Below are positions 1-64,000 of a stretch of 64,000 nt of DNA, piece after piece. Source of the stretch: Bryobacter sp. CoA8 C33 (lineage in GTDB: Bacteria > Acidobacteriota > Terriglobia > Bryobacterales > Bryobacteraceae). The notes under the pieces are model-generated. The model saw only the letters and a list, made by a program, of their open reading frames with translations, was not told the DNA's origin and searched no databases. Location of the stretch: NCBI GenBank assembly GCA_019931185.1, contig JAINDK010000009.1, positions 62,001 through 126,000 on the forward strand, written 5' to 3'. The position numbers and the translations under genes were made by a program. Position 1 is the first letter of the stretch, and each line of letters opens with the position of its first letter.

Positions 1-29
1 AACCCAGGAACTCTCTTCGCTTCATGCCC

Positions 30-1529
30 TCACTCTCCTGCCGCCAGCACGCTGCGCGATTTTGAATAACCGAAGTAAATTGCCAGACCGATGATCAGCC
101 AGATGAAAAACGTGAGCCATGTCTGCAGCGGTAGGCCCAGCATCAGAATCAGGCAGAACAAAATTGACAAGTAAGGAACCATCGGTACCAGCGGCACCCG
201 AAATCCCCGCGGCATATCCGGTTGCCGCTTGCGTAAGACGATCACCCCGGCCGAAACGCTCGCAAACGCCGCCAGTGTTCCAATGTTCGCCAACTCGGCG
301 AAGGTGGCGATATCCCAAAGTCCTGCCGGTATTCCAACCACGAATCCCGCAATCCAGGTGCTCACATCCGGGGTTCGATATTCCGGGTGTACCCGCGAAA
401 AGATTCCCGGCAGCAGCCGGTCCCGCGACATCGCAAACCAGATCCGCGCCTGCCCGTATTGAAAGACAAGCAGCGAACTCCACATCCCGACCAGTGCCCC
501 GACGCTCACAAAGATCCTGAGCTTGTCATATCCCACATCCTTCAGTGCCCGGGCCACGGGTTCGTCATTGTTCAGCGTCGTGTACGGAACGATCCCGGTC
601 AACACTAGCGCCACGGATCCGTAGAGCAATGCGCAAATGGCCAGCGTCAGAATGATTCCCCAAGGCAGATCCCGTTTTGGGTTTTCGCATTCCTCGGCTG
701 CTGTCGATACCGAGTCGAAGCCAATGTAGGCAAAGAAGACGATCGCCGCTCCGGAAATTACACCTGACATGCCATTCGGCATGAAGGGCTTCCAGTTCCC
801 CGGATCGATCGCCGACGCAGCCCCGAAAACAAAAGCCAAAATCGCCAAGGTCTTGATGACAACCATGATGTTGGTGGCCTGCGCGCTTTCCTTCACCCCC
901 CGCACCAGCAGCCAGGTCAGCACCACCATGATGATGAGGGCCGGCAGATTGAAATAAGCCCCGGTGACATCTCCGCCCCGAAATGCCGGCCCGGACCATT
1001 CCGGAGGCAGCCGGTAACCAAAGAGATTGTCCAGAATGTCGTTGAAATATCCCGAGAAGCCAACTGCCACGCTCATGTTGGAAACCGCATACTCAAGGAT
1101 CAGGTCCCAGCCCAGTATCCAGGCAAAGATTTCCCCTAGGGTCGCATAAGCGTAGGTATAGGTGCTTCCCGCCACGGGAATCATCGAGGACAACTCCGCG
1201 TAACAAAGAGCCGCAAATCCGCATGCAAACGCTACCAGGAGGAAACTCAGTACCACTCCCGGTCCCGCCCCCGGCCTGCCAATCGTCGATACCGCGTCTG
1301 GCCCATAGCGCAGCAGATCGAGCACCGGCGCATGCAAAACACTCTGGTACTTCATCGTGACTCCCGCCGCTGCCGTCCCGGTCAGCGTGAAAATGCCCGA
1401 GCCGATCACCGCCCCGATCCCCATCGCCACCAGGCTCCACAAGCCAAGCGTTTTCGTTAGCTTGTGGCGGCCGGATTCGCTCTCGGCAATGAGTTGTTCA
1501 ATCGGCTTGCATCGCAGCAACTGGCTCAT
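30..1529 (-). CDS. APC-superfamily amino acid permease (cationic amino acid transporter type)
   Basis: A 499-residue inner-membrane secondary transporter, probably importing an amino acid by cation symport or exchange. The N-terminal cytoplasmic tail is followed by the APC first-helix signature GIGAVIGSGIFTLTG (about residues 37-51) and about 12 hydrophobic segments. The motif CYAELSSMIPVAGSTYTYAY is typical of the CAT subfamily. The loop between helices 1 and 2 is about 25-30 residues longer than in the paralogue at 56745-58187. The start codon has no visible Shine-Dalgarno sequence but a TAGAAT hexamer six bases upstream, so the message may be leaderless. Substrate specificity cannot be read from the sequence. 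Family assignment is confident. Confidence 0.93.
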   Translation of the reverse strand: MSQLLRCKPIEQLIAESESGRHKLTKTLGLWSLVAMGIGAVIGSGIFTLTGTAAAGVTMKYQSVLHAPVLDLLRYGPDAVSTIGRPGAGPGVVLSFLLVAFACGFAALCYAELSSMIPVAGSTYTYAYATLGEIFAWILGWDLILEYAVSNMSVAVGFSGYFNDILDNLFGYRLPPEWSGPAFRGGDVTGAYFNLPALIIMVVLTWLLVRGVKESAQATNIMVVIKTLAILAFVFGAASAIDPGNWKPFMPNGMSGVISGAAIVFFAYIGFDSVSTAAEECENPKRDLPWGIILTLAICALLYGSVALVLTGIVPYTTLNNDEPVARALKDVGYDKLRIFVSVGALVGMWSSLLVFQYGQARIWFAMSRDRLLPGIFSRVHPEYRTPDVSTWIAGFVVGIPAGLWDIATFAELANIGTLAAFASVSAGVIVLRKRQPDMPRGFRVPLVPMVPYLSILFCLILMLGLPLQTWLTFFIWLIIGLAIYFGYSKSRSVLAAGE

Positions 1530-1535
1530 CGCTGT

Positions 1536-1541
1536 ATTCTA
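1536..1541 (-). promoter_or_regulatory. -10-like TAGAAT just upstream of the permease start
   Basis: On the minus strand TAGAAT ends six bases before the ATG at 1529. There is no Shine-Dalgarno sequence in the gap. This spacing is what a leaderless transcript would need. The assignment rests on position and hexamer only. Confidence 0.4.
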
Positions 1542-1578
1542 CGCTACCCCTCCCGTAACTGTAGCCCCAAAAGCCGAA

Positions 1579-1608
1579 GGGCCAGTGTTGGGGAACCAAC
1601 ACTGGCCC
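1579..1608 (-). terminator. Perfect 13-bp stem-loop, probable terminator
   Basis: Arms 1579-1591 and 1596-1608 are perfect inverted complements (GGGCCAGTGTTGG) around a four-base loop, GGAA on the plus strand. On the minus strand the stem is followed by TTCGGCTTTT, a modest U-rich tail. It lies between the 53-residue gene (ending at 1690) and the permease start, so it could end the upstream message. It could instead act as an RNA structure. Confidence 0.6.
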
Positions 1609-1689
1609 TGGATTGTGTCTGGCAGGCTCGGAGGGAGGGCCCACGAAACACTAATTTCGTCCGACAGAAAAGCTGCCGCTATCAGCCCA

Positions 1690-1851
1690 CTATTTGCGCT
1701 TGGACTGCCCCTTGCTCATCTTCCTGACCTTTCGCTTCAGCGAGCCACGGTCCTGACCTTGCGTACGCCCAGTGTAGGCCGGCGCCTCTTTGCGCGCTGC
1801 CCGCTTCAATTTCTTACGCTCTGATTTATCCTTGACGTGCTTCGTGTTCAT
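1690..1851 (-). CDS. Small very basic protein of unknown function (53 aa)
   Basis: The frame reads MNTKHVKDKSERKK at its N-terminus and ends in KGQSKRK. About 40 percent of its residues are Lys or Arg, and it has no hydrophobic segment, Cys or recognisable fold, so it should be cytoplasmic and probably disordered. Such composition suits binding to RNA, DNA or the ribosome, but that is inference. A strong stem-loop lies about 80 bases downstream on the same strand, giving the gene its own likely transcript end. ATG start, TAG stop. I do not recognise a named family. Confidence 0.6.
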   Translation of the reverse strand: MNTKHVKDKSERKKLKRAARKEAPAYTGRTQGQDRGSLKRKVRKMSKGQSKRK

Positions 1852-1920
1852 GGTTCTTCAATCTCTCAACACTTAAGAATACCGCATCGCGGCTGGATTT
1901 TCCATGTTTGTCCCTCTCAC

Positions 1921-3828
<1,908 letters not shown>

Positions 3829-6800
3829 TCAGAACCGGAACCTTAAGGAAGCCTGCATTCTCCGCGGCGAGCGCGTGCTGATCACCTCTCCAAACCGGGT
3901 GTTCACCTGCGCTCCACTGGCATCAAACCGTGCCGTTGCATCGACCCCGCTAAACTGGGTCTGATTGAACGCGTTGTACATCTCCCAGCGGATTTGCAGG
4001 CTTTTCTTTTCACTAAATAGCGGGATGTTCTTGAAGAAGCTGATGTCCCAGTTCGTGATTCCCGGTCCTCGGAATACATCCTTCGGAGCGTTTCCCGCGT
4101 CCCCCCGTGCCGGCCGCGCGAACACCCCCGGATTGAAAAAGCGCGAGAACGTTCTCTCTCCATAACTCAGTTGCGCTTTCCCTGTCACGTTGATTCGCGT
4201 CCCGTCCCCTCCTCCCGCGAGGTCCACTACATCCACCGTTGAAAAGCCCACTCCAGTGGGGAAGCCACTCGCGAATGTCGTAATCCCTGACACCTGCCAA
4301 TTGTCCAGAAGCAATCTTCCCGCCTTGCTCGGCACCAGTTTGCTACCCCGCGGAAGATCCCAAATGTAGTTCCCTACGAACATGTGCGTCTGGTCAAAGC
4401 CCAGCTTGCCGTAGTTCCAAACCCGTAGCGGCCGGTACAGCGCGATCCCATCTCCATCCGAGTTCGCATAGCCCATTGCTTTCGAATACGTGTAGGCAAG
4501 GCTGATGCTCAGCCCTCGCGCAAAGCGCCGGTTCAGTGTCGCCTGTCCCGAGTTGTAATTCGAAGTCGAGGAAAACTCGTTGTACGTGATCGAGCCCCAT
4601 CCCGGATACGGGCGGAAGAAATTATCCGGCAGCGGCGTCGCCGGATTTGAAGGATCGGCATTCTGCGCCAGGAATCTCGCTCCATAAGGCACCGTATTGA
4701 GATTCCGGCTCACCTGCAGGTGCCGCCCTACATTGCCTACATAGGTCAACTCGAGCACGGTCCCCCGCCCGATATCCCGCTGTACGCCCAGCGTGAAGTT
4801 GTACATCGCCGGTACCTTGTCGCCCCGCCGCTCAAAGGTCGAAGTATTGTTCGGAAACAATACACCAGTCGAACTCAAATAGTTGCTCAGCGAGCCGTAG
4901 TAAACCGTCGGCGTCTGCTGCGTCGGCGGATTCTGGCTGAATCCTCTCACCCCCGGCGCCACCGTGTTGTGGAAGATTCCGAACCCAGCCCGAATCGCCG
5001 TCTTGCCATCCCCAAAGGGATCGTACGCCAATCCGAATCGCGGCTCATATTGAATCGGCGCCTGTTCACGGAATCCCCGTGGATAACCCTGGTTCGACGC
5101 CACCACTGCCCCATTGAACGGCTCTCCCGTTCCCGGCACAAACGCTCCAATAAATACCGCCGGCAGAATCTCGCCCGTTCGCGGATTCACCGCTCGCCGC
5201 CCCTGTGGCGTGCTTACCGGCGCGTACAACGCCGGAATCCGTTGTGCATTGAACAACCCGAAGTCCCAAGCAGAGGCCTGCTGCCGCGCGTGATACCACT
5301 GGTTAAACCACACGAAGCGCAGTCCGATGTCGAATGTCAGCTTCCTCGTCGCCCGCCACGTGTCTTGCACAAACCACCCCATCGTCGACTTCCGTCCTTC
5401 GTTCGAAGGCCGGGATTGCGATTCGCTGTAATTCGCGAAATTCCCCAGCACCGCATTCGAATACGCATAGTTGCTGTCAAAAGGATTGTTCACGTCCCGG
5501 CCGAAGGCGAAACTGCCCCCATACGTTCCTTGTTCCCCTTCATAATTCCGCACCCGCTCGATGGCAATCCCCGCCTTGAACGTGTGCTTACCCGTTGTGT
5601 AGGTCGTGTTGTTGCTCAGATTGAAAGCCGTATCGGCCCCGCGCAGCGGAAAGCGCCCGTCATAAGTGATCGCCGCCGCATTCGGTACGCCCCCGTAGCT
5701 CGCCTGCGGAATGATCCCCAGCGGATTATTCCCCGGGTAGAACTGCCCCAAACCGCTCAATCCCCGATCCGCCCGCAGCATGTTCTTCAACTCCGTATCG
5801 TTCAACGGCGGCCCATCCTCCACCGAGTGCCGCGCCCCAAACGTGAATTCGTTCACCATCTTCGCCGACAGAATTCGCGCCCAGTTCATCACGATCCCAT
5901 CATCGGTAAACGTGTACTTTTGCTTGATCAGCCCCCAGTTGCTTGACCCCGCCGCCACCGCATAGCCGATCGAGTCCGCAAACCATGTCGATCCCCGGAA
6001 GTTCAACGAGTCATTCGCTGTCGGCTTCCAATCCACCCGGAATAAATTCTGGTTCCGCGGCTGCTCGATTGCTTCCTGAAACTGATAGTTGAAGTTCCCG
6101 CCTGTCAGTGCCCGGTTTAACTGGTTCGGCAACGGGAAGATATTCAGCATCGCCCGGCCATTGGCGTTCAGCCGGCTCGCCGGGATCACGTTGTTCGGAA
6201 AGTTCGCATTCGCCTGTGGATCCCGGATCGCAATCAGCCGGTTGTTTACGTCCACCGTTTGCGAAAAATCCCCCGTCCGCTCCAACTGTGTCGGAACCGT
6301 CACTTGCCGCACCGCCTGCGGATTTTTCACCCAACTCTTCTCAAACGAGTAGAAGAAAAACAGCTTGTCCTTCATCGCTCCTTTCAGCGGCACAGGCCCA
6401 CCCAGTGTGCCCCCTATCGTCGCGTACCGGTAAATCGGCCGCGCCACGCCATTCCGGTTGTTGAAGAAATCGTTGGCATTCCACTGTTCGTGCCGCTTGA
6501 ACCAATATGCCGTTCCGTGAAATTCCTTCGAACCCGATTTCGTCACAATGTTGATCGAACTCGCCCCATTCCTTCCGTACTCAGCCTGATAGTTGTTCAT
6601 CAACACTTTCACTTCCCCAATCGCGTCCATGTTGATCGGGCTTGAAAACGTCCCCGGACTACCCAGGTCGTTGCCCGTCACCCCGTCCACCTGCAGCGTA
6701 TTCCAATTGCTCCGCGTGCCCTGTATGTTCGGCGACTGCGTTCCAAAGCTACCTCCCAGAAACTCCGTATCGATCTGCTGCGATACACCCGGCAAAATCC

Positions 6801-7260
6801 TCAGCATCGACACAACATCGCGCCCGCGAATCGACACCTGCTCGATCTGCCGCGATCCGATCAGCGCCGAATGTTCCGTTGACGTCGTCTGCACCGTCAC
6901 CGCCTGTGCCTCGATCGTCACCGATTCTGATACCGCTCCAATCGTCAACTGCAAGCTCCCCACATTCAGCCGCTCGGCGGCGCTCAGTACATTCCCCGTC
7001 TTCTTCAGCGGCTTGAACCCGCTCACTTCCACCTGCACCGTGTAAATACCCGGCTGCAGGGCAGGGAAGCTGAAGTCCCCTGTTTCATTGGTCGCCGTCG
7101 TCCGCTCCTCCCCCGTCCGCTCACTCACCAGTTTCACGGCAGCCGCCGGAATCACATTCGCCGAGGAATCGACCACCGTACCCACGATCGAACCGGAGAT
7201 CGTTTGGCCCCAAACTGAAACCGACAAAAACGGCAATATTAGAAAGACGCGACGCAGCAT
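3829..7260 (-). CDS. TonB-dependent receptor, Oar-like, with carboxypeptidase-regulatory domain
   Basis: A 1143-residue outer-membrane protein, probably taking up or binding a large substrate with TonB energy. Residues 1-18 form a signal peptide ending at Gly-Gln. A CarboxypepD_reg Ig-like domain follows (about 20-105, with GTVVDSSANVIPAAAV). The plug region comes next (about 125-240, with VDGVTGNDLG and EYGRNGASSINIVTKSGS), then a long barrel. The chain ends in an aromatic-rich strand (QASLRFRF) with C-terminal Phe, as expected for barrel insertion. This architecture is heavily expanded in Acidobacteriota. No SusD-like partner or TonB gene is adjacent, so the substrate is unknown. Confidence 0.9.
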   Translation of the reverse strand: MLRRVFLILPFLSVSVWGQTISGSIVGTVVDSSANVIPAAAVKLVSERTGEERTTATNETGDFSFPALQPGIYTVQVEVSGFKPLKKTGNVLSAAERLNVGSLQLTIGAVSESVTIEAQAVTVQTTSTEHSALIGSRQIEQVSIRGRDVVSMLRILPGVSQQIDTEFLGGSFGTQSPNIQGTRSNWNTLQVDGVTGNDLGSPGTFSSPINMDAIGEVKVLMNNYQAEYGRNGASSINIVTKSGSKEFHGTAYWFKRHEQWNANDFFNNRNGVARPIYRYATIGGTLGGPVPLKGAMKDKLFFFYSFEKSWVKNPQAVRQVTVPTQLERTGDFSQTVDVNNRLIAIRDPQANANFPNNVIPASRLNANGRAMLNIFPLPNQLNRALTGGNFNYQFQEAIEQPRNQNLFRVDWKPTANDSLNFRGSTWFADSIGYAVAAGSSNWGLIKQKYTFTDDGIVMNWARILSAKMVNEFTFGARHSVEDGPPLNDTELKNMLRADRGLSGLGQFYPGNNPLGIIPQASYGGVPNAAAITYDGRFPLRGADTAFNLSNNTTYTTGKHTFKAGIAIERVRNYEGEQGTYGGSFAFGRDVNNPFDSNYAYSNAVLGNFANYSESQSRPSNEGRKSTMGWFVQDTWRATRKLTFDIGLRFVWFNQWYHARQQASAWDFGLFNAQRIPALYAPVSTPQGRRAVNPRTGEILPAVFIGAFVPGTGEPFNGAVVASNQGYPRGFREQAPIQYEPRFGLAYDPFGDGKTAIRAGFGIFHNTVAPGVRGFSQNPPTQQTPTVYYGSLSNYLSSTGVLFPNNTSTFERRGDKVPAMYNFTLGVQRDIGRGTVLELTYVGNVGRHLQVSRNLNTVPYGARFLAQNADPSNPATPLPDNFFRPYPGWGSITYNEFSSTSNYNSGQATLNRRFARGLSISLAYTYSKAMGYANSDGDGIALYRPLRVWNYGKLGFDQTHMFVGNYIWDLPRGSKLVPSKAGRLLLDNWQVSGITTFASGFPTGVGFSTVDVVDLAGGGDGTRINVTGKAQLSYGERTFSRFFNPGVFARPARGDAGNAPKDVFRGPGITNWDISFFKNIPLFSEKKSLQIRWEMYNAFNQTQFSGVDATARFDASGAQVNTRFGEVISTRSPRRMQASLRFRF

Positions 7261-7317
7261 AGTTCCGTGAAGTTATCACACTTCTCCACCTTCAGGCCAG
7301 TTACAATCGGAAGTCTC

Positions 7318-9057
7318 ATGACCTTCCTCGATCGCCACACCGCCCGCGTTCTGGCGACGATTCTTGTCTTCGTCTTCACGCTCTGGATCCTTTGGGGGCT
7401 TCGTGAATTCTTCTTCCTCCTCATCGTCGCCCTCTTTTTCGCCTGCACCGTCGAGCCAATTCTCGCCGCCATCTACCGCCATACCCCCAGCTTCATCTCT
7501 CGCCGCATTGCCACTCTCATCACTTTCCCGCTCGTCTTCCTTTCTTCCGGGCTCATTCTCACCATCCTCGGCCAGATCGTTGTCAACCAAGCCTCTCAAC
7601 TCATCCAGCAACTCCCCTCGCTCAACTCCGACCCCTCCCGCTCGCCCCTCCTTCCCCTGCCCGGCTATCTGGAACCCTGCCGCGAGGAGATCATGCGCCT
7701 CGGCTTCCAGATCGCCCACGATTTCTCCAACCTCTTCATCGCGAATATCTCCAGTGCCGGCTTTCTTGTTCTTGCCCCTGTCTTTGGCCTCTATTCTTTG
7801 CTCAAAGGCTCTTCCTGGCGTAATGCCTTAGTCCTATTCGCCGCCCGATCCGGCCGCGCGATCTGGCTCGCCGCCCTGCTCGATGACCTCCATACCCTCC
7901 TGAGCAACTGCATCCGCGCCCTCTTCCTGCATAGCCTCGCCGTCCTTCTCGCCTACCTCGCCTTCTACCACCTCATCGAACTGCCCTTTACCCTGCTGCT
8001 GGCCACGCTCGCCGCGGTTCTCGAAGTCATCCCCCGGCTCGGCTGGCCCAGCGCCGCCCTGCTCAGCATCTTCGCCGGAGAATTACTCGGTGGCGTCCGC
8101 CGTTTTTTCCTGTCGATTCCAGTCCTCGCCACGCAACGCATTTTCTACCGCCACGCACTGCGCCCCGGAGCGATCCTGCTCGGCCTCACCGCCGCCTCCC
8201 TCAGTGCTCACTCCATTAGCCTTTCCACCAGCGAAGCGGTAATCGACGGCTCCGCCCTCACGCTCAAGCTCCGCATCCCGCGCTACGAGGTTGAACACGT
8301 GCCCTTCACCGGTCTCTCTTCCGCCTTTCATTTCTCCGGCGCCCAACTCAACTCCTCTTCCTGCGCCCCTCAGGATCAGGAAATCCTCTGCGACCTCCGC
8401 TTTGCCTTTCCCTCTCCTCCCGCTGAGCAGCTCGACGCGCAAATCACCCTCGCCCGCGTTACCGTTCCCAACCACGTTCATATACTGCGCATCAGCCGCG
8501 GCCCCGTCACCCGCCAAATCGTCTTCGATCGCACCTTCGAGAAAGAACGCATCAACTTCCATGAGCCCGGCCGCATGGAAGTCTTCTGGCGCGCCGCCCG
8601 CATGGGCTTTGCGCAGTTGCTCTATCAACCGGTCCTTCTCGCCCTGCTCCTCATCCTCCCGCGGCCCCTTGCCTATTCCGCCGCCCTCGCCGCTGCCTTC
8701 CTCGTCGTACTCCCTGATCGCTTCTACGCCTCCCCCGGCTTCTTCGAACTCGCCACCGCCATCTCGCTCACCTACCTGGCCTGCGAGCATCTGCTCTTCC
8801 GCGATGCCTCCGGCAAATGGCTCATTTCCGCCGCCATTGGCCTCCTCGAAGGCGCCACCCTCGCCATCCTCGCCCGTCCCACCGGTTCCGGCGCCGTTGC
8901 TTTCGGCGCCGGTAATCTCCTTGCGACGCTCACCCTCAGCCTCGGCGCACGCTACTTCGCCCGCAAAATTCCCCCCCTAATCGAGCGCTATCTCTACTGG
9001 GCCTTCGCCGCGCTGGGAATTCTGTGGACGATTTGGGTCTTCTTCAATCGCTTCTGA
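7318..9057 (+). CDS. AI-2E-type transporter domain fused to HupE/UreJ-like membrane domain
   Basis: The frame has 579 codons from ATG 7318. The N-terminal 280 or so residues look like the AI-2E/PerM permease family: helices at the start, then FLSIPVLATQRIFYRH, which resembles the family's normal C-terminal end. About 50-60 residues usually found between the IP-Gly loop and that end seem to be missing. Immediately after comes a signal-peptide-like stretch (LLGLTAASLSAHS), an exported domain with LARVTVPNHVHILR, and six or seven helices resembling HupE/UreJ-like proteins, without the usual GxDHxxF motif. It may be two former genes. See the finding on base 8158. Function unknown. Confidence 0.65.
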   Translation: MTFLDRHTARVLATILVFVFTLWILWGLREFFFLLIVALFFACTVEPILAAIYRHTPSFISRRIATLITFPLVFLSSGLILTILGQIVVNQASQLIQQLPSLNSDPSRSPLLPLPGYLEPCREEIMRLGFQIAHDFSNLFIANISSAGFLVLAPVFGLYSLLKGSSWRNALVLFAARSGRAIWLAALLDDLHTLLSNCIRALFLHSLAVLLAYLAFYHLIELPFTLLLATLAAVLEVIPRLGWPSAALLSIFAGELLGGVRRFFLSIPVLATQRIFYRHALRPGAILLGLTAASLSAHSISLSTSEAVIDGSALTLKLRIPRYEVEHVPFTGLSSAFHFSGAQLNSSSCAPQDQEILCDLRFAFPSPPAEQLDAQITLARVTVPNHVHILRISRGPVTRQIVFDRTFEKERINFHEPGRMEVFWRAARMGFAQLLYQPVLLALLLILPRPLAYSAALAAAFLVVLPDRFYASPGFFELATAISLTYLACEHLLFRDASGKWLISAAIGLLEGATLAILARPTGSGAVAFGAGNLLATLTLSLGARYFARKIPPLIERYLYWAFAALGILWTIWVFFNRF

Positions 9058-9068
9058 TTCGCGGCCAA

Positions 9069-9815
9069 TCAGCTCGCAAAGTTTACGATCTGGGCGAAGC
9101 TCGCTGCATCAAGGCTCGCTCCCCCCACCAGCGCCCCGTCAATCTCTTCCTGCGCCATCAGCGCCTTGACATTGTCTGGCTTCACCGAGCCGCCGTACAG
9201 GATGCGTACCTCCGCTCCCCCGAACCGTTCCGCTGCCAGCCCCCGGATCACCCGGTGCGCTTCCGCCGCCATCTCGGGAGTGGCCGTCTTTCCCGTCCCG
9301 ATCGCCCAAACCGGCTCATAAGCGATGACGATCCCGGCGAATTCCGCCGCCGTCAATCCGGCAATCCCACCCTCAAACTGCTTCCGTAGCACCGCCTCGG
9401 TTTCCCCCGCCTCGCGTTCGCTGAGCAGTTCCCCCACGCACACGATCACCTTCAAGCCCGCCTCCATCGCTGCCTTCGTGCGCCGCAATACCGTCTCATC
9501 CGTTTCCCCAAAGTACTGCCGCCGTTCACTGTGCCCCACGATCACCCACGTGCAACCCAGCGCCTTCAGCATCGGCCCGGAGATCTCCCCGGTGAACGCT
9601 CCTTCCTTGGCCCAGTACAGATTCTGCCCGCCGATCATCACGGCGCTCCCGGCCGCGGCCGATACCGCCTCGGGCAGGTCCACGAACGGCGCGCAAATCG
9701 CAACTTCGCAACCCGTCGTGTCCTTCACCAGAGGCAGAAAACTCGCAAAAAATGTCTTGGTCTCGGCCGGTGTCTTGAACATCTTCCAGTTCGCGGCCAT
9801 CAGTGGAATTCGCAT
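9069..9815 (-). CDS. tpiA: Triosephosphate isomerase
   Basis: A 248-residue cytoplasmic TIM barrel interconverting dihydroxyacetone phosphate and glyceraldehyde 3-phosphate in glycolysis. ANWKM near the N-terminus holds the substrate-binding Asn and Lys. GHSERR carries the electrophilic His, AYEPVWAIGTG the catalytic Glu and flexible loop, and LYGGSVKPDN the phosphate-binding turn. Length is normal for the family. It is the last gene of a long minus-strand run, ten bases after the phosphodiesterase gene. The classical gap-pgk-tpi neighbourhood is absent. Confidence 0.97.
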   Translation of the reverse strand: MRIPLMAANWKMFKTPAETKTFFASFLPLVKDTTGCEVAICAPFVDLPEAVSAAAGSAVMIGGQNLYWAKEGAFTGEISGPMLKALGCTWVIVGHSERRQYFGETDETVLRRTKAAMEAGLKVIVCVGELLSEREAGETEAVLRKQFEGGIAGLTAAEFAGIVIAYEPVWAIGTGKTATPEMAAEAHRVIRGLAAERFGGAEVRILYGGSVKPDNVKALMAQEEIDGALVGGASLDAASFAQIVNFAS

Positions 9816-9825
9816 CCCTTCCAGT

Positions 9826-10950
9826 CTATCGTTCCAACTTCACGCCAAGCAGACCCGCCAGCCTTCCCGCGATCGCCTCCATCGGCATCTCCGGCCTCCG
9901 GCCCGCTCGGATCCCCTCGCCCCAAAACACACAGCCCGCCCGGTAGTCCGCCAGCCCCGGCCACCAGCCATGGTTGCCGCGCTCATAAGGCGCCACATAT
10001 AACTCCCCACCCGGTTTCATCGCAAACCCCTCATTCCGCTTCGGCTCAAACCCCGCTGCCGCCTTCACCCCCGGCATGAACCTCTCCCGCTCCTCCTCCG
10101 GCACTTCCCGCCCCAGCTTGCCGCTCTCCCGCACCCGCCGCGCCGTCGCTTCATCCTCGGCCAGCAGCAATCCCCCCGCCACCCGAACTCGCATCCCCGC
10201 CCCGAACACCGCTACATTCAAGTCCCGGTCCACCCTTTCAAATCCGTGATCTCCCAACACCACAATCACCGCCCCCTTCGGCGCCGCGGCGGCAATTTCC
10301 CCGATATAGCCGTCCGTCACCTCGAGCGTATGGTTCGCTTCCCGCTCAAAGGGCCCCGCTTCGTGCGCCACCGCATCGAGATCCACAAAGTGCAACAACA
10401 GCAGGTCCGGCTTCTCCTGCTTCAGCAGGTATACAGCGGCTACCTTTCTCGTCCGGTCGTCCACCCAGGTCTGCCGGAAACTCGGATCGAATCTCTCGAT
10501 CTTCTCCACCAGCCCCGCCGTCGCTGTTTCATACACCGAGATGTAATCCATGCTCCCGCCATCCCGCCCGCGAAAGTATTCCGGAAGATTGAAGTCGATC
10601 GCCGCCCCCACCGTCACCGGCCAGGTGATCGCCGCGCTCTTCAGTCCCGCCTTCCGCGTCGCATGCCAAAGCGTCTTCACCCTCAGCATCTCCGCCATCC
10701 AATAATAATCGCCGCTTTCGCTCTTCGGTCTCCGGTTGCCAACAATGCCGTGTTCCCGCGACGCCACCCCCGTGATCAGGGTCGTATGGGATGGCCATGT
10801 CACCGTCGGCACCGCCCCCACCAGCCCCCCGATCCACTCGCCTTCCTTCAGCAGCCGCCGCAGATGCGGGATCCTGAGGCCCAATCGGTCCGCGTCCCGC
10901 AAGTACCGGTGGTCCAGCCCGTCCACCGAGATCACCACCACCGGTTGCAT
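9826..10950 (-). CDS. Alkaline phosphatase-like phosphodiesterase/nucleotide pyrophosphatase
   Basis: A 374-residue metal-dependent hydrolase of the type I phosphodiesterase/nucleotide pyrophosphatase group. ISVDGLDHRYL supplies the first metal Asp. PTVTWPSHTTLITG holds the nucleophilic Thr. HFVDLDAVAHEAG and VLGDHGFE give the remaining Asp and His ligands, and GNHGWWPG near residue 335 the last His. There is no clear signal peptide, so a cytoplasmic or non-classical location is likely, unlike most exported relatives. It starts six bases after the symporter stop in the same operon. Possible substrates are phosphodiesters or pyrophosphates; the sequence does not decide. Confidence 0.87.
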   Translation of the reverse strand: MQPVVVISVDGLDHRYLRDADRLGLRIPHLRRLLKEGEWIGGLVGAVPTVTWPSHTTLITGVASREHGIVGNRRPKSESGDYYWMAEMLRVKTLWHATRKAGLKSAAITWPVTVGAAIDFNLPEYFRGRDGGSMDYISVYETATAGLVEKIERFDPSFRQTWVDDRTRKVAAVYLLKQEKPDLLLLHFVDLDAVAHEAGPFEREANHTLEVTDGYIGEIAAAAPKGAVIVVLGDHGFERVDRDLNVAVFGAGMRVRVAGGLLLAEDEATARRVRESGKLGREVPEEERERFMPGVKAAAGFEPKRNEGFAMKPGGELYVAPYERGNHGWWPGLADYRAGCVFWGEGIRAGRRPEMPMEAIAGRLAGLLGVKLER

Positions 10951-10955
10951 CGCGG

Positions 10956-12203
10956 TTAGGCCGCTGCCTCTTCCGCCTTCTCTTCAATTGGCTCAAGATC
11001 GCCTGTCGGCAGCTCCACTCCCTCCCACCGCGCCACCGCCGCCGTCGCCAGGCAATTGCCCAGCAGGTTCACGCTCGTGCGCGCCATGTCCATGATCGTG
11101 TCCACTCCGAGCAACAACGCCACGCCTTCCAGCGGCAGATTGAAGCTCGATAGCGTTCCACTCAACACCACCATCGATGCCCGTGGCACCGCCGCCACGC
11201 CCTTCGATGTCAGCATTAGCGTCAGCATCATCACCAACTGCTGGCCGATCGTCATATCCACTCCCGCCGCCTGCGCCACGAATACGCTCGCCAGGCTCAG
11301 GTACAGCGTCGTGCCGTCCAGGTTGAAGCTGTAGCCTGTCGGCAGCACGAAGCTGACGATATGCTTCGGCACCCCAAAACGCTCCATGTTCTCGAGCGCC
11401 TGTGGCAGCGCCGCCTCGCTTGATGCCGTCGAAAATGCCAGTATGTACGGATCCTTCACTGCCTGGATAAACCGCCGCATCGGGATCTTAAACAGCACCA
11501 CCACCGCTCCCAGCACCACCACCACGAAGATCAGCAGCGCCGCGAACAGCGTCGCGATCAACTGCCCGAGATTGAACAGCACCCCTATCCCCTTCGATCC
11601 GATCGTTACCGCCATCGCCGCCCCCACCCCGAATGGCGCGAAGTACATCACATACTTCGTGTATTCGAACATGATCTCCGACAGGCTCTTGCACCACTCC
11701 ACCACGCTTGCCGCCTTCTTGCCCACCGCAATGCAGGCCGTGCCGAAAATAAAGGCGAAGACCACGATTTGCAACACCTCGCCCTTGGCCATCGCATCGA
11801 TGATCGACGGCGTGAACGTATGCTCCAGCATCCCCGAAAGCGTTACTTTATTTGCCGCCAACGATGCCTTCTCCGCGGGCAGGTTCACTCCTACCCCCGG
11901 CTTCACTAGATTCACCGCCGCCAGCCCCAAAAACAAGGCAATCGTCGTCACCACTTCAAAATAGAGAATCGACTTCGCCCCGATCCGCCCCATCGCCTTG
12001 GCGCTCCCCGTGCCCGCGATTCCATACACCAGCGTTGCGAACACAAGCGGCGCGATGATGCTCTTGATCAGTCTCAGAAACACGCTTGATACCGGACCCA
12101 ATTCCTTGGCGAAGTCCGGCGCCGCCACTCCCAGCACTATGCCCAACGCCATCGCGATAAAAATCCAGGTGGTAAGTGAAATCTTCTTCAACGTTCGCCC
12201 CAT
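10956..12203 (-). CDS. Dicarboxylate/amino acid:cation symporter (DAACS, GltP/DctA family)
   Basis: A 415-residue inner-membrane transporter that should import glutamate, aspartate or C4-dicarboxylates with H+ or Na+. The fold shows as eight helices plus two re-entrant loops. The serine-rich FSTASSEAALPQALENM corresponds to hairpin 1. LPTGYSFNLDGTTLY is the cation-binding helix 7 motif. NLLGNCLATAAVARWEG near residue 385 is the helix 8 substrate-binding region. Its start overlaps the nadK stop by 16 bases, so translation is probably coupled. It sits among housekeeping genes, which gives no hint of substrate. Confidence 0.94.
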   Translation of the reverse strand: MGRTLKKISLTTWIFIAMALGIVLGVAAPDFAKELGPVSSVFLRLIKSIIAPLVFATLVYGIAGTGSAKAMGRIGAKSILYFEVVTTIALFLGLAAVNLVKPGVGVNLPAEKASLAANKVTLSGMLEHTFTPSIIDAMAKGEVLQIVVFAFIFGTACIAVGKKAASVVEWCKSLSEIMFEYTKYVMYFAPFGVGAAMAVTIGSKGIGVLFNLGQLIATLFAALLIFVVVVLGAVVVLFKIPMRRFIQAVKDPYILAFSTASSEAALPQALENMERFGVPKHIVSFVLPTGYSFNLDGTTLYLSLASVFVAQAAGVDMTIGQQLVMMLTLMLTSKGVAAVPRASMVVLSGTLSSFNLPLEGVALLLGVDTIMDMARTSVNLLGNCLATAAVARWEGVELPTGDLEPIEEKAEEAAA

Positions 12204-13063
12204 TTCAGTTTTTGTCTCAGTACATCAAAAAACAACATCCGCGGCGGCCGGACCAGCCGGATCTCATACGGACTCCGCGCGCATCTCACTTCGTCTCCAC
12301 GCGCCAGCGGCTCACCCACCTGCCCGTCAATCGTCAGGTAAGCGTCCCCGTCCGCCGCCTCGTTCTCGAGACGGACCACGCTGTCTCCCGGCAGGATCAC
12401 CGGCCGGTGCGTCAGCATATGCGGACAAATCGGGGTGATGCTGATGGCATCCACGTTCGGAAAGATGATCGGCCCTCCCGCGCTCAGCGAGTACGCCGTG
12501 CTCCCCGTTGGTGTCGACACAATTAGTCCATCCGCTTTGTAGTTCGAAACAAAGTGGGAGTCGACATGGACAGCCACATCTATGATGCGCGCCAGCGATG
12601 TCTTCGTCACCACGGCATCGTTCAGCGCCTCGTATGAGGATACACGATGTCCGTCCCGGTGCAACTCGACCCGCAACATCCGCCGCTTTCCCACCCTCTG
12701 TTCCCCCGCCAGACACCGCTCCAGTTCCGGATACAACTCCTCCACCGCGATCGAAGTCAGAAAACCGAGCCCCCCCAAATTCACCGCCAGCAACGGTATA
12801 GCCTGCCCCTCGATTGCCCGCGCCGCGCTCAACAGTGTTCCGTCTCCACCCAGCACGATCACCAGTTGCGCCTCCACCGGTACGCGCTCCCGCGGCATCC
12901 AATCCGCCAAGCCCCCGTAGCGCGCCGTCTCCTCGTCCGCCCTCACCCCAATACCCCGCTTCGCCAGCCATTCCACCAGTCCCGGTACGATCGTCAGCGC
13001 CCGCGGTACGTTCGGCTTCGAGATGATCCCTACCGTGCGAATCTCAACTCTTTCTTCTGGCAT
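12188..13063 (-). CDS. nadK: NAD kinase
   Basis: A 291-residue enzyme phosphorylating NAD to NADP. LGGDGTLLSAAR is the GGDGT signature. NLGGLGFLT, EALNDAVVTK and TPTGSTAYSLSAGGPI follow in family order, and THRPVILPGD closes the core. A GTG ten codons upstream (13093) is also in frame. I chose ATG 13063 because AAAGAG lies ten bases before it and the family's N-terminus begins at this point. The gene overlaps the tlyA end by 20 bases, a pairing of nadK and tlyA that is common in bacteria. Confidence 0.95.
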   Translation of the reverse strand: MPEERVEIRTVGIISKPNVPRALTIVPGLVEWLAKRGIGVRADEETARYGGLADWMPRERVPVEAQLVIVLGGDGTLLSAARAIEGQAIPLLAVNLGGLGFLTSIAVEELYPELERCLAGEQRVGKRRMLRVELHRDGHRVSSYEALNDAVVTKTSLARIIDVAVHVDSHFVSNYKADGLIVSTPTGSTAYSLSAGGPIIFPNVDAISITPICPHMLTHRPVILPGDSVVRLENEAADGDAYLTIDGQVGEPLARGDEVRCARSPYEIRLVRPPRMLFFDVLRQKLKWGER

Positions 13064-13772
13064 AAAGCAAAAACTCTTTGTTCCCTTTGCCACCCAGAAT
13101 CGGACTCTCCATCAATTCAGTCTCAAAACCCAGTTGGCGTACCGCCGATTCTACCCTGTCACATGCCGCCGCGTGCAGACTTTCTTCCCTCACTATTCCT
13201 CCCTTGCCCACCTCCCCGCGCCCTACCTCAAACTGAGGCTTTACCAGAATCACCATCTCGCCATCCTCGGCCAGCAGGGCAGGGAAGCGCTCCACCATCA
13301 GCGTCACACTGATAAAGCTCACATCGCACACCAGCACGCCCGCCTTTTCCCCAATCACCTCCGGCCCGATCAGCCGCGCATTCTGATGCTCATGCAACAC
13401 CACGCGCGGGTCGGCTTTCAACTTCCAGGCAATCTGTGTCGCCCCTACATCCACGCAATGTACTCGCGCCGCCCCATGCTGCAGCAGACAGTCGGTAAAT
13501 CCCCCGGTCGACGTCCCCACATCGATGGCTACCCGTCCCGGCACCCTCACGCCAAAGCGCTCAATCGCCGCCTCCAGCTTCAACCCTCCCCGGCTCACAT
13601 ACCGCATTTGCCCCAGCAATTCAATCCGGGCCTCCGGCTGGATGCCCGCCCCCGCCTTATCCACCTTTTGCCCGTCCACCAACACCTGGCCGGCCAGTAT
13701 CAATGCTTTCGCCTTTTCCCGCGATTCGGCCAAACCCCGCTCCACCAGCATCTGATCAAGGCGCGTCTTCAA
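13044..13772 (-). CDS. tlyA: TlyA family rRNA methyltransferase (S4 domain + FtsJ-like)
   Basis: A 242-residue protein expected to 2'-O-methylate ribosomal RNA; the family is often mislabelled hemolysin. Residues 1-60 form an S4 RNA-binding domain (TRLDQMLVERGLAESREKAK). The methyltransferase domain follows with YVSRGGLKL, the SAM-binding AIDVGTSTGGFTDCLLQ, CDVSFIS and VKPQFEVGRG, which carries the catalytic Lys of the FtsJ-like tetrad. Start overlaps the polyprenyl synthase stop by four bases (ATGA), consistent with translational coupling. Confidence 0.94.
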   Translation of the reverse strand: MKTRLDQMLVERGLAESREKAKALILAGQVLVDGQKVDKAGAGIQPEARIELLGQMRYVSRGGLKLEAAIERFGVRVPGRVAIDVGTSTGGFTDCLLQHGAARVHCVDVGATQIAWKLKADPRVVLHEHQNARLIGPEVIGEKAGVLVCDVSFISVTLMVERFPALLAEDGEMVILVKPQFEVGRGEVGKGGIVREESLHAAACDRVESAVRQLGFETELMESPILGGKGNKEFLLYARRKS

Positions 13773-14653
13773 GACTTCCGGTCCACGATCAGATCGGCAA
13801 TTTCCCGCAACCTCTCCGCCCGCGGCCCAAACCGTTCCAGCGCCGCATGCGCCGCCTTCCTTTCATCCTCCGCCATGCGCTTGCTTTCGGCCAACCCGTA
13901 CACGGCCGGAAACGTGATCTTCTGCTGATCCACATCCTTGCCCGCCGTCTTGCCCAATGCCTGGCTCGATTCCTCGATATCGAGCACATCATCGACAATC
14001 TGAAACGCCAGCCCCGCATGTTCTCCATACGTCGTCAGCGCCGCCAGATCCTCCGCGCTCGCCCCCGCGTAAATCGCCCCCATTCTCACACTCGCCCGCA
14101 GCAGCGCCCCCGTCTTGGCCCGGTGTATCCGCTCGAGCAACTCCGCTGTCGGTCTCTGCCGCTCCCCTTCCATATCGTGCACCTGCCCGCCGATCATCCC
14201 CCCCACGGTCCCGCTCGCCGTCGCCAACTCACGCACCAACGCCACTCTGCGTTCCGCGCCGGCCCCCTCCAGTCGTGCCAGCACTTCAAAGGCCAGCGTC
14301 AGCAGACTGTCCCCGGCCAAAATCGCCATCGCCTCGCCAAAAACCTTATGGTTCGTCGGTCGCCCTCGCCGCAAATCATCGTTGTCGAGTGCCGGCAGGT
14401 CGTCATGGATCAGCGAATACGTGTGGATCATCTCGAGCGTCACCGCCGCGTCTTCCACCCCCGTGCTCCCCGCGTCAATCACCTCGGCCGCCGCCAGACA
14501 CAACACCGGCCTCACCCGCTTGCCGCCCGCGAACAGGCTATACCGCATTGCCCTGTGCATCGTCACCGGCTCAACATCCTCGCCCGGTACCCATCGCTCC
14601 AGCGCCCGCTCGACCCGGTCGATGCGTTCGCTCAAATACTCCCTTAATGTCAT
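13769..14653 (-). CDS. ispA: Polyprenyl (farnesyl/geranyl) diphosphate synthase
   Basis: A 294-residue isoprenoid chain-elongating enzyme joining isopentenyl diphosphate to an allylic diphosphate. GGKRVRPVLCLAA holds the GKR substrate-binding motif. DDLPALDNDDLRRG is the first Asp-rich motif (DDxxxxD, the bacterial FPP-type spacing) and QIVDDVLDIEE the second. KDVDQQKITFP contains the conserved Lys region. Length fits farnesyl diphosphate synthases. It overlaps xseB by four bases, matching the xseB-ispA pairing seen in many bacteria. Product chain length is inferred; geranylgeranyl synthesis is possible. No dxs is next to it. Confidence 0.92.
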   Translation of the reverse strand: MTLREYLSERIDRVERALERWVPGEDVEPVTMHRAMRYSLFAGGKRVRPVLCLAAAEVIDAGSTGVEDAAVTLEMIHTYSLIHDDLPALDNDDLRRGRPTNHKVFGEAMAILAGDSLLTLAFEVLARLEGAGAERRVALVRELATASGTVGGMIGGQVHDMEGERQRPTAELLERIHRAKTGALLRASVRMGAIYAGASAEDLAALTTYGEHAGLAFQIVDDVLDIEESSQALGKTAGKDVDQQKITFPAVYGLAESKRMAEDERKAAHAALERFGPRAERLREIADLIVDRKS

Positions 14654-14880
14654 CTTCCGAAGGGCTCCGGCTCCACTTTGCTGCCACGCCTGGTGAGCAA
14701 CTCCACCTTCGTCTCGGCCTCCTCGATCTTCTTTTTCGCCGCCGCGCTCAACGCCACGCCCTGCTCAAAAAGAACGATCGACTCCGCCAGCCCTAGCTTG
14801 TCTTCCTCTAGCTGCGCCACAATTTTCTGCAAGTCTTCGAGATCCTGCTCGACGGAACGCTCTTCCCCCTCAGTGGCCAT
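14650..14880 (-). CDS. xseB: Exodeoxyribonuclease VII small subunit
   Basis: A 76-residue helical protein forming exonuclease VII with XseA, which degrades single-stranded DNA. DLEDLQKIVAQLEEDKLGLA and ESIVLFEQGVAL match the family's paired-helix core. The remainder is a charged coiled coil ending in a short tail. The start lies inside the 3' end of the racemase-like gene (11-base overlap) and the stop overlaps ispA by four bases. No xseA is present in this window, so the partner must lie elsewhere. Confidence 0.92.
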   Translation of the reverse strand: MATEGEERSVEQDLEDLQKIVAQLEEDKLGLAESIVLFEQGVALSAAAKKKIEEAETKVELLTRRGSKVEPEPFGR

Positions 14881-16144
14881 CCCCGCCTCCGAGCCGGCTC
14901 ATCTGCCCCTTCTCGTCGACCGGAAAATCGTACGGACCTTCAACAATCCGCAGATTCGGGTTCGCTTCAATTTCCGGGCGCAGGTTCTCGCTCAACTCGA
15001 GATCCACCAGCGAAAGCGTATTCAGGATCCTCCCGATCGTCACCTTCGACAGATCGTGCTTTCCCACCGTCGGCAAAAACCGCTCAAGGCACTCCCGGTC
15101 CGTGTCGAAATACACCGGCGTGCGGATCGCCGCCGGCGAGGAGGCCGTCAATGAGTTGATCTGTGTCGGCGCCCAGTCAATCTGCGGCAGTATCCGGCTG
15201 TTGATCACATCCGCCATCCCCATTCCCACGGCGCTGCCATAAGTGTTCCGCGTCAGGTCCCGCACAAAAATCCGGTGGAACTTCGGCGGCCCCTGCCAGC
15301 AGTTGTACTCACCGTTTACTCCCCGGTTCACTACCTTCGTGTCCATCCCTGCCCCGGAGATATCCTTGCCGATTTCATCGATGATCAGGATGTCCAATTC
15401 CTTCACCGGCACATGCCCCTGCCAGCTCTTGGCCAGCGCCAGCAACTTCTGCTCCTCTTCCTCCATGGTCTCCACCGGCACCGCCGTCAATTGCGCCGTC
15501 GTGTGGTTGGCGTCCTCGAGAATCGCCAGCCCTCCCAGAATCTTGCCGCTCTTCAGCACCTGCCGCCCCACGGCCCGCAACATCGCCCCCAACCCGATCT
15601 TGTAGGCGAAGGTGTGGTAATACTGCGCTCCCGCGAATTTGCCCAACCCGATCGCCATCATCTTGTACAGCCCGCTCTCGATCGGTCCCTCAAAGTCCGT
15701 GTGCCACTTCACCCGTCCCACTAGCATCACGCCGTCGCTCTCATATGCGCTCTTGTCCAGATACGCCGTGATCCCTTCCGGGGTCACTCCCAGCGACACC
15801 ACTTCCAATTGGCTCAAGATCGCACAGCCCATCGTCTCTTCCGTGATCTTGTACTTGCCCAGCACCATCGCCTGCCCCTCCGGCGAGGCCGCTCCATGGC
15901 TTCCCATCGCCGGGAAAATGAACGGATTCATCCCCACGCTTTTCCAGTAATCCACAACCGCGCGTACGATCGTCGCAATGTTGGCAATGCCGCGGCTCCC
16001 CACTCCAATGGCCACGCGCGAACCAGGCTTCAGTTTCGATGCAAAATCGGCTCGTCGCAGTTCAGCCGCGATCGTGCCCGGAATATCTTTTACTGCTCGG
16101 TCAGGGAAATGCTGATGGATGCGCAGCATCCGCGGAAGTGACAT
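14870..16144 (-). CDS. Lactate racemase N-terminal-like (DUF2088/LarA-like) protein
   Basis: A 424-residue protein resembling nickel-pincer-dependent 2-hydroxyacid isomerases and their DUF2088 relatives. Visible are AIGVGSRGIANIATIV (nucleotide-binding-like segment), FIFPAMGSHGAASPEGQ (a match to the family's PxMGSHGGAT region), VGRVKWHTDFEGPIESGLYK, and DILIIDEIGKDISGAGMDTK. The His and Lys in these blocks are candidates for the cofactor and catalytic groups. The frame stays open 61 codons upstream, but family similarity starts near ATG 16144; another ATG lies at 16129. No larB/larC/larE genes are nearby, so cofactor use and substrate are unproven. Confidence 0.78.
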   Translation of the reverse strand: MSLPRMLRIHQHFPDRAVKDIPGTIAAELRRADFASKLKPGSRVAIGVGSRGIANIATIVRAVVDYWKSVGMNPFIFPAMGSHGAASPEGQAMVLGKYKITEETMGCAILSQLEVVSLGVTPEGITAYLDKSAYESDGVMLVGRVKWHTDFEGPIESGLYKMMAIGLGKFAGAQYYHTFAYKIGLGAMLRAVGRQVLKSGKILGGLAILEDANHTTAQLTAVPVETMEEEEQKLLALAKSWQGHVPVKELDILIIDEIGKDISGAGMDTKVVNRGVNGEYNCWQGPPKFHRIFVRDLTRNTYGSAVGMGMADVINSRILPQIDWAPTQINSLTASSPAAIRTPVYFDTDRECLERFLPTVGKHDLSKVTIGRILNTLSLVDLELSENLRPEIEANPNLRIVEGPYDFPVDEKGQMSRLGGGDGH

Positions 16145-16151
16145 GCAATCA

Positions 16152-16799
16152 TTATGCTTCAAACCGGCTAGCTGAGTCTGATCCCCACTCCTTCTCGAGC
16201 ATCCGCGAATACTCCCCCGACGCATATAGATCGAAGTCAAACTGCTGCGCCTCGATCTCGCTAAAATTCCACAGCAACTGCCGGCAAGCATAAAGCTGAT
16301 CCGCGTACCGGTAATAATGCCGCACAAACTCGTCCGTGATCAAATGCCGCTGCGGCACTTCGTTGAAAACCGCGTTCAGCCCCAGTGCCCGCGTGAAGAT
16401 GCTCTTGTAATCCGCTACCCCCCAGCTCTTCAACTTCTCCCGAATCTTCTTCGGCGGATTCTCCGTCAGTATCGCCGCGAAACTCTGATAACAAAACCCC
16501 GCTTGCTTCAGCTCTTCATCCCGCTCCACCAGCTCCATACACTGCTCGATCCACCGCAGCAAATCCTTACCCACATAAAACAACATGCGGATTTCACAGA
16601 AGCGCCCGTCCAGCAGCTTCCGGTCCAATTCTTCTCGTGTCATCTGCCCGCTCGGCAGCAAACCTTGCAACATCAGGCTCGCTCGTGAACTCTCAACCAG
16701 TTTGTCGGGCCCAGCCGCCTCGGCAAATGGATGCAATATCAGGGGAGGAAGTCTCCAACTCTTCGTTGTCGTCATATTTTTGGTGGTGATGATTGGCAT
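16152..16799 (-). CDS. Conserved hypothetical protein (215 aa), possible paralogue of the 43273 gene
   Basis: A soluble 215-residue protein without signal peptide or membrane helix. Visible blocks are WRLPPLILHPFAEAAGPDKL near the N-terminus and LLRWIEQCMELVERDEELKQ around residues 83-102. The C-terminal half is rich in Tyr, Phe and Arg. The block LPPL...DK(L/M)V and the motif (L)xWI(E/K)QC recur in the same order in the protein at 43273-43884, so the two may be distant paralogues. It lies seven bases upstream of the racemase-like gene and heads the minus-strand run. A second ATG lies eight codons in, at 16775. No function is assigned. Confidence 0.8.
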   Translation of the reverse strand: MPIITTKNMTTTKSWRLPPLILHPFAEAAGPDKLVESSRASLMLQGLLPSGQMTREELDRKLLDGRFCEIRMLFYVGKDLLRWIEQCMELVERDEELKQAGFCYQSFAAILTENPPKKIREKLKSWGVADYKSIFTRALGLNAVFNEVPQRHLITDEFVRHYYRYADQLYACRQLLWNFSEIEAQQFDFDLYASGEYSRMLEKEWGSDSASRFEA

Positions 16800-16890
16800 C
16801 GAGACCGGTAGGCTCTTCTTTCTTTCCTTAATCGACGGTTTCCCGCCAGCTCGTTAACAATTTTCTGAACCTTCCGATCTGTAGGATAGA

Positions 16891-18711
16891 TTACTTTCTC
16901 GCTTCTAGTACCACCCTAAAGGTAAGGGTAGCGGATAAGCGCTTTACCTTAACTTCAACCGCATCTCCAGCCGCTTTTTGTCTTAATATATAAGTGTATT
17001 CCTGTAGATTCGTCACCGGCTTACCGTCGAACTCCACCAGAATATCCCCTCCTTGGATGCCTGCTTTCGCCGCCGGACTCCCCGCCCTCACATCCGCCAG
17101 TTTCACTCCCCCAGGCACTTCGGCGAAATCCGGCACGCTCCCAAAGTACGGCCCATACCCCCCTCCTCCGCCACTACCGCCTCCCGGCGCTGGCCCGGAT
17201 TCCACTTTCCGGAATTCCGGCCTTTGCTCCCCGCGCGCCAGTTCCTCCGCCGCCCCGGCCACCACCCGGATCAGCCGCCCATAGCTGACGGGCTCAATCT
17301 TGTCCCATGTATCCGACGGCTTGTGATAATCCGGATGCAGTCCGCTAAAGAAAAACAGCGTCGGCACGTTCTTGGCCGCAAACGACGTGTGGTCGCTTCC
17401 TCCGATGCTCAACGTTTCCCCGTAGTCCGGCTTTAGCCCCTCATCGTTCTGGATGACGGCCTCAAGCAGTCTTCGGAACGTCGACCCCGTCGCCACCCCC
17501 GCTACATGAAACTTGCCGTCCACCATCCGTCCCACCATATCCATGTTGATCATCGCCACGCATCGCTCAAGCGGCAGCGGCATCTTCCCCGCCAAATAAC
17601 TCGATCCCAGCAACCCGATTTCCTCGCCTGTAAAGGCAACAAACAATATCCCGCGCCTCAACTTTGGCGCCCCCCCAAAGTATCGTGCCAACTCCATCAC
17701 CGCCGCCGTCCCGCTGCCGTTATCATCCGCTCCCGGATGCACTTTCCCCTTCGCCTCCGGCGCCATCGAGTATTGCCGCCCGAAGCCCAGGTGATCATAA
17801 TGCGCCCCGATGACCAAATACTCGTTCGTCTCCCCGGCCAGGTAGCCCGCTACATTGTAGGTCGGCCGCATCACCCGCCGCACTTCGACCCGCATTTCCG
17901 CCTGCATCGCTTCGGGAAACCGGAAGCTCTGCGGTTCGAGCATCTTGTCGATCGCCTTCACAATCCCTGGCAGATCCCGCTTCGCCTCGCTAAACCAACT
18001 TCCCGCCAAGCTCGCCTTCACCTGCAGCACCGGAATCCGTGCCTCCGGCGCCACCCCTGCTTCCCCCCCAAACGCATCCAGCTTCTCGGCCTCCTCCGGA
18101 AACGTCACCGCGTTGTTCAACAGAATCATCGCCACTGCCCCGTGCAGCTTCGCGTTGATCGCCTTCGTCTCCAACCCGGCATGGCGCGTCCGGTTCCGCC
18201 CCTGAAAGATGCTCTTCTCGTCCTGGTCCTGCGGCTCGTAGCGCAACACCACCACTACCTTGCCCTGGACGTCGAGCCCCGCATAGTCGTCGTAATGATA
18301 TTCCTTGGCCGTGATCCCATAGCCGGCAAATACCATTTGCGCGCTCACGCTCCCGCTTCCGCTGAACACCCGCGGCACATAATCCTTGCCCACTTTCAAT
18401 TCCCGCCCCGCCACCTTCAGCCGGTTCTGGCCCCCCAGCCGCGAATCCGTGCTCACCTCCAGCTTCTGCAGAAACTGCGCCTTCCCCGCGGACTCCGTGA
18501 ATGGTGGCCGCAGTCCCGCCCGCTCAAAGTTTTTCGCGATCCACTTGGCTGCCTGATCCAGCTCTTTCGTCCCCGTGAACCGCCCCTTGTAGCGCTCCCC
18601 CGCTAGCGTCTTGACGTCCTCGAGCATCCGCCTCCCGTCAATCGCCTCCGGCAGCTTCGCCGCTGCCGCCGCCATCACAAAAACAAAAATGGCGCTAACT
18701 GTTCTTTTCAC
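16891..18711 (-). CDS. Secreted M28 family zinc aminopeptidase with PA and PDZ domains
   Basis: A 606-residue exported peptidase, probably releasing N-terminal amino acids from peptides in the periplasm or outside. Residues 1-19 form a signal peptide. A PA insert spans roughly 125-265. Co-catalytic zinc ligands appear in order: GAHYDHLGFG (His), HPGADDNGSGTA (bridging Asp), FTGEEIGLLGS (catalytic Glu pair), INMDMVGR (Asp) and FFSGLHPDYHKPSDTW (His). A Gly-rich linker leads to a C-terminal PDZ domain (GSPAAKAGIQGGDILVEFDG). The start is GTG directly abutting the TAA of the DsbA-like gene, so the two are co-translated. Confidence 0.92.
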   Translation of the reverse strand: MKRTVSAIFVFVMAAAAAKLPEAIDGRRMLEDVKTLAGERYKGRFTGTKELDQAAKWIAKNFERAGLRPPFTESAGKAQFLQKLEVSTDSRLGGQNRLKVAGRELKVGKDYVPRVFSGSGSVSAQMVFAGYGITAKEYHYDDYAGLDVQGKVVVVLRYEPQDQDEKSIFQGRNRTRHAGLETKAINAKLHGAVAMILLNNAVTFPEEAEKLDAFGGEAGVAPEARIPVLQVKASLAGSWFSEAKRDLPGIVKAIDKMLEPQSFRFPEAMQAEMRVEVRRVMRPTYNVAGYLAGETNEYLVIGAHYDHLGFGRQYSMAPEAKGKVHPGADDNGSGTAAVMELARYFGGAPKLRRGILFVAFTGEEIGLLGSSYLAGKMPLPLERCVAMINMDMVGRMVDGKFHVAGVATGSTFRRLLEAVIQNDEGLKPDYGETLSIGGSDHTSFAAKNVPTLFFFSGLHPDYHKPSDTWDKIEPVSYGRLIRVVAGAAEELARGEQRPEFRKVESGPAPGGGSGGGGGYGPYFGSVPDFAEVPGGVKLADVRAGSPAAKAGIQGGDILVEFDGKPVTNLQEYTYILRQKAAGDAVEVKVKRLSATLTFRVVLEARK

Positions 18712-19659
18712 TTACTTCACTCCCGGCCCCGCCAAGCTTACGCTGCAGCATGCCGTATCGCCCGCGTTCTTGTTCTTTTCTTGATAGCTGATCTCGAGCT
18801 CGATGATCTTCTGCAACTGCTCCCAGCTGGCCGTCCCAGCCAGTTTCCTCCCATTCACAAACAAAGTCGGCGTGGAATTGATCCCCAGGCTCTTCGCTTC
18901 CTCGATGTCCTTGGCCACCTGTACATCCGTCTCCTTGCTGTCCAGGCAACGCGACATCTGCAGTGCATCGATCCCGTTGGCCGGCGCCCAGTTCATCAGC
19001 ATTCCCCGCAGTGTCTCCGCTCCGATCGCCTGCTGCTGATCAAACACCCAGTCGTGAAACTTCCAGTAATTCTCCTCCCCCTGCAGCATCGCGCAACGGC
19101 CCGCCACCGCCGCCGCCCGCGCCCACGGATGGATCTGCTCGAGCGGATAATCATGCAAGAACAACCTCACCTGTTTGGGAAAAGCCTTCAATAGATTGTT
19201 GCGCAACACCCGCGCCTGCTCCTTGCAATACGGACACTGATAATCCGTATATAGGCTCAATACCACCGGCGCCCCCACCGTTCCCATCGACGGCTGCCCC
19301 ACGTTGCGGATCAGGCTGAGCTCCCGCAGAAACGGATTCGCCGTCAGGTCCAGCACTTCCCCCTTGATCAGCGTCTTGCCGTCGGCCGATATCAGGTACT
19401 TCTGTTCCACAAACCGCTCCCCGATCGAGGCCTTCACCGTCAGCTCATCAAAGCCCCGGATCAGGCTCGCTGGCTGCGTGTCCTTGATTTCAAACTTCAC
19501 ATCCGGCGTCCATAGATTCATGTGCCGGATGAAGCCCTCAATCTTTGCCAGATCCCGCTGCGGCGCCGCCTCAGCCGCTGGCGCCGCAACAGCCTTCTTC
19601 TTTTTCTTTCCCTGTCCAAATAAGCTCAGCGCCAGCAGCAAAACCAAAAAAACACGCAT
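18712..19659 (-). CDS. Exported DsbA/thioredoxin-fold thiol:disulfide oxidoreductase
   Basis: A 315-residue protein with a signal peptide (MRVFLVLLLALSLFG) and a Lys/Ala-rich linker, then a region of about 100 residues of unknown fold. The thioredoxin domain follows with YTDYQCPYCKEQAR, whose CPYC is the redox centre, and GINSTPTLFVNG, containing the cis-Pro loop. It should form or isomerise disulfides outside the cytoplasm or act as a DsbA-type reductase. A CCSV pair near the C-terminus is unusual. The gene directly precedes the secreted M28 peptidase with no spacing, which suggests that peptidase or co-exported proteins as substrates (inference). Confidence 0.87.
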   Translation of the reverse strand: MRVFLVLLLALSLFGQGKKKKKAVAAPAAEAAPQRDLAKIEGFIRHMNLWTPDVKFEIKDTQPASLIRGFDELTVKASIGERFVEQKYLISADGKTLIKGEVLDLTANPFLRELSLIRNVGQPSMGTVGAPVVLSLYTDYQCPYCKEQARVLRNNLLKAFPKQVRLFLHDYPLEQIHPWARAAAVAGRCAMLQGEENYWKFHDWVFDQQQAIGAETLRGMLMNWAPANGIDALQMSRCLDSKETDVQVAKDIEEAKSLGINSTPTLFVNGRKLAGTASWEQLQKIIELEISYQEKNKNAGDTACCSVSLAGPGVK

Positions 19660-19692
19660 GGCTCCATTTTAGTGCCTGCTGGCTGCCGCTGC

Positions 19693-21231
19693 CTACAGCA
19701 CCGGGCCAATACGCCAAGGCACGAATTCCTGGTGCCCCAGCCGCTCGGCGCAGGTCTTTTCCCCGCTTGCCACGCGCAGGCAAAGATCGAAGATCTCCCG
19801 GCCCACCTGTTCCACCGTCGCCTCGCCGTCAATGATCCGCCCCGCGTTCACGTCCATGTTGTCCTGCATCCGCCGGTACGTGTGGGAGTTCGTCGCAATC
19901 TTGATCACCGGCACGTTCGGAAATCCGATCGCGCTGCCCCGCCCGGTCGTGAACGCAATCAGATTGCATCCCCCCGCCGCCAGCCCCGTCAATGACACCG
20001 GATCATATCCCGGCGTGTTCATAAATACAAAACCCGGCGAATCGATCCGCTCGGCATAATCGACGGCCGCCATCATCGGGCTCGTCCCGGCCTTGGCCGA
20101 AGCCCCCAGGCTCTTCTCGAGAATGTTCGATAACCCGCCCTCTTTGTTTCCCGGACTCGGGTTGTCATCAAAACTGCCGCCAAACTGCCGCAAATACTTC
20201 TTATAGCCCTCAATGAAGCCCAAAAAGCGCTCCGCTACCTCCCGGTTCCGCGCCCGCTTCACCAATAAGTGTTCCGCGCCAAAACACTCCGTTGTCTCCG
20301 CCAGTACCGCCGACGCGCCGATCGCCGCCAGCATGTCGCTGCACACCCCCAGCGCCGGGTTTGCCGAAATGCCACTGAAGCTGTCGCTGCCCCCGCAATT
20401 CAATCCCAGCCGCAAATGCGATGCCGGTACCGTCACCCGCTTCTCCGCCTTCATCTCTTCCACGAATTCAAGAATCCGTGTCCGTGCTGCCTCAATCGTT
20501 CCCCGCGTCCCGCCGCTGCCCTGCAGCGTCATCCCATGCAGCCTCTTGGTGCGCGGCGCCTTCGGCCCCAGATAGTGATCGATCTGGTTCACCTCGCAGC
20601 CCAGCCCGATGATCAGCGCCGCCCCCACGTTCGGATGATTCAGCACCCCGGCCAGCGTTCGCCGCAGTTGTTCCGTGTCCGGCCCGATCGAGTGCCCGCA
20701 GCCTTCCCCGTGCGGAAATGCCACCACCCCATCCACATTCTCCGGCAGGCTTCCCTTCCCAAAGCTCTCCGCAATCAGATCCACCGTATGCGCCGCGCAA
20801 TTCGAGGCCGCCACCACCGCGATATAGTTCCTCGTCCCAGCCCGCCCGTCCTCCCGCAAATACCCCTCAAAGGCCGGCATCACCGCCGGTGCCGGCGGAT
20901 ACGGCACTTCCCCCGCTGGAAACTCCAATCCCAGCTCGTGATCCTCGAACGCCAGATTGTGCACATGCACATGCTGGCCCGGCTCGATCGCCGTTCGCGT
21001 CCTTCCGATCACCTGCCCGTAGCGCCGCACATTCCGCCCGCTCTCAATCGCGGCAATGCATACCTTGTGCCCCGCCGGCACGGAGTCTTTCACATCGACG
21101 GCGATCCCTGCCACGAGAATCCGGCTTCCCGGGCTCAGCGGTACCCGCGCGATGGCGACATTGTCGCTCTCATGCAATCGAATCGCGGAGTTCTCCGCTG
21201 TCGGTAATTTCGCAATATCTAGCAGTCCCAT
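19693..21231 (-). CDS. UxaA-family altronate/galactarate-type dehydratase
   Basis: A 512-residue cytoplasmic dehydratase of the altronate/galactarate (UxaA/GarD) family, removing water from a sugar acid to give a 2-keto-3-deoxy acid. The first 95 or so residues are the SAF domain (IRLHESDNVAIARVPL). The catalytic domain includes GYLREDGRAGTRNYIAV, FPHGEGCGHSIGPDTEQL, GLGCEVNQIDHYLG and LNCGGSDSFSGI, all family-typical with metal-binding His/Cys. ATG 21231 was chosen because the SAF domain starts there; an in-frame extension of 31 codons upstream is unlike the family. Altronate versus galactarate cannot be settled, as no uronate genes are adjacent. Confidence 0.88.
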   Translation of the reverse strand: MGLLDIAKLPTAENSAIRLHESDNVAIARVPLSPGSRILVAGIAVDVKDSVPAGHKVCIAAIESGRNVRRYGQVIGRTRTAIEPGQHVHVHNLAFEDHELGLEFPAGEVPYPPAPAVMPAFEGYLREDGRAGTRNYIAVVAASNCAAHTVDLIAESFGKGSLPENVDGVVAFPHGEGCGHSIGPDTEQLRRTLAGVLNHPNVGAALIIGLGCEVNQIDHYLGPKAPRTKRLHGMTLQGSGGTRGTIEAARTRILEFVEEMKAEKRVTVPASHLRLGLNCGGSDSFSGISANPALGVCSDMLAAIGASAVLAETTECFGAEHLLVKRARNREVAERFLGFIEGYKKYLRQFGGSFDDNPSPGNKEGGLSNILEKSLGASAKAGTSPMMAAVDYAERIDSPGFVFMNTPGYDPVSLTGLAAGGCNLIAFTTGRGSAIGFPNVPVIKIATNSHTYRRMQDNMDVNAGRIIDGEATVEQVGREIFDLCLRVASGEKTCAERLGHQEFVPWRIGPVL

Positions 21232-21245
21232 AACAACACGCCCAG

Positions 21246-21251
21246 TATACT
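21246..21251 (+). promoter_or_regulatory. -10-like TATACT before the glycosyltransferase
   Basis: TATACT ends six bases before the GTG start at 21258, within a gap of only 26 bases between two divergent genes. A promoter this close would give a leaderless or nearly leaderless message. No convincing -35 element is visible. Confidence 0.4.
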
Positions 21252-21257
21252 TGAGAG

Positions 21258-22535
21258 GTGCCTCAGCCCCGCCTTTGGCTCGTGGCCGCGCTTGCCGTTG
21301 CGTATCTCTTTCTGCTGCCTTCAAGCGGCCTGCTCGGCCCCGATGAGCCGCGCTACGCCGCGATCGGCCAACACATGGCCGCCAGCGGCAACTGGGTCAC
21401 CCCCGTCCTCTGGGGCAAGCCGTGGTTCGAAAAGCCACCTCTCCTCTATTGGCTCATCGCCGCCTTCTCCCATCTGCCCATTGCCCCTGATCTCGCCGCC
21501 CGCCTCCCTGTCGCTTTGGCCGCCCTCGGCCTGCTCTTCGCTCTCCCCTCCCTCGAGGCCGCTCTCGTCCTCGGCACCTCCTTCGGCTGGCTCGGTCTCT
21601 CCCAGGTCGCCGTCACCGATATCCCCTTGAGCGTCTGTTTCTTTCTTTACCTCCACTTCACCCTCAAACAGCGCCCTTGGCCCGCCGGCGCCGCCCTCGG
21701 CCTCGCCATTCTCGCCAAAGGTCTCGTCCCCCTCGTCCTGGCCCTCCCCGTCGCCTGGCTCTACCGCCGCCACTGGCAGACTCCCCTGGCCGCCTCCCTC
21801 ACCGCCCTGCCCTGGTACCTCGCCTGCTACCTCGCCAACGGCCAAACCTTCTTCGACGAATTCATCATCCGTCACCACATCCAACGCTTCCTCTCCCCCG
21901 AACTCCAGCACGTTCAACCCTTCTGGTTCTATCTCCCTATCCTCGCCGGGCTGGCTTTTCCCTGGCTCCCGGCTCTCCTCCGCTTCCGCCCCAGCCCCGA
22001 ACTCAACCCTCACCTCTACACCGTCCTCTGGGGCTTTCTCTTTCTCAGCGCTTCAAAAAACAAACTCCCCGCCTACGTCCTGCCCCTGCTCCCTTCGCTC
22101 GCCATCCTCATCGCCCCCCAACTCCGCCGCGCCCACTTCGCCTTCGCCGCCGCTGTCTTCGCCACTCTCCCCGCCATCGGCCCCTGGTTGCCCACCGCCA
22201 TCGCCGAAGGTCTCGGCAAAGCCGGTCTCGCCTCCACTCAATGGCTCTGGCTTCTCGCTGCCCCCCTGGCCGCCTCCCTCGCCTGGCGCTGGCAACTTCC
22301 AGCCTTTCTTGCCACCGCCCTGCTCGCCATCCTCACCCTCAAGCTCACCCTGTTCCCCGCTCTCGCCGCACAAGTATCCGCCCGCTCCAGCAAACTCACC
22401 TGCCTGCCCCCAGGCGCCTCCCGCGGCCTCCGCTACGGCCTTTCTTACTATCTCAACCGCGAAGTCCCCGATTGCCTACAGCCGCAGGAAGATGTTCCGC
22501 CGCTCAAGCGCCCGGATAAAGCTCCACGTCAGTAG
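21258..22535 (+). CDS. Glycosyltransferase family 39 (ArnT/PMT-like) membrane protein
   Basis: A 425-residue inner-membrane glycosyltransferase, probably moving a sugar from a polyprenyl-phosphate donor to lipid or protein on the periplasmic side. The first periplasmic loop has GLLGPDEPRYAAIGQHM, matching the DE-x-x-Y acidic catalytic motif of ArnT-like enzymes, then WFEKPPLLYW, a strong family signature. Eleven or twelve hydrophobic segments follow. It is short for the family, with only a small C-terminal domain. GTG is the only convincing start. Its last 60 bases overlap the 3' end of the converging DUF5009 gene. Confidence 0.87.
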   Translation: MPQPRLWLVAALAVAYLFLLPSSGLLGPDEPRYAAIGQHMAASGNWVTPVLWGKPWFEKPPLLYWLIAAFSHLPIAPDLAARLPVALAALGLLFALPSLEAALVLGTSFGWLGLSQVAVTDIPLSVCFFLYLHFTLKQRPWPAGAALGLAILAKGLVPLVLALPVAWLYRRHWQTPLAASLTALPWYLACYLANGQTFFDEFIIRHHIQRFLSPELQHVQPFWFYLPILAGLAFPWLPALLRFRPSPELNPHLYTVLWGFLFLSASKNKLPAYVLPLLPSLAILIAPQLRRAHFAFAAAVFATLPAIGPWLPTAIAEGLGKAGLASTQWLWLLAAPLAASLAWRWQLPAFLATALLAILTLKLTLFPALAAQVSARSSKLTCLPPGASRGLRYGLSYYLNREVPDCLQPQEDVPPLKRPDKAPRQ

Positions 22536-23534
22536 AAAGTACACCACCGTTACAAAACAAACCCAATAGAGCGGCGAATCCTTCGGCGCGAACTTTGACA
22601 CCGCATCCCCCACCATGCCGTGAATCAGATACCCCGCCAGCGCATTCGTTCCAAACGTCCGGAATACCCCCAAATCGAGCCCAGGTTTCTTCACGTCACA
22701 CCACCACAAAAACAACCCATACACCAGCAGGCTGAACCCCGCGCTGAACGTCTGGTACGACAAACTCCCCGCCCGCTGCGTCATCGTCCACAAATCCACT
22801 GGATTCCACGGCGGCCAGAACGGCGGCGCCTCCCAGCCGTGCACGCACGAAATCAGATAGCCCCCCACACTCAACACCACACCCCATTGCAAAATCGGTT
22901 TCAAGGCCCCCGCCGCCCCATACTTTTTCACCGCGTCATAGGCCAGTGCCCCCCCCAACGTCGGCAGCGACCAGCTCAGAAAACCCAGCGGACCCCCATC
23001 AATCACCCGCACCTTCATCAGAAACTCATACCAAAACCACGCGCTCAAGCCCAGATGCAACAACCCGCTTCCCACCCCATACAGCACCAGATCCCGGCTC
23101 CGCCGCTGCAACACCGGCAGAATCCACAATCCCGTGAAACCAATATGCACCAGCGCCTGAAACGGATTCCGCAGAAAACTCTTCTCGAAAAAACCCCCCC
23201 AGCCCAATTCCCCCAGGCTCTCCCAAGTCTTGTAGCTCCCATCCAGGTTGTAGAACACAAACCCCAGCAGGATCAGCCCCAAACACCGCATCGTCATCGC
23301 CCGCTTCGTCGTCCCCTTCGTCACCCCCAGCCGCATCGCGAAACCCACCGCGAAAAAGAAGTGCGGCATGATCGTGTCCGCATAGCTGTTGTACGTGTTG
23401 TGATGCTTCAGCACATCATGAACAGCCGCGAAGCCGCCAATGAAATTCACCAGAAACATTCCCGCCACCGTATACCCGCGAAACTGGTCCAGTGACAGGA
23501 TGCGGGACGAACGGTCAATCGGGGACGTTTTCAT
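22476..23534 (-). CDS. DUF5009/HGSNAT-like acyltransferase membrane protein
   Basis: A 352-residue polytopic membrane protein of the DUF5009/DUF1624 group related to heparan-alpha-glucosaminide N-acetyltransferase. The N-terminal ILSLDQFRGYTVAGMFLVNF matches the family's SLDxxRGxxxxxMxxVN block. NTYNSYADTIMPHFFFAVGF then carries the conserved His and Pro-Phe-Phe stretch. About ten helices are visible. The family is thought to acetylate exported sugars, a role inferred here and not shown. It begins five bases after the DUF481 gene in the same direction and overlaps the converging GT39 gene by 60 bases. Confidence 0.85.
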   Translation of the reverse strand: MKTSPIDRSSRILSLDQFRGYTVAGMFLVNFIGGFAAVHDVLKHHNTYNSYADTIMPHFFFAVGFAMRLGVTKGTTKRAMTMRCLGLILLGFVFYNLDGSYKTWESLGELGWGGFFEKSFLRNPFQALVHIGFTGLWILPVLQRRSRDLVLYGVGSGLLHLGLSAWFWYEFLMKVRVIDGGPLGFLSWSLPTLGGALAYDAVKKYGAAGALKPILQWGVVLSVGGYLISCVHGWEAPPFWPPWNPVDLWTMTQRAGSLSYQTFSAGFSLLVYGLFLWWCDVKKPGLDLGVFRTFGTNALAGYLIHGMVGDAVSKFAPKDSPLYWVCFVTVVYFLLTWSFIRALERRNIFLRL

Positions 23535-23539
23535 AAGGA

Positions 23540-24598
23540 TTAGCGCGCAAACACCAATCGTACCCCGGTTGTGATCACCAAATCGTTCGTCTTGCGCCCC
23601 GGCAGCGGGTTCGACAAATACCGGTTACCCGCCGTCACCTGGTAGCTCAACCACCTCTTCAGGGCCGCCGCGAAGGCTACATCCGCGTTCAGGCGGTAAT
23701 TCCCCGCCGCCGTGACGTTGTTGTAGAACACCACCTTTTCCGTCAATGTGAAAATCCCGGCAAACCGGTGCGTCAGATCATTGCCAAACAGGATTTCACC
23801 CGATGTCCGATTCAGCCCCGTGGCGAAAAATTCGCGGTTCAACGATCCCCCGCCAAACACATTCCATGCCGTATTCTTTGCCTTGATCCAGTTGTAGCCG
23901 AAGCCTCCCGCTGGCGAAAACCTCAAGTCCAGCCGCTGAAACTCATCGAATTCAAGGTCGGTCGATCCAAACGTGTACCACTTCGGCGTCACGTTCAGGT
24001 CATACTTCAAGCCTCCGCGGATCGAGTTTGCCGCCAGTACGGAAAGCCCATTGTTCTGGTTCTGCGAGTACAACGACAAGAAATACACGTTGATTGCGTC
24101 CCGCGATGTCGTCCGCGATACCTTCGCTGCCGAATTGATCGTGTTGGTCTGCGCGTTGCCCCGCGCCTGCGCATAACCCAGGTCCACCGATCCCGTCCAC
24201 AGGTCCACCAGCCGCGGATTCTTCACCCGCTCCAATTCCTTCAGATACGCCTCCTGGTCCGCTTTACTCCGGAATAGCGTTACATCCCCTTCTTTGGCGC
24301 TCACCATCCCGGTCGTCTCGCTGGCCACCTCCACCTTCCCCTCACTCAACTTCAGCCGGCCCACCAGGTTCTGGCCGTCCTTCAGCCCTACATTCACCAC
24401 CTCGGCCGTTTCAATCCCCGCCACCGCTTCCCGCTTAATCTTCAGATCCCCCGCATACTCCGTCTTCAACACCAGTTCCTTCTCGTCCAGCCGGGTTACC
24501 GTTCCCGTTAACCGGTCTCCGTTCTTCAGCTTCACCTCATCCGCCACCGCCAGGCCCGCTAGGCTCACCGCTAAAACAATCCATTTCATAAGAGTCAT
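23540..24598 (-). CDS. DUF481 domain outer-membrane protein
   Basis: A 352-residue exported protein. A signal peptide (about 1-18) is followed by an SH3-like repeat with KLKNGDRLTGTVTRLDEKE and a second copy starting LKDGQNLVGRL. The C-terminal 240 or so residues form the DUF481 beta-barrel-like domain (SVDLGYAQARGNAQTNTINS), ending in GVRLVFAR. The family is likely salt-stress-related or structural in the outer membrane, but its role is unknown. GAGGGG just before ATG 24598 supports that start, and ATG 24589 is also possible. It probably shares a transcript with the DUF5009 gene five bases downstream. Confidence 0.85.
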   Translation of the reverse strand: MTLMKWIVLAVSLAGLAVADEVKLKNGDRLTGTVTRLDEKELVLKTEYAGDLKIKREAVAGIETAEVVNVGLKDGQNLVGRLKLSEGKVEVASETTGMVSAKEGDVTLFRSKADQEAYLKELERVKNPRLVDLWTGSVDLGYAQARGNAQTNTINSAAKVSRTTSRDAINVYFLSLYSQNQNNGLSVLAANSIRGGLKYDLNVTPKWYTFGSTDLEFDEFQRLDLRFSPAGGFGYNWIKAKNTAWNVFGGGSLNREFFATGLNRTSGEILFGNDLTHRFAGIFTLTEKVVFYNNVTAAGNYRLNADVAFAAALKRWLSYQVTAGNRYLSNPLPGRKTNDLVITTGVRLVFAR

Positions 24599-24695
24599 TA
24601 TCCCCTCTGACTCTCTCATCCCCCCATCTGCTTCAAACCTTCAAACAAATGCGGCCCTCCGCCTCTTGCCGGCCCCCGGCATCGCTGTCTCCACC

Positions 24696-25112
24696 TTACG
24701 GAGTGGCCGCGCCGGTTCTTTCCGCCAGATTGCGGTGTTGCTCCATCAATCTTCTCGATTCGCTCGCCGCTCTGCGCGCCTGCATCGCTTTCGCACGCAG
24801 ACGCTCGATCGGCGCTTGTACCATCGCCGGCCACTTGTTTCGCATCGGATTGTAATCCCTCCCGCTTGCCAGTTCATCCGCATCCCTCTCATACTCCATC
24901 GCCTGCTCTTCGAAGGACCTCGCCCGTGCCTCCCAGTGCCCGGCTACTGCCAGATGCTCACTACGCGTTTTCGCTTCCCGTGCCAGCTTCCGGATTTGAC
25001 TCACTTCCATTGGCTGACTCGCCACCTTCTTGGTGCCCTTCGTTTGCCCCGCATCCCCCTCATGGACCATCATCGCGGCGGCCAGAATCCATTTCACGGC
25101 TCCAATCATCAT
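24696..25112 (-). CDS. Small exported helical protein of unknown function (138 aa)
   Basis: The first 20 or so residues (MMIGAVKWILAAAMMV) resemble a signal peptide or single anchor. The remainder is strongly charged and helical, with Glu/Arg/Ala-rich heptads (SFEEQAMEYERDADELASG; LRAKAMQARRAASESRRL) that suggest a coiled coil. It has no Cys. GGAGT nine bases before the double ATG supports the start. It lies between the response regulator (59 bases upstream) and the DUF481 gene. It could be an envelope adaptor or scaffold protein, but that is a guess from composition only. Confidence 0.72.
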   Translation of the reverse strand: MMIGAVKWILAAAMMVHEGDAGQTKGTKKVASQPMEVSQIRKLAREAKTRSEHLAVAGHWEARARSFEEQAMEYERDADELASGRDYNPMRNKWPAMVQAPIERLRAKAMQARRAASESRRLMEQHRNLAERTGAATP

Positions 25113-25171
25113 GGTTTTTTACTCCTGATCCAATTAAAGCCGCGATACGCTCCCCTTCGGCATCCGCAAAA

Positions 25172-25819
25172 TTACGGACCAGTTACCAGCCCCATCCGCA
25201 TCGCATGTTGCACCAGCCCTGCCGTTGTCTTTACACCCAGTTGATCCATCATCGTGTATTTGTGCGTTTCCACCGTGCGCGAAGAAATTCCCAGCAGTCC
25301 GCCGATCTCCTTGGCCGATTTACCCTCGGCCAGTAACTGCAACACTTCCCGCTGCCGCTGTGTCAAGTCGATCGTCTCTTTACCCTGCCTTTTCGTCGTG
25401 TCCAAGAACTCCGCCACCGCCGCCGTCCTTAGTTGCGGCGAGATGAAGCGCTGCCCCCTCAATGCCAAATGAATCGCCTCCACCAGATCCTCGGCCGCCG
25501 CGTGCTTCAATACATATCCAGAGGCGCCCGCCTCCATCGCCCGCGAAAGATACGTCACATCGGGATGCATCGTCAGAAATACGACTTTCGCTTCCACTCC
25601 CGCCTCCCGCAATTGTTTCACCGCGTCGATCCCGTTCAGCAATGGCATCGAGATATCAGCCACAATCACATCAGGTTGCACTGCGATGGCCCGTTCCATG
25701 AGTTGATGCCCGTCCCGCGCCGTATCGCAAAGGTCAAACTCCCCGGCCAGCAAACTGCGCAAGCCATCCAATACGATCCGATGATCATCCGCCAGCAGCA
25801 CTCGCTTCAGCTCACCCAT
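25172..25819 (-). CDS. NarL/FixJ-type two-component response regulator
   Basis: A 215-residue transcription regulator. The receiver domain (about 1-120) has the acidic pocket LLADDH and phospho-acceptor Asp55 in VIVADISMP, with Thr in FLTMHP and Lys in YVLKHA completing the switch. A LuxR-type HTH occupies about 145-210 (LTQRQREVLQLLAEGKSAKE; SRTVETHKYTMM). ATG 25819 overlaps the kinase stop by 13 bases; the in-frame extension upstream lies within the kinase gene and is rejected. It is the obvious partner of the adjacent histidine kinase. Target genes are unknown; the upstream TonB receptor is a candidate. Confidence 0.95.
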   Translation of the reverse strand: MGELKRVLLADDHRIVLDGLRSLLAGEFDLCDTARDGHQLMERAIAVQPDVIVADISMPLLNGIDAVKQLREAGVEAKVVFLTMHPDVTYLSRAMEAGASGYVLKHAAAEDLVEAIHLALRGQRFISPQLRTAAVAEFLDTTKRQGKETIDLTQRQREVLQLLAEGKSAKEIGGLLGISSRTVETHKYTMMDQLGVKTTAGLVQHAMRMGLVTGP

Positions 25820-27861
25820 ACATCTACCTCTGTTCCTTTTCCAGGCTGCGATTTGACCTCCACCTTGCCACCCAGCAGCCGTACTCGCTCTTCCATACTC
25901 CTCAGCCCCAAGCCTCGCCGCCAATCTGGCGCATTCATTTCGAACCCCCGTCCATCATCCACGATCCGCAGATGAATCCGGTCCGTCTTCTCCAAACGCA
26001 AACTCACGTTTTGCGCTCCTCCATGTTTTTCAATGTTTCTCAGACCCTCCTGCGCGATCCGGTACAGGGCGATTTGCACCTCCCGCCTCAACCCTGTGAA
26101 GTCTCCACTACACTCAAAATCGACCGGCGGTCCGCCGCGATCAAAGAATCCACGGCATTCCTGCTCCACCGCCGCCGCGAGCCCCAGGTCATCGAGCAGG
26201 GCCGGATGCAGATTCCGCGACAGCCTGTGCACGTCGTCGGTCAACCGCGCCGCCTGCTCCCGGATTCGCGCCAATCCTTCCGCCCTCCGCACCCCATCCT
26301 CCAGCGGCAACCTCCCCAGGATACTGGCCTCGATCGTCAGACTCGCTAATTGCTGCGTCACGCCGTCATGCAATTCCCGTGCAATGCGCCGTCTCTCATC
26401 CTCCTGCGCCGTGATCAGTTGCCCCGCCAATCGCTCCAATTCTTCCTTCGATACGGTTGTTCGCGCCAATTCCCTCGCGATCCGGTTGAACGACGCCCCC
26501 AGTTGCCCGATCTCATCCCGACCCCCCATCTTGAGCGTGGTGGAGAAATCCCGGTGCCCCAGCCGGTCCAGTCCCGCCGCTAACGCCCGGATCGGCCGCG
26601 TCAAGGTCCCAGCCAGCCAGCCCGCCGCCGCCAGAAACCCCAGCCCAATGAGCGAGCCAAGCCCCAGGATTCGCCACCGCAACGCCCGCACGGGCGCCAG
26701 CATCTCCTCGGTCTCGATCTCCGCCACCAGCGTCCAATCCAATCCCTCCACCGCCAGCGGCGCATGCGACCGCAGCACGCTCACGCCTCTTAAGTCCGTG
26801 CTCAGCTCCGTTCCCGGCGGCCGCCGCCGAGAGCCTGCCGCCTCCAGCATTACCTTCAGCCGCAGGATCGCCGTACCGTGCCGCTTTACCTCTTCCACCA
26901 CCGCCGGCGAGATCCCAGCCCGCAATAACTCCGCGTAGTATCGCTCGGGATCTTCCAGCCTCAGCCGCATGTCGCTGCGCAACCGGTCATCCGCCCCGAC
27001 CGCGTAGGCTTGCCCCGACCGGCCCAACCCCTCATCCTGCCAGTGCTGATCGTTCGTCATCACGCGATTTACTTCGTCAATCGATACCTGCATTACCAGA
27101 ATTCCAACTCGCGCTCCCGCTCGAAACAGCGGCGCCGCGATAAACGCCGCCGGCGCCAGCGATGACGGTACATAAGGCTCGTAATCACTCAGCACCCACC
27201 CATCACTTTCTCCAATCGACATCGCCTTGTCCACAACGCGCCCCAGTGCGGAGTCCCGGTAGGGCGCTTCCCCCAACAAGATCCCAAAATCGATTTCCTT
27301 CGATACCGTGTACACTACGCGCCGGTTCTCGGCATCCACCAGAAAAATGTCGTAAAACCCAAACGCCTTCTGGTACCGGTGAAAAGTCGGGTGATACCGG
27401 CTGTGCGCCTGCCCGTATACCCCTTGCGCCTCCAGCAACTGACCCTTTGCTCCCGCCGGATAGGGGTTCATTGCCACTAACTCATTTTGCTGTGCAATGC
27501 TGCGCCGGTCCCGCGGAAACCAGGAGCGCATCCCTTGGTCCAGCTTCGCGTAGAATTCATGCAAATTCCGTTCTTCCCCCTCCGTCGCCGGCCTAGCCCC
27601 ACTCCAAGCCCCGTGAAAAGCCTCCAGCGCGCTCAACACACTCTCATCGGCCGCCAGCGCCGTCGCGTGCGCCGCCAGATCCCGAAAATACCGCTCCACT
27701 TGCCGGCATCGAGTCTGCCGGATCGCTGTCAGCCGTTCATGCGTCGCCTCCTCCAGCGCCGCCACCGCTCCCGCCGAAGCCTCCCACCCGGTCAACCCGA
27801 TTGCGCTCAATCCGAGAACGAAAAAAACCGCTTGTAGCTTAGCCCGGAGGGATCGAAACAT
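25807..27861 (-). CDS. Membrane sensor histidine kinase (Cache-HAMP-HisKA_3-HATPase)
   Basis: A 684-residue NarX/DegS-type kinase. A first helix (about 9-30) and a second (about 395-420) flank a large periplasmic region of some 350 residues with double-Cache character (GFYDIFLVDAENRRVVYTVS). HAMP follows (LTRPIRALAAGLDRLGHRDF). The HisKA_3 box RRIARELHDGVTQQLASLTI carries the phosphorylatable His near residue 498. The ATPase domain shows AQEGLRNIEKHGGA (N box), IVDDGRGFE and GLGLRSMEERVRLLGG. The Cache domain suggests a small-molecule ligand. The gene lies 66 bases after a TonB receptor gene and overlaps its regulator, so the three may respond to one substrate. Confidence 0.93.
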   Translation of the reverse strand: MFRSLRAKLQAVFFVLGLSAIGLTGWEASAGAVAALEEATHERLTAIRQTRCRQVERYFRDLAAHATALAADESVLSALEAFHGAWSGARPATEGEERNLHEFYAKLDQGMRSWFPRDRRSIAQQNELVAMNPYPAGAKGQLLEAQGVYGQAHSRYHPTFHRYQKAFGFYDIFLVDAENRRVVYTVSKEIDFGILLGEAPYRDSALGRVVDKAMSIGESDGWVLSDYEPYVPSSLAPAAFIAAPLFRAGARVGILVMQVSIDEVNRVMTNDQHWQDEGLGRSGQAYAVGADDRLRSDMRLRLEDPERYYAELLRAGISPAVVEEVKRHGTAILRLKVMLEAAGSRRRPPGTELSTDLRGVSVLRSHAPLAVEGLDWTLVAEIETEEMLAPVRALRWRILGLGSLIGLGFLAAAGWLAGTLTRPIRALAAGLDRLGHRDFSTTLKMGGRDEIGQLGASFNRIARELARTTVSKEELERLAGQLITAQEDERRRIARELHDGVTQQLASLTIEASILGRLPLEDGVRRAEGLARIREQAARLTDDVHRLSRNLHPALLDDLGLAAAVEQECRGFFDRGGPPVDFECSGDFTGLRREVQIALYRIAQEGLRNIEKHGGAQNVSLRLEKTDRIHLRIVDDGRGFEMNAPDWRRGLGLRSMEERVRLLGGKVEVKSQPGKGTEVDVWVS

Positions 27862-27927
27862 GGAAACCTGTTGCTTCCATGCTAATCAATCCCGCCTTAC
27901 TCCTTTGTGCCGCGCCCATCGAACTTC

Positions 27928-30900
27928 TCAAAACCGGATCCTCGCCCCCAATTGGATATTGCGCGGAAAATTCAATTGCGCCACAGGCAGAATCCCAAAA
28001 TCCGCCGCCGCCGGATTCCCCGACGGTGGGTCTCCGCGCAGCGGCGTGTTGAACGCATTGAACGCCTCCCCGCGCAACTCCACCGACCACTTCTCATTCA
28101 GTTGCAGCTTCTTGGATACCATCAGGTCAAACTGCGGCGCCGTCTGGCTGCGCAATTGCGAGAATCGCGCCGGCAAATCCCGGTACTCAAACGGCCGCAA
28201 CTGCCGCCAGCATTCATTAAACCGGCTCCGATTGTTGAAAAACCACGACTGCTCCCCAACCGTCACGCCCGCCCTCGGATCACCGCAACGAAATTCCCAA
28301 TCCCGCCACGCTGCCAGCGGTACCCCACTCTGGTAAACCAAATTGAAATTCGTTGTCCAGCCGCCCACCATCAGATCCACCGCTTTCGGCAGGTCATTGC
28401 CAAATGCCCTTCTCTTGCCAACCGGTATATCCCAAATCGCCGCCGTCGTAAAGTTATGCGTTCTGTCCTCACCGGTCACCTGGTTCCGCATCTCCTGCCA
28501 CCCATGCGCAAAATCATTCCGCAAAAAATTCTCCATCATCTTCGACCACGTGTAGGCCGTAATCCATGTCAGCGCTCCCGTCTTCGATCGGTCTCCCATC
28601 ATGCGCTTTTCAAATCGCGTCTGCAGGGCGTGATACCACACCCTCCCCGACGGATTCACATTGTCAAACACAGACGTAAAGCCAGGGTAGGCCCGCAACA
28701 GGTCTCTCCGTGCAATGTTCTGCTGCGCCGCCATCGTGGTCCCCGGACGCGCCAGTCCAAAAAACGGATTCGCCACCGCTTGCTGGTAGAACGATACGTT
28801 GGCTGGATCCTGCGCCCGGTCCCAATCCTCCCGTCTCATATCCCCAATCTGGATCCCCCGCCCTTCCTGCGTCGTCCGCGAGCCCACATAGCTCACCTCC
28901 AACACGATCCCGTGCCCGAACTCCCGCTCGAGCGTCAAGGACCACTGCCGGGTCCTCGGAATCGGCCGGTTCGGGTTGTCAAAGCTCACGCTTCCTCCGA
29001 ATCCCGTTGCCAATCCCAACCGATTCCCAAATGGCGTCACTACCCCGTCTGGAAAAGGATTGGTCAAAGAGTATGGACCAGTCCCGATTCCACTCGAAGG
29101 CGTCTGCCCCGCGTCGAGTGTATTGATGTAATCCGTGTTCAAGCTGTAGCCCGTGGCGATGTTCGCCCGCGTGTCCGTCCGGTGGAAGATCCCCACACCG
29201 CCCCGCAATACCGTCTTCTTCTCAAAGTTCCACGCAAATCCGAATCGCGGTTGGATGTTCGTGAAATCGAAGTTGTACACCCGTCGCGGTAAACCGTTCG
29301 CCCCGGCAAACAGCAGTCCTCCCTTGATTTGTCCCGGTGCCGCCGGATATCCCGCTCCCGCCGTTGCTGCCATTTCCCGCCACCGTCCCACAATTTGCCC
29401 GCTGTTCGGCTGCACTCCGCTATAGTCAAATCCCCGGTTCAGCCGGTTGTGGATCTCAATCAGCGGAAACTGCACGTCGTAGCGCAATCCCAGGTTCAGC
29501 GTCAGCGTGCGCGATACCTTCCAGTCGTCCTGCACAAAGCCCGCCCAATACGGTTGCCTCCTCAGAAAGGTATCGTTGTAGGCGATAAACCCGCTGCCGA
29601 CATTGCCCAAAAGCAAATCCGCCACCGAATTCCCATCCCGCGCTCCCTGGCTGATGCCAAAAAATTGCCGGCTCCAGCGGTTGTCAAATGTGAACTCCCC
29701 TCCCGCCCGTCCCGAAGCACGGTTGTGATTCAGCAACAACGCTACCTCGAGTCCGTATTTCAATGAATGTTTGCCCAGTACCTCGCTTACATTCGCTTGC
29801 AGGTTGAATTGCTGCCGCGAGCTTTCATTGATGAACTGATTCCCAAACAGCGCCGCATAGCCGCCGACATTCATCCGCGGCGCCAGCGTCGTCGGAAACG
29901 TTCCCACTGTCGGCAACGGTCTCATACCCAGTTTGTCCACTGTGAAGTTGTAATCCGATACATCTGGAAAATTCTGCTGGAACCGGTTGTAGTTCGCCTG
30001 CACATGAAACAGCCGGGTCGGCGAAATCGTCCGGTCATAGCTCACTACATAGTTCATGTCCCGCCTCACCGTTCCCGGCATGTTGCCATTCTGCGCGGGC
30101 GCGTCAAATCCATTACTGTTCCGGAACTCACTGCCGTCTTGGAATGTGAACAGCACATATAACCGGTCCTTCTCCGTCAAAACCTTGTCATAGCGTGCCA
30201 TCGGCTGCTCGTAGCGGTACCGTCCCAGGTTGTCCGGCCGTGTAAAGTTATTCACCAACGATTGCGCTTGAAAATTGGGATTCGGATAGTAATTCAAAAC
30301 CGCTCTGCCAATCGGATTGATCCGGCTTGCCGGGATTACGTTTCCCGGAAATGGATCCCGCCGGTATACCCCACCCGCCAGACACGTCACGCTTCCCCCG
30401 CACACCTGCGACGTCATCGGGTCATAAATCTGGATCGGACCCGTCTGCCCCTGCGGCACAAATGTCCCAAAATTCCCTTGCCGGATTTCCATCGGCGGCA
30501 CGCTTACGTTCGAGGGAAACGGCACCACCTCACGCCAGCCTTCGAATGAGAAGAATACGAAGTCCTTGTTCTTCCTCACTGCAAACCCCAGTGTTCCCCC
30601 AAACTGATGTTGATTCCGAAAGCCCCGTCCCACTCCTAGCGCATTGTTCTGCCGGGTGTTCGCGTCCAGCACTCGGTTCCGCCAAAAGTTAAACATCGAC
30701 CCGTGCACTTCGTTGGTGCCCGACTTTAGCGTCGTATTCACGTGTCCTCCGCCACTTCGCCCGTATTGCACGTCATACGTGTTCACCATCACCTTCATCT
30801 CTTGCACCGCTTCCACATTCGGCGACATGTTGAACGTTCCGTCTGTCGAGATCGGTGCTCCGTTCAATAAAAACTGATTCGATCCTGACCTCCCCCCATT

Positions 30901-31452
30901 CATCACGAATGACCCATTGACATCCCACCCTCTCGTGCCAGAAAACCCCGAACTCCCAAATTGCCGTTGCGTAAACATTACCCCTGGACTCAGCCGCATC
31001 AGCATGTACGCCTGCCGCCCATTCAGCGGAATCTCTTGCATCTTCACCGGGTCAAATACCAACCCCCGGTTTGCCGTCGTCGTCTGTATCAGTTCCTGCT
31101 CTCCCACCACTGTGATTTCCTGCGTGACGCTTCCCACCTCCAGCGCGACACTCAATTGCAGTTTCTCCGCCACCTGCAGCACGATCTCATTCCGCCGGAC
31201 CGTCGCAAATCCTTCCTTCATCAGCACCACGTTATATCGTCCCGGCTCAAGCCCCGGCAGCGTGTACAAGCCGCTGGCAGTTGTTTCCACTTCCCGGCTC
31301 ACATTCGTGTCGGTCTTCGTGGCCCTCACCTTGACGCCCGGTACCGGAGACCCCGCCGGATCCGTTACCTGCCCCAAAATCGACCCTCGATACTCCTGCC
31401 CCGTCAGCACCGTGGCGGCCACGACTAGCAGCAACAAAAAAATGTTTTTCAT
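27928..31452 (-). CDS. TonB-dependent receptor, Oar-like, with carboxypeptidase-regulatory domain
   Basis: A 1174-residue outer-membrane receptor with the same architecture as the one at 3829-7260 but clearly different in sequence. It has a signal peptide (1-18) and a CarboxypepD_reg domain (GQVTDPAGSPVPGVKVRATK, about 27-105). The plug has QEIPLNGRQAYMLMRLSPGV and VQYGRSGGGHVNTTLKSGTN. The barrel terminates in LGARIRF with C-terminal Phe. GGAG seven bases before the ATG supports the start. It is followed in the same direction by the histidine kinase/regulator pair, suggesting regulated uptake. The ligand is unknown; no SusD-like lipoprotein accompanies it. Confidence 0.9.
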   Translation of the reverse strand: MKNIFLLLLVVAATVLTGQEYRGSILGQVTDPAGSPVPGVKVRATKTDTNVSREVETTASGLYTLPGLEPGRYNVVLMKEGFATVRRNEIVLQVAEKLQLSVALEVGSVTQEITVVGEQELIQTTTANRGLVFDPVKMQEIPLNGRQAYMLMRLSPGVMFTQRQFGSSGFSGTRGWDVNGSFVMNGGRSGSNQFLLNGAPISTDGTFNMSPNVEAVQEMKVMVNTYDVQYGRSGGGHVNTTLKSGTNEVHGSMFNFWRNRVLDANTRQNNALGVGRGFRNQHQFGGTLGFAVRKNKDFVFFSFEGWREVVPFPSNVSVPPMEIRQGNFGTFVPQGQTGPIQIYDPMTSQVCGGSVTCLAGGVYRRDPFPGNVIPASRINPIGRAVLNYYPNPNFQAQSLVNNFTRPDNLGRYRYEQPMARYDKVLTEKDRLYVLFTFQDGSEFRNSNGFDAPAQNGNMPGTVRRDMNYVVSYDRTISPTRLFHVQANYNRFQQNFPDVSDYNFTVDKLGMRPLPTVGTFPTTLAPRMNVGGYAALFGNQFINESSRQQFNLQANVSEVLGKHSLKYGLEVALLLNHNRASGRAGGEFTFDNRWSRQFFGISQGARDGNSVADLLLGNVGSGFIAYNDTFLRRQPYWAGFVQDDWKVSRTLTLNLGLRYDVQFPLIEIHNRLNRGFDYSGVQPNSGQIVGRWREMAATAGAGYPAAPGQIKGGLLFAGANGLPRRVYNFDFTNIQPRFGFAWNFEKKTVLRGGVGIFHRTDTRANIATGYSLNTDYINTLDAGQTPSSGIGTGPYSLTNPFPDGVVTPFGNRLGLATGFGGSVSFDNPNRPIPRTRQWSLTLEREFGHGIVLEVSYVGSRTTQEGRGIQIGDMRREDWDRAQDPANVSFYQQAVANPFFGLARPGTTMAAQQNIARRDLLRAYPGFTSVFDNVNPSGRVWYHALQTRFEKRMMGDRSKTGALTWITAYTWSKMMENFLRNDFAHGWQEMRNQVTGEDRTHNFTTAAIWDIPVGKRRAFGNDLPKAVDLMVGGWTTNFNLVYQSGVPLAAWRDWEFRCGDPRAGVTVGEQSWFFNNRSRFNECWRQLRPFEYRDLPARFSQLRSQTAPQFDLMVSKKLQLNEKWSVELRGEAFNAFNTPLRGDPPSGNPAAADFGILPVAQLNFPRNIQLGARIRF

Positions 31453-31596
31453 GATCTATCTCCGTTATTGTTAATCGATCTATCATGATTCTCCGCCTCC
31501 TCGCAACTCTAGCCCCATTCCTCACATCCACACGGCCCTCCCAATCCTTCCCCACGAAGTAATTCCATCACTAAATCATGCTAGAATGATCCAAAG
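31453..31596. other. Divergent control region, TonB receptor 2 / metH
   Basis: This 144-base gap between divergent starts holds two copies of GATCTATC (31453-31460 and 31477-31484). The first overlaps the receptor's ribosome-binding region. For metH an extended -10-like TGCTAGAAT (hexamer 31582-31587) ends nine bases before the ATG. I see no cobalamin or SAM riboswitch, which would need more space and conserved boxes. Confidence 0.4.
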
Positions 31597-34500
31597 ATGA
31601 ACTGGACCCGTCAACAGCGCCAACAAGCCCTCGAGGAAGCCCTCCAGAAGCGAATTCTTATCCTCGATGGCGCCATGGGCACCATGCTCCAGCAACTTAA
31701 CCCCACCATCGAAGACTGGGGTGGCCCCGCCTTTGAAAACTGCCCGGAAAACCTCCTTTTCACACGCCCCGATTGGATCCGTGATATCCATCGTCAGTAC
31801 TACCAAGCCGGTGCCGACATCGTCGAAACCGATTCCTTCGGCGGCCATACCGTCACCCTCGCCGAATTCGGCCTCGAAAACAGAATCCACGAAGTCAACG
31901 CCCTCTCGGCCCGCATCGCTCGCCAAGCCGCCGCTGAATTTGAAGCCCAGGACGGCCGCCCCCGCTTTGTCGCCGGTTCCATGGGCCCCACCACTAAAGC
32001 CATCACCGTCACCGGCGGCATCACCTTCGACGCTCTCCGCGACGGTTACTACAAACAAGCCAAGGGCTTGGTCGATGGCGGCGCCGACATCCTCCTTGTC
32101 GAGACCGCCCAGGACACCCGCAACATCAAGGCCGCCCTGCTTGCCATCAACCACCTCGGCCGCGAACTCGGCTACAACATTCCCACCATGATCTCCGGCA
32201 CCATCGAAAACACCGGTACCATGCTCGCCGGTCAGGACGCCGAAGCTTTCTATGCCTCCCTCGCCCACTCGAGCATCCTCTCAATCGGTCTCAATTGCGC
32301 CACTGGCCCCGAGTTCATGACCGACCACATCCGTTCCCTTCACGAGATGAGCCACCATCACATCTCCTGCTATCCCAACGCCGGCGTCCCCAACGAAGAA
32401 CTCAAATATAACGAGACCCCCACCTCTCTCGCCGCCCAAATCGAAAAATTCCTCCAGCAAGGCTGGCTCAACATCGTCGGTGGCTGTTGCGGTACCACCC
32501 CCGAACACATCCACGCCATCGCCCAAATCGCCCGTAACTACCAGCCCCGCTCCCCCCGCCGCACCACCCACCGCGCCTATTATTCCGGTATCGAACTCGT
32601 CGAGGCCGACGAAACCAACCGTCCCCTTCTCGTCGGCGAGCGCACCAACGTCATCGGTTCCCGCCTCTTCAAAAACATGATCAACGAGGAGAAGTGGGAA
32701 GAAGCCACCGAGATCGCCCGCCGCCAGGTCCGTACCGGCGCTCACGTCATCGACGTCTGCCTCCAGACCTCCGAGCGTGACGAACTCAAGGACATCCCTC
32801 CCTTCTACGAAAAGCTCATCCGCAAGATCAAGGCGCCTTTGATGATCGACACTACCGATCCCAAGGCTGTCGAACTTGCCCTCTCTTACTCCCAGGGCAA
32901 AGCCATCATCAACTCGATCAACCTCGAGGACGGCGAAGACAAGTTCGAGCACATCTGCCCTCTCATCCGCGATTACGGCGCCGCCGTCGTCGTGGGCACC
33001 ATCGACGAAGACCCCGTCCAGGCCCAGGCCTTCACCCGGGAACGCAAGCTCGCCATCGCCCGCCGCAGCACCACTCTCCTAACTCAAAAATACGGTCTCG
33101 CCCCCGAAGACATCATCATCGACCCCCTCGTGTTTCCCTGCGCCACGGGCGACGAAAACTACATCGGTGGCGCGGTCGAAACCATCGAAGCCCTTCGCCT
33201 CATCAAGGCGGAAATCCCCTATGTCAAGACCGTTCTGGGCATCTCCAACATCAGCTTCGGTCTCCCCGCCGCCGCCCGCGAAGTCGTCAACAGCGTTTTC
33301 CTTTATCACTGCACAAAGGCCGGCCTTGACCTCGCCATCGTCAACACCGAAAAGCTCGAGCGCTTCGCCTCCATTCCCGCCGAAGAACGCCAGTTGGCCG
33401 AAAACCTCCTCTTCAACTCCCCCGTCCAAGACGAACCCGCCGACTGGCGCCTACAGTCCAAGGAACAAAAGGCCGCTCTCAATAAGCACCACATCGACGC
33501 CATCGCCGCCCACTTCCGCACCGCCACCAAGAAGGTCAAGGCCGTTGCCGCCGAACTCCCCCTCGATGAGCGCCTCGCTAACTACATCATCCAGGGCACC
33601 AAGGATGGCCTCATCGACGATCTCGATCTCAAACTGGCCGAAGGCGCCGCTCCCCTCGACATCATCAACGGCCCCCTCATGAAAGGCATGGACGAGGTCG
33701 GCCGTCTGTTCAATAACAACGAACTCATCGTCGCCGAAGTCCTCCAGTCCGCCGAAGCCATGAAGGCCGGCGTCGGTCATCTCCAGCAGTTCATGGAGAA
33801 ATCCGAGACCACCTCCAAAGGCAAACTCCTGCTCGCCACCGTCAAGGGCGATGTCCACGACATCGGCAAAAACCTCGTTGAAATCATCCTTTCCAACAAC
33901 GGCTTCGAGGTCGTTAACCTGGGCATTAAAGTGCCCCCCGACGAACTCATCCGCGGCTTTCACCAACACCAGCCCGACGCTATTGGCCTCTCCGGCTTGC
34001 TCGTCAAGAGCGCCCAGCAAATGGTCATCACCGGCGCCGACCTCAAGGACGCCGGCATCGACGTCCCCCTGCTCGTGGGCGGCGCCGCCCTCAGCGACAA
34101 ATACACTCGCACCAAAATCGCCCCCGCCTACGGCAGCCTCACACTCTATGCCAAGGACGCCATGACTGGCCTCAAGCTGATGCAGGATCTTGCCGACCCG
34201 GCCGCCCGCAAAGCCCTCGAGACCGCCGATTTCTCCAAGGCCACCGATCTCGTCGCCGCCGAACCCATGGGCTCACCCGAACTCGCCCGCTCCACCACCC
34301 GCAGCGCCAAGGTCCGTCTCGATCTTCCCATCGCTCCTGTCCCCTACTGGGATCGCAAAGTCCGCGCCGTTCCCCAACTCAAGGAAATCTGGGAATACAT
34401 CAACCCCTTCATGCTCTACGGCAAGAACCTCGGCTACAAAGGTAACTTCGAGGCTAACCTTGCTGCCCGCGAAGCAAAGGCTCTCGACATGTTCCATAAG

Positions 34501-35142
34501 GTCGAAGAAGTCAAAACCTGGGCCGCCGACTTCCTCAAGCCCAAGGCCGTTTGGCAGTTCTTCGAAGCCGAACGCGACGGCAACTCCATTCATCTCTTCC
34601 ACCACGGCGCCTCCACTCCCGCTCACACCTATCACTTCCTCCGCCAGCCCAAGGAGATTGGCCTCTGCCTCTCCGACTACGTTCTTCCTCCCGTGGACGG
34701 TCAACGCGATGCCATCTGCCTCTTCGCCGTCACCGCCGGCGGCGACTTCCGCGCCCGTGCCGAACAAGCCAAACAGCAGGGTGAATACTTCAAAAGCGTT
34801 GCTCTTCTTGCCCTCGCTACTGAAACCGCCGAAGCTACCGCCGAATGGCTCCACCGCCGTATCCGCGAAGACTGGGGCTTCCCTGATTCCCCAGACATGA
34901 CCATGCAGCAGCGCTGGACCAGTCGCTACCGTGGCAAACGCTACAGCTTCGGCTACGGCGCCTGCCCCAATATGGAAGATCAGGTCGCTCTCTTTTCCCT
35001 CATCCAGCCAGGCGAAATCGGCATCGAACTCACCGAAGGCTTCATGATGGAACCCGAGGCCAGCGTCTCCGCCTTGGTCTTCCACCACCCAGACGCTGCT
35101 TACTTCACCGCCGCCTCCGCCGAAGATCTGCCCGAGGCCTGA
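31597..35142 (+). CDS. metH: Cobalamin-dependent methionine synthase
   Basis: A full-length 1181-residue MetH, methylating homocysteine to methionine from 5-methyltetrahydrofolate through cobalamin. All four modules are present. The homocysteine module (about 1-325) has zinc ligands Cys234 in LNCATG and Cys297-Cys298 in GGCCGTTPEH. The pterin module begins with LVGERTNVIGSRLF. The cobalamin module holds GDVHDIGKNL, where His754 is the lower cobalt ligand. The reactivation module, with RYSFGYGACPNMEDQ, binds SAM for reductive repair. ATG 31597 is the only good start. No metF or folate gene is adjacent, and no riboswitch is visible. Confidence 0.97.
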   Translation: MNWTRQQRQQALEEALQKRILILDGAMGTMLQQLNPTIEDWGGPAFENCPENLLFTRPDWIRDIHRQYYQAGADIVETDSFGGHTVTLAEFGLENRIHEVNALSARIARQAAAEFEAQDGRPRFVAGSMGPTTKAITVTGGITFDALRDGYYKQAKGLVDGGADILLVETAQDTRNIKAALLAINHLGRELGYNIPTMISGTIENTGTMLAGQDAEAFYASLAHSSILSIGLNCATGPEFMTDHIRSLHEMSHHHISCYPNAGVPNEELKYNETPTSLAAQIEKFLQQGWLNIVGGCCGTTPEHIHAIAQIARNYQPRSPRRTTHRAYYSGIELVEADETNRPLLVGERTNVIGSRLFKNMINEEKWEEATEIARRQVRTGAHVIDVCLQTSERDELKDIPPFYEKLIRKIKAPLMIDTTDPKAVELALSYSQGKAIINSINLEDGEDKFEHICPLIRDYGAAVVVGTIDEDPVQAQAFTRERKLAIARRSTTLLTQKYGLAPEDIIIDPLVFPCATGDENYIGGAVETIEALRLIKAEIPYVKTVLGISNISFGLPAAAREVVNSVFLYHCTKAGLDLAIVNTEKLERFASIPAEERQLAENLLFNSPVQDEPADWRLQSKEQKAALNKHHIDAIAAHFRTATKKVKAVAAELPLDERLANYIIQGTKDGLIDDLDLKLAEGAAPLDIINGPLMKGMDEVGRLFNNNELIVAEVLQSAEAMKAGVGHLQQFMEKSETTSKGKLLLATVKGDVHDIGKNLVEIILSNNGFEVVNLGIKVPPDELIRGFHQHQPDAIGLSGLLVKSAQQMVITGADLKDAGIDVPLLVGGAALSDKYTRTKIAPAYGSLTLYAKDAMTGLKLMQDLADPAARKALETADFSKATDLVAAEPMGSPELARSTTRSAKVRLDLPIAPVPYWDRKVRAVPQLKEIWEYINPFMLYGKNLGYKGNFEANLAAREAKALDMFHKVEEVKTWAADFLKPKAVWQFFEAERDGNSIHLFHHGASTPAHTYHFLRQPKEIGLCLSDYVLPPVDGQRDAICLFAVTAGGDFRARAEQAKQQGEYFKSVALLALATETAEATAEWLHRRIREDWGFPDSPDMTMQQRWTSRYRGKRYSFGYGACPNMEDQVALFSLIQPGEIGIELTEGFMMEPEASVSALVFHHPDAAYFTAASAEDLPEA

Positions 35143-35145
35143 TTC

Positions 35146-36411
35146 TTAGCCCGCCAGCCCCAGCACCACCTCGCGTAACACCCGCGCTCCCCGCTCACAG
35201 TCCTCCCACTCCGTCCACTCCCGTGGCGAGTGGCTCACACCCCCGGCGCTTGGCACGAAAACCATTCCCATCGGCATGACTCGCGCCATCATCTGCGCAT
35301 CATGGCCCGCCCCGCTGGCCATCCGCATCGTCCCCAGCCCCAGCCCGCGTGCCGTTGCTTCAATCCGCCCCGCGATCCCGCCATCGGCTAGCGCCGGCTC
35401 ATTGCGTCCCCGCCGGATCATCTCGATTCTCAATCCACTCTCCCCCGCGATTGCCTCCACCCGCTTTCGGATCTTCGCCCCCAGCGCCTCCAGCTTCGCG
35501 CTCGACAAATCCCGCATTTCCACCAGTAGCCTCGCCTCTCCCGGCACCACGTTCGCTGCATTCGGCTTTACCTCCAGTTACCCGACCGTACCCACCTGCT
35601 CCCCCGGCTCACTCATCACAATCTCCCGCACCGCCAGCGTCACCTGCGCCGCCGCCACCAGAGCATCCTTGCGCTCCGCCATGGGCGTCGTCCCCGCATG
35701 GTTCGCCTCACCCCGCACCACCACCTCATAGCGGTCCACCCCCACAATCCCCTCTACCACCCCAATCGGCACTCCCGCCTTTTCGAGCCTTCCTCCCTGC
35801 TCAATGTGCAACTCCACATAAGCGTGATAAGCCCCTGGCTGGATCCGCGCGCTTTCCAGTTCCTCTGGCCTCCCCCCAATCCGCCGGATCGCCTCCGCCT
35901 TCGTCATCCCCCTCCACACTACCTGCAATTCCTCGGCTCCCATCCGCCCCACCTCCGCCCGGCTCCCATTTAGGCTCGCCCCGGCGAACGTCGCTTCCTC
36001 GCAGGCCCACACTACCGCTTCGATTCCCCGTCTCGTCGCCCCCGCTCCCCGCAGCACCTCCACGGCCGCCAACGCTCCCAAGACCCCATCAAAGTTCCCC
36101 CCCTCCGGCACCGTGTCCACATGCGAACCCACCAACACCGGCGCCAGTCCCCGCTCCCGCCCCTCCCGCCTTGCAAAAATGTTTCCCGCCGCATCCACTC
36201 GCACCACTCCCCCGGTTTCTCTCATCTTTTGCATCACTTACCGCCGCCCCGCGATGTGTTCATTCATTTACCCCACCCGGCTCACCCCGCTCCGTATCGA
36301 ACCCCCCGCCGGCCTTCCGATCTCGCTCAACTCTTCCAGCATGCGCCGCAGCCGGTCCTCCTGCCCCCATGCCGCCAACGCTACTCCCCCCACCCACTCA
36401 CGCCTTCGCAT
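35146..36411 (-). pseudogene. M20 Zn-dependent hydrolase (N-carbamoyl amino acid/allantoate amidohydrolase-like) interrupted by three in-frame TAA codons
   Basis: One frame of 421 codons, the family's normal length, runs from ATG 36411 to TAA 35148 without any frameshift. It contains TAA at codons 48 (36268-36270), 58 (36238-36240) and 278 (35578-35580). The active-site set is otherwise complete: GSHVDTVPEGGNFDG, ACEEATF, ELHIEQGG, GEANHAGTTPM, SGAGHDAQ and GVSHSPREW. Flanking residues (GVSRVG-stop, AGRR-stop-VM) fit positions where relatives usually have Tyr. It would cleave carbamoyl or ureido groups if made. It may be a young pseudogene, a readthrough gene or a sequencing artefact. TAA is an ordinary stop elsewhere in the window. 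Confidence 0.85.
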
Positions 36412-36458
36412 GACTCCAAGATACTCTTTCCTCACCCCATACCCTCTCCCTCACCCGC

Positions 36459-36464
36459 TAACCT
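36459..36464 (+). promoter_or_regulatory. -10-like TAACCT before the PLP decarboxylase
   Basis: TAACCT ends exactly six bases before ATG 36471 and no Shine-Dalgarno sequence lies between them. Placement matches the hexamers at 1536 and 21246. Weak on its own. Confidence 0.3.
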
Positions 36465-36470
36465 GAACCA

Positions 36471-37787
36471 ATGGACAGTTTCGATCATCTCGCCACCGCT
36501 GCCCGCGCCTACCAGGCCCAGCTTCCCTCCCGCCGCGTCTTCCCCTCGCCCGAGGCCATCGCCGCCCTCTCCACCCTCCCCGCGTCGCTTCCTGAAACCG
36601 GCCTCCCCCTCGAACACATCCTGGCCCTCCTTGCCAATACCGTCGCCCCCGCCACCGTCCTCACCACCTCCGGCCGCTACTTCGGCTTCGTCACCGGCGG
36701 CAGCCTCCCCGCCGCCCTGGCCGCCAACCAACTCGCCGCCGTCTGGGACCAGAACGCCGCCCTCCGCATCATGTCCCCCGCCGCCGTCGAACTCGAGTCC
36801 GTCGCCCTCCGCTGGATCGCCGATTTCCTCCATCTCCCCCCCACCTCCCTCGGCGCCTTCGTCAGTGGCGCCACCATGGCCAACTTTACCGCTATGGCCG
36901 CCGCCCGCCACGCCCTGCTCGCCGCCCAAGGCCATGATGTCGAATCCCTCGGCCTCTTTGCAGCTCCCCCCTTTCCTGTCCTCGTCGGCGAGCAAGCCCA
37001 TGTCTCCGTCTTCAAAGCCCTCGCCATGCTCGGTCTCGGCCGCGACCGTGTCATCCGCGTCCCCTCCGATTCCCAGGGCCGCATGCGTCCCGACGCCTTT
37101 CCCTCTCTCTCCCAGCCCGCCCTCGTCTGTCTCCAGGCCGGTAACGTCAACACCGGCGCTCTCGATTCTCCCGAACTCATCCCCCTCGCCAAACAATCCA
37201 ATTCCTGGGTCCACGTCGATGGCGCCTTCGGCCTCTGGTCCCCTAACGCCAACTATGCTGCCGCCGATTCCTGGGCCACCGACGGCCACAAATGGCTCAA
37301 TGTCCCTTATGACAGCGGCATCGTCTTCGTCCGCGATCCCCAAGCTCTCTCCGGCGCTATGACTCTCACCGCCAGCTACCTCGATCCTGGCGCTGAAATC
37401 GAACCCATGCAGCGCGCCCCGGAATCCTCCCGCCGCGCCCGCGGTATCGACACCTGGGCCGCCCTTCTCTCCCTCGGCCGCACCGGCCTCAGCGAAATGA
37501 TCGAGCGCTGCTGCCGCCATGCACGCCACTTTGCCTCCGTCCTCGCCCTTCACAACGTCGAGATTCTCAACGAAGTCTCCCTCAACCAGGTCCTCGCCGC
37601 CCTCCCGTCCGACCAACAAACCCTCGCTTGGCTCCAAGCCGTTCAGGCCGAAGGCGAGTGCTGGCTCGGTTCCACCATCTGGTCCGGTCGCCGCGCCCTC
37701 CGAATTAGTGTCTCCTCCTGGGCCACCACTGATCAAGATGTCGAGCGCAGCCTCGCCTCCCTCATTCGCCATCTCCCCGCAAAATAG
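36471..37787 (+). CDS. PLP-dependent group II decarboxylase-family protein
   Basis: A 438-residue fold-type I PLP enzyme of the glutamate/aromatic-amino-acid decarboxylase family. Blocks in order are GRYFGFVTGGSLPAALAANQ, FVSGATMANFTAMAAAR (phosphate loop), HVSVFKALAMLGLG (the first residue is the ring-stacking His), WVHVDGAFGLW (Asp pairing with the pyridine nitrogen) and TDGHKWLNVPYD, where Lys274 forms the internal aldimine. The C-terminal domain is complete. Substrate cannot be read; aromatic amino acids or a non-decarboxylating role are possible. It is divergent from the broken M20 gene and meets the orphan regulator tail-to-tail across a hairpin. Confidence 0.88.
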   Translation: MDSFDHLATAARAYQAQLPSRRVFPSPEAIAALSTLPASLPETGLPLEHILALLANTVAPATVLTTSGRYFGFVTGGSLPAALAANQLAAVWDQNAALRIMSPAAVELESVALRWIADFLHLPPTSLGAFVSGATMANFTAMAAARHALLAAQGHDVESLGLFAAPPFPVLVGEQAHVSVFKALAMLGLGRDRVIRVPSDSQGRMRPDAFPSLSQPALVCLQAGNVNTGALDSPELIPLAKQSNSWVHVDGAFGLWSPNANYAAADSWATDGHKWLNVPYDSGIVFVRDPQALSGAMTLTASYLDPGAEIEPMQRAPESSRRARGIDTWAALLSLGRTGLSEMIERCCRHARHFASVLALHNVEILNEVSLNQVLAALPSDQQTLAWLQAVQAEGECWLGSTIWSGRRALRISVSSWATTDQDVERSLASLIRHLPAK

Positions 37788-37830
37788 ACCGGGCGGCTGT
37801 CCGCCCAGCGGCAGCCGTTCTCCCCCGGTC
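37787..37830. terminator. Nested hairpin between convergent genes
   Basis: GACCGGG at 37787-37793 pairs with CCCGGTC at 37824-37830, and CGGCTG 37795-37800 pairs with CAGCCG 37811-37816. An alternative inner stem is GGGCGG 37791-37796 with CCGCCC 37801-37806. It sits just after the PLP decarboxylase stop and 43 bases from the regulator stop on the other strand, so it may act in both directions. There is no clean U-run. Confidence 0.45.
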
Positions 37831-37872
37831 CAGTTCTTCCTGCTCCTGCTCTACTTCACTCGCCTCCTCGCC

Positions 37873-38727
37873 TCAGCGCGCCAGCAACGATTCCAGTTGC
37901 CTGTCCAACTGCCCATCGAGTTTCCGTTCAAGCCGCCGCTCCGCCGGCTGCTCTGATTCACGGTCGACGTGCCGGTCCACGTTTAGTACTCCTTTTTGCC
38001 GCAGGCCCGTCAGTGCCAGCCCGTAGCGGCCCCGCACGCCCGTCTTCTCGAAAATGTGTTTCAAGTGAATCTTCACCGTTCCCGGCCGAATCCCCAGTTC
38101 CCGGGCGATCTCGCGATTCTTGAGTCCCTGCTCCACCAATTCCATCACCTGCTGCTCCCTCGCCGTCAATTCCGAACGGGGGTGCCGGTCTTCCCGCGGC
38201 TGCTCACGAAATACGGAATCTTCCATCCAATTCTTTCCGTTCACCACCGTCCGGATGCAGTTCAGCATGTTCGACGGCGACGTCGATTTCCGCAGGATCC
38301 CCTTGGCTCCCGCCTGCAGGAACCGGAGCGCCTCGGCCTCCGTCATCGATACCCCCCATACCACCGCTCTCGGCATCGGCCTCGTCGGATTCATCGCCGC
38401 TGCCCCCATATCCCCTGGCCGACCCGTCGCCAACATCAGCCGCTCCAGATCCTGATCTGCCAATCGCAAATCCTGAATCCAGTCCATCACCGCCTGCACT
38501 CCCAAGGCTTTGTCAATCAAAACTACGTCCGGCCGCTGCCGCCGGGAGATCTCCCGGCACAGCGCCAGATTCTCACACACCCCAGTCACCTGCAAGTCGC
38601 TTGTCGATCCCAGTACGGCCCTTACGCCCTCTACTGTCAACGGCTGGCTCTCGCACAACAAGACGCTGGCTGTCCTGGTTTGGGGGGGATAGTTCGTTTC
38701 CGTCACATTCACATTGCTTTCGTACAC
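37873..38727 (-). CDS. Orphan LuxR-type response regulator with degenerate receiver and charged tail
   Basis: A 284-residue regulator. The receiver-like domain (about 20-165) keeps the Asp72 site in VVLIDKALG, but the acidic pocket reads CES instead of two Asp, so phosphorylation may be weak or absent. The LuxR HTH follows at about 185-245 (LTAREQQVMELVEQGLKNRE; RPGTVKIHLKHIFEKTG). About 40 extra residues at the end (ERRLERKLDGQLDRQLES) form a charged, Leu-spaced helix not usual for NarL proteins. No kinase is adjacent. The start is GTG 38727 with GAAAGG about 12 bases upstream. It is divergent from the CpaE-like gene, a possible target. Confidence 0.88.
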   Translation of the reverse strand: MYESNVNVTETNYPPQTRTASVLLCESQPLTVEGVRAVLGSTSDLQVTGVCENLALCREISRRQRPDVVLIDKALGVQAVMDWIQDLRLADQDLERLMLATGRPGDMGAAAMNPTRPMPRAVVWGVSMTEAEALRFLQAGAKGILRKSTSPSNMLNCIRTVVNGKNWMEDSVFREQPREDRHPRSELTAREQQVMELVEQGLKNREIARELGIRPGTVKIHLKHIFEKTGVRGRYGLALTGLRQKGVLNVDRHVDRESEQPAERRLERKLDGQLDRQLESLLAR

Positions 38728-38978
38728 GATGGTAATAGCCTTTCAGCAACAACTGCTAGCTGCAATTCATTTGCTGGGCTAGCTTTGTTTGGGATTCTGG
38801 TCTAGCCACATCCCCGTGGCAGAGGAATGGCTCAACTTGGATATCCTTATCGACTCGCACCACTTAGCTTTTAGTAATTTTTCCTCAGTATTTTTCTCTA
38901 TCGTTTTTCCCCTTTTCCGACGATACTCCCATACGACACAAGGGCTGTCCGGGCCCTCCGCCCCGCTGATTCATTGCT
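38728..38978. other. 251-base divergent regulatory gap
   Basis: This is one of the largest gene-free gaps in the window. It contains two GCTAGC palindromes (38755-38760 and 38778-38783, 23 bases apart) near the regulator end and a markedly T-rich segment around 38875-38920. These could be operator and promoter elements for the divergent regulator and CpaE-like gene. No ORF or structured RNA was recognised. Confidence 0.4.
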
Positions 38979-40211
38979 ATGAGCAAATCTGAAATCTTCC
39001 TCGCCGCTGGCTCCTGGAAGTACCTACTCATCTGCCCCTCTCAGGGAATTACGAAAGACCTGCAACAGGCCTTCCGCTCCAATATGCCCACTGCCGAAAT
39101 TCTCGAGATCCCGATTTACCCTCCCTCCACAGGCTTGCTCGAGGTCCTTTCCGTTCAAAACCCCGACATCGCTATCGCCGATATCGTCAGTGACCGTGAA
39201 CAGGGGCTCAGTCTCCTAAAAGATCTCACTACCATGCAGCCCAAGATGCCGGTCATTGCTATCCTCCCCCCGGATGAAGCCGACCTCATCTTAAAATGCC
39301 TCCGCACCGGCGCCGCCGAGTTTCTCAATTACCCCTTTCCCCCCGGCCAGATCGAGGAAGTCATCAGCCGCCTCGTCGCAAAGAATCCTCCCGCTAAGGG
39401 CAACTACAAGACTGGCCGCGTGCTTGCTGTCGTTCCCGCCAAGGGAGCCTGCGGTGCCTCCACCATTGCCAGTGGCCTTACTCTTTACTGGAAAAAAAAA
39501 TCCGGTAAGCTTCTTCTTGCCGACTTTGACCCTCTCACCGGCACCATTAGCTTCCTGCTCAAGCTCAGAAGCCAGTACAGCTTCATGGATGTTGTCGCTC
39601 TTAATGACAACCTCGACGCCGATCTTTGGCGCAATATCATTACCTCTACTCAGGGCGTCGATGTCCTGCTCAGCCCCGAAGGCGCTGTCCAAGGCGTTCA
39701 CGATCTCATGGATGCCTCCTCCATCATCGACTACGCCCGCCGCAATTACGAGATCACCATTATCGATTTGTCTTGTCCTTATGGCCCTTGGAATCTCAGC
39801 ATCCTCCAAAACGCCGACGACATCCTCCTCGTTTCCACCAACGAACTTCCCTCTCTCCAGGCCACTCAACGTGCCTTCGCCTACATGGACCAGAACCGGA
39901 TTGATCGCTCCAAAGTCAAGCTTCTAGTCAATCGCTACAACCGTGATGTCGGCCTCGGCAAGGAAGTCATCGAGACGGCCATTCGTACCGAAGTCTTCCA
40001 ACTTCTGCCCAGCGACTTCGAAGCCGTCCAGCGGGCCATGATCGAGGGAAAACCCTGTCCATCCGGCTCTCCATTTGGCAAAGCCCTTCTGCAATTGGCC
40101 GAAAAGCTCGGAGGCCTCGGCATCGGTCTCGCTCCACCCCCAAAATCCGCGAAGCCTTCCTCCCCCGCCTGGGGCGGCCTGCTCAATTTGTTCTCTCGCG
40201 GCTCCAGATAA
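38979..40211 (+). CDS. CpaE-like P-loop ATPase with pseudo-receiver domain
   Basis: A 410-residue MinD/ParA-superfamily protein of the CpaE type, which in Tad pilus systems positions the secretion machine at the membrane. Residues 15-135 resemble a response-regulator receiver (PDIAIADIV; TGAAEFLNYPFPPGQIEEV). The deviant Walker A is VPAKGACGASTIA (about 152-164), where the second Lys of the ParA motif is Ala, as CpaE proteins often show. DFDPLTGTISFLL and ITIIDLSCPYGPWN follow. The last 30 residues are Pro/Ser-rich, ending in a short amphipathic stretch. No other tad/cpa genes occur here, so its partner system is elsewhere or it has another role. Confidence 0.85.
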   Translation: MSKSEIFLAAGSWKYLLICPSQGITKDLQQAFRSNMPTAEILEIPIYPPSTGLLEVLSVQNPDIAIADIVSDREQGLSLLKDLTTMQPKMPVIAILPPDEADLILKCLRTGAAEFLNYPFPPGQIEEVISRLVAKNPPAKGNYKTGRVLAVVPAKGACGASTIASGLTLYWKKKSGKLLLADFDPLTGTISFLLKLRSQYSFMDVVALNDNLDADLWRNIITSTQGVDVLLSPEGAVQGVHDLMDASSIIDYARRNYEITIIDLSCPYGPWNLSILQNADDILLVSTNELPSLQATQRAFAYMDQNRIDRSKVKLLVNRYNRDVGLGKEVIETAIRTEVFQLLPSDFEAVQRAMIEGKPCPSGSPFGKALLQLAEKLGGLGIGLAPPPKSAKPSSPAWGGLLNLFSRGSR

Positions 40212-40220
40212 ACTGGTTTC

Positions 40221-41213
40221 TTGCTTACCCTGGACTGCTCCACAGCCCAACACTACCTCGCTGAGCACTTCCGCCTTCCCGCCGCCTCCATTAAGGTGCG
40301 GGAACTCCCCGGCGGTGTCTCCAATCTCGTCTTCCGTGCCTCCCTCCCCGGCCTGCCCGACCTCATCCTCAAACAATCCCTCGCCAAGCTCCGCGTCGCC
40401 GAAGACTGGTTCTCCGATCGCAGCCGTATCTTCCGCGAAATCGACGCTCTCTCCCTCCTCGCCCCCCTCGCCCCGCCCGGCGCCCTCCCTCAAGTCCTCT
40501 TCGCCGACAAATCCAACTACCTCTTTGCCATGTCCGCCGCCCACCCCGACGCCCCCACCTGGAAGCAACAACTCCTTGCCGGCGAAATCCATCTCTCCCT
40601 CGCCGCCCAGGCCGCCCACCTCCATGCCCTCTTCTTTCAGTCCAACCCCGCCTACCACCACTTCTCCGGCCTCGACCTCTTCGACCAGCTCCGCCTCGAT
40701 CCCTATTACCGCTTCGCCGCCTCCCGCCACCCCGACCTGCAGCCCCATTTCCATCGCGCCATCGAGCAGGCCCGTACTCAACTCCGTGCCCTCACCCATG
40801 GCGACTTCTCGCCCAAGAACTTCCTCGTCAACCCGGGTCCTACTCTCCTTTCCATCGACTACGAAGTCATCCACTTCGGCGACCCCAGTTTCGATGCCGC
40901 CTTCCTGCTCAATCACTTCCTGCTCAAGGCTTGGCATAATTCCCAGTCGCGCGCCCACTACGCCGCCCTTGCCCTCCATTACTGGCAAACCCTACTCGCT
41001 CTCCTCCCCGCCGGACAGTGCTGGCTCGAGCCCTCCACCATCCTCCACCTCGGCTGTCTCCACCTCGCCCGCGTCGACGGCAAAAGCCCCGTCGAATACC
41101 TCCGCCCCAACGAAATACTCCAGGTCCGCCGCTTCGCCCGCGACCTCATTCAGAATCCCCCGCGCACCGTCGCCGAAGTCTTCGAAATGCAAGCAGAGGC
41201 CTTTCATGAGTAA
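40221..41213 (+). CDS. Aminoglycoside phosphotransferase/choline kinase-fold enzyme
   Basis: A 330-residue small-molecule kinase of the APH fold. LPGGVSNLVFRASLPG is the nucleotide loop region and LILKQSLAKL carries the ATP-binding Lys. THGDFSPKNFLVN is Brenner's motif with catalytic Asp and metal-binding Asn. SIDYEVIHFGDPSFD provides the DFG-equivalent Asp. The spacing resembles methylthioribose kinases and homoserine/choline kinases more than resistance enzymes, but the substrate is uncertain. The start is TTG 40221, nine bases after the CpaE-like gene. Its stop overlaps the enolase start by eight bases, so the two are probably co-translated. Confidence 0.82.
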   Translation: MLTLDCSTAQHYLAEHFRLPAASIKVRELPGGVSNLVFRASLPGLPDLILKQSLAKLRVAEDWFSDRSRIFREIDALSLLAPLAPPGALPQVLFADKSNYLFAMSAAHPDAPTWKQQLLAGEIHLSLAAQAAHLHALFFQSNPAYHHFSGLDLFDQLRLDPYYRFAASRHPDLQPHFHRAIEQARTQLRALTHGDFSPKNFLVNPGPTLLSIDYEVIHFGDPSFDAAFLLNHFLLKAWHNSQSRAHYAALALHYWQTLLALLPAGQCWLEPSTILHLGCLHLARVDGKSPVEYLRPNEILQVRRFARDLIQNPPRTVAEVFEMQAEAFHE

Positions 41214-42504
41214 ATCCACCATCCAGTCCATCCGCGCCTTCGAAATTCTCGACAGCCGCGGCCGCCCCACCCTCGAAGCCCACCTCACCCTCTCTAGCGG
41301 CCTCACCGCCGCGGCCCAGGTTCCCTCCGGCGCCTCCACCGGCCTCAGCGAAGCCCACGAACTGCGTGACGCCGACCCCGCCCGCTACCGCGGGCTCGGC
41401 GTGCTCCGCGCCGTCCACAACGTCAATGCCGAAATCAACGCCGCCCTCGCCGGCCTCGACCCCCTCGACCAAACCCTCATCGATCAAACCCTCATCTCCC
41501 TCGACGGCACTCCCAACAAATCCCGCCTCGGCGCCAATGCCATCCTCTCCGCTTCCTGTGCCACTGCCCGCGCCGCCTCCCTCCTCACCGGCCAGCCCCT
41601 CTGGCGCTATCTCGCCGGCGCCCGCCCCGCCGTGCTCCCTCTCCCCATGGTCAATATCCTCTCCGGCGGTCTCCATGCCGCTCACGCCATGGAATTCCAG
41701 GATTTCCTCGCTATCCCCCACGCCGCCCCCTCCTTTGCCGAGGCCATGCGCTGGATCAACTCCATCCACCATTCCGCCCGCCTCCTGCTCGAAGCCGCGG
41801 GAGCTTACTTCACCGGCGTCGCCGACGAAGGCGGCTGGGGTCCCAAACTTCCCACCAACGAAGCCGCTCTCTCCCTGCTCACCCGCGCCATCGAGCACGC
41901 CGGCCTCCAGCCCGGCGCCCAGGTCTCCATCGCCCTCGATGTCGCCTCCTCCCACTTCTTCCGTGATGGCCTCTACCACCTCCAGTCCGAATCCCGCTCC
42001 CTCACGGCCCCCGAATTCATTTCCCTCCTCGATCATTGGTGTCGCAACTATCCCGTCGTCTCCATCGAAGACGGCCTCGATCAATCCGCCTGGTCCGATT
42101 GGCCCGCTCTCACCGCCCGCCTCGGCGCCCAAGCCCAGATCATCGGTGACGACTTCCTCACCACCAATCCCCAACGCCTCTCCCGCGCCATCGCCGAATC
42201 CTCGGCCAATGCCGTCCTCGTCAAAATGAATCAGATCGGCACCCTCACCGAGACTTTCGCCGTCATCGATCAGGCCCGCGCCGCCGGCTGGCGCGCCGTC
42301 ATCTCCGCCCGCAGCGGCGAAACCGAAGACTCCTTCCTCACCGACCTCGCCATTGCCTCCGGCATGGCCCAACTCAAGGTCGGCTCCATCACCCGCTCCG
42401 AGCGCCTCGCCAAATACAACCGCGCCCTCATTCTCGAACAGACCGCTTCGCTACCCCACTGGTCCGCCGCCCCCGCTCTTCTCCCCCCTACTCGACCACG
42501 TTGA
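41206..42504 (+). CDS. eno: Enolase
   Basis: A 432-residue glycolytic enzyme converting 2-phosphoglycerate to phosphoenolpyruvate. Motifs are AFEILDSRGRPTLE, VPSGASTGLSEA (mobile loop Ser), ADEGGWGP, SIEDGLDQ, IIGDDFLTTN (metal Asp) and VLVKMNQIGTLTET with the catalytic Lys. The usual HRSGET stretch reads ISARSGETEDSF, so the His that contacts substrate is replaced by Ala. LHAAHAMEFQDF also departs from common forms. It is long for a bacterial enolase only in its short divergent C-terminus. ATG 41206 lies inside the preceding kinase gene, and the 3' end overlaps the converging SET gene by 17 bases. Confidence 0.94.
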   Translation: MSKSTIQSIRAFEILDSRGRPTLEAHLTLSSGLTAAAQVPSGASTGLSEAHELRDADPARYRGLGVLRAVHNVNAEINAALAGLDPLDQTLIDQTLISLDGTPNKSRLGANAILSASCATARAASLLTGQPLWRYLAGARPAVLPLPMVNILSGGLHAAHAMEFQDFLAIPHAAPSFAEAMRWINSIHHSARLLLEAAGAYFTGVADEGGWGPKLPTNEAALSLLTRAIEHAGLQPGAQVSIALDVASSHFFRDGLYHLQSESRSLTAPEFISLLDHWCRNYPVVSIEDGLDQSAWSDWPALTARLGAQAQIIGDDFLTTNPQRLSRAIAESSANAVLVKMNQIGTLTETFAVIDQARAAGWRAVISARSGETEDSFLTDLAIASGMAQLKVGSITRSERLAKYNRALILEQTASLPHWSAAPALLPPTRPR

Positions 42505-42949
42505 TAAAACCCCGGCACCCCTTCGCCCCACACTTGCACACCACCTTTTCCTGATTCTTCCCAAAGTGATAGTCAAGCAATAACTCTTCGCCCTTTTGGA
42601 TATCCCGCAAGCTGAAATACAGCACGTGCCGCTTCACAATCCGCGACTCCAGATTCGGCTCGCAACAATGGTTTACAAACTCCGCCCCGCTGCCCCCCAC
42701 CGCCCCATCCACATACCAGTACGCATCAATCGTGAACAGACAATGGATCTCGTTTGACTCCGCCCGCTTCTTCCCCTCCTTGCGGCTCACCAACTCCCCC
42801 GTGTACTCCATCACTTTCCGCCCCTTCGGAATCGCCTCCAGCGCAAACACACCCCACCTGTGTATCGCGCTCGGCCTGACTTCCAACTGAAAGCTGCAAT
42901 ACTCTTGTTTCAATTGGGGGCGCGCCACGCCCCCCTTCTTCGGCTTCAT
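42488..42949 (-). CDS. SET-domain protein lysine methyltransferase with post-SET zinc motif
   Basis: A 153-residue protein made of little more than a SET domain, which transfers methyl from SAM to lysine. Motifs in order are HRWGVFALEAIPKG, MEYTGELVS, GAEFVNHCCEPNLES (the pseudoknot NHxCxPN) and GEELLLDYHF (catalytic Tyr). A post-SET CKCGAKGC fits CxCx4C, with the fourth zinc ligand probably the Cys of NHCC. This is the eukaryotic-like layout occasionally found in bacteria. The target is unknown, perhaps ribosomal or nucleoid protein. It lies nine bases after the 38-residue membrane peptide gene and ends convergently inside enolase. Confidence 0.9.
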   Translation of the reverse strand: MKPKKGGVARPQLKQEYCSFQLEVRPSAIHRWGVFALEAIPKGRKVMEYTGELVSRKEGKKRAESNEIHCLFTIDAYWYVDGAVGGSGAEFVNHCCEPNLESRIVKRHVLYFSLRDIQKGEELLLDYHFGKNQEKVVCKCGAKGCRGFINVVE

Positions 42950-42958
42950 GGCCGTGCT

Positions 42959-43075
42959 CTAAAAATCATCTTCCGCCGCGCTAGACTTCTTGCCCTTGCG
43001 GCGGATGACGATCACTGCCACGCAAAGCACTGCCAGCACTCCCGCCACAACCCGAACCAGCATTTCTGTTTCCAT
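42959..43075 (-). CDS. 38-residue single-span membrane peptide
   Basis: The frame gives METEMLVRVVAGVLAVLC, continues hydrophobic to residue 24, then turns to RRKGKKSS and an acidic end (EDDF). This is one transmembrane helix with a basic cytoplasmic flank. An ideal AAGGAGG (43082-43088) stands six bases before the ATG, one of the strongest ribosome sites in the window. The stop is nine bases from the SET gene start, so they should share a transcript. It may anchor or regulate the methyltransferase; that is inference. Confidence 0.72.
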   Translation of the reverse strand: METEMLVRVVAGVLAVLCVAVIVIRRKGKKSSAAEDDF

Positions 43076-43090
43076 CTTCAACCTCCTTAG

Positions 43091-43151
43091 ATTGCGAAAT
43101 GAATATCCAGGCTACTAAAACCTGTTTTCACTGGCAATAGCCTATCGCAAT
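43091..43151. promoter_or_regulatory. Nested inverted repeats in divergent gap
   Basis: ATTGCGA (43091-43097) pairs with TCGCAAT (43145-43151), and inside it AGGCTA (43109-43114) pairs with TAGCCT (43138-43143). It lies upstream of the membrane-peptide/SET genes on one side and the 43273 gene on the other. It may be an operator or a leader RNA fold. Confidence 0.4.
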
Positions 43152-43188
43152 CGATTCCCATCCCCCCCTCCCGCGCGAAAATCAAAAC

Positions 43189-43216
43189 TTGCAATCCCCC
43201 TCGTGCGTCTTATAAT
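43189..43216 (+). promoter_or_regulatory. Sigma70-like promoter for the 43273 gene
   Basis: TTGCAA (43189-43194), a 16-base spacer, and a perfect TATAAT (43211-43216) form the best conventional promoter seen in the window. A start site near 43223 would leave a leader of about 50 bases ending in GAGG before ATG 43273. Confidence 0.7.
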
Positions 43217-43272
43217 TGCAGAAATCCTCTTTTGAGGTCGATACTTTCGTTAGCAGTTCTTGCGAGGTTTTT

Positions 43273-43884
43273 ATGGACATTCTTGGCGAACGCAAATTCG
43301 TTGAAATTCCCGGCAACCGCACGCACGAACTACCCCCGTTGCTAGTCCGTTCCACTCCCGTCAAACGCCTCGACAAAATGGTCAGCATGGCCGAGGACAT
43401 CCTCTCCTCGGAAGATCTTCTCTCCACCCTTCCCCTGCTCGATCCCCGCATTGAGCTCGAATTCGAGCGCCGCCGCATGGATCTGGCTCTCAATCTCGTC
43501 GATCAGTACCAGACCTTTATGCACACCTGGGCCTGGGGTGACTCCATCCTCGAATGGATCAAACAGTGTGAGACCACCTTTGAGTCCCGCCCCGATCTCC
43601 GCCCCCTTCTCAAGGCCGATGTCTGGCCCCACGCCGGCCGCAAGAGCTTCGTCGTCCTCCTCGAGGACAAAGCCCGCCACCTTACCATCAACCCCGAAGG
43701 CGCCCTCGGCCTCCGCCTCACTTTCCGCCAACCCCCGCCCATCTCCTGCTTCTCTGACCAGTTCCTGTTCTACCTCAACGGCTCCCTCGCCCAGTCCGCC
43801 TTCCGCACCTGGGCCGGCATGAACCCCGATCCCGTCTCCGATCTTCCTCCCGAACGCTTCCGTTTCGACGTCGTCACCATGTAG
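43273..43884 (+). CDS. Conserved hypothetical protein (203 aa), possible paralogue of the 16152 gene
   Basis: A soluble protein with no signal peptide. It opens MDILGERKFVEIPG, then HELPPLLVRSTPVKRLDKMV, a helical stretch ending in SILEWIKQCETTFESRPDLR (about 91-110), and a beta-rich C-terminal half (KSFVVLLEDKARHLTIN). The LPPL...DKMV block and the WIKQC motif recur in order in the protein at 16152-16799. GAGG six bases before ATG 43273 and a good promoter 57 bases upstream fix the start; the longer frame from 43216 has no such support. It appears monocistronic. Function unknown. Confidence 0.82.
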   Translation: MDILGERKFVEIPGNRTHELPPLLVRSTPVKRLDKMVSMAEDILSSEDLLSTLPLLDPRIELEFERRRMDLALNLVDQYQTFMHTWAWGDSILEWIKQCETTFESRPDLRPLLKADVWPHAGRKSFVVLLEDKARHLTINPEGALGLRLTFRQPPPISCFSDQFLFYLNGSLAQSAFRTWAGMNPDPVSDLPPERFRFDVVTM

Positions 43885-43913
43885 CCGCGTCCTCAACGCG
43901 CCCCCGCTCTTGA

Positions 43914-43919
43914 TACCCT
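43914..43919 (+). promoter_or_regulatory. Extended -10-like TGA-TACCCT before the oxidoreductase
   Basis: TACCCT, preceded by TGA, ends nine bases before ATG 43929. There is no Shine-Dalgarno sequence in the nine bases. The spacing equals that seen for metH. Weak evidence alone. Confidence 0.3.
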
Positions 43920-43928
43920 GTTGTTTCT

Positions 43929-44930
43929 ATGCAACTCGCTATCGTCGGACTCGGCTTCATGGGCGCCACCCACGTCAAGTCCGCCCTCTCCATCCCGGGC
44001 ATCCAACTTGCCGTCGTCTCCCGTGACCCCGATAAGCTCAAAGGCGACCTCTCCAAGGTCTCCGGCAACCTCGCCACCACCGAGGCCGCCCTCGACTTCT
44101 CCTCTCTCCGTACTTTTTCCACCTTCGACGATGTGCTCGCCGACCCCACCATCGACGCCGTCGATCTCTGTCTCCCCACCGCCCTCCACGAACCCTTCAC
44201 CACCCGTGCCCTCGCCGCCGGCAAGCACGTCCTCGTCGAAAAACCCATGGGCCTCGACCGCGCCGCCTGCGACCGCATGCTTGCCGCCGCCCAATCCGCC
44301 AACCGCATCCTCATGGCCGCCCAGGTCCTCCGCTTCTTCCCCTCCTACGACGCTCTCAAATCCCACACCGCTACCCACTCCACCCTCGCCGCTACCTTCC
44401 GCCGCCGCTGCGCCGCTCCCGGTTGGGGCCCCTGGCTCAAGGACAAATCCCAGTCCGGCGGCGGTGTCTTCGACCTCCTCATCCACGACATCGACATGGC
44501 CCTCTATCTCTACGGCACTCCCCTCCACGTCCGCGCCACCGGCTACGAAAACCTCTCTCAGCAAATCGATCTTCTCAACGCGGAACTCACCTACCCTAAC
44601 TTCACCCTCACCAGCGATGGTGGTTGGCATCCCGGCGCTTATCCCTTCTCGATGGAATTCACCGCCGTCACCACCGGTGGCACCATCGAATACCACTCCT
44701 CCCAGCCCAACCCCTTCCTCTACGTCCCCGGCGCTGAACCCGTCGAACTCGCCCCCCCCTCCCCCATTGACGCCTATCGCGAAGAGATCGCCTACTTCCT
44801 CGATTGCGCGAAAGACAACCGCGAGCCCTCCCGCTGCACTCCGCTCGATTCCGCCCGCGCCGTCTCCCTCGCTCACCTTTTGCTCGAATCCCGTTCACTC
44901 CAAGGAAAACAACTCTCATGCCAACTCTAA
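43929..44930 (+). CDS. Gfo/Idh/MocA family NAD(P)-dependent oxidoreductase
   Basis: A 333-residue sugar or inositol dehydrogenase-like protein. The N-terminal Rossmann fold begins LAIVGLGFMGATHVKSAL (GxGxxG). LCLPTALHEPFTTRALAAGK and VLVEKPMG contain the EKP signature whose Lys is catalytic. GGGVFDLLIHDIDMALYL gives the DxxxH-type active-site Asp and His. It should oxidise a hydroxyl of a sugar or derivative. Its stop overlaps the following isomerase-like gene by 13 bases, so both probably act on one carbohydrate, as these two families often pair. Confidence 0.92.
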   Translation: MQLAIVGLGFMGATHVKSALSIPGIQLAVVSRDPDKLKGDLSKVSGNLATTEAALDFSSLRTFSTFDDVLADPTIDAVDLCLPTALHEPFTTRALAAGKHVLVEKPMGLDRAACDRMLAAAQSANRILMAAQVLRFFPSYDALKSHTATHSTLAATFRRRCAAPGWGPWLKDKSQSGGGVFDLLIHDIDMALYLYGTPLHVRATGYENLSQQIDLLNAELTYPNFTLTSDGGWHPGAYPFSMEFTAVTTGGTIEYHSSQPNPFLYVPGAEPVELAPPSPIDAYREEIAYFLDCAKDNREPSRCTPLDSARAVSLAHLLLESRSLQGKQLSCQL

Positions 44931-45754
44931 AACCCCTCGAACTCGGCTGTATCTTCTGGGCTCAGAACAACAAGTCCGCCCTCGAACAGATCCAGGCCCT
45001 CAAAGCCCTCGGCCTCCACTGCGCCCAACTCGGCTGCTCCGGCGAATACCGCATCGAAGGCAAAGCCTCCGAATGGAAAGCCGCCTGCGAGGCCGAAAAC
45101 TTCACTCTCCTTGCTGTCGTCGCCGCCTATGACGGCGAAGACTACGCCGACATCCCCACCGTCGAGCGCACCGTCGGCTTCATCCCCCCCGCCACCCGCG
45201 AGGTCCGCGAGGCCCGTACCCTCGCTCTCTCTGACTTTGCCCGCGACATCGGCATCCCCGTCTTCGCCTGTCACGTCGGCTTCGTCCCCCACGACAAGTC
45301 CAACGAAAACTACATCGCCGTCCAGGCCATGGTCCGCCGCATCTGCGACCATTGCGCCGGCAACGGCCAGTTCTTCCACCTCGAAACCGGTCAGGAACCC
45401 GCCGAAGTCCTCCTCGACTTCCTCACCGACACCGCCAAGCCCAACCTCGCCATCAACTTCGACCCCGCCAATATGATCCTCTACGGCACCTCTGACCCCG
45501 TCGATGCCATGGAAGTTCTCAAGGGCCACATCCGCTCCGTCCACGTCAAGGACGGCGAATGGCCCGCCGGCCCTGGCCAACTCGGCGCCGAAAAACCCCT
45601 GGGGCAGGGAAGTGTCGGCATGCCCCGCTACATCGCCAAGCTTAAGGAAATCGGCTACTCCGGCCCCCTCGTCATCGAGCGCGAAGGCACCACCCCCGAA
45701 GTCTGGACTGAAAACATCCAGGGCGCCATCGCCCTCCTCAACACCCTTGTCTGA
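44918..45754 (+). CDS. Sugar phosphate isomerase/epimerase-type TIM barrel (AP endonuclease 2 family)
   Basis: A 278-residue xylose-isomerase-like barrel. Metal-ligand regions are visible at FHLETGQEPAEVLLDFL (Glu), AINFDPANMILYG (Asp), VHVKDGEWPAG (His and Asp) and LVIEREGT (Glu). Such enzymes isomerise or epimerise sugars with a divalent metal. ATG 44918 was chosen for AAGGAAA about ten bases upstream and fit to the family; the longer frame reads through the oxidoreductase out of register. It follows the Gfo/Idh/MocA gene with a 13-base overlap. The exact substrate is unknown. Confidence 0.88.
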   Translation: MPTLKPLELGCIFWAQNNKSALEQIQALKALGLHCAQLGCSGEYRIEGKASEWKAACEAENFTLLAVVAAYDGEDYADIPTVERTVGFIPPATREVREARTLALSDFARDIGIPVFACHVGFVPHDKSNENYIAVQAMVRRICDHCAGNGQFFHLETGQEPAEVLLDFLTDTAKPNLAINFDPANMILYGTSDPVDAMEVLKGHIRSVHVKDGEWPAGPGQLGAEKPLGQGSVGMPRYIAKLKEIGYSGPLVIEREGTTPEVWTENIQGAIALLNTLV

Positions 45755-46112
45755 TCTCCTCACCCTCCTCGGCGTCCAACCCGAATCCCGCGTCTCCCTA
45801 CTCGGGATTCGGGACGCCCACTTCCTCCGCGCCATTCTCCCCAATCTCCTCAACCCCTCCCAGCACCGCGCTGCCTTTCACTCCGACCTCATCTTCCTCG
45901 GTGTCGATTCCCCCCAACAGCTCAAGCGCCTCTCCCCCCTCAGGAAATATCTCAAACCCCACGGCGCTTTCTGGATCGTTTACCCAAACGATCAGCCCCT
46001 CATCCCCCTTACCCTCATCCTCGCTGCCCTCGACAGCGCGGGCCTCACCGCCTCTGATTCCATTCCTTTCTCCTCCACCCACACCGCCCTGCACGCCACC
46101 CTCCCCGCCTAA
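45747..46112 (+). CDS. DUF3052-like small protein (121 aa)
   Basis: The frame starts at TTG 45747, inside the last codons of the isomerase, and reads MSDLLTLLGVQPESRVSLLG. It continues through SDLIFLGVDSPQQLKRLSPL and HGAFWIVYPNDQPLIP, ending AALDSAGLTASDSIPFS. The pattern of a short alpha/beta fold with a central large-Trp-Val-Tyr strand resembles DUF3052 proteins, whose role is unknown. No ATG is available before residue 30, so the TTG start rests on the eight-base overlap and conserved N-terminus. It is probably translated with the two sugar genes upstream. Confidence 0.62.
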   Translation: MSDLLTLLGVQPESRVSLLGIRDAHFLRAILPNLLNPSQHRAAFHSDLIFLGVDSPQQLKRLSPLRKYLKPHGAFWIVYPNDQPLIPLTLILAALDSAGLTASDSIPFSSTHTALHATLPA

Positions 46113-46130
46113 CCGCCCTCGCCTCTCCCC

Positions 46131-46160
46131 CTCGCACCTCCTCGCACCTCCTCGCCCCTC
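46131..46160 (+). repeat. Three tandem decamers CTCGCACCTC
   Basis: Two exact copies (46131-46140, 46141-46150) and one with a single change (46151-46160, CTCGCCCCTC) stand in the gap after the DUF3052-like gene. They may reflect slippage in a C/T-rich spacer. Confidence 0.7.
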
Positions 46161-46209
46161 TCCCGCATCCAACCAATAAGCGATAATGAGAGATAGTCTT
46201 GGTAAGCAA

Positions 46210-47214
46210 ATGAATTGGAAGTTCTTCTGGCGCCTCAACGCCCACATTCAGCTCGCCCCCGTGCTCGAGTCCGGTGAGGAAACCCTCATCGGTGGTCAGG
46301 CCGTCATGGAAGGCGTCATGATGCGCGCTCCCCATTCCTATTGCGTCTCCGTGCGCAAGTCCAATGGCGAAATCGTCAGCGAAACCGCCCCGCTCGCCAA
46401 GGTCAGTGAAAAATACCCCTTCTTCCGGTTCCCCGTCCTCCGCGGTCTCGGCACCCTCGGCCAAGCCATGAGCCTCGGCATGAAGGCCCTCAAATTCTCC
46501 GCCGACGTGCAACTTGCCGACGAAGCCGAAAAGAAGGGCGCCACTGCCGAAGCCGGCAAAAAGGGCCCCACCGAGATGCCCGCCTGGGCCATGGCCGGCC
46601 AGCTCGCCTTCAGCCTCATCTTCTTCATCGTTCTCTATAAGTTCGTTCCCCTCTGGCTCACCGAACAGCTCAAGTCCAACTACCCCATCCTCGAAGGCCG
46701 CATCCTCTTTAACCTCGTCGACGGCATCATTCGCATCGCTATCTTCCTCGCCTTCCTCTACGCCATCTCCCGCGCTGAGGATATCCGCCGCGTCTTCCAA
46801 TACCACGGCGCCGAACATAAGGTCGTCTTCAACTACGAGTCCGGTAAGCCCGTCACCGTGGCCAATGCCCAGAGCTTCGTCACCTTCCACCCCCGCTGCG
46901 GCACCAGCTTCCTCATCGTCGTCATGCTCATTTCGATGGTCCTCTACATGTTCCTGCCCTTTGACACCATGCTCGGCAAATTCCTCGGCCGCATCGCCCT
47001 GCTCCCCGTTGTCGCTGGCCTCTCCTACGAGCTCATCCGCTATGCCGCCAAGCACAAGGGCAGCCTTCTCACCCTTCTCGCGCTCCCCGGCCTCTGGCTC
47101 CAACGCATCACCACCCAGCCCCCCGACGACGGCCAGGCTGAGATCGCCATCCATGCCCTCAACGGCGCCATGGAACTGGAAAAAAAACAAGGTGGCGAAC
47201 TCGTCATCGCCTGA
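46210..47214 (+). CDS. DUF1385 membrane protein
   Basis: A 334-residue membrane protein of the DUF1385 family. The signature ETLIGGQAVMEGVMMRAPHS is near the N-terminus. Four or five helices follow, along with the conserved RRVFQYHGAEHKVVFNYE block and FVTFHPRCGTSF. The family is widely found directly before prfA, as here (nine bases), and its function is unknown, though metal-like His/Cys residues are conserved. An in-frame ATG at 46186 lies within a GATAAT hexamer that looks like a -10 box, so I prefer ATG 46210. GGTAAG provides a weak ribosome site. Confidence 0.88.
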   Translation: MNWKFFWRLNAHIQLAPVLESGEETLIGGQAVMEGVMMRAPHSYCVSVRKSNGEIVSETAPLAKVSEKYPFFRFPVLRGLGTLGQAMSLGMKALKFSADVQLADEAEKKGATAEAGKKGPTEMPAWAMAGQLAFSLIFFIVLYKFVPLWLTEQLKSNYPILEGRILFNLVDGIIRIAIFLAFLYAISRAEDIRRVFQYHGAEHKVVFNYESGKPVTVANAQSFVTFHPRCGTSFLIVVMLISMVLYMFLPFDTMLGKFLGRIALLPVVAGLSYELIRYAAKHKGSLLTLLALPGLWLQRITTQPPDDGQAEIAIHALNGAMELEKKQGGELVIA

Positions 47215-47223
47215 TCCAATCCA

Positions 47224-48300
47224 ATGTCCCGCATCCCTACCGACAAGCTCAACGATATCGAACAGCGCTTTGAACAGCTCAACGCTGACATGGCCAACCC
47301 CGAGGTGATCGCCGACCCCGATCGCTACCGCAAAACCGCCAAGTCCGTCGTCGACCTCGAGGATGTCGTTACCACTTTCCGCCGCTGGAAGGATCTCACC
47401 TCCCGCTACGAGCAGGCCAAGCCCATGCTCGCCGACCCTGACCCCGACATGGCCGAAATGGCCCGCGCCGAACTCGCCGAAGTCGAGCCCCTCATTCCTC
47501 AGGTCGAGGAGCAACTCCAGGTCCTCCTCATTCCCCAGGACCCCAACGATTCCAAGGACGTCGTCCTAGAAATTCATGCCGGCGCCGGCGGCGACGAAGC
47601 CAGCCTCTTCGCCGCGGAAATGTTCCGCATGTACACCCGCTACGCCGAACTCGTCGGCTGGAAGGTCGAACTCCTCGACGTCTCCGAATCCGGCGCCGGC
47701 GGCTACAAGAGCGTCTCGGCCATCATCTCCGGCAAAAAGGTCTACTCCATCATGAAGTACGAAGGCGGTGTCCATCGCGTCCAACGCGTCCCCGCCACCG
47801 AAGCCCAGGGCCGCATCCATACCTCCACCGTCTCCGTTGCCGTCCTGCCCGAAGCGGACGAAGTCGAAGTCCACATCGAAAATAAAGACCTCCGCATCGA
47901 TACTTTCTGCTCCTCCGGCCCCGGCGGTCAGTCCGTCAATACCACCTATTCCGCCGTTCGCATCACTCACATCCCCACCGGCGTCGTCGTCTCCATGCAG
48001 GACGAAAAGTCCCAGATCAAAAATCGCGAAAAGGCCATGCGCGTTCTCCGCTCCCGCCTCTACGAACTCGAGATGGAAAAACAAAACGCCGCCCTTTCCT
48101 CCGAGCGCAAGTCCATGGTCGGCTCCGGTGACCGCTCCGAGAAAATCCGCACCTACAACTTCAAGGAAAACCGCGTCACCGACCACCGCATCGGCCTCAC
48201 CATCCACCAGCTCGACCAGGTCATGGAAGGCAAGCTCGATCCCTTTATCAGCGCCCTCACGGCTCACTACAACGCCGAGAAGCTCAAGAGTGTCGCCTGA
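47224..48300 (+). CDS. prfA: Peptide chain release factor 1
   Basis: A 358-residue translation factor ending synthesis at UAA and UAG. A helical N-terminal domain is followed by the codon-recognition domain, with [20 protein letters not shown] leading into the catalytic GGQ at about 234-236 ([14 protein letters not shown]). The stop-codon recognition PxT region is expected near [33 protein letters not shown] lies near the C-terminus. It is preceded by DUF1385 and overlapped by prmC, whose product methylates the GGQ glutamine, the classical pairing. Confidence 0.97.
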
Positions 48301-49117
48301 TCTCACCATCGGCCAAGCCCTCAGGCAGGGCATCAAAATCCTCACCGAAGCCCGCATCGAGCCCCCCCGCCTCACCGCCGAACTCCTTCTCATGCACGCG
48401 CTCCAAAAAGAGCGCGTTTTCCTTTTCAGCCACTCCAACGACACCCTCTCCGAACTCGCCTGGATCCACTATGGCCGCTACCTCCACGAGCGCATCGCCG
48501 GCAAACCCGTCCAGTACATCACCGGCCGCCAGGAATTCTTTACCCGCGATTTCAAGGTAGCCCCCGGCGTCCTCATCCCCCGGCCCGAAACCGAACATCT
48601 CATCGAGCTCATCCTCGCCCTCCCCCAACCCCTCGGCTCCATCGCCGATGCCGGCGCCGGCTCCGGCGCCATCTGTGTCACCCTCGCCGCCGAACTCCGC
48701 CGCCCCGTCATCGCCATCGATCTCAGTGCCCAGGCCCTCGCCATCGCCCGCCAAAACGCCGCCTCCCACAAAGCCCCCGTCCACTTCCTTCAGTCTCATT
48801 GGCTCTCCGCCCTCCGCCCCGCCTCCCTCGACCTGCTCGTCTCCAATCCCCCCTACATCGCCCTCACCAGCCAGCCCATCCTCCAGCGCGAGGTCCGCGA
48901 CCACGAGCCCGCTCTCGCCCTCTTTGCCGGCCCCGATGGCCTCGATGCCTATCGCATCCTTGCCTCCCAGGCCCGCGACGTCCTCAAGCCCGGCGCCCGC
49001 ATCGTTCTCGAAATCGGCTCTCTGGCCGCCCGCGACCTCTTCGCCGATTGGCTCTCCCTCGAGATCCGCAACGACCTCGCCGGCCGCCCCTGTCTCCTCA
49101 CCGCTTTGCGCCCATAA
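48290..49117 (+). CDS. prmC: Release factor glutamine methyltransferase
   Basis: A 275-residue SAM-dependent enzyme that N5-methylates the Gln of the release-factor GGQ motif. The helical N-terminal recognition domain includes [20 protein letters not shown]. The SAM motif is [16 protein letters not shown], and VSNPPYIA is the NPPY active site. [11 protein letters not shown] and IVLEIG complete the family blocks. GTG 48290 begins 11 bases inside the prfA end. The frame remains open far upstream but only antisense-like through prfA, so the GTG is chosen by overlap and family N-terminus. Confidence 0.94.
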
Positions 49118-49294
49118 CCCGCCGCGGCGAGTGAATCGTCAGCACCACAAACAACAGTTGCATCCGCAACGATCCACGTACGATCCACCATTCCAACTCC
49201 ATGCCCTTGCCCGTCTGCCCGATATCCACCCGCACCAGCGTCTTGGCCCCCCCACCAGCACTCCCGCCAGTCCCAGTACAAAATTCAAGTTCAA
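49098..49294 (-). pseudogene. Possible frameshifted small membrane protein
   Basis: Between prmC and dinB the minus strand reads MNLNFVLGLAGVLV in one frame. After a run of seven G (complement of 49247-49253) it reads AKTLVRVDIGQTGKGMELEW and on to [13 protein letters not shown]-stop in another. Adding one G to the run would join them into about 65 residues with one membrane helix. The proposed start is TTG with AGGAAG 12 bases upstream. This is suggestive only: no family is recognised and the stretch may be non-coding. Confidence 0.3.
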
Positions 49295-49362
49295 CTGCGT
49301 TGCAATCTTCCTGTCCGGCTCAGCTTCCCTTTATCGCAAAATCAAGAGATAGGCCGCCGGCT

Positions 49363-50592
49363 TTGAAAACGATCTTCCATCTCGACATGGACGCCTTCTT
49401 CGTCTCCGTCGAAGAGCTCCTCGACCCCTCCCTCAAAGGCAAGCCCGTCATCGTCGGCGGCCAGGGCCATGAGCGCGGCGTCGTCTCCGCCGCCAGCTAC
49501 GAGGCCCGCAAGTTCGGCATCCACTCCGCCATGCCGCTCCGCACCGCCAGCCAGCTCTGCCCCCATGCCATCTTCCTCGACGGCCACATGCACCTCTATC
49601 GCGAATACTCAGACAAGGTCGAAGCCGTCCTCCGCGATTTCTCCCCCCTCGTCGACATGGCCTCCATCGACGAAGCCTACCTCGACATGACCGGCTCCGA
49701 GCGCCTCTTCGGCCCCCCGCTCGCCGCCGCCCACAAACTCCACCAAGCCATCTCCCGCTCCACCGGCCTCGATTGCTCCATCGGCATTTCCCGCTCCCGC
49801 CTCGTCTCCAAAATCGCCTCCGACCAGGCCAAGCGCAACGGCATCCTCTGGGTCCTGCCCGGCACCGAAGCCAACTGGCTCGCCCCTCTCCTGGTCAAAC
49901 GCATCCCCGGCGTCGGGAAAGTGACCGAAAAGCAACTCGCCGCCATCGGCATCAAACGCATCGGCGACCTCGCCCGCCTCGACGAACGCTTCCTCCTTGA
50001 CCGCTTCGGCAAATGGGGCCTCGCCCTCGCCGGCAAAGCTCGCGGACAGGATGCCGGTGGCTGGTTCGACCAGGAAATCGGCTCCGGCCAAGGCCCCAAA
50101 TCCATCTCCCACGAACACACCTTCCCCGAAGACTCAGCCGACCCCCAACTCCTCGAGTCCACCCTCATCCACCTCTGCGAAAAGGTCATGAAACGCCTTC
50201 GCTCCCACGCCCTCCTCGCCCGCACCGCCCAACTCAAGCTCCGCTTCGATGGCTTTGAGACCATCACTCGCGCCCGCTCCCTTCCCGAACACACCGACAT
50301 CGACCGCGACATCATCACCGCCATCCTCGCCCTCTTCCGTGAAAATTGGCCCCCGCCCCGCAAAGTCCGCCTCCTCGGCGTTCACGTATCCCACTTTTCC
50401 ACCACCATCCCCCAGCCCAACCTCCTCACCACCGCCGAGGACGGCAAATGGCGCTCCGCCCTCCGCGCCGCCGACCGGCTCAAGGATAAATTCGGCGACT
50501 CGGCCCTCCACCTCGGCGGCGCTCTCCCCGGCCGCTACAAAGACCGCGTCCACGAAGCCGCCCCCAAACCCAACAAGCCCCCCTCTTCCTAG
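49363..50592 (+). CDS. dinB: DNA polymerase IV (Y family)
   Basis: A 409-residue translesion polymerase. FHLDMDAFFVSVEELLDP holds the first catalytic Asp, and VSAASYEARKFGIHSAMPL is the fingers region. MASIDEAYLDMTG provides the Asp-Glu pair, and CSIGISRSRLVSKIASDQAK the palm/thumb junction. The little-finger domain follows SHEHTFPED. TTG 49363 is the likely start because the catalytic strand begins within five residues. The upstream frame has no ATG with family similarity. A C-terminal beta-clamp motif is not obvious. It meets fabD tail-to-tail with a four-base overlap. No SOS box was recognised. Confidence 0.94.
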   Translation: MKTIFHLDMDAFFVSVEELLDPSLKGKPVIVGGQGHERGVVSAASYEARKFGIHSAMPLRTASQLCPHAIFLDGHMHLYREYSDKVEAVLRDFSPLVDMASIDEAYLDMTGSERLFGPPLAAAHKLHQAISRSTGLDCSIGISRSRLVSKIASDQAKRNGILWVLPGTEANWLAPLLVKRIPGVGKVTEKQLAAIGIKRIGDLARLDERFLLDRFGKWGLALAGKARGQDAGGWFDQEIGSGQGPKSISHEHTFPEDSADPQLLESTLIHLCEKVMKRLRSHALLARTAQLKLRFDGFETITRARSLPEHTDIDRDIITAILALFRENWPPPRKVRLLGVHVSHFSTTIPQPNLLTTAEDGKWRSALRAADRLKDKFGDSALHLGGALPGRYKDRVHEAAPKPNKPPSS

Positions 50593-51521
50593 CCCAGCGC
50601 CCCTTCCAACGCCCCCCAATCCCCCGGCGCCCCGTAATTCAGCGTTACCATGCTCCCTTCGATATTGCGTATCAGTCCGCACAACACCTTCCCGGCCCCC
50701 ACCTCGAGCGTATGCGTCACCCCCTCACGCCCCAGCAATCGCACCGTCTCCACCCACCGCACCGGGCTCGGCACCTGTTCATACAATCCCTGCCGCGCCT
50801 CGCTCCCGCTCCCGATCAACCGCGCCTGCCAGTTGTTCACCAGCGGCACGCGCAAATCCCCAAACTCCGTCTCCCGCAAGTCCCCCTCCAGCCTCTCCTG
50901 CGCCGGTCGCATCAGCGCGCAATGAAACGGCGCACTCACCGCCAACGCCACACACCGCTTCGCCCCGGCTGCCTTGGCTAGCTCCATTGCCCGCTCCACC
51001 GCTCCCTTGTGCCCCGCGATCACGATCTGGTCTGGCGAGTTCAGATTCGCCGCTGACACCACTTCCCCCTGTGCCGCTTCCGCCAGCACCTCGTCCAGCT
51101 TTTCAAACGGCATCTTCAGAATCGCCGCCATCGCCCCCACACCCGCCGGCACCGCCGCCTGCATATACTGGCCTCGCTTGCGCACCAGCCGTAGCGCATC
51201 GGCAAACTCCAAGCTCCCCGCCGCCACCAACGCCGAATATTCTCCCAAACTGTGCCCGGCCAACAGCGCCGGCTCCGGCGCCCCCAGACTCCGCAGCACC
51301 CGCAGTGCCGCCACGCTCGTCGCCACCAGCGCCGGTTGCGTGTTTTCTGTTAACTTTAACTCTTCCTCCGGGCCTTCAAAACAAAGCTTCGATAGTCCAA
51401 AGCCCAGCGCCTCGTCTGCCTCGGCGAACGCGTCCTTCGCCTCCCGGTATTGTTCCGCCAGCTCCTTGCCCATGCCGGCAAACTGTGACCCCTGCCCGGG
51501 AAATACGTATGCAAATTTCAT
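50589..51521 (-). CDS. fabD: Malonyl-CoA:ACP transacylase
   Basis: A 310-residue fatty acid synthesis enzyme loading malonyl onto acyl carrier protein. YVFPGQGSQFAGMGKEL opens the fold. TQPALVATSVAAL and LLAGHSLGEYSALVAAG hold the catalytic Ser91. The Arg region is LVRKRGQYMQ, and VSAPFHCALM contains the His of the dyad (about 199). Normal length. The other fab genes are not adjacent, which is unusual as fabD commonly lies with fabH, fabG and acpP. It is divergent from the RND pump gene. Confidence 0.95.
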   Translation of the reverse strand: MKFAYVFPGQGSQFAGMGKELAEQYREAKDAFAEADEALGFGLSKLCFEGPEEELKLTENTQPALVATSVAALRVLRSLGAPEPALLAGHSLGEYSALVAAGSLEFADALRLVRKRGQYMQAAVPAGVGAMAAILKMPFEKLDEVLAEAAQGEVVSAANLNSPDQIVIAGHKGAVERAMELAKAAGAKRCVALAVSAPFHCALMRPAQERLEGDLRETEFGDLRVPLVNNWQARLIGSGSEARQGLYEQVPSPVRWVETVRLLGREGVTHTLEVGAGKVLCGLIRNIEGSMVTLNYGAPGDWGALEGALG

Positions 51522-51549
51522 GAAAAGTAACTTCTGCTCTCGCTACAAT
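51520..51549 (+). promoter_or_regulatory. Probable promoter for the RND permease
   Basis: ATGAAA (51520-51525), an 18-base spacer and TACAAT (51544-51549) resemble -35 and -10 boxes. AAGGAG (51564-51569) stands nine bases before the TTG start. The -35 box overlaps the start codon of fabD on the other strand. Confidence 0.45.
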
Positions 51550-51578
51550 CATCTTAATCTTCGAAGGAGCTTTCCCTC

Positions 51579-54500
51579 TTGCGCCTAAGCGAAATTTGCG
51601 TACAACGCCCGGTCTTTGCCCTCATGCTCATCATGTTCCTCGTCGTCATGGGCATCTTCAGCTTCCTCGATCTCGGCGTCGACCTCTTCCCCAAGTCTGA
51701 TGTCCCCACCGTCAACGTCCGCATTAACCTCCCCGGCGCCAGTCCCGAGGAAATGGTCAGCCAGGTCGTCCTCCCCATGGAGGAAGCCATCGCCTCCGTC
51801 GCCGGTATCGACGAAATGGTCGCTCGCGTCACCGAAGGCTCCGCCAACCTCCAGATCAACTTCGTCCTCGACCGCGACATCGCCGAAGCCGTCAATGATG
51901 TCCGCGAAAAAGTTTCCGCCGCCCAACGCAAGCTCCCTCCCAATACCCTCCCTCCCACGGTCACCAAGAGCGATCTCGATGCCGACTCCATCATGCGCGT
52001 CGCCCTCTCCGGCACCCGCCCCGTCCGCGACCTTACTGAAATCGCCGACAAAACCGTCCGCCGCGCCCTCGAAACCGTCGACGGCGTCGGCATCGTCGAC
52101 GTCCAAGGCGGCCGCAACCGCCAGGTCAATGTCTACCTCGACATCGACAAAATGAATGCCTACAATCTCAGCGCCCAGCAGATCCAGGGCGCCGTGATGA
52201 GCGAAAACGTCGAAGCCCCCGGCGGCCGCATCGTCAAAGGACCCTCCGAACTCGGCGTCCGTACCCTCGGCCGCGTTGAATCCATCAAGGATTTCGACCG
52301 CATCATCATCAAAAACGTCAATGGCGCCCCCGTCCGCATCCAGGACGTCGGCCACGTCGAGGACGGCATGAGTGAGCGCCGCAGCTTCGCCTACTTCAAG
52401 AACACCCCCGCCGTTCTCATCGAAATCCGCCGCCAGACCGGTGTCAACACCGTCAAGGTCGTCGACGCCCTCCAAGTCAAACTCCGTGACCTCGAACGCC
52501 AACTCCCCCCCGGCGTCAAACTCAACATCATTTCCGAGCAGGCCACCTACATCCGCGCCTCCGTCGCCGCCCTCGAGGAACACCTCGTCCTCGGCAGCCT
52601 CCTCGCCTCCCTCATCATCTGGGTATTCATCCGCGATTGGCGCACCGTTTTCATCAGCTCCATCGCCATTCCTACCTCCATCATCACCACCTTCACCGCC
52701 CTCAAACTCCTCGACTTCACCCTCAACTCGATGACTCTCCTCGGCCTCACCCTCGCCGTCGGCATCGTTATCGACGACGCCATCATCGTCATTGAAAACA
52801 TCTACCGCGTTCTCAGCGAGACCGACATGGAACCCGAGGAAGCCACCCTCTACGCCACCAAGGAAATCGCCCTCGCCGTCATCGCCACTACTCTCTCCCT
52901 CGTCATCGTCTTCATCCCCATCGCCTTCATCAGCGGCTACGCCAAACGCTACCTCAATCAGTTCGGCTGGACCATGGCCGTCTCCATCCTCGTGTCCATG
53001 CTCGTCGCCTTCACCCTCACCCCCGCCCTCGCCGCCCGCATGCTCAAGCGGCCCAAGCGCGACGCCTCCGGCAAAGCCGCCGCGCACGGCCACCAGCGCG
53101 GCTGGATGGAAGGCATCTACGAGAAAACCCTCGTCTGGTCCCTCAACCACCGCCTCGTCATCGTCGCCATCTCCCTCGTCACCCTCGGCTCCACCTATTA
53201 CCTCTACGCCAACATCGGCAAGGACTGGATGCCTCAGGAAGACCAGAACGAACTCGGCGTCTTCATCGAAACCGCCGAAGGCACCTCCCTCGAAGGTACC
53301 GAACGCATCGCCCTCGCCCTGTCGAAGAAATTTGAAAAAATCGACGGCGTCACCGCTGTCGTCCCCTCCACCGCCGGCTTCCTCCAGCGCGTCACCATGG
53401 CCTACCTCTACGTCTTCCTCAAGCCCCAGGACCAGCGCGCCTCCATCACCGAGATGGGCCAGAAGGTCCGGGACGCCTCCCGCGAATTCGCCTTCGCTCG
53501 CCCCCGCGTCACCTTCCCCAACATCCTCGGCGGCCGCGATACCTTCGCCCCCATCCGCCTCCAACTCCTCGGCCCCGACATCAACAAGCTCGTCGGCTTC
53601 GCCAAAAGCCTCAACTCCGAACTCGCCAAGGAACCCTCCATCGTCGACATCAAGGTCAACCTCAACCTCAATAACCCCGAGCTTCAGGTCAATATCGACC
53701 GCGGCCTCGCCTCCGATCTCGGCGTCCGCGTCAGCGATGTCGCCAACTCCGTCCGCCTCCTCATGTCCGGTGAAGACCAGATCTCCACCTTCAAGGAAGA
53801 CTCTGAACAATACCCCGTCATGATGCGCCTCCTCCCCGGCCAGCGCGATGACAAGAACGTCCTCAGCCGCCTGCTCGTACCCAGCGCCAAGGGCCTCATC
53901 CGCCTCGACTCCATCGCCTCCCTCGAGCAGGGCCTCGGCCCCAGCCGCATTGACCGCTTCAACCGCCAGTTCAGCGTCGGTGTCTACGGCAACGTCGCCC
54001 TCGGCTCTTCCCTCGGCGTCGCCGCCAAGGCCGCCAACGATGCCATCGACCGCGTCAGCCTTCCCCCCGGCTACCGCGTCGCCTTCGCCGGTCAGGTCAA
54101 GGTCCTCGAGGAGACCACCCAAAACATGCTCCTCGCCATCGGCCTCGCCTCCATCTTCATGTACATGGTTCTCGCCGCTCAGTTCGAAAGCCTCATCCAC
54201 CCCCTCATCATCCTCACCACCCTCCCGCTCTCCATCCCCTTCGCTCTCATCTCCCTCATGGGCACCGGCCGCACCATGAACCTCTTCAGCGCCCTCGGCG
54301 TCCTCCTCCTTCTCGGCATCGTCAAGAAGAACGGTATTCTCCAAATCGATTACATGAATCGCCTCCGCGAAATGGGCAAGCCCCTCCAGCAGGCCATCCT
54401 CGAGGCCAACTCCGTCCGTCTCCGCCCCATCCTCATGACAACCCTCTCCATCGTCGCCGGCCTCATCCCCACCGCCGTCGGCCACGGCGCCGGCGCCGGC

Positions 54501-54662
54501 CAGCGCTCCGCCATCGCCATCACCATCATCGGCGGCCAGATGCTCTGCCTCCTGCTGACCCTTCTCGTCGTCCCCGTCGGCTACGCCTTCGTCGAAGACA
54601 TGAAAGCCTGGTTCGCCCGCCGCGGCAGTGCTGCTAAAATCGAAGCTTGGCAGACAAACTAA
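51579..54662 (+). CDS. RND efflux transporter permease (HAE1/AcrB-like)
   Basis: A 1027-residue proton-driven inner-membrane pump subunit, probably exporting hydrophobic drugs or lipids. RLSEICVQRPVFALML begins the first helix. Periplasmic porter loops contain VNVRINLPGASPEEM and KSDLDADSIMRVALSG. GIVIDDAIIVIENIYR in helix 4 carries the paired Asp of the proton relay. The second repeat ends with GIVKKNGILQIDYMNR and TALRP-type block SVRLRPILMTTLSIVAG. TTG is the start, with AAGGAG nine bases before it. No membrane-fusion or TolC gene is next to it, so partner subunits are elsewhere. Confidence 0.93.
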   Translation: MRLSEICVQRPVFALMLIMFLVVMGIFSFLDLGVDLFPKSDVPTVNVRINLPGASPEEMVSQVVLPMEEAIASVAGIDEMVARVTEGSANLQINFVLDRDIAEAVNDVREKVSAAQRKLPPNTLPPTVTKSDLDADSIMRVALSGTRPVRDLTEIADKTVRRALETVDGVGIVDVQGGRNRQVNVYLDIDKMNAYNLSAQQIQGAVMSENVEAPGGRIVKGPSELGVRTLGRVESIKDFDRIIIKNVNGAPVRIQDVGHVEDGMSERRSFAYFKNTPAVLIEIRRQTGVNTVKVVDALQVKLRDLERQLPPGVKLNIISEQATYIRASVAALEEHLVLGSLLASLIIWVFIRDWRTVFISSIAIPTSIITTFTALKLLDFTLNSMTLLGLTLAVGIVIDDAIIVIENIYRVLSETDMEPEEATLYATKEIALAVIATTLSLVIVFIPIAFISGYAKRYLNQFGWTMAVSILVSMLVAFTLTPALAARMLKRPKRDASGKAAAHGHQRGWMEGIYEKTLVWSLNHRLVIVAISLVTLGSTYYLYANIGKDWMPQEDQNELGVFIETAEGTSLEGTERIALALSKKFEKIDGVTAVVPSTAGFLQRVTMAYLYVFLKPQDQRASITEMGQKVRDASREFAFARPRVTFPNILGGRDTFAPIRLQLLGPDINKLVGFAKSLNSELAKEPSIVDIKVNLNLNNPELQVNIDRGLASDLGVRVSDVANSVRLLMSGEDQISTFKEDSEQYPVMMRLLPGQRDDKNVLSRLLVPSAKGLIRLDSIASLEQGLGPSRIDRFNRQFSVGVYGNVALGSSLGVAAKAANDAIDRVSLPPGYRVAFAGQVKVLEETTQNMLLAIGLASIFMYMVLAAQFESLIHPLIILTTLPLSIPFALISLMGTGRTMNLFSALGVLLLLGIVKKNGILQIDYMNRLREMGKPLQQAILEANSVRLRPILMTTLSIVAGLIPTAVGHGAGAGQRSAIAITIIGGQMLCLLLTLLVVPVGYAFVEDMKAWFARRGSAAKIEAWQTN

Positions 54663-54832
54663 GTAAGAAGAAACAGCCCCAGACTGACGAAGAACCACCC
54701 GTTACCCTCAAATGCACGGTCTGCGGCTCCACCGTGGCTCCTAATTCCCAGGAGGGACTCTGCTGGGTTTGCCGCCGCTTGAAAATATCCGCTTGGGCCG
54801 ATAACGATAACCAGGCCCCCGTTCAGGAATAG
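54647..54832 (+). CDS. Small zinc-ribbon-like protein (61 aa)
   Basis: It starts at TTG 54647, 16 bases inside the pump gene, and reads MADKLSKKKQPQTDEE. LKCTVCGSTVAPNSQEGLCW and then VCRR follow, two CxxC knuckles suited to one zinc ion, and then a short tail. It probably binds zinc and perhaps nucleic acid or protein. It is directly followed by thiE (stop TAG abuts GTG), so translation appears coupled. No named family recognised. Confidence 0.7.
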   Translation: MADKLSKKKQPQTDEEPPVTLKCTVCGSTVAPNSQEGLCWVCRRLKISAWADNDNQAPVQE

Positions 54833-55456
54833 GTGCCCCTCTACCCGATCCTGGATTCCGCCCACCTCCACGGACATGCTCTCCCCGATGTTCTTTCCTC
54901 CGCTCTCGACGGCGGCGCTACCTGGATCCAGATCCGCCATAAAGCCCCTTTCGACCGCGCCTTCGTCTCCACCCTCGAGCAATGCGCCCGCCTCAAGCCC
55001 GACCTCATCCTGAATGATCGCGCCGACTATGCCGCCCTCCTCGGCTTCGGCCTCCACCTCGGCCAGTCTGACCTGCCCCCCACCGAAGCCCGCCGCATCA
55101 TCGGCCCCCACGCCCTCCTCGGCTTCTCCACCCACTCCCAGGCCCAACTCGACGCCGCCGCCCACCTCCCCGTCGATTACCTCGCCATCGGCCCCATTTA
55201 CCCCACCACCTCCAAGGCCAACCCTGACCCCACCGTCGGCCCCGGCCCCTTTCATTCTCCCCATCCCCTCGTCGCCATCGGCGGCATCACCCTCGCCAAC
55301 GCCGTTCCAGTACTCACAAATGGCGCCCGTTTTGTCGCCGTCATTAGCGCGCTCTGGCAGCCGCCGTATACACTAAAGTCTTTCCGCGAAAACATCGAAC
55401 GATGGCGAACTCTACTCAACTCGCAAAAGGCCTCGGGCTCCTCGACGCCGCCATGA
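54833..55456 (+). CDS. thiE: Thiamine phosphate synthase family protein
   Basis: A 207-residue TIM barrel joining the thiazole and pyrimidine halves of thiamine. The core blocks are WIQIRHKAPFDRAF (pyrophosphate-binding Arg and Lys), LILNDRADYAALLGFGLHLG (metal Asp), LGFSTHSQAQLDAA, YLAIGPIYPTTSKANPDPTV and VAIGGITLANA. All core positions of the family seem kept, although TenI-type relatives lacking activity also look similar. The start is GTG directly after the zinc-ribbon stop. The last 55 bases overlap the start of the next permease. No other thi gene is visible. Confidence 0.85.
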   Translation: MPLYPILDSAHLHGHALPDVLSSALDGGATWIQIRHKAPFDRAFVSTLEQCARLKPDLILNDRADYAALLGFGLHLGQSDLPPTEARRIIGPHALLGFSTHSQAQLDAAAHLPVDYLAIGPIYPTTSKANPDPTVGPGPFHSPHPLVAIGGITLANAVPVLTNGARFVAVISALWQPPYTLKSFRENIERWRTLLNSQKASGSSTPP

Positions 55457-56748
55457 TCGTCACCGGCGGCATGATCGGCTCCGGCATCTTTATCGTCTCG
55501 GCCGACATCGCCCGCCAAGTCAATTCCCCCGGCCTCCTGCTCGCCACCTGGGTCATCACTGCCATCCTCACCCTCATCGCCGCCCTTAGCTATGGCGAAC
55601 TCGCTGCCGCCATGCCCCAGGCCGGCGGCCAGTACATCTACCTCCGTGAAGCCTTTGGCCCCTTGCCCGCCTTCCTCTTCGGCTGGACCTTCTTTGTCGT
55701 CATCCAAACCGGCACCATCGCCGCCGTCGCCGTCGCCTTCGCCAAGTTCGCCGGCGTCTTCTTCCCCGCCATCCAGGGCCCCGCCCTCCAGGCTGTCGCC
55801 ATCGCCGTCATCCTCCTTCTCAGCTACATCAATACCCGCGGCGTCCGCATCGGCGCCATCGTCCAGAATGTCTTCACCATCGCCAAGGTCGCCTCCCTCA
55901 TCGGCCTCGTCGCCCTCGGCCTTGCCCTCGGCCGCAATCAGCAGGCCATCGAAGCCAACTTCAGCAACCTCTGGGCCAACGCCGATTTCACCTGGGCCCT
56001 CATCGCCGCCACCGGCGTCGCCATGGTCGGCAGTCTCTTCTCCTCAGATTCCTGGAACAACATCACCTTCCTCGCCGGCGAAATGAAAAATCCCCGCCGC
56101 GATCTCCCCCTCGCCCTCGCCCTCGGCGTCGGCGGCGTCAGTATCCTCTACCTCCTCGCCAACTTCGTCTACCTCTGCGTGCTCCCCCTCGCCGCCATCC
56201 AGTCCGCCCCACAGGACCGCGTCGGCACCGCCGTCGTCCAAAGCTTCCTCGGCTCCAGTGCCGAAAAATGGATGGCCGTCGCCATCATGATCTCCACTTT
56301 CGGCTGCGTCAACGGCCTCATCCTCGCCGGCTCCCGCGTCTATTACGCCATGGCCAACGACGGCCTCTTCTTCCAGCTCTGTGGCCGCCTCGACCCCAAA
56401 ACCCAAACCCCCTCCCTCAGCATCCTCGTCCAGTGCCTCTGGGCCTGCGGCCTCACCCTCACCGGCCGTTACGGCGACTTGCTCGACTATGTTATATTTG
56501 CGGTTCTGCTCTTTTACATCTTGACCATTTGGGGCATCTTTGTCCTCCGCCGCAAACGGCCGGACCTCGAACGCCCCTATAAGGCTCTCGGTTATCCTGT
56601 GCTGCCACTTTTCTACATCCTCGCCGCCGGTTTCATTGAGATCCTTCTCCTGCTGTACAAACCCAATTACACTTGGCCGGGCCTCATCATCGTGCTGCTG
56701 GGCATCCCGGTCTACTTCGTCTGGAAAAAGAACGAGGCCACTGCATGA
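55402..56748 (+). CDS. APC-family amino acid permease (LAT-like)
   Basis: A 448-residue inner-membrane transporter. IVTGGMIGSGIFIVSADIAR is the helix 1 substrate site. YGELAAAMPQAGGQYIYLRE is a strong signature of the y+LAT/amino acid-polyamine branch, and twelve helices are visible. FSSDSWNNITFLAGEMKNPR matches the helix 6 region. ATG 55402 lies 55 bases inside thiE, and the stop overlaps the next permease by four bases (ATGA). Two dissimilar permeases in tandem suggest exchange or salvage of amino acids, but substrates are unknown. Confidence 0.92.
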   Translation: MANSTQLAKGLGLLDAAMIVTGGMIGSGIFIVSADIARQVNSPGLLLATWVITAILTLIAALSYGELAAAMPQAGGQYIYLREAFGPLPAFLFGWTFFVVIQTGTIAAVAVAFAKFAGVFFPAIQGPALQAVAIAVILLLSYINTRGVRIGAIVQNVFTIAKVASLIGLVALGLALGRNQQAIEANFSNLWANADFTWALIAATGVAMVGSLFSSDSWNNITFLAGEMKNPRRDLPLALALGVGGVSILYLLANFVYLCVLPLAAIQSAPQDRVGTAVVQSFLGSSAEKWMAVAIMISTFGCVNGLILAGSRVYYAMANDGLFFQLCGRLDPKTQTPSLSILVQCLWACGLTLTGRYGDLLDYVIFAVLLFYILTIWGIFVLRRKRPDLERPYKALGYPVLPLFYILAAGFIEILLLLYKPNYTWPGLIIVLLGIPVYFVWKKNEATA

Positions 56749-58187
56749 GTCTTTCCCGTAAAAAATCCTTGACCGCCCTCCTCGCCCAAGCCGAGTCCGG
56801 CGAACACAGCCTGAAGCGCACTCTCGACGCCAAAAACCTCATTGCCCTCGGCATCGGCGCCATCATCGGTGCCGGCCTCTTCGTGCGCACCGCCGCCGCT
56901 TCCGCCGAAGCCGCCGGCCCTGCTGTTACCCTCAGCTTCATCGTCGCCGCCATCGGCTGCGCCTTCGCAGGCCTTTGCTACGCCGAATTCGCCGCCATGA
57001 TCCCCATCGCCGGCTCTGCTTACACTTACGCTTATTGCACCATGGGCGAGATGGTCGCCTGGACCATCGGCTGGGCCCTCATCCTCGAATACGCCCTCGG
57101 CGCCGCCACCGTCTCCATCGCCTGGAGCGAGTACCTCAATAAACTCCTCGGCGGCGTCATCCCCTACGAATGGTGTCATTCCCCCATGGAGGTCTCCCCC
57201 GATGGCGTCCACGGCATCTTCAACGCCCCCGCCCTCCTCATCCTCTTCCTCCTCTCCCTCCTCCTCATCAAAGGCACCGAAGAGTCCGCCACCGTCAACT
57301 CCATCATCGTTTTCATCAAAATGGCCATCGTCCTGCTCTTCATCGCCCTTGGCTGGCAGTTCGTCAACGGCGCCAATCACACCCCCTACATGATCCCCGA
57401 AGGCACCCCCGGCCACGAAGACTTCTTCACCTTCGGCTGGGGCGGCATCCTCCGCGGCGCCGGTATCGTCTTCTTCGCCTTCATCGGCTTCGACGCCGTC
57501 TCCACCGCCGCTCAGGAAGCCAAACGCCCCGAACGCGACATGCCTATCGGCATCATGGGCTCCCTCGCCGTCTGCACCGTCCTCTACATCCTCTTCGCCC
57601 ACGTCCTCACCGGCGTCGCCAACTGGCAGGAATTCAAAATCGCCGGCAAGGAAGCCAGCGTCGCCTACGCCATCTCCAAATACATGCCCGGCTATGAGTG
57701 GCTCGCCACCAGCGTCACCGTCGCCATCCTCGCCGGCTTCTCCAGCGTTATCCTCGTCATGCTCCTCGGCCAGAGCCGCGTCTTCTTCTCCATGGCCAAT
57801 GACGGCCTCCTCCCCAAGGTCTTCTCCGACCTCCACCCCAAATTCCGCACTCCCTACAAATCCAACATGATCCTCTTCGTCTTCGTGGGCCTCTTCGCCG
57901 GCTTCATCCCCGGCTCCCTCGCCGGCGACCTCACCTCCATCGGCACCCTCTTCGCCTTCATCGTCGTCAGCATCGGCGTTTGGATCCTTCGCCGCAAGAG
58001 CCCCGACCTCAGGCGCCCCTTCCGCACGCCTCTCGTCCCCATCGTTCCCATCCTCGCCGTCGTCGTTTGCTCGGCCATGATCATTGGCCTCGACCGCTTC
58101 ACCCAGTTGACGGCCTTCGCTTGGATGCTCCTCGGCTTCGTGGTCTACTTCGCCTACAGCCGCTCGGCCTCAAAGCTCAACCAGTAG
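56745..58187 (+). CDS. APC-family amino acid permease (cationic amino acid transporter type)
   Basis: A 480-residue transporter of the CAT group and a paralogue of the gene at 30-1529 (shared TLDAKNLIALGIGAIIGAGL-type helix 1 and CYAEFAAMIPIAGSAYTYAY). Helix 6 is FFAFIGFDAVSTAAQEAKRP, close to the GFDSVSTAAEECENPKRD of the other copy. Twelve or more helices. ATG 56745 overlaps the preceding permease stop by four bases; the longer in-frame extension is rejected because it lies entirely inside that gene. Its 3' end overlaps the converging ABM gene by 18 bases. Confidence 0.92.
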   Translation: MSLSRKKSLTALLAQAESGEHSLKRTLDAKNLIALGIGAIIGAGLFVRTAAASAEAAGPAVTLSFIVAAIGCAFAGLCYAEFAAMIPIAGSAYTYAYCTMGEMVAWTIGWALILEYALGAATVSIAWSEYLNKLLGGVIPYEWCHSPMEVSPDGVHGIFNAPALLILFLLSLLLIKGTEESATVNSIIVFIKMAIVLLFIALGWQFVNGANHTPYMIPEGTPGHEDFFTFGWGGILRGAGIVFFAFIGFDAVSTAAQEAKRPERDMPIGIMGSLAVCTVLYILFAHVLTGVANWQEFKIAGKEASVAYAISKYMPGYEWLATSVTVAILAGFSSVILVMLLGQSRVFFSMANDGLLPKVFSDLHPKFRTPYKSNMILFVFVGLFAGFIPGSLAGDLTSIGTLFAFIVVSIGVWILRRKSPDLRRPFRTPLVPIVPILAVVVCSAMIIGLDRFTQLTAFAWMLLGFVVYFAYSRSASKLNQ

Positions 58188-58460
58188 CTGTACCCACGCT
58201 CCCGCTCGCTTGCCTTCGAGCCGCGCCCGGCCCGCCGCCAGATGCGCGCTCCGGCTGTGCGCGTCGAGGTCCTCCTTCGATTCCCACTCCTCGATAAACG
58301 TAAATTTCTTCGCGTCCTCGAGATCCTGAAACAGGTCATACCGCAGGCACCCCTTCTCCGCCCGCGTCGGCGCCAAATATCCTTCGAGCACCTCCCTTAC
58401 CTCGGCTTCCTGTCCGGCTACCGCTTCGATATGTGCTACAACGTGGAGTACTGGTTTCAT
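58170..58460 (-). CDS. Antibiotic biosynthesis monooxygenase (ABM) family protein
   Basis: A 96-residue ferredoxin-like dimeric protein of the YgiN/ABM type. LHVVAHIEAVAGQEAEVREV, PTRAEKGCLRYDLFQD and FTFIEEWESKEDLDAHSRS match the family blocks, with the central Trp and His typical of quinol monooxygenases. It probably acts on a quinone or small aromatic, or serves in redox stress; the substrate is unknown. A GGGGGAAAGAG stretch just before the ATG supports the start. It converges on the permease with an 18-base overlap. Confidence 0.87.
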   Translation of the reverse strand: MKPVLHVVAHIEAVAGQEAEVREVLEGYLAPTRAEKGCLRYDLFQDLEDAKKFTFIEEWESKEDLDAHSRSAHLAAGRARLEGKRAGAWVQLLVEL

Positions 58461-58482
58461 TGCTCTTTCCCCCTAGCTTCTC

Positions 58483-59244
58483 ATGGACCCGCTTGTTGGA
58501 CGTACTCTCGATAACAAATACCTGATCGAAAAGTTGCTCGGCAAGGGTGGCATGGGCAGCGTCTACCAGGCCATTCACACCGGCGCCAAACGCACCGTCG
58601 CCATCAAGATCATCGCCCCCCACCTCATGCGCAATCGCGAACTCCTCATTCGCTTTCAGCGCGAAGCAGAAGCCTCCGGCCGCCTCCGCCACCCCAACGT
58701 CGTCAACCTCACCGACTTCGGCGTCACTGCCATCGACCACACCAGCTTCGCCTACCTCGTCATGGAATACCTCCACGGCGAGACCCTCCATGACTTCCTC
58801 CTGCGCGAGCCCCTCCCGCCTCCCGCCCCAATGCCCACCCCCTCGAATGGGTTCTCAATCACGGCGTCTTGCCCATGGCCCTCTTCCTGCTCGACCGTGG
58901 CGCCAATCCCAATCACTCCAACACCACCATGGCCCTGCTTCACTATGCCGTTCAGCGCCGCCGTCCCGACAGGGTCAAGCTCCTGCTCGCTCGCGGCGCC
59001 AATCTTAACATCCCCCGCGGCAAACAAACCACACCCCTCATCTTCGCCGCCCGCGGCGGCCAGCCCGATCTCGTGGCCCTCCTCCTTGCCCGCCGCGCCG
59101 GCCGCTCCGCCACCGGCCACCGCGGTAAGTCCGCCCTCACCTACGCTCGCGAACAGGGCCACACAGATATCGTTCGCCTCCTGGAGTCCCCATGAAACTC
59201 ATCGAATACCAAGACGCCTCCCCAGAGGTCCGCGCCATCTATGA
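58483..59244 (+). pseudogene. Truncated serine/threonine protein kinase (N-lobe only)
   Basis: From ATG 58483 the protein begins MDPLVGRTLDNKYLIEKLLG and carries the Gly-rich loop GKGGMGSVYQA, VAIKII with the ATP Lys, the helix-C Glu in REAEASGRLRHPN, and the hinge YLVMEYLHGETLHDFL. Similarity ends near 58820, before the HRD and DFG motifs. Beyond that the frame is open to 59244, but only as a Pro/Ser-rich shadow of ankyrin-coding sequence in another frame. It cannot be an active kinase. A deletion that joined it to the ankyrin fragment is the likely cause. Confidence 0.82.
58830..59195 (+). pseudogene. Ankyrin-repeat fragment
   Basis: In the frame shifted from the kinase, NAHPLEWVLNHGVLPMALFL begins a run of ankyrin repeats: LLDRGANPNHSN, LLHYAVQRRRPDRVKLLLARG, TPLIFAARGGQPDLVALLLA and SALTYAREQGHTDIVRLLES. 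About three and a half repeats remain. There is no proper start; TTG at 58869 could initiate a 108-residue piece. The stop overlaps the AhpD-like start by four bases. Ankyrin repeats mediate protein binding. It is probably the 3' remnant of a gene whose 5' end was lost in the same deletion as the kinase C-lobe. Confidence 0.78.
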
Positions 59245-59578
59245 CGACATCATGGCCAAGCGCAAAGTCTCCTCCGTCAACAATTTCTGGAAAGCCCTCG
59301 CCCGCGATCCCCAAACCCTCAAACGCACCTGGGATTCCGTCCAGCAGATCATGGCCCCCGGCGCCCTCGACCCCCTCGTCAAGGAACTCATCTACATCGC
59401 CGTCAGCGCCACCAACGGCTGCGACTACTGCATCGCCTCCCACACCGCCGCCGCCCGCAATAAAGGCATGTCCGAGGAAATCTTCGGCGAACTCATGGCC
59501 GTCGTCGGCATGGCCAACGAAACCAATCGCCTCGTCGCCGGGTACCGCGTACCAATCGATGAACAGTTCCAGTGCTGA
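59192..59578 (+). CDS. Carboxymuconolactone decarboxylase/AhpD-like protein
   Basis: A 128-residue all-helical protein. The AhpD signature NGCDYCIASHTAAARNKG contains CxxCxxxH, the proton-relay redox site used in peroxide defence by AhpD relatives. VNNFWKALARDPQTLKRTW and ELIYIAVSATNGC are family-typical. It probably acts as a thiol peroxidase or alkylhydroperoxidase; true decarboxylases lack this Cys pair. The start ATG overlaps the ankyrin stop by four bases, which suggests the ankyrin gene was formerly co-translated with it. Confidence 0.9.
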   Translation: MKLIEYQDASPEVRAIYDDIMAKRKVSSVNNFWKALARDPQTLKRTWDSVQQIMAPGALDPLVKELIYIAVSATNGCDYCIASHTAAARNKGMSEEIFGELMAVVGMANETNRLVAGYRVPIDEQFQC

Positions 59579-59628
59579 TCCTTCCGAAATTCGCTTCATT
59601 TTCACAAACTACTGTTACCTTGAGTAGT

Positions 59629-62600
59629 ATGCGTTTACAGCGCCTCCTCTCCGCGGCACTATTCGTCTCGAGCCTTTGCGCTCAAACCGTCTCCCTCACT
59701 AATACTTCCGCTTACATCCAGGACTTCAATTCCCTCGCCAACTCCGGCACAACCAACAACACCCTGCCTCAAGGCTGGTCTTTCGCCAATTCCTCCACGA
59801 CCCTCCTCACCTCTTACCGCGCCGGCACAGGCTCCGATAACACTGGCGCCGTTTACTCCTATGGCTCCTCCGGCGCCACAGACCGCGCCTTCGGTTCCCT
59901 CGCCAGTAACGGAACAGCCAACATCTTCCTCGGCGCGGCTTTCACCAATAACACCGGCGCCACCATCACTTCCCTCGCCATCTCCTACACCGGCGAGCAG
60001 TGGCGCAACGGCGGCAATACCGCTGCCCACAAACTCCAGTTCCAATACAGCCTCGATGCCACCTCGCTCTCCACCGGCACCTGGGTCAACGTCACTGCCC
60101 TTGATTTCACCAGCCCCACCACCACCACCACGGCCGCTGCCCTCGATGGCAACGCCACCGCCAATCGCTCTGCCCTGTCCTCTTCGATTTCCAGCCTCAA
60201 TATCGCCACTGGCGCCACCTTCCGCCTCCGCTTCTTCGATACAAACGATTCCGGCAACGATCATGGCCTCGCCATCGATGACTTCTCCCTCACCCCCACC
60301 ACCTCCGGCTCCTCCCCCTGCCCCACCATCACCCTCAGCCCCACCAGCCTCCCCGCCGCATCCACCTCCTCCAACTACTCTGCCTCCTTCTCCGCCTCCG
60401 GTAGCTCCTCCTCTCCCTATACCTTCACCGTCACCGCCGGCTCGCTTCCCCCTGGCCTCACCCTCTCCGGCAGCACCCTCTCCGGTACCCCCACCACTGC
60501 CGGCAACTACAACTTCACCCTCACCGCCTCCGACTCCGCCACCCCGCCCTGCACCGGCTCCCAGGCCTTCACCCTCGCCGTCTCCGCCCCCCTTGTCCTC
60601 ACCTCCATCAACCAGATCCAGGGCGCCGGCATCGCCTCCCCCCTTCTCAGCCAATCCCTCACCACCGAAGGCATCGTCACCGGCCGCCGCTCCAACGGCT
60701 TCTTCCTCCAAAACGCCGAAGCCGACTACGATGCCGACCCCAACACCAGTGAAGCCCTCTTCGTCTTTACCTCCTCGGCTCCCTCCGTTTCCCCGGGTGA
60801 CCGCGTCCGCGTCACCGGCACCGTCGCCGAGTTCGCCGGCTCCGGCCCCACTGCCTTCTCCACCACCCAACTCACCTCGCCCACAACCACCACTCTCTCC
60901 ACCGGCAATACCCTCCCCTCTCCCATCGCCGTCGATGACACTCTCCTCACTCCCACCGGCGGCTTCCAACAACTCGAGCGCCTCGAATCCATGCGCGTCT
61001 CCTTCGCCAGCCTCACCGTCGTCGCCCCCACCGATGGCAACTTGAGCGAGACCAACGCCACCTCCACCTCCACCGGCTTCTTCTACACTGTCATCACCGG
61101 CACCGCCACCCCCTTCCGCGAACCCGGCGTCCAAACTCCCCTGACTCCCCCCACCTGCGCCGCCGGCTCCGCCTGCGCCATCCCCACCTTCGATGGCAAT
61201 CCCGAGCGCATCCAGCTCGATGACGTCCTCACCGGCTCCCCCACCCTCAACGCCCGCACCGGCCAAACCCTCCAAAACCTCACCGGCATCCTCAGCTTCG
61301 CCTTCGGCAGCTATCAGTTCTATCCCGATCCCACCCCCGCCCCGGTCCTCTCCGGCGCCGGCATCCCCGAAGGCACTGCTCCCCTTCCCAAATCCAGCGA
61401 ACTCACCATCGCCTCCTACAACCTCGAGCGCTTCTACAACAGCACCGATGATCCCGGCGGCGACGCCATCCTCACCGCCACCGCCTTCCAGAACCGCCTC
61501 AATAAACTCTCCCTCGCCATCCGCAACAACCTCCGCCTCCCCGACATCATCGGCTTCCAGGAGGTCGAAAACCTCTCTACCCTCCAAGCCGTCGCCTCCA
61601 AGGTCAATGCCGACGCCGGCCAGCCCAACCTCTACACCGCCTACCTCTCCGATGCCAACGACCCCGGCCTCATCGATACCGGCTACCTCGTCAAAAACAC
61701 CGTCACCGTCTCGAGCGTCGAGCAGATCGGCCTCACCGCCACCTACACCAACCCCTGCACCAGCACCCTCGAGACCCTCAACGACCGCACTCCCCTCGTC
61801 CTCAACGGCTCCATCACCAAGAACAGCCGCACCCTCGACTTCACCCTCATCAATAGCCACCAGCGCAGCCTCAACGGCATCGACGACGAATCCGCCTGCT
61901 CCAATGGCCCCCGCGTCCGCGCCAAGCGCCGCGCTCAAGCCGAGTTCCTCGCCAACTACATCCAGTCCCGCCAGGTCTCCAATTCCAACCTCAAACTCAT
62001 AAGCATCGGTGACATGAACAGCTTCGAGTTCAACGACGGCTATGTCGATGTCATCGGCATCACCACCGGCAACCCCGCCCCCTCCACCCAGGTCGTCGAA
62101 GCCGGCTCTGACCTCGTCAACCCCAACCTCAACAACCTCCTGTCTCTCATCCCCGATTCCACCCAGCGCTATAGCTACGTCTTCGAAGGCAGCCATCAGA
62201 CACTCGACCACCTCCTCTTCTCTCAGTCCGCCGCCCTCCAGGTCACCGGCGGCGGCTATGTCCGCCTCAATGCCGACTTCCCCGAAGTCGACCGCAACGA
62301 CGCCAACTCCCCTCGCCGCCTCTCCGACCATGACCCCGGTCTCATCTACCTCACCACCGCTCAGCCCATCACCTCCGGTCTCACCATCCTCCGCGGCGGC
62401 CTCACCCGCAACCTCGCCACCGATACCTGGAATGGCTCCCTCATCCTCCGCAACACCGGCACCGCTCCCCTCACCGGTCCCTTCACCGTCACCATCACCA
62501 ACCTCCCCCAAGGCGCCGCCCTCGCCAACGCGGCCGGCTCCACCTTCCAGGGCAGCTACATCCTCAGCAACGCGACCACCCTGGCCCCCGGAGCCTTCCT

Positions 62601-62679
62601 CTCGCTCCCCGTCTCTTTCACTAACCCCTCAAACCTCACGATCAATTACTCGGCCCGCGCTTACAGCGGCTCATTCTAA
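59629..62679 (+). CDS. Secreted multidomain nuclease (ExeM/NucH-like, endonuclease/exonuclease/phosphatase)
   Basis: A 1016-residue exported protein. A signal peptide (about 1-20, MRLQRLLSAALFVSSLCA) is followed by a Thr/Ser/Asn-rich beta-sandwich domain. At about 225-320 lies a putative Ig domain (GSLPPGLTLSGSTLSGTPTT). An OB-like domain follows (ITEGIV-type segment TTEGIVTGRRSNGFFLQ). The EEP nuclease domain starts at ELTIASYNLERFYNS and includes IIGFQEVENL (catalytic Glu), LINSHQRSLN, SIGDMNSFEFND and LSDHDPGLIY (His-Asp). A C-terminal beta domain lacks a sorting signal. It likely degrades extracellular DNA. The start at 59629 is set by the signal peptide. Confidence 0.87.
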   Translation: MRLQRLLSAALFVSSLCAQTVSLTNTSAYIQDFNSLANSGTTNNTLPQGWSFANSSTTLLTSYRAGTGSDNTGAVYSYGSSGATDRAFGSLASNGTANIFLGAAFTNNTGATITSLAISYTGEQWRNGGNTAAHKLQFQYSLDATSLSTGTWVNVTALDFTSPTTTTTAAALDGNATANRSALSSSISSLNIATGATFRLRFFDTNDSGNDHGLAIDDFSLTPTTSGSSPCPTITLSPTSLPAASTSSNYSASFSASGSSSSPYTFTVTAGSLPPGLTLSGSTLSGTPTTAGNYNFTLTASDSATPPCTGSQAFTLAVSAPLVLTSINQIQGAGIASPLLSQSLTTEGIVTGRRSNGFFLQNAEADYDADPNTSEALFVFTSSAPSVSPGDRVRVTGTVAEFAGSGPTAFSTTQLTSPTTTTLSTGNTLPSPIAVDDTLLTPTGGFQQLERLESMRVSFASLTVVAPTDGNLSETNATSTSTGFFYTVITGTATPFREPGVQTPLTPPTCAAGSACAIPTFDGNPERIQLDDVLTGSPTLNARTGQTLQNLTGILSFAFGSYQFYPDPTPAPVLSGAGIPEGTAPLPKSSELTIASYNLERFYNSTDDPGGDAILTATAFQNRLNKLSLAIRNNLRLPDIIGFQEVENLSTLQAVASKVNADAGQPNLYTAYLSDANDPGLIDTGYLVKNTVTVSSVEQIGLTATYTNPCTSTLETLNDRTPLVLNGSITKNSRTLDFTLINSHQRSLNGIDDESACSNGPRVRAKRRAQAEFLANYIQSRQVSNSNLKLISIGDMNSFEFNDGYVDVIGITTGNPAPSTQVVEAGSDLVNPNLNNLLSLIPDSTQRYSYVFEGSHQTLDHLLFSQSAALQVTGGGYVRLNADFPEVDRNDANSPRRLSDHDPGLIYLTTAQPITSGLTILRGGLTRNLATDTWNGSLILRNTGTAPLTGPFTVTITNLPQGAALANAAGSTFQGSYILSNATTLAPGAFLSLPVSFTNPSNLTINYSARAYSGSF

Positions 62680-62698
62680 TCCCGGAGTTCCAAACAAA

Positions 62699-63214
62699 AT
62701 GAAATACCTTTCCCTGATCCTCCTCTCCCTCGCTGGCGCGGCCCTCACCCACGCCGCCCCGCTCAACTACAACTTCTCCGTCGATACCTCCTCCATCAGT
62801 GGACAAACCGGAACCATCTCCTTCCAACTCTCCACCCTCAGCCCCGACAGCACCACGGCTTCCATCGCCGGTCTCCCGGCGCCCTTATCCCCCTTCACCC
62901 TCACCGTCGATGTCCCCGGCAACCCCAACTCCGAAAACATGTTCTTCAACTTCACCTTTGGCAATAGCTTTCAGTTCCTGCTCACCCTCAGCGGCCCCGG
63001 CATTGAAAGCCCCACCGATCCAGCCAACTTTCCCAAGTTCTCCCTGCAGATCCCCCTGTTGTCCTCCGCCGAACTCATCTCCATCGAAGTAGTCCCCGGC
63101 ATCGGACCCCTCGAAACCTTCGACCCCCTCGTCTCCCAAGTTCCCGAACCCGGAACCGCGTGGCTTTTCCTCCTCGCGGCCCCGGTCCTCGCCCGCCGCC
63201 TTAGTCGTCGCTGA
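62699..63214 (+). CDS. PEP-CTERM sorted exported protein (171 aa)
   Basis: A signal peptide (MKYLSLILLSLAGAALTHA) leads a small beta-rich domain (LNYNFSVDTSSISGQTGTIS). The chain ends VPEPGTAWLFLLAAPVLARR, the PEP-CTERM tripartite signal with PEP motif, membrane helix and Arg tail. Such proteins are processed by exosortase and usually end up in the matrix or at the surface. It follows the nuclease by 19 bases and is probably co-expressed. No exosortase gene lies in the window. Its 3' end overlaps the converging AIM24 gene by 14 bases. Confidence 0.88.
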   Translation: MKYLSLILLSLAGAALTHAAPLNYNFSVDTSSISGQTGTISFQLSTLSPDSTTASIAGLPAPLSPFTLTVDVPGNPNSENMFFNFTFGNSFQFLLTLSGPGIESPTDPANFPKFSLQIPLLSSAELISIEVVPGIGPLETFDPLVSQVPEPGTAWLFLLAAPVLARRLSRR

Positions 63215-63965
63215 AAATAGACCCGATCGCCCCCAGGGGGCTCGTCGCGTCGCCACCGCTCGGCGGTGCTCCCGCGCCCAGCTCCCGTCTCATCTTCTCG
63301 AGCGTCATCGATTGGATAATCGCCCGCCCCGGCCCGGTCAGCGTCGCCAGAAACAATCCCTCTCCACCAAAAATCGCCGTCTTGATCCCCCCCACGAACT
63401 GTATGTCGTAGTTCACCGATTCATCAAAGGCCACGATACAACCTGTGTCCACCTGTATCGTCTCCCCCGGACCCAATTGAAATTCCACAAAATCCCCGCC
63501 CCCGTGGATAAACGCCATCCCCGGTCCCGTAATCTTCTCGAGAATAAATCCTTCCCCGCCAAAGAACCCCGACCCCAGCTTCTTCACCAGCGCAATATTC
63601 AACTGCACCGACGTCTGCGCGCACAAAAAGCTGTCCCGCTGCACCAGGATCGTTTGCCCCGGCCTCAAATCAAACGCCTGCACCCGCCCCGGATAAGTCC
63701 CCGCGAAGCCTACCTCTCCCTTGCCCGAGCTCTTAAAATAAGTCATAAACAAACTCTCGCCCATCAGCTTCCGCTTCACCGCCCCCCAAATTTTCGCCCC
63801 CAGCCCATCTCCCTGCATCTTCGTTTCCCACGCCACATTCGCCGTCTTGTACACCATCTTCCCCGCTTCGGCATACAATTCCTGCCCCGGCTTCAGGTGA
63901 CAGCGCACCACTTGCAGGTTGTCTCCTTGGATCTCATACTGCAGCGGTTCCTGGCTTGACGCCAC
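63201..63965 (-). CDS. AIM24/TIGR00266 family protein
   Basis: A 254-residue protein of the AIM24/TIGR00266 family, a double-psi beta-barrel-like trimer whose role is unresolved. LKPGQELYAEAGKMVYKTAN, GFFGGEGFILEKITGPGMAF, GGGDFVEFQLGPGETIQVDT and FGGEGLFLATLTGPG are the repeated Gly-rich turns of the family. The C-terminal tail is Gly/Ala-rich and variable. GTG 63965 is the start in this window; only 35 bases lie upstream, so an earlier start or operon partner beyond the window cannot be excluded. Confidence 0.86.
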   Translation of the reverse strand: MASSQEPLQYEIQGDNLQVVRCHLKPGQELYAEAGKMVYKTANVAWETKMQGDGLGAKIWGAVKRKLMGESLFMTYFKSSGKGEVGFAGTYPGRVQAFDLRPGQTILVQRDSFLCAQTSVQLNIALVKKLGSGFFGGEGFILEKITGPGMAFIHGGGDFVEFQLGPGETIQVDTGCIVAFDESVNYDIQFVGGIKTAIFGGEGLFLATLTGPGRAIIQSMTLEKMRRELGAGAPPSGGDATSPLGAIGSIFSDD

Positions 63966-64000
63966 GTTCGTGTTAAACGTGGTACCAGGGTCGGTCGGCA

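Follow-up and report, generated by a model that had tools for sequence, protein, structure and literature searches.

The window, a stretch of 64,000 nucleotides from Bryobacter sp. CoA8 C33, contains a single open frame on the forward strand at positions 7318..9057, which encodes 579 amino acids followed by a stop and joins an AI-2E-type permease half, an internal signal peptide and an anglerase/HupE-like half. Three further species of the genus carry this joint as well, so the fused frame is not the product of chance; it is a genuine in-frame fusion, passed on by inheritance, of two genes that stand in tandem and overlap or nearly touch each other in relatives. The features of the joint suggest that the fusion probably yields a two-protein precursor, which would be cut by signal peptidase I between A297 and H298.

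The fused frame and its counterparts within the genus

All features of the fused gene lie on the forward strand. The AI-2E-type permease half (7318..8142, residues 1-275) is recognized by its match to PF01594 and by a TqsA fold in the model. It is followed by the internal signal peptide FYRHALRPGAILLGLTAASLSA (8143..8208, residues 276-297; judged by eye) and by a predicted signal peptidase I site, A297/H298 (8206..8211), in which H298 is the invariant His. The second half comprises a metal-binding-type outer domain with the predicted fold of a beta sandwich (8209..8562, residues 298-415) and a HupE/UreJ_2-like membrane part (8563..9054, residues 416-579), the latter assigned by homology to relatives matching PF13795 and by helices in the model. 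Thus, the fused AI-2E and HupE-like frame proposed in the preliminary description was confirmed. A gene resembling those of TonB-dependent receptors (3829-7260) diverges upstream of the fused gene and a triosephosphate-isomerase-like gene (9069-9815) converges on it downstream, both named by eye.

A search of the genus covered eight genomes, seven of which had a match. In four of these seven, the window genome (G000), G001, G003 and G005, one frame runs through the joint, and the remaining three (G002, G004 and G006) possess two separate genes. The fused frame is 631 aa long in G001 and 633 aa in G003; in G005 it was found to be open across the joint when read from the DNA. In the two-gene species, the second gene is located in the +1 frame and the stop codon of the AI-2E gene lies inside the signal-peptide codons of the second. 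The distance between the conserved FLSIP codons and the His codon is 102 bases in the window, 99 in G001 and 105 in both G003 and G005, compared to 118 bases in G002 and G004 and 121 in G006. Hence, the fused spacings differ from one another by whole codons only, and the fused species are 13 to 22 bases shorter at the joint than those of the genus with two genes.

The preliminary description had offered either a new fusion or a sequencing or indel event, in which the C at 8158 (read in cacgcaCtgcgcc) would be a single extra base within a normal two-gene locus. If this base is omitted, the upstream frame does stop at 8240, as had been computed, and an ATG opens ahead of the signal peptide, as judged by eye. 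However, the in-frame joint recurs in G001, G003 and G005 with spacings that vary by whole codons only, and a gap of 13 to 22 bases between fused and two-gene species means that no single base explains the joint. In addition, removal of base 8158 would place the AI-2E stop 31 nt past the conserved His codon at 8209, but each of the 68 separate pairs surveyed has this stop 28-254 nt ahead of the codon. The fusion therefore stands and the idea of one extra base was rejected; a sequencing or assembly error at 8158 is highly improbable.

The preliminary description had also held that related genomes carrying the same fused frame under purifying selection would refute the indel idea, and such selection was found for one close pair. 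Between G003 and G005, one of which (G005) carries two further deletions of 127 and 189 bp, dN/dS was 0.069 over 373 shared codons. The 28 codons preceding the His displayed 11 synonymous and 2 nonsynonymous changes, and the last 18 of them 6 synonymous and no nonsynonymous changes. Over the same 18 codons, dN/dS was 0.36 for G001-G003, 0.32 for G000-G001 and 1.7 for G000-G003, values that derive mostly from near-saturated sites, so that these pairs are less informative on selection. The fused gene of G005 (L038, 1489-3074) differs from that of G003 by the 127-bp deletion, which is out of frame, and the 189-bp deletion, which is in frame, and the stretch contains no N; this copy may be decaying or a pseudogene, or it may be misassembled, the assembly being fragmented.

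The AI-2E half and the metal-binding-type half

AI-2E_transport (PF01594) matches residues 14-242 of the window protein with 56.8 bits against a Pfam cut-off of 34.3. The match covers positions 3-238 of the 327 of the profile, compared to 4-326 in G001, so that it does not extend in full through the conserved C-terminal region, and the AI-2E half of the window protein is thus a shortened relative rather than a complete member of PF01594. In the structural model it still aligned to TqsA (7nb6) with a Z of 15.6 and an rmsd of 5.1 over 261, and residues 3-333 of the G003 model did so with a Z of 19.2 and an rmsd of 8.6 over 308. The window protein accordingly shares PF01594 and the fold with the AI-2E family, including TqsA (7nb6), YdiK (7ot9) and the UPF0118 antiporter. 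It differs from the family by the fusion at its C-terminus and, in the window copy, by the absence of 49 residues that by eye include the counterpart of UPF0118 Motif D.

An internal gap of 50-60 residues had been noted previously; the gap is real, but it amounts to 49 residues, corresponding to an in-frame deletion of 147 bp between 8067 and 8068. Among the fused copies this loss is seen only in the window genome; G001, G003 and G005 retain the stretch holding FQDYVITPxVM, which by eye we take to correspond to Motif D. The deletion is an event separate from the fusion. Around its scar, at residues 240-258 and 260-262, the window model is of low confidence. Several residues of Motif D are needed for the activity of a different AI-2E member, according to the available part of the study concerned (PMC7221264). 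It is somewhat more probable than the opposite that the AI-2E half of the window protein no longer transports.

Slightly better than even chances are given to a reading, compatible with a cut precursor, in which the locus is in decay and the AI-2E half of the window protein has become a dead leader, retained solely for carrying the second protein in frame. Such decay would be in line with the loss of FQDYVITP among the 49 residues, with the reduced coverage of PF01594 relative to G001, and with the longest AI-2E branch in the genus (0.60; two outgroup branches are longer). It would also agree with the gene content of the window genome, which has two other AI-2E genes and a single anglerase-HupE gene, no second one being found at the search threshold. 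However, the deletion preserves the frame without any subsequent stop, and the model of this half has remained TqsA-like.

Outside the AI-2E half, Pfam yielded nothing above cut-off in the window protein and, hence, no match to PF13795. An alignment of 46 proteins, which includes the second half of the window protein, contains 41 that match PF13795 at E <=0.01, and H298, E324, C349 and C358 are invariant in all 46. By this alignment, the second half is to be classed as a HupE/UreJ_2 homologue, although by Pfam score it is not a member of PF13795. A sequence search of the PDB with the HupE profile found nothing. The motif TVPNHVH is invariant in alignment A5 and present in 31 of the 45 homologues of the whole-genome-search subset; it was dismissed as evidence for conservation since it belonged to one of the two search patterns. 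Alignments A3 and A4 were set aside, as distant HupE rows had been misplaced onto the AI-2E part.

The predicted outer domain of the window protein aligned to RbAng-1a (9gce) with a Z of 10.0 and an rmsd of 2.6 over 110 residues, and to 8f1b with a Z of 13.4; the HupE/UreJ_2-like membrane part (residues 416-579) was modelled as helices. The model of the complete G003 protein, made with AlphaFold2, reached a mean pLDDT of 85.7, with low values at 291-317 and at 339-351, the latter stretch extending from within the signal peptide up to the His. Residues 351-468 of this model, of which residue 351 is the His, aligned to residues 1-157 of RbAng-1a with a Z of 10.0 and an rmsd of 2.7 over 110.

Anglerases are outer domains located ahead of HupE/UreJ_2 permeases and received their name in a 2025 study, the available part of which also describes that His1 of RbAng-1a binds Cu once the signal peptide has been removed (PMC12537917). 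With Ang-1/Ang-2-HupE/UreJ_2 proteins as described there (RbAng-1a, PDB 9GCE), the window protein shares a signal peptide, an invariant His, a beta-sandwich and a HupE/UreJ-type membrane part. In the anglerases described in that part of the study the signal peptide is N-terminal, whereas in the window protein it is internal and follows a permease, and the identity between RbAng-1a and the fused proteins is only 14-16% over the fold match. The closest folds of the outer domain are ZrgA (8f1b) and PA4063 (7bgo), both crystallized with zinc (Z 12-13); the solved chains of these two consist of the domain alone and lack a permease part. As a His immediately follows the signal peptide (the latter judged by eye) in the window protein and an Ang-type beta sandwich is predicted for the protein, H298 is predicted, by analogy to the anglerases, to bind copper or another metal through a free N-terminus.

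The membrane His of the LGxFHG motif occurs in 38 of the 46 proteins of A5, whereas all five proteins of the window genus in this alignment have Glu instead. At this position (column 238 of A5, counted from 0) Glu is found in members of the genus whether fused or not, and the window protein reads LLEGA. As the substitution is shared by fused and unfused members, the handling of the metal may have changed before the fusion arose.

The internal signal peptide and its putative processing

A likely signal peptide at the junction had already been noted in the preliminary description, which missed that cutting such an embedded signal peptide would expose a His of the metal-binding type. The residues flanking the predicted site were compared in 89 distinct homologues with the start present, a sample that is not random, as about half of them were retrieved solely by searching with patterns that had been derived from the fused proteins; the profiles were trained on these proteins, and a homologue was counted only if its match reached the first profile position. 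Falling outside the 89 because the match misses the start are G005, whose HupE match is broken, L018/L139, L158 and the main piece of G125, of which the first piece was counted.

All 89 homologues have a His at +1, immediately behind the signal peptide, as well as Ser residues at +4 and +6. The His is likewise found in all 45 homologues of the whole-genome-search subset, and the broken copy of G005 also has it after the signal peptide. The residue at -1 is Ala in 76 homologues, Gly in 11, and Pro and Thr in one each, and Ala is retained in all four fused copies. At -3 the window protein has Leu, as do 29 of the 89 homologues. At this position of a signal peptidase I site, Leu is tolerated but is not the best residue. 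The uncharged run preceding the His spans 13-15 residues in the fused proteins and has a median of 13 in the unfused ones (range 1-20, n=86), so that there is no sign of the segment having become a permanent anchor. The basic start of the internal signal peptide is provided by the tail of the AI-2E protein, and in the window model residues 284-298 have a pLDDT <50. As judged by eye from these sequence features, the internal signal peptide appears to have retained a normal length and the residues of a cleavage site in the joined copies.

We propose that the genes were joined within the start region of the second gene, whereby its signal peptide would have become an internal segment. The fused protein would be inserted as one chain, with the signal peptide spanning the membrane in the inside-to-outside direction, and would be cut after A297 by signal peptidase I. 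One product would be the AI-2E half, extended at its C-terminus by the signal peptide, the other a separate anglerase permease with an N-terminal His298 able to bind a metal ion. We infer the cleavage from the segment not having lengthened into an anchor and from the His having no free amino group if the chain were left uncut; the topology, the metal binding and a shared physiology are inferred as well. With regard to topology, PhoA fusions on another AI-2E member placed the C-terminus in the periplasm, according to the available part of that study (PMC7221264), which does not fit a signal peptide running from inside to outside, whereas the basic tail in the present proteins argues for the opposite orientation.

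It is unlikely, but worth weighing, that the fusion is real and left uncut, with the signal peptide serving as a short membrane linker that holds two transporters in one chain and the His internal, lacking a free amino group. The frame is indeed uninterrupted across the joint in each of the four species, and AlphaFold2 places a helix over the linker, at 318-346 of the G003 model, with low confidence from 339 on. However, the His, which in anglerases acts via a free N-terminus, is invariant throughout the 89 homologues, the Ala at -1 has been kept in every fused copy, and an uncharged run of 13-15 residues is short for a usual anchor.

Separate production of the second protein from an internal start codon, which would leave the fused frame of little consequence, is quite improbable. 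Candidate in-frame codons exist: in G001 an ATG 34, a GTG 22 and TTGs 11 and 3 codons before the His, in G003 ATGs at 36 and 43 codons, in G005 ATGs at 29, 36 and 43 and a TTG at 26 codons, and in the window a CTG at 8158, 17 codons before the His. However, no position is common to all four fused copies, rendering a shared internal start unlikely. Also, in the window the 136 codons ahead of the His contain no ATG, GTG or TTG in the reading frame, and nothing resembling a Shine-Dalgarno sequence is visible by eye in front of the CTG. In G001 the GTG would give rise to a plausible signal peptide, and internal initiation may occur there.

Processing of the precursor by signal peptidase I would resemble that of FbcH of Bradyrhizobium, a cytochrome b-c1 precursor that is cut at an internal signal sequence. 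In both cases one gene encodes a polytopic membrane protein, then an internal signal sequence and, behind it, an exported metal protein. The proteins themselves are unrelated, and cleavage, which was shown for FbcH, is predicted for the fused protein.

Origin of the fusion and pairing of the two genes

In the tree of the AI-2E core, its three fused copies formed one clade (99/99), and a grouping of G003 with G004 was rejected (p-AU 0.0008). The tree of the HupE part was undecided (p-AU 0.25). In the rpoB tree based on all codon positions, the fused G003 and G005 grouped with the unfused G004; a fused clade was rejected when all positions were used (p-AU 0.002), whereas positions 1+2 did not reject it (0.21). 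A search for rpoB in G002 and G007 found none. The AI-2E core and rpoB trees thus conflict, and both one origin followed by later exchange and two origins are possible.

Across the homologues, an AI-2E gene adjoins the anglerase gene in 71 of the 89 distinct cases, in 3 of them within the same frame and in 68 as a separate gene, and an AI-2E neighbor is present in 33 of the 45 homologues of the whole-genome-search subset. Among the matches listed for 237 genomes of the family and 399 of the class (partly the same), no other single-frame fusion was found. Candidates that were rejected as fusions comprise G224 and G226, where the genes are in frame but separated by a TAA; G252, which has a listed open frame of 690 aa and yet a TGA between the genes by table 11; G125, in which the genes are separate and broken; G192, in which AI-2E is joined to a CorC-like frame across unknown bases; and G212, where no anglerase gene was found in the stretch read. 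At L074/L091, L086 and L090, the two genes of a separate pair share one frame and are set apart by a single stop codon, possibly an intermediate towards fusion.

Conserved neighbors were compared in 69 stretches, in which the commonest families after the AI-2E/anglerase pair occurred in 14. A CorC/HlyC-like gene, named by eye, is located near the pair in 14 of the 69 stretches (e.g., L133:2757-4284), and such a neighbor would fit a role of the pair in metal transport. Another 12 stretches have relatives of the window's TonB-like gene close to the pair. The first 20 kb of the window yielded no match to a gene that adjoins the pair in G001, G002, G003, G004 and G006.

AI-2E permeases are common, but to our knowledge mostly without a known substrate. 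In a literature search, we found no paper treating both AI-2E and HupE. The natural fusion, on top of the adjacency in 71 of 89 cases, links AI-2E permeases with anglerases and points to a shared role of the two. We see an even chance that signal peptidase I acts here as a processing protease, one cut freeing the AI-2E permease and creating the metal-binding His, and that AI-2E permeases are metal-handling partners in these Acidobacteriota. The fused species provide a clean natural test of whether the freed His is needed, as in these species it would be free only if the chain is cut.

Follow-up and report, generated by a model that had tools for sequence, protein, structure and literature searches.

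The M20 hydrolase gene at positions 35146-36411 (minus strand) of the window, the whole 64,000-nucleotide stretch analyzed, is very probably a recently inactivated, young pseudogene of the nonsense-only type. The gene is assigned to the hydantoinase/carbamoylase (allantoate / N-carbamoyl-amino-acid amidohydrolase) group. Young pseudogene is the most likely reading because decoding of TAA finds no support in this genome, and because a similar decay, with mixed stops, is seen in another gene of this contig. The original prediction had listed a very young pseudogene, programmed readthrough, or an artefact changing TAC to TAA in GGTAC contexts. The first is the best supported of the three: relatives carry sense codons at the interrupted sites, the chromosomal junction hosting the gene is found without it in other genomes, and no other TAA-interrupted genes were found in the sets searched.

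An M20 frame with three internal TAA codons

Translation confirms the frame originally predicted, which measures 421 codons followed by a final TAA, is not frameshifted, and is interrupted at codons 48 (36268-36270), 58 (36238-36240) and 278 (35578-35580) and nowhere else. In the consensus sequence, the three internal TAAs are genuine. The start codon, an ATG at 36411, agrees with the start of the nearest orthologue, and a Shine-Dalgarno-like GGAG, read from the sequence, is found just 5' of it (36414-36417, minus strand). Profile matches were scored with the internal TAA codons read as Tyr. The frame matches the TIGR01879 hydantoinase/carbamoylase profile over positions 1-399 of 401 with 373.1 bits, above the curated cut-off of 204, and is by this score a member of the family; the NF006771 profile matches residues 18-419 with 406 bits (cut-off 399). 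Judged by homology, the frame is a real gene, beyond chance. The best-matching solved structures are the L-N-carbamoylase 3n5f and the ureidoglycolate hydrolase 4pxe. The frame retains every active-site block (H97, D108, E138/E139, H202, H238, R300, H394); R300 apart, these are presumably the metal-ligand and catalytic residues. The dimerisation domain spans residues 224-323 and includes codon 278. Because of the three TAA codons, the whole enzyme is not encoded by an uninterrupted ORF. The in-frame Tyr codons which remain are three TAT, and no TAC.

The three sites and the locus in related genomes

Homologues have been sought in 60 related genomes, which contain 24 other M20 matches, none with an internal stop. 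All aligned relatives have sense codons at the three sites. The nearest orthologue found resides in a microorganism of the same genus (genome G001; G000 is the genome under study), is 65% identical, and features TAT, TAT and CAT at codons 48, 58 and 278, respectively. The best match found in a wider contig collection is only 59% identical. Relatives in the alignment have Tyr or Phe at site 48. At site 58 Tyr or Phe predominates, with Leu in a single relative and Trp in a group of more distantly related Acidobacteria; the Tyr residues given as common in relatives by the original prediction are thus matched by the alignment at both sites, as Tyr or Phe. Site 278 is His, encoded by CAT or CAC, in every copy of the genus covering the site; the other relatives show Arg, Gln, Tyr, Glu or His. 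From this distribution, codon 278 probably specified His in the past, and an ancestral His implies that at least two base changes were needed to reach TAA.

Codons 49-68 (36208-36267, minus strand) carry seven substitutions found in G000 only, including S49M, D52H and L62K. Their clustering is not significant when the frame is scanned (P = 0.24; the unscanned binomial value is 0.008). Replacement of a patch, covering codons 48-68, by a template located elsewhere has been rejected, as no source was found in ~824 kb of the genome and the clustering is not significant.

The left neighbour of the M20 gene is metH (31597-35142, plus strand), which is convergent, its end lying 3 bases away from the last stop codon of the M20 frame. 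The right neighbour, a divergent gene, encodes a PLP-dependent decarboxylase (36471-37787, plus strand). Strand composition is strongly marked at the locus, as G makes up 48% of the coding strand of the M20 gene, and C 45% of that of the decarboxylase gene. The metH/PLP-decarboxylase junction (window positions 35142-36471) has no M20 gene in G001, G002, G003 and G004, all members of the genus. The two genes are separated by ~25 bp in G002 and G004, by a VapBC-like pair in G001, and by a DUF4160/DUF2442-like pair in G003, both pairs being named by sequence inspection. No M20 match was found in genome G006, which is 98% complete and assembled in 4 contigs, and no second copy or close paralogue of the gene in G000. 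The M20-less junctions and the lack of a copy in G006 indicate that members of the genus can dispense with the gene. M20 orthologues in other genomes have neighbours which differ from one another. This diversity, together with the M20-less junctions, indicates that the gene moved to, or arrived at, its present place; no convincing flanking repeats marking an insertion were found at the locus.

Possible sequence errors and the reading of TAA

An error of the consensus or the assembly affecting at least one TAA codon, due to miscalls or to a mixture of strains, is unlikely. The idea draws on the state of the assembly, which is fragmented into 138 contigs and was judged from its consensus, on the sequence GGTAA shared by all three sites, and on the absence of excess missense change in the frame. 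GGTAC is, however, intact 71 times in the 64-kb window, in line with the remark in the original prediction that it is intact elsewhere. One of these copies lies inside the M20 gene, out of frame and adjoining codon 278 (35588-35592, minus strand), a counter-example to an artefact tied to the motif. In 411 long frames, TAC and TAT are found as Tyr codons in similar proportions after GG (64:98) and after CG (72:119). A systematic error at GGTAC would have broken other genes as well, but in-frame TAA is absent from 18 other M20, 34 MFS and 114 CarboxypepD matches of this genome. In 165 of these 166 matches there are no internal stops at all, and the remaining one, a CarboxypepD match, has a TGA; no stops were found among the ABC-transporter matches listed. 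Moreover, as His is found at site 278 in the genus, a single TAC miscall would require a Tyr unattested there. The intact motifs, the Tyr codon ratio and the His at 278 refute a systematic GGTAC to GGTAA error, as proposed in the original prediction.

TAA is an ordinary stop in this genome, as it terminates 114 of the 411 long frames. Genome-wide reassignment of the codon has been rejected on this count, and on the absence of in-frame TAA from the three families.

Readthrough limited to the M20 gene, in which TAA would sometimes be read as Tyr or a near-cognate residue and small amounts of active enzyme be made, is quite improbable. Bacterial genes widely carry in-frame stops, which tend to be short-lived; the sequences flanking them have dN/dS values of 0.66-0.82, and frequent readthrough has been suggested (Belinky et al. 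2021, PMC7918605). The dN/dS <1 found around many of these stops is in favour of readthrough, as are the single unbroken frame with all its active-site blocks, the lack of a detectable excess of missense changes, and Tyr/Phe as the sense residues at two of the sites. Readthrough at low level is nevertheless unlikely for the M20 gene because the stops are three in succession, and the loss is multiplied at each. Furthermore, no tRNA with a stop-pairing anticodon (TTA, CTA or TCA) is present in the ARAGORN output for the 45 tRNA matches, a list which is incomplete, some Leu tRNAs being missing. The RNA around the stops has no stable, stimulatory structure, as both the region of codons 48 and 58 (z +2.5) and that of codon 278 (z +2.2) are less stable than shuffled sequences. 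Inspection of the three sites revealed no sequence context known to favour readthrough. None of the M20 stops is common to any aligned relative, and family searches yielded no further TAA-interrupted gene. Programmed readthrough, as entertained in the original prediction, thus finds no positive support in tRNAs, RNA folding or the stops of relatives.

Also quite improbable is a low-level decoding of certain TAA codons across the lineage, as Tyr or a near-cognate residue, by which the M20 gene, and perhaps, with its mixed stops, a three-stop TonB-like gene described below, would still be weakly expressed.

A peroxiredoxin-like frame found outside the window, at position 10677 of the same contig (C70, minus strand), reads DDTPG-TGA-TKQVCDIRD. 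Relatives of this frame presumably have Cys at the TGA position in most cases, and the TGA is a probable selenocysteine codon. A tRNA-Sec gene is found at positions 33056-33146 of contig C117 (73.4 bits), and concerns TGA.

That the M20 gene is a split gene, translated by restarts at codons 49 (ATG), 59 (GTG) and 60 (ATG) into fragments which assemble into an enzyme, is hardly credible: an ATG does directly follow codon 48, GTG-ATG directly follow codon 58, and open fragments of 219 and 134 codons result, but V59 and M60 are the usual residues in relatives and hence do not represent new starts, none of the relatives is split, and the break at codon 278 falls within the dimerisation domain.

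Probable decay of the frame and comparison with known systems

The young pseudogene remains the preferred reading, and its origin may be outlined as follows. The M20 gene sits in a junction, between metH and the PLP-decarboxylase gene, which is prone to insertions in this lineage. Its function being dispensable, the gene could gather nonsense mutations. Ribosomes starting at the ATG at 36411 should stop at codon 48, and those restarting internally, at codons 49 or 59, would terminate at codons 58 or 278. The products of such restarts would not include the C-terminal part, in which the last conserved histidine (H394) resides, and active enzyme is therefore not expected. The gene thus appears to have lost its function, and to have done so recently.

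Nonsense-only decay occurs also elsewhere in this genome, and is not confined to TAA. A gene coding for a TonB-like/CarboxypepD outer-membrane protein (C70, contig positions 57670-60880, minus strand) lies outside the window, 1.1 kb to the left of its first position and ~36 kb away from the M20 gene. The family call rests on a CarboxypepD match at contig positions 60596-60838 and on inspection. The gene features a TGA, a TAA and a TAG in one unbroken frame. According to the original prediction, random decay normally gives frameshifts and mixed stops; in this gene the stops are mixed as expected, but no frameshift is present.

Residues changed in G000 only and in G001 only number 58 and 31, respectively, in the M20 gene, and 194 and 105 in four intact genes pooled (metH, 66:39; PLP decarboxylase, 52:38; LuxR-type regulator, 15:3; ParA-like, 61:25). 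No missense excess of the M20 gene over the four intact genes is detected (Fisher P = 1.0), a point against decay. By estimate, the data leave room for up to ~40 extra missense changes in the M20 gene, and hence neither contradict nor show a recent decay. In a branch model, omega is 0.054 on the G000 branch and 0.027 elsewhere, a difference which is not significant (2dlnL 1.1), synonymous sites being saturated. With the same saturation, a value of omega = 1 along the entire G000 branch can be rejected (lnL -7666.15 vs -7644.23). Most of the G000 branch, however, is presumably older than the stops can be. The dN/dS test put forward with the original prediction is not decisive, because synonymous sites are saturated with respect to the nearest relative found.

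Neutral mutation of the frame has been simulated under four mutation spectra, in runs made after the pattern had been seen and starting from Tyr also at codon 278. The third stop appears after a median of 33-82 substitutions and 20-53 changed residues, depending on the spectrum. The probability that no indel has occurred by then averages 0.013-0.085 at an assumed rate of 0.1 indels per substitution, and 0.14-0.39 at an assumed rate of 0.03. As frames without indels are found in ~1-40% of the runs, the expectation of frameshifts is a fair argument against random decay, but a weak one. In these post hoc simulations, three stops of the TAA type arise with a probability of 0.002-0.006, and two or more stops at Tyr codons with a probability of 0.001-0.012. 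Three TAA codons, two of them at Tyr sites, make an unusual pattern, which is left as an unexplained residue and is no proof of another mechanism.

The M20 gene provides a worked example that several stops without a frameshift need not mean recoding. Decay and recoding can be separated by looking at the residues of relatives, at other genes in the same genome, at tRNAs, and at junctions lacking the gene. Readthrough of three TAA codons, if true, would matter for the reading of stop codons in uncultured bacteria; nothing here strongly suggests it.

The M20 frame resembles the hydantoinase/carbamoylase M20 peptidases (TIGR01879; 3n5f; 4pxe) in length, domain order and active-site blocks, and differs from the relatives found in having three internal TAA codons, where these have none. 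Selenocysteine-type recoding similarly features a stop within a conserved frame; in contrast, the stops of the M20 frame are TAA rather than TGA, do not occupy a Cys position, and have no matching TAA tRNA among those found. There is also a likeness with the nonsense-only bacterial pseudogenes described by Belinky et al. 2021 (PMC7918605), which also have an otherwise intact frame, no frameshift, and a recent appearance. The M20 gene is set apart from these by its three stops of the same type, two of which lie at former Tyr/Phe positions.
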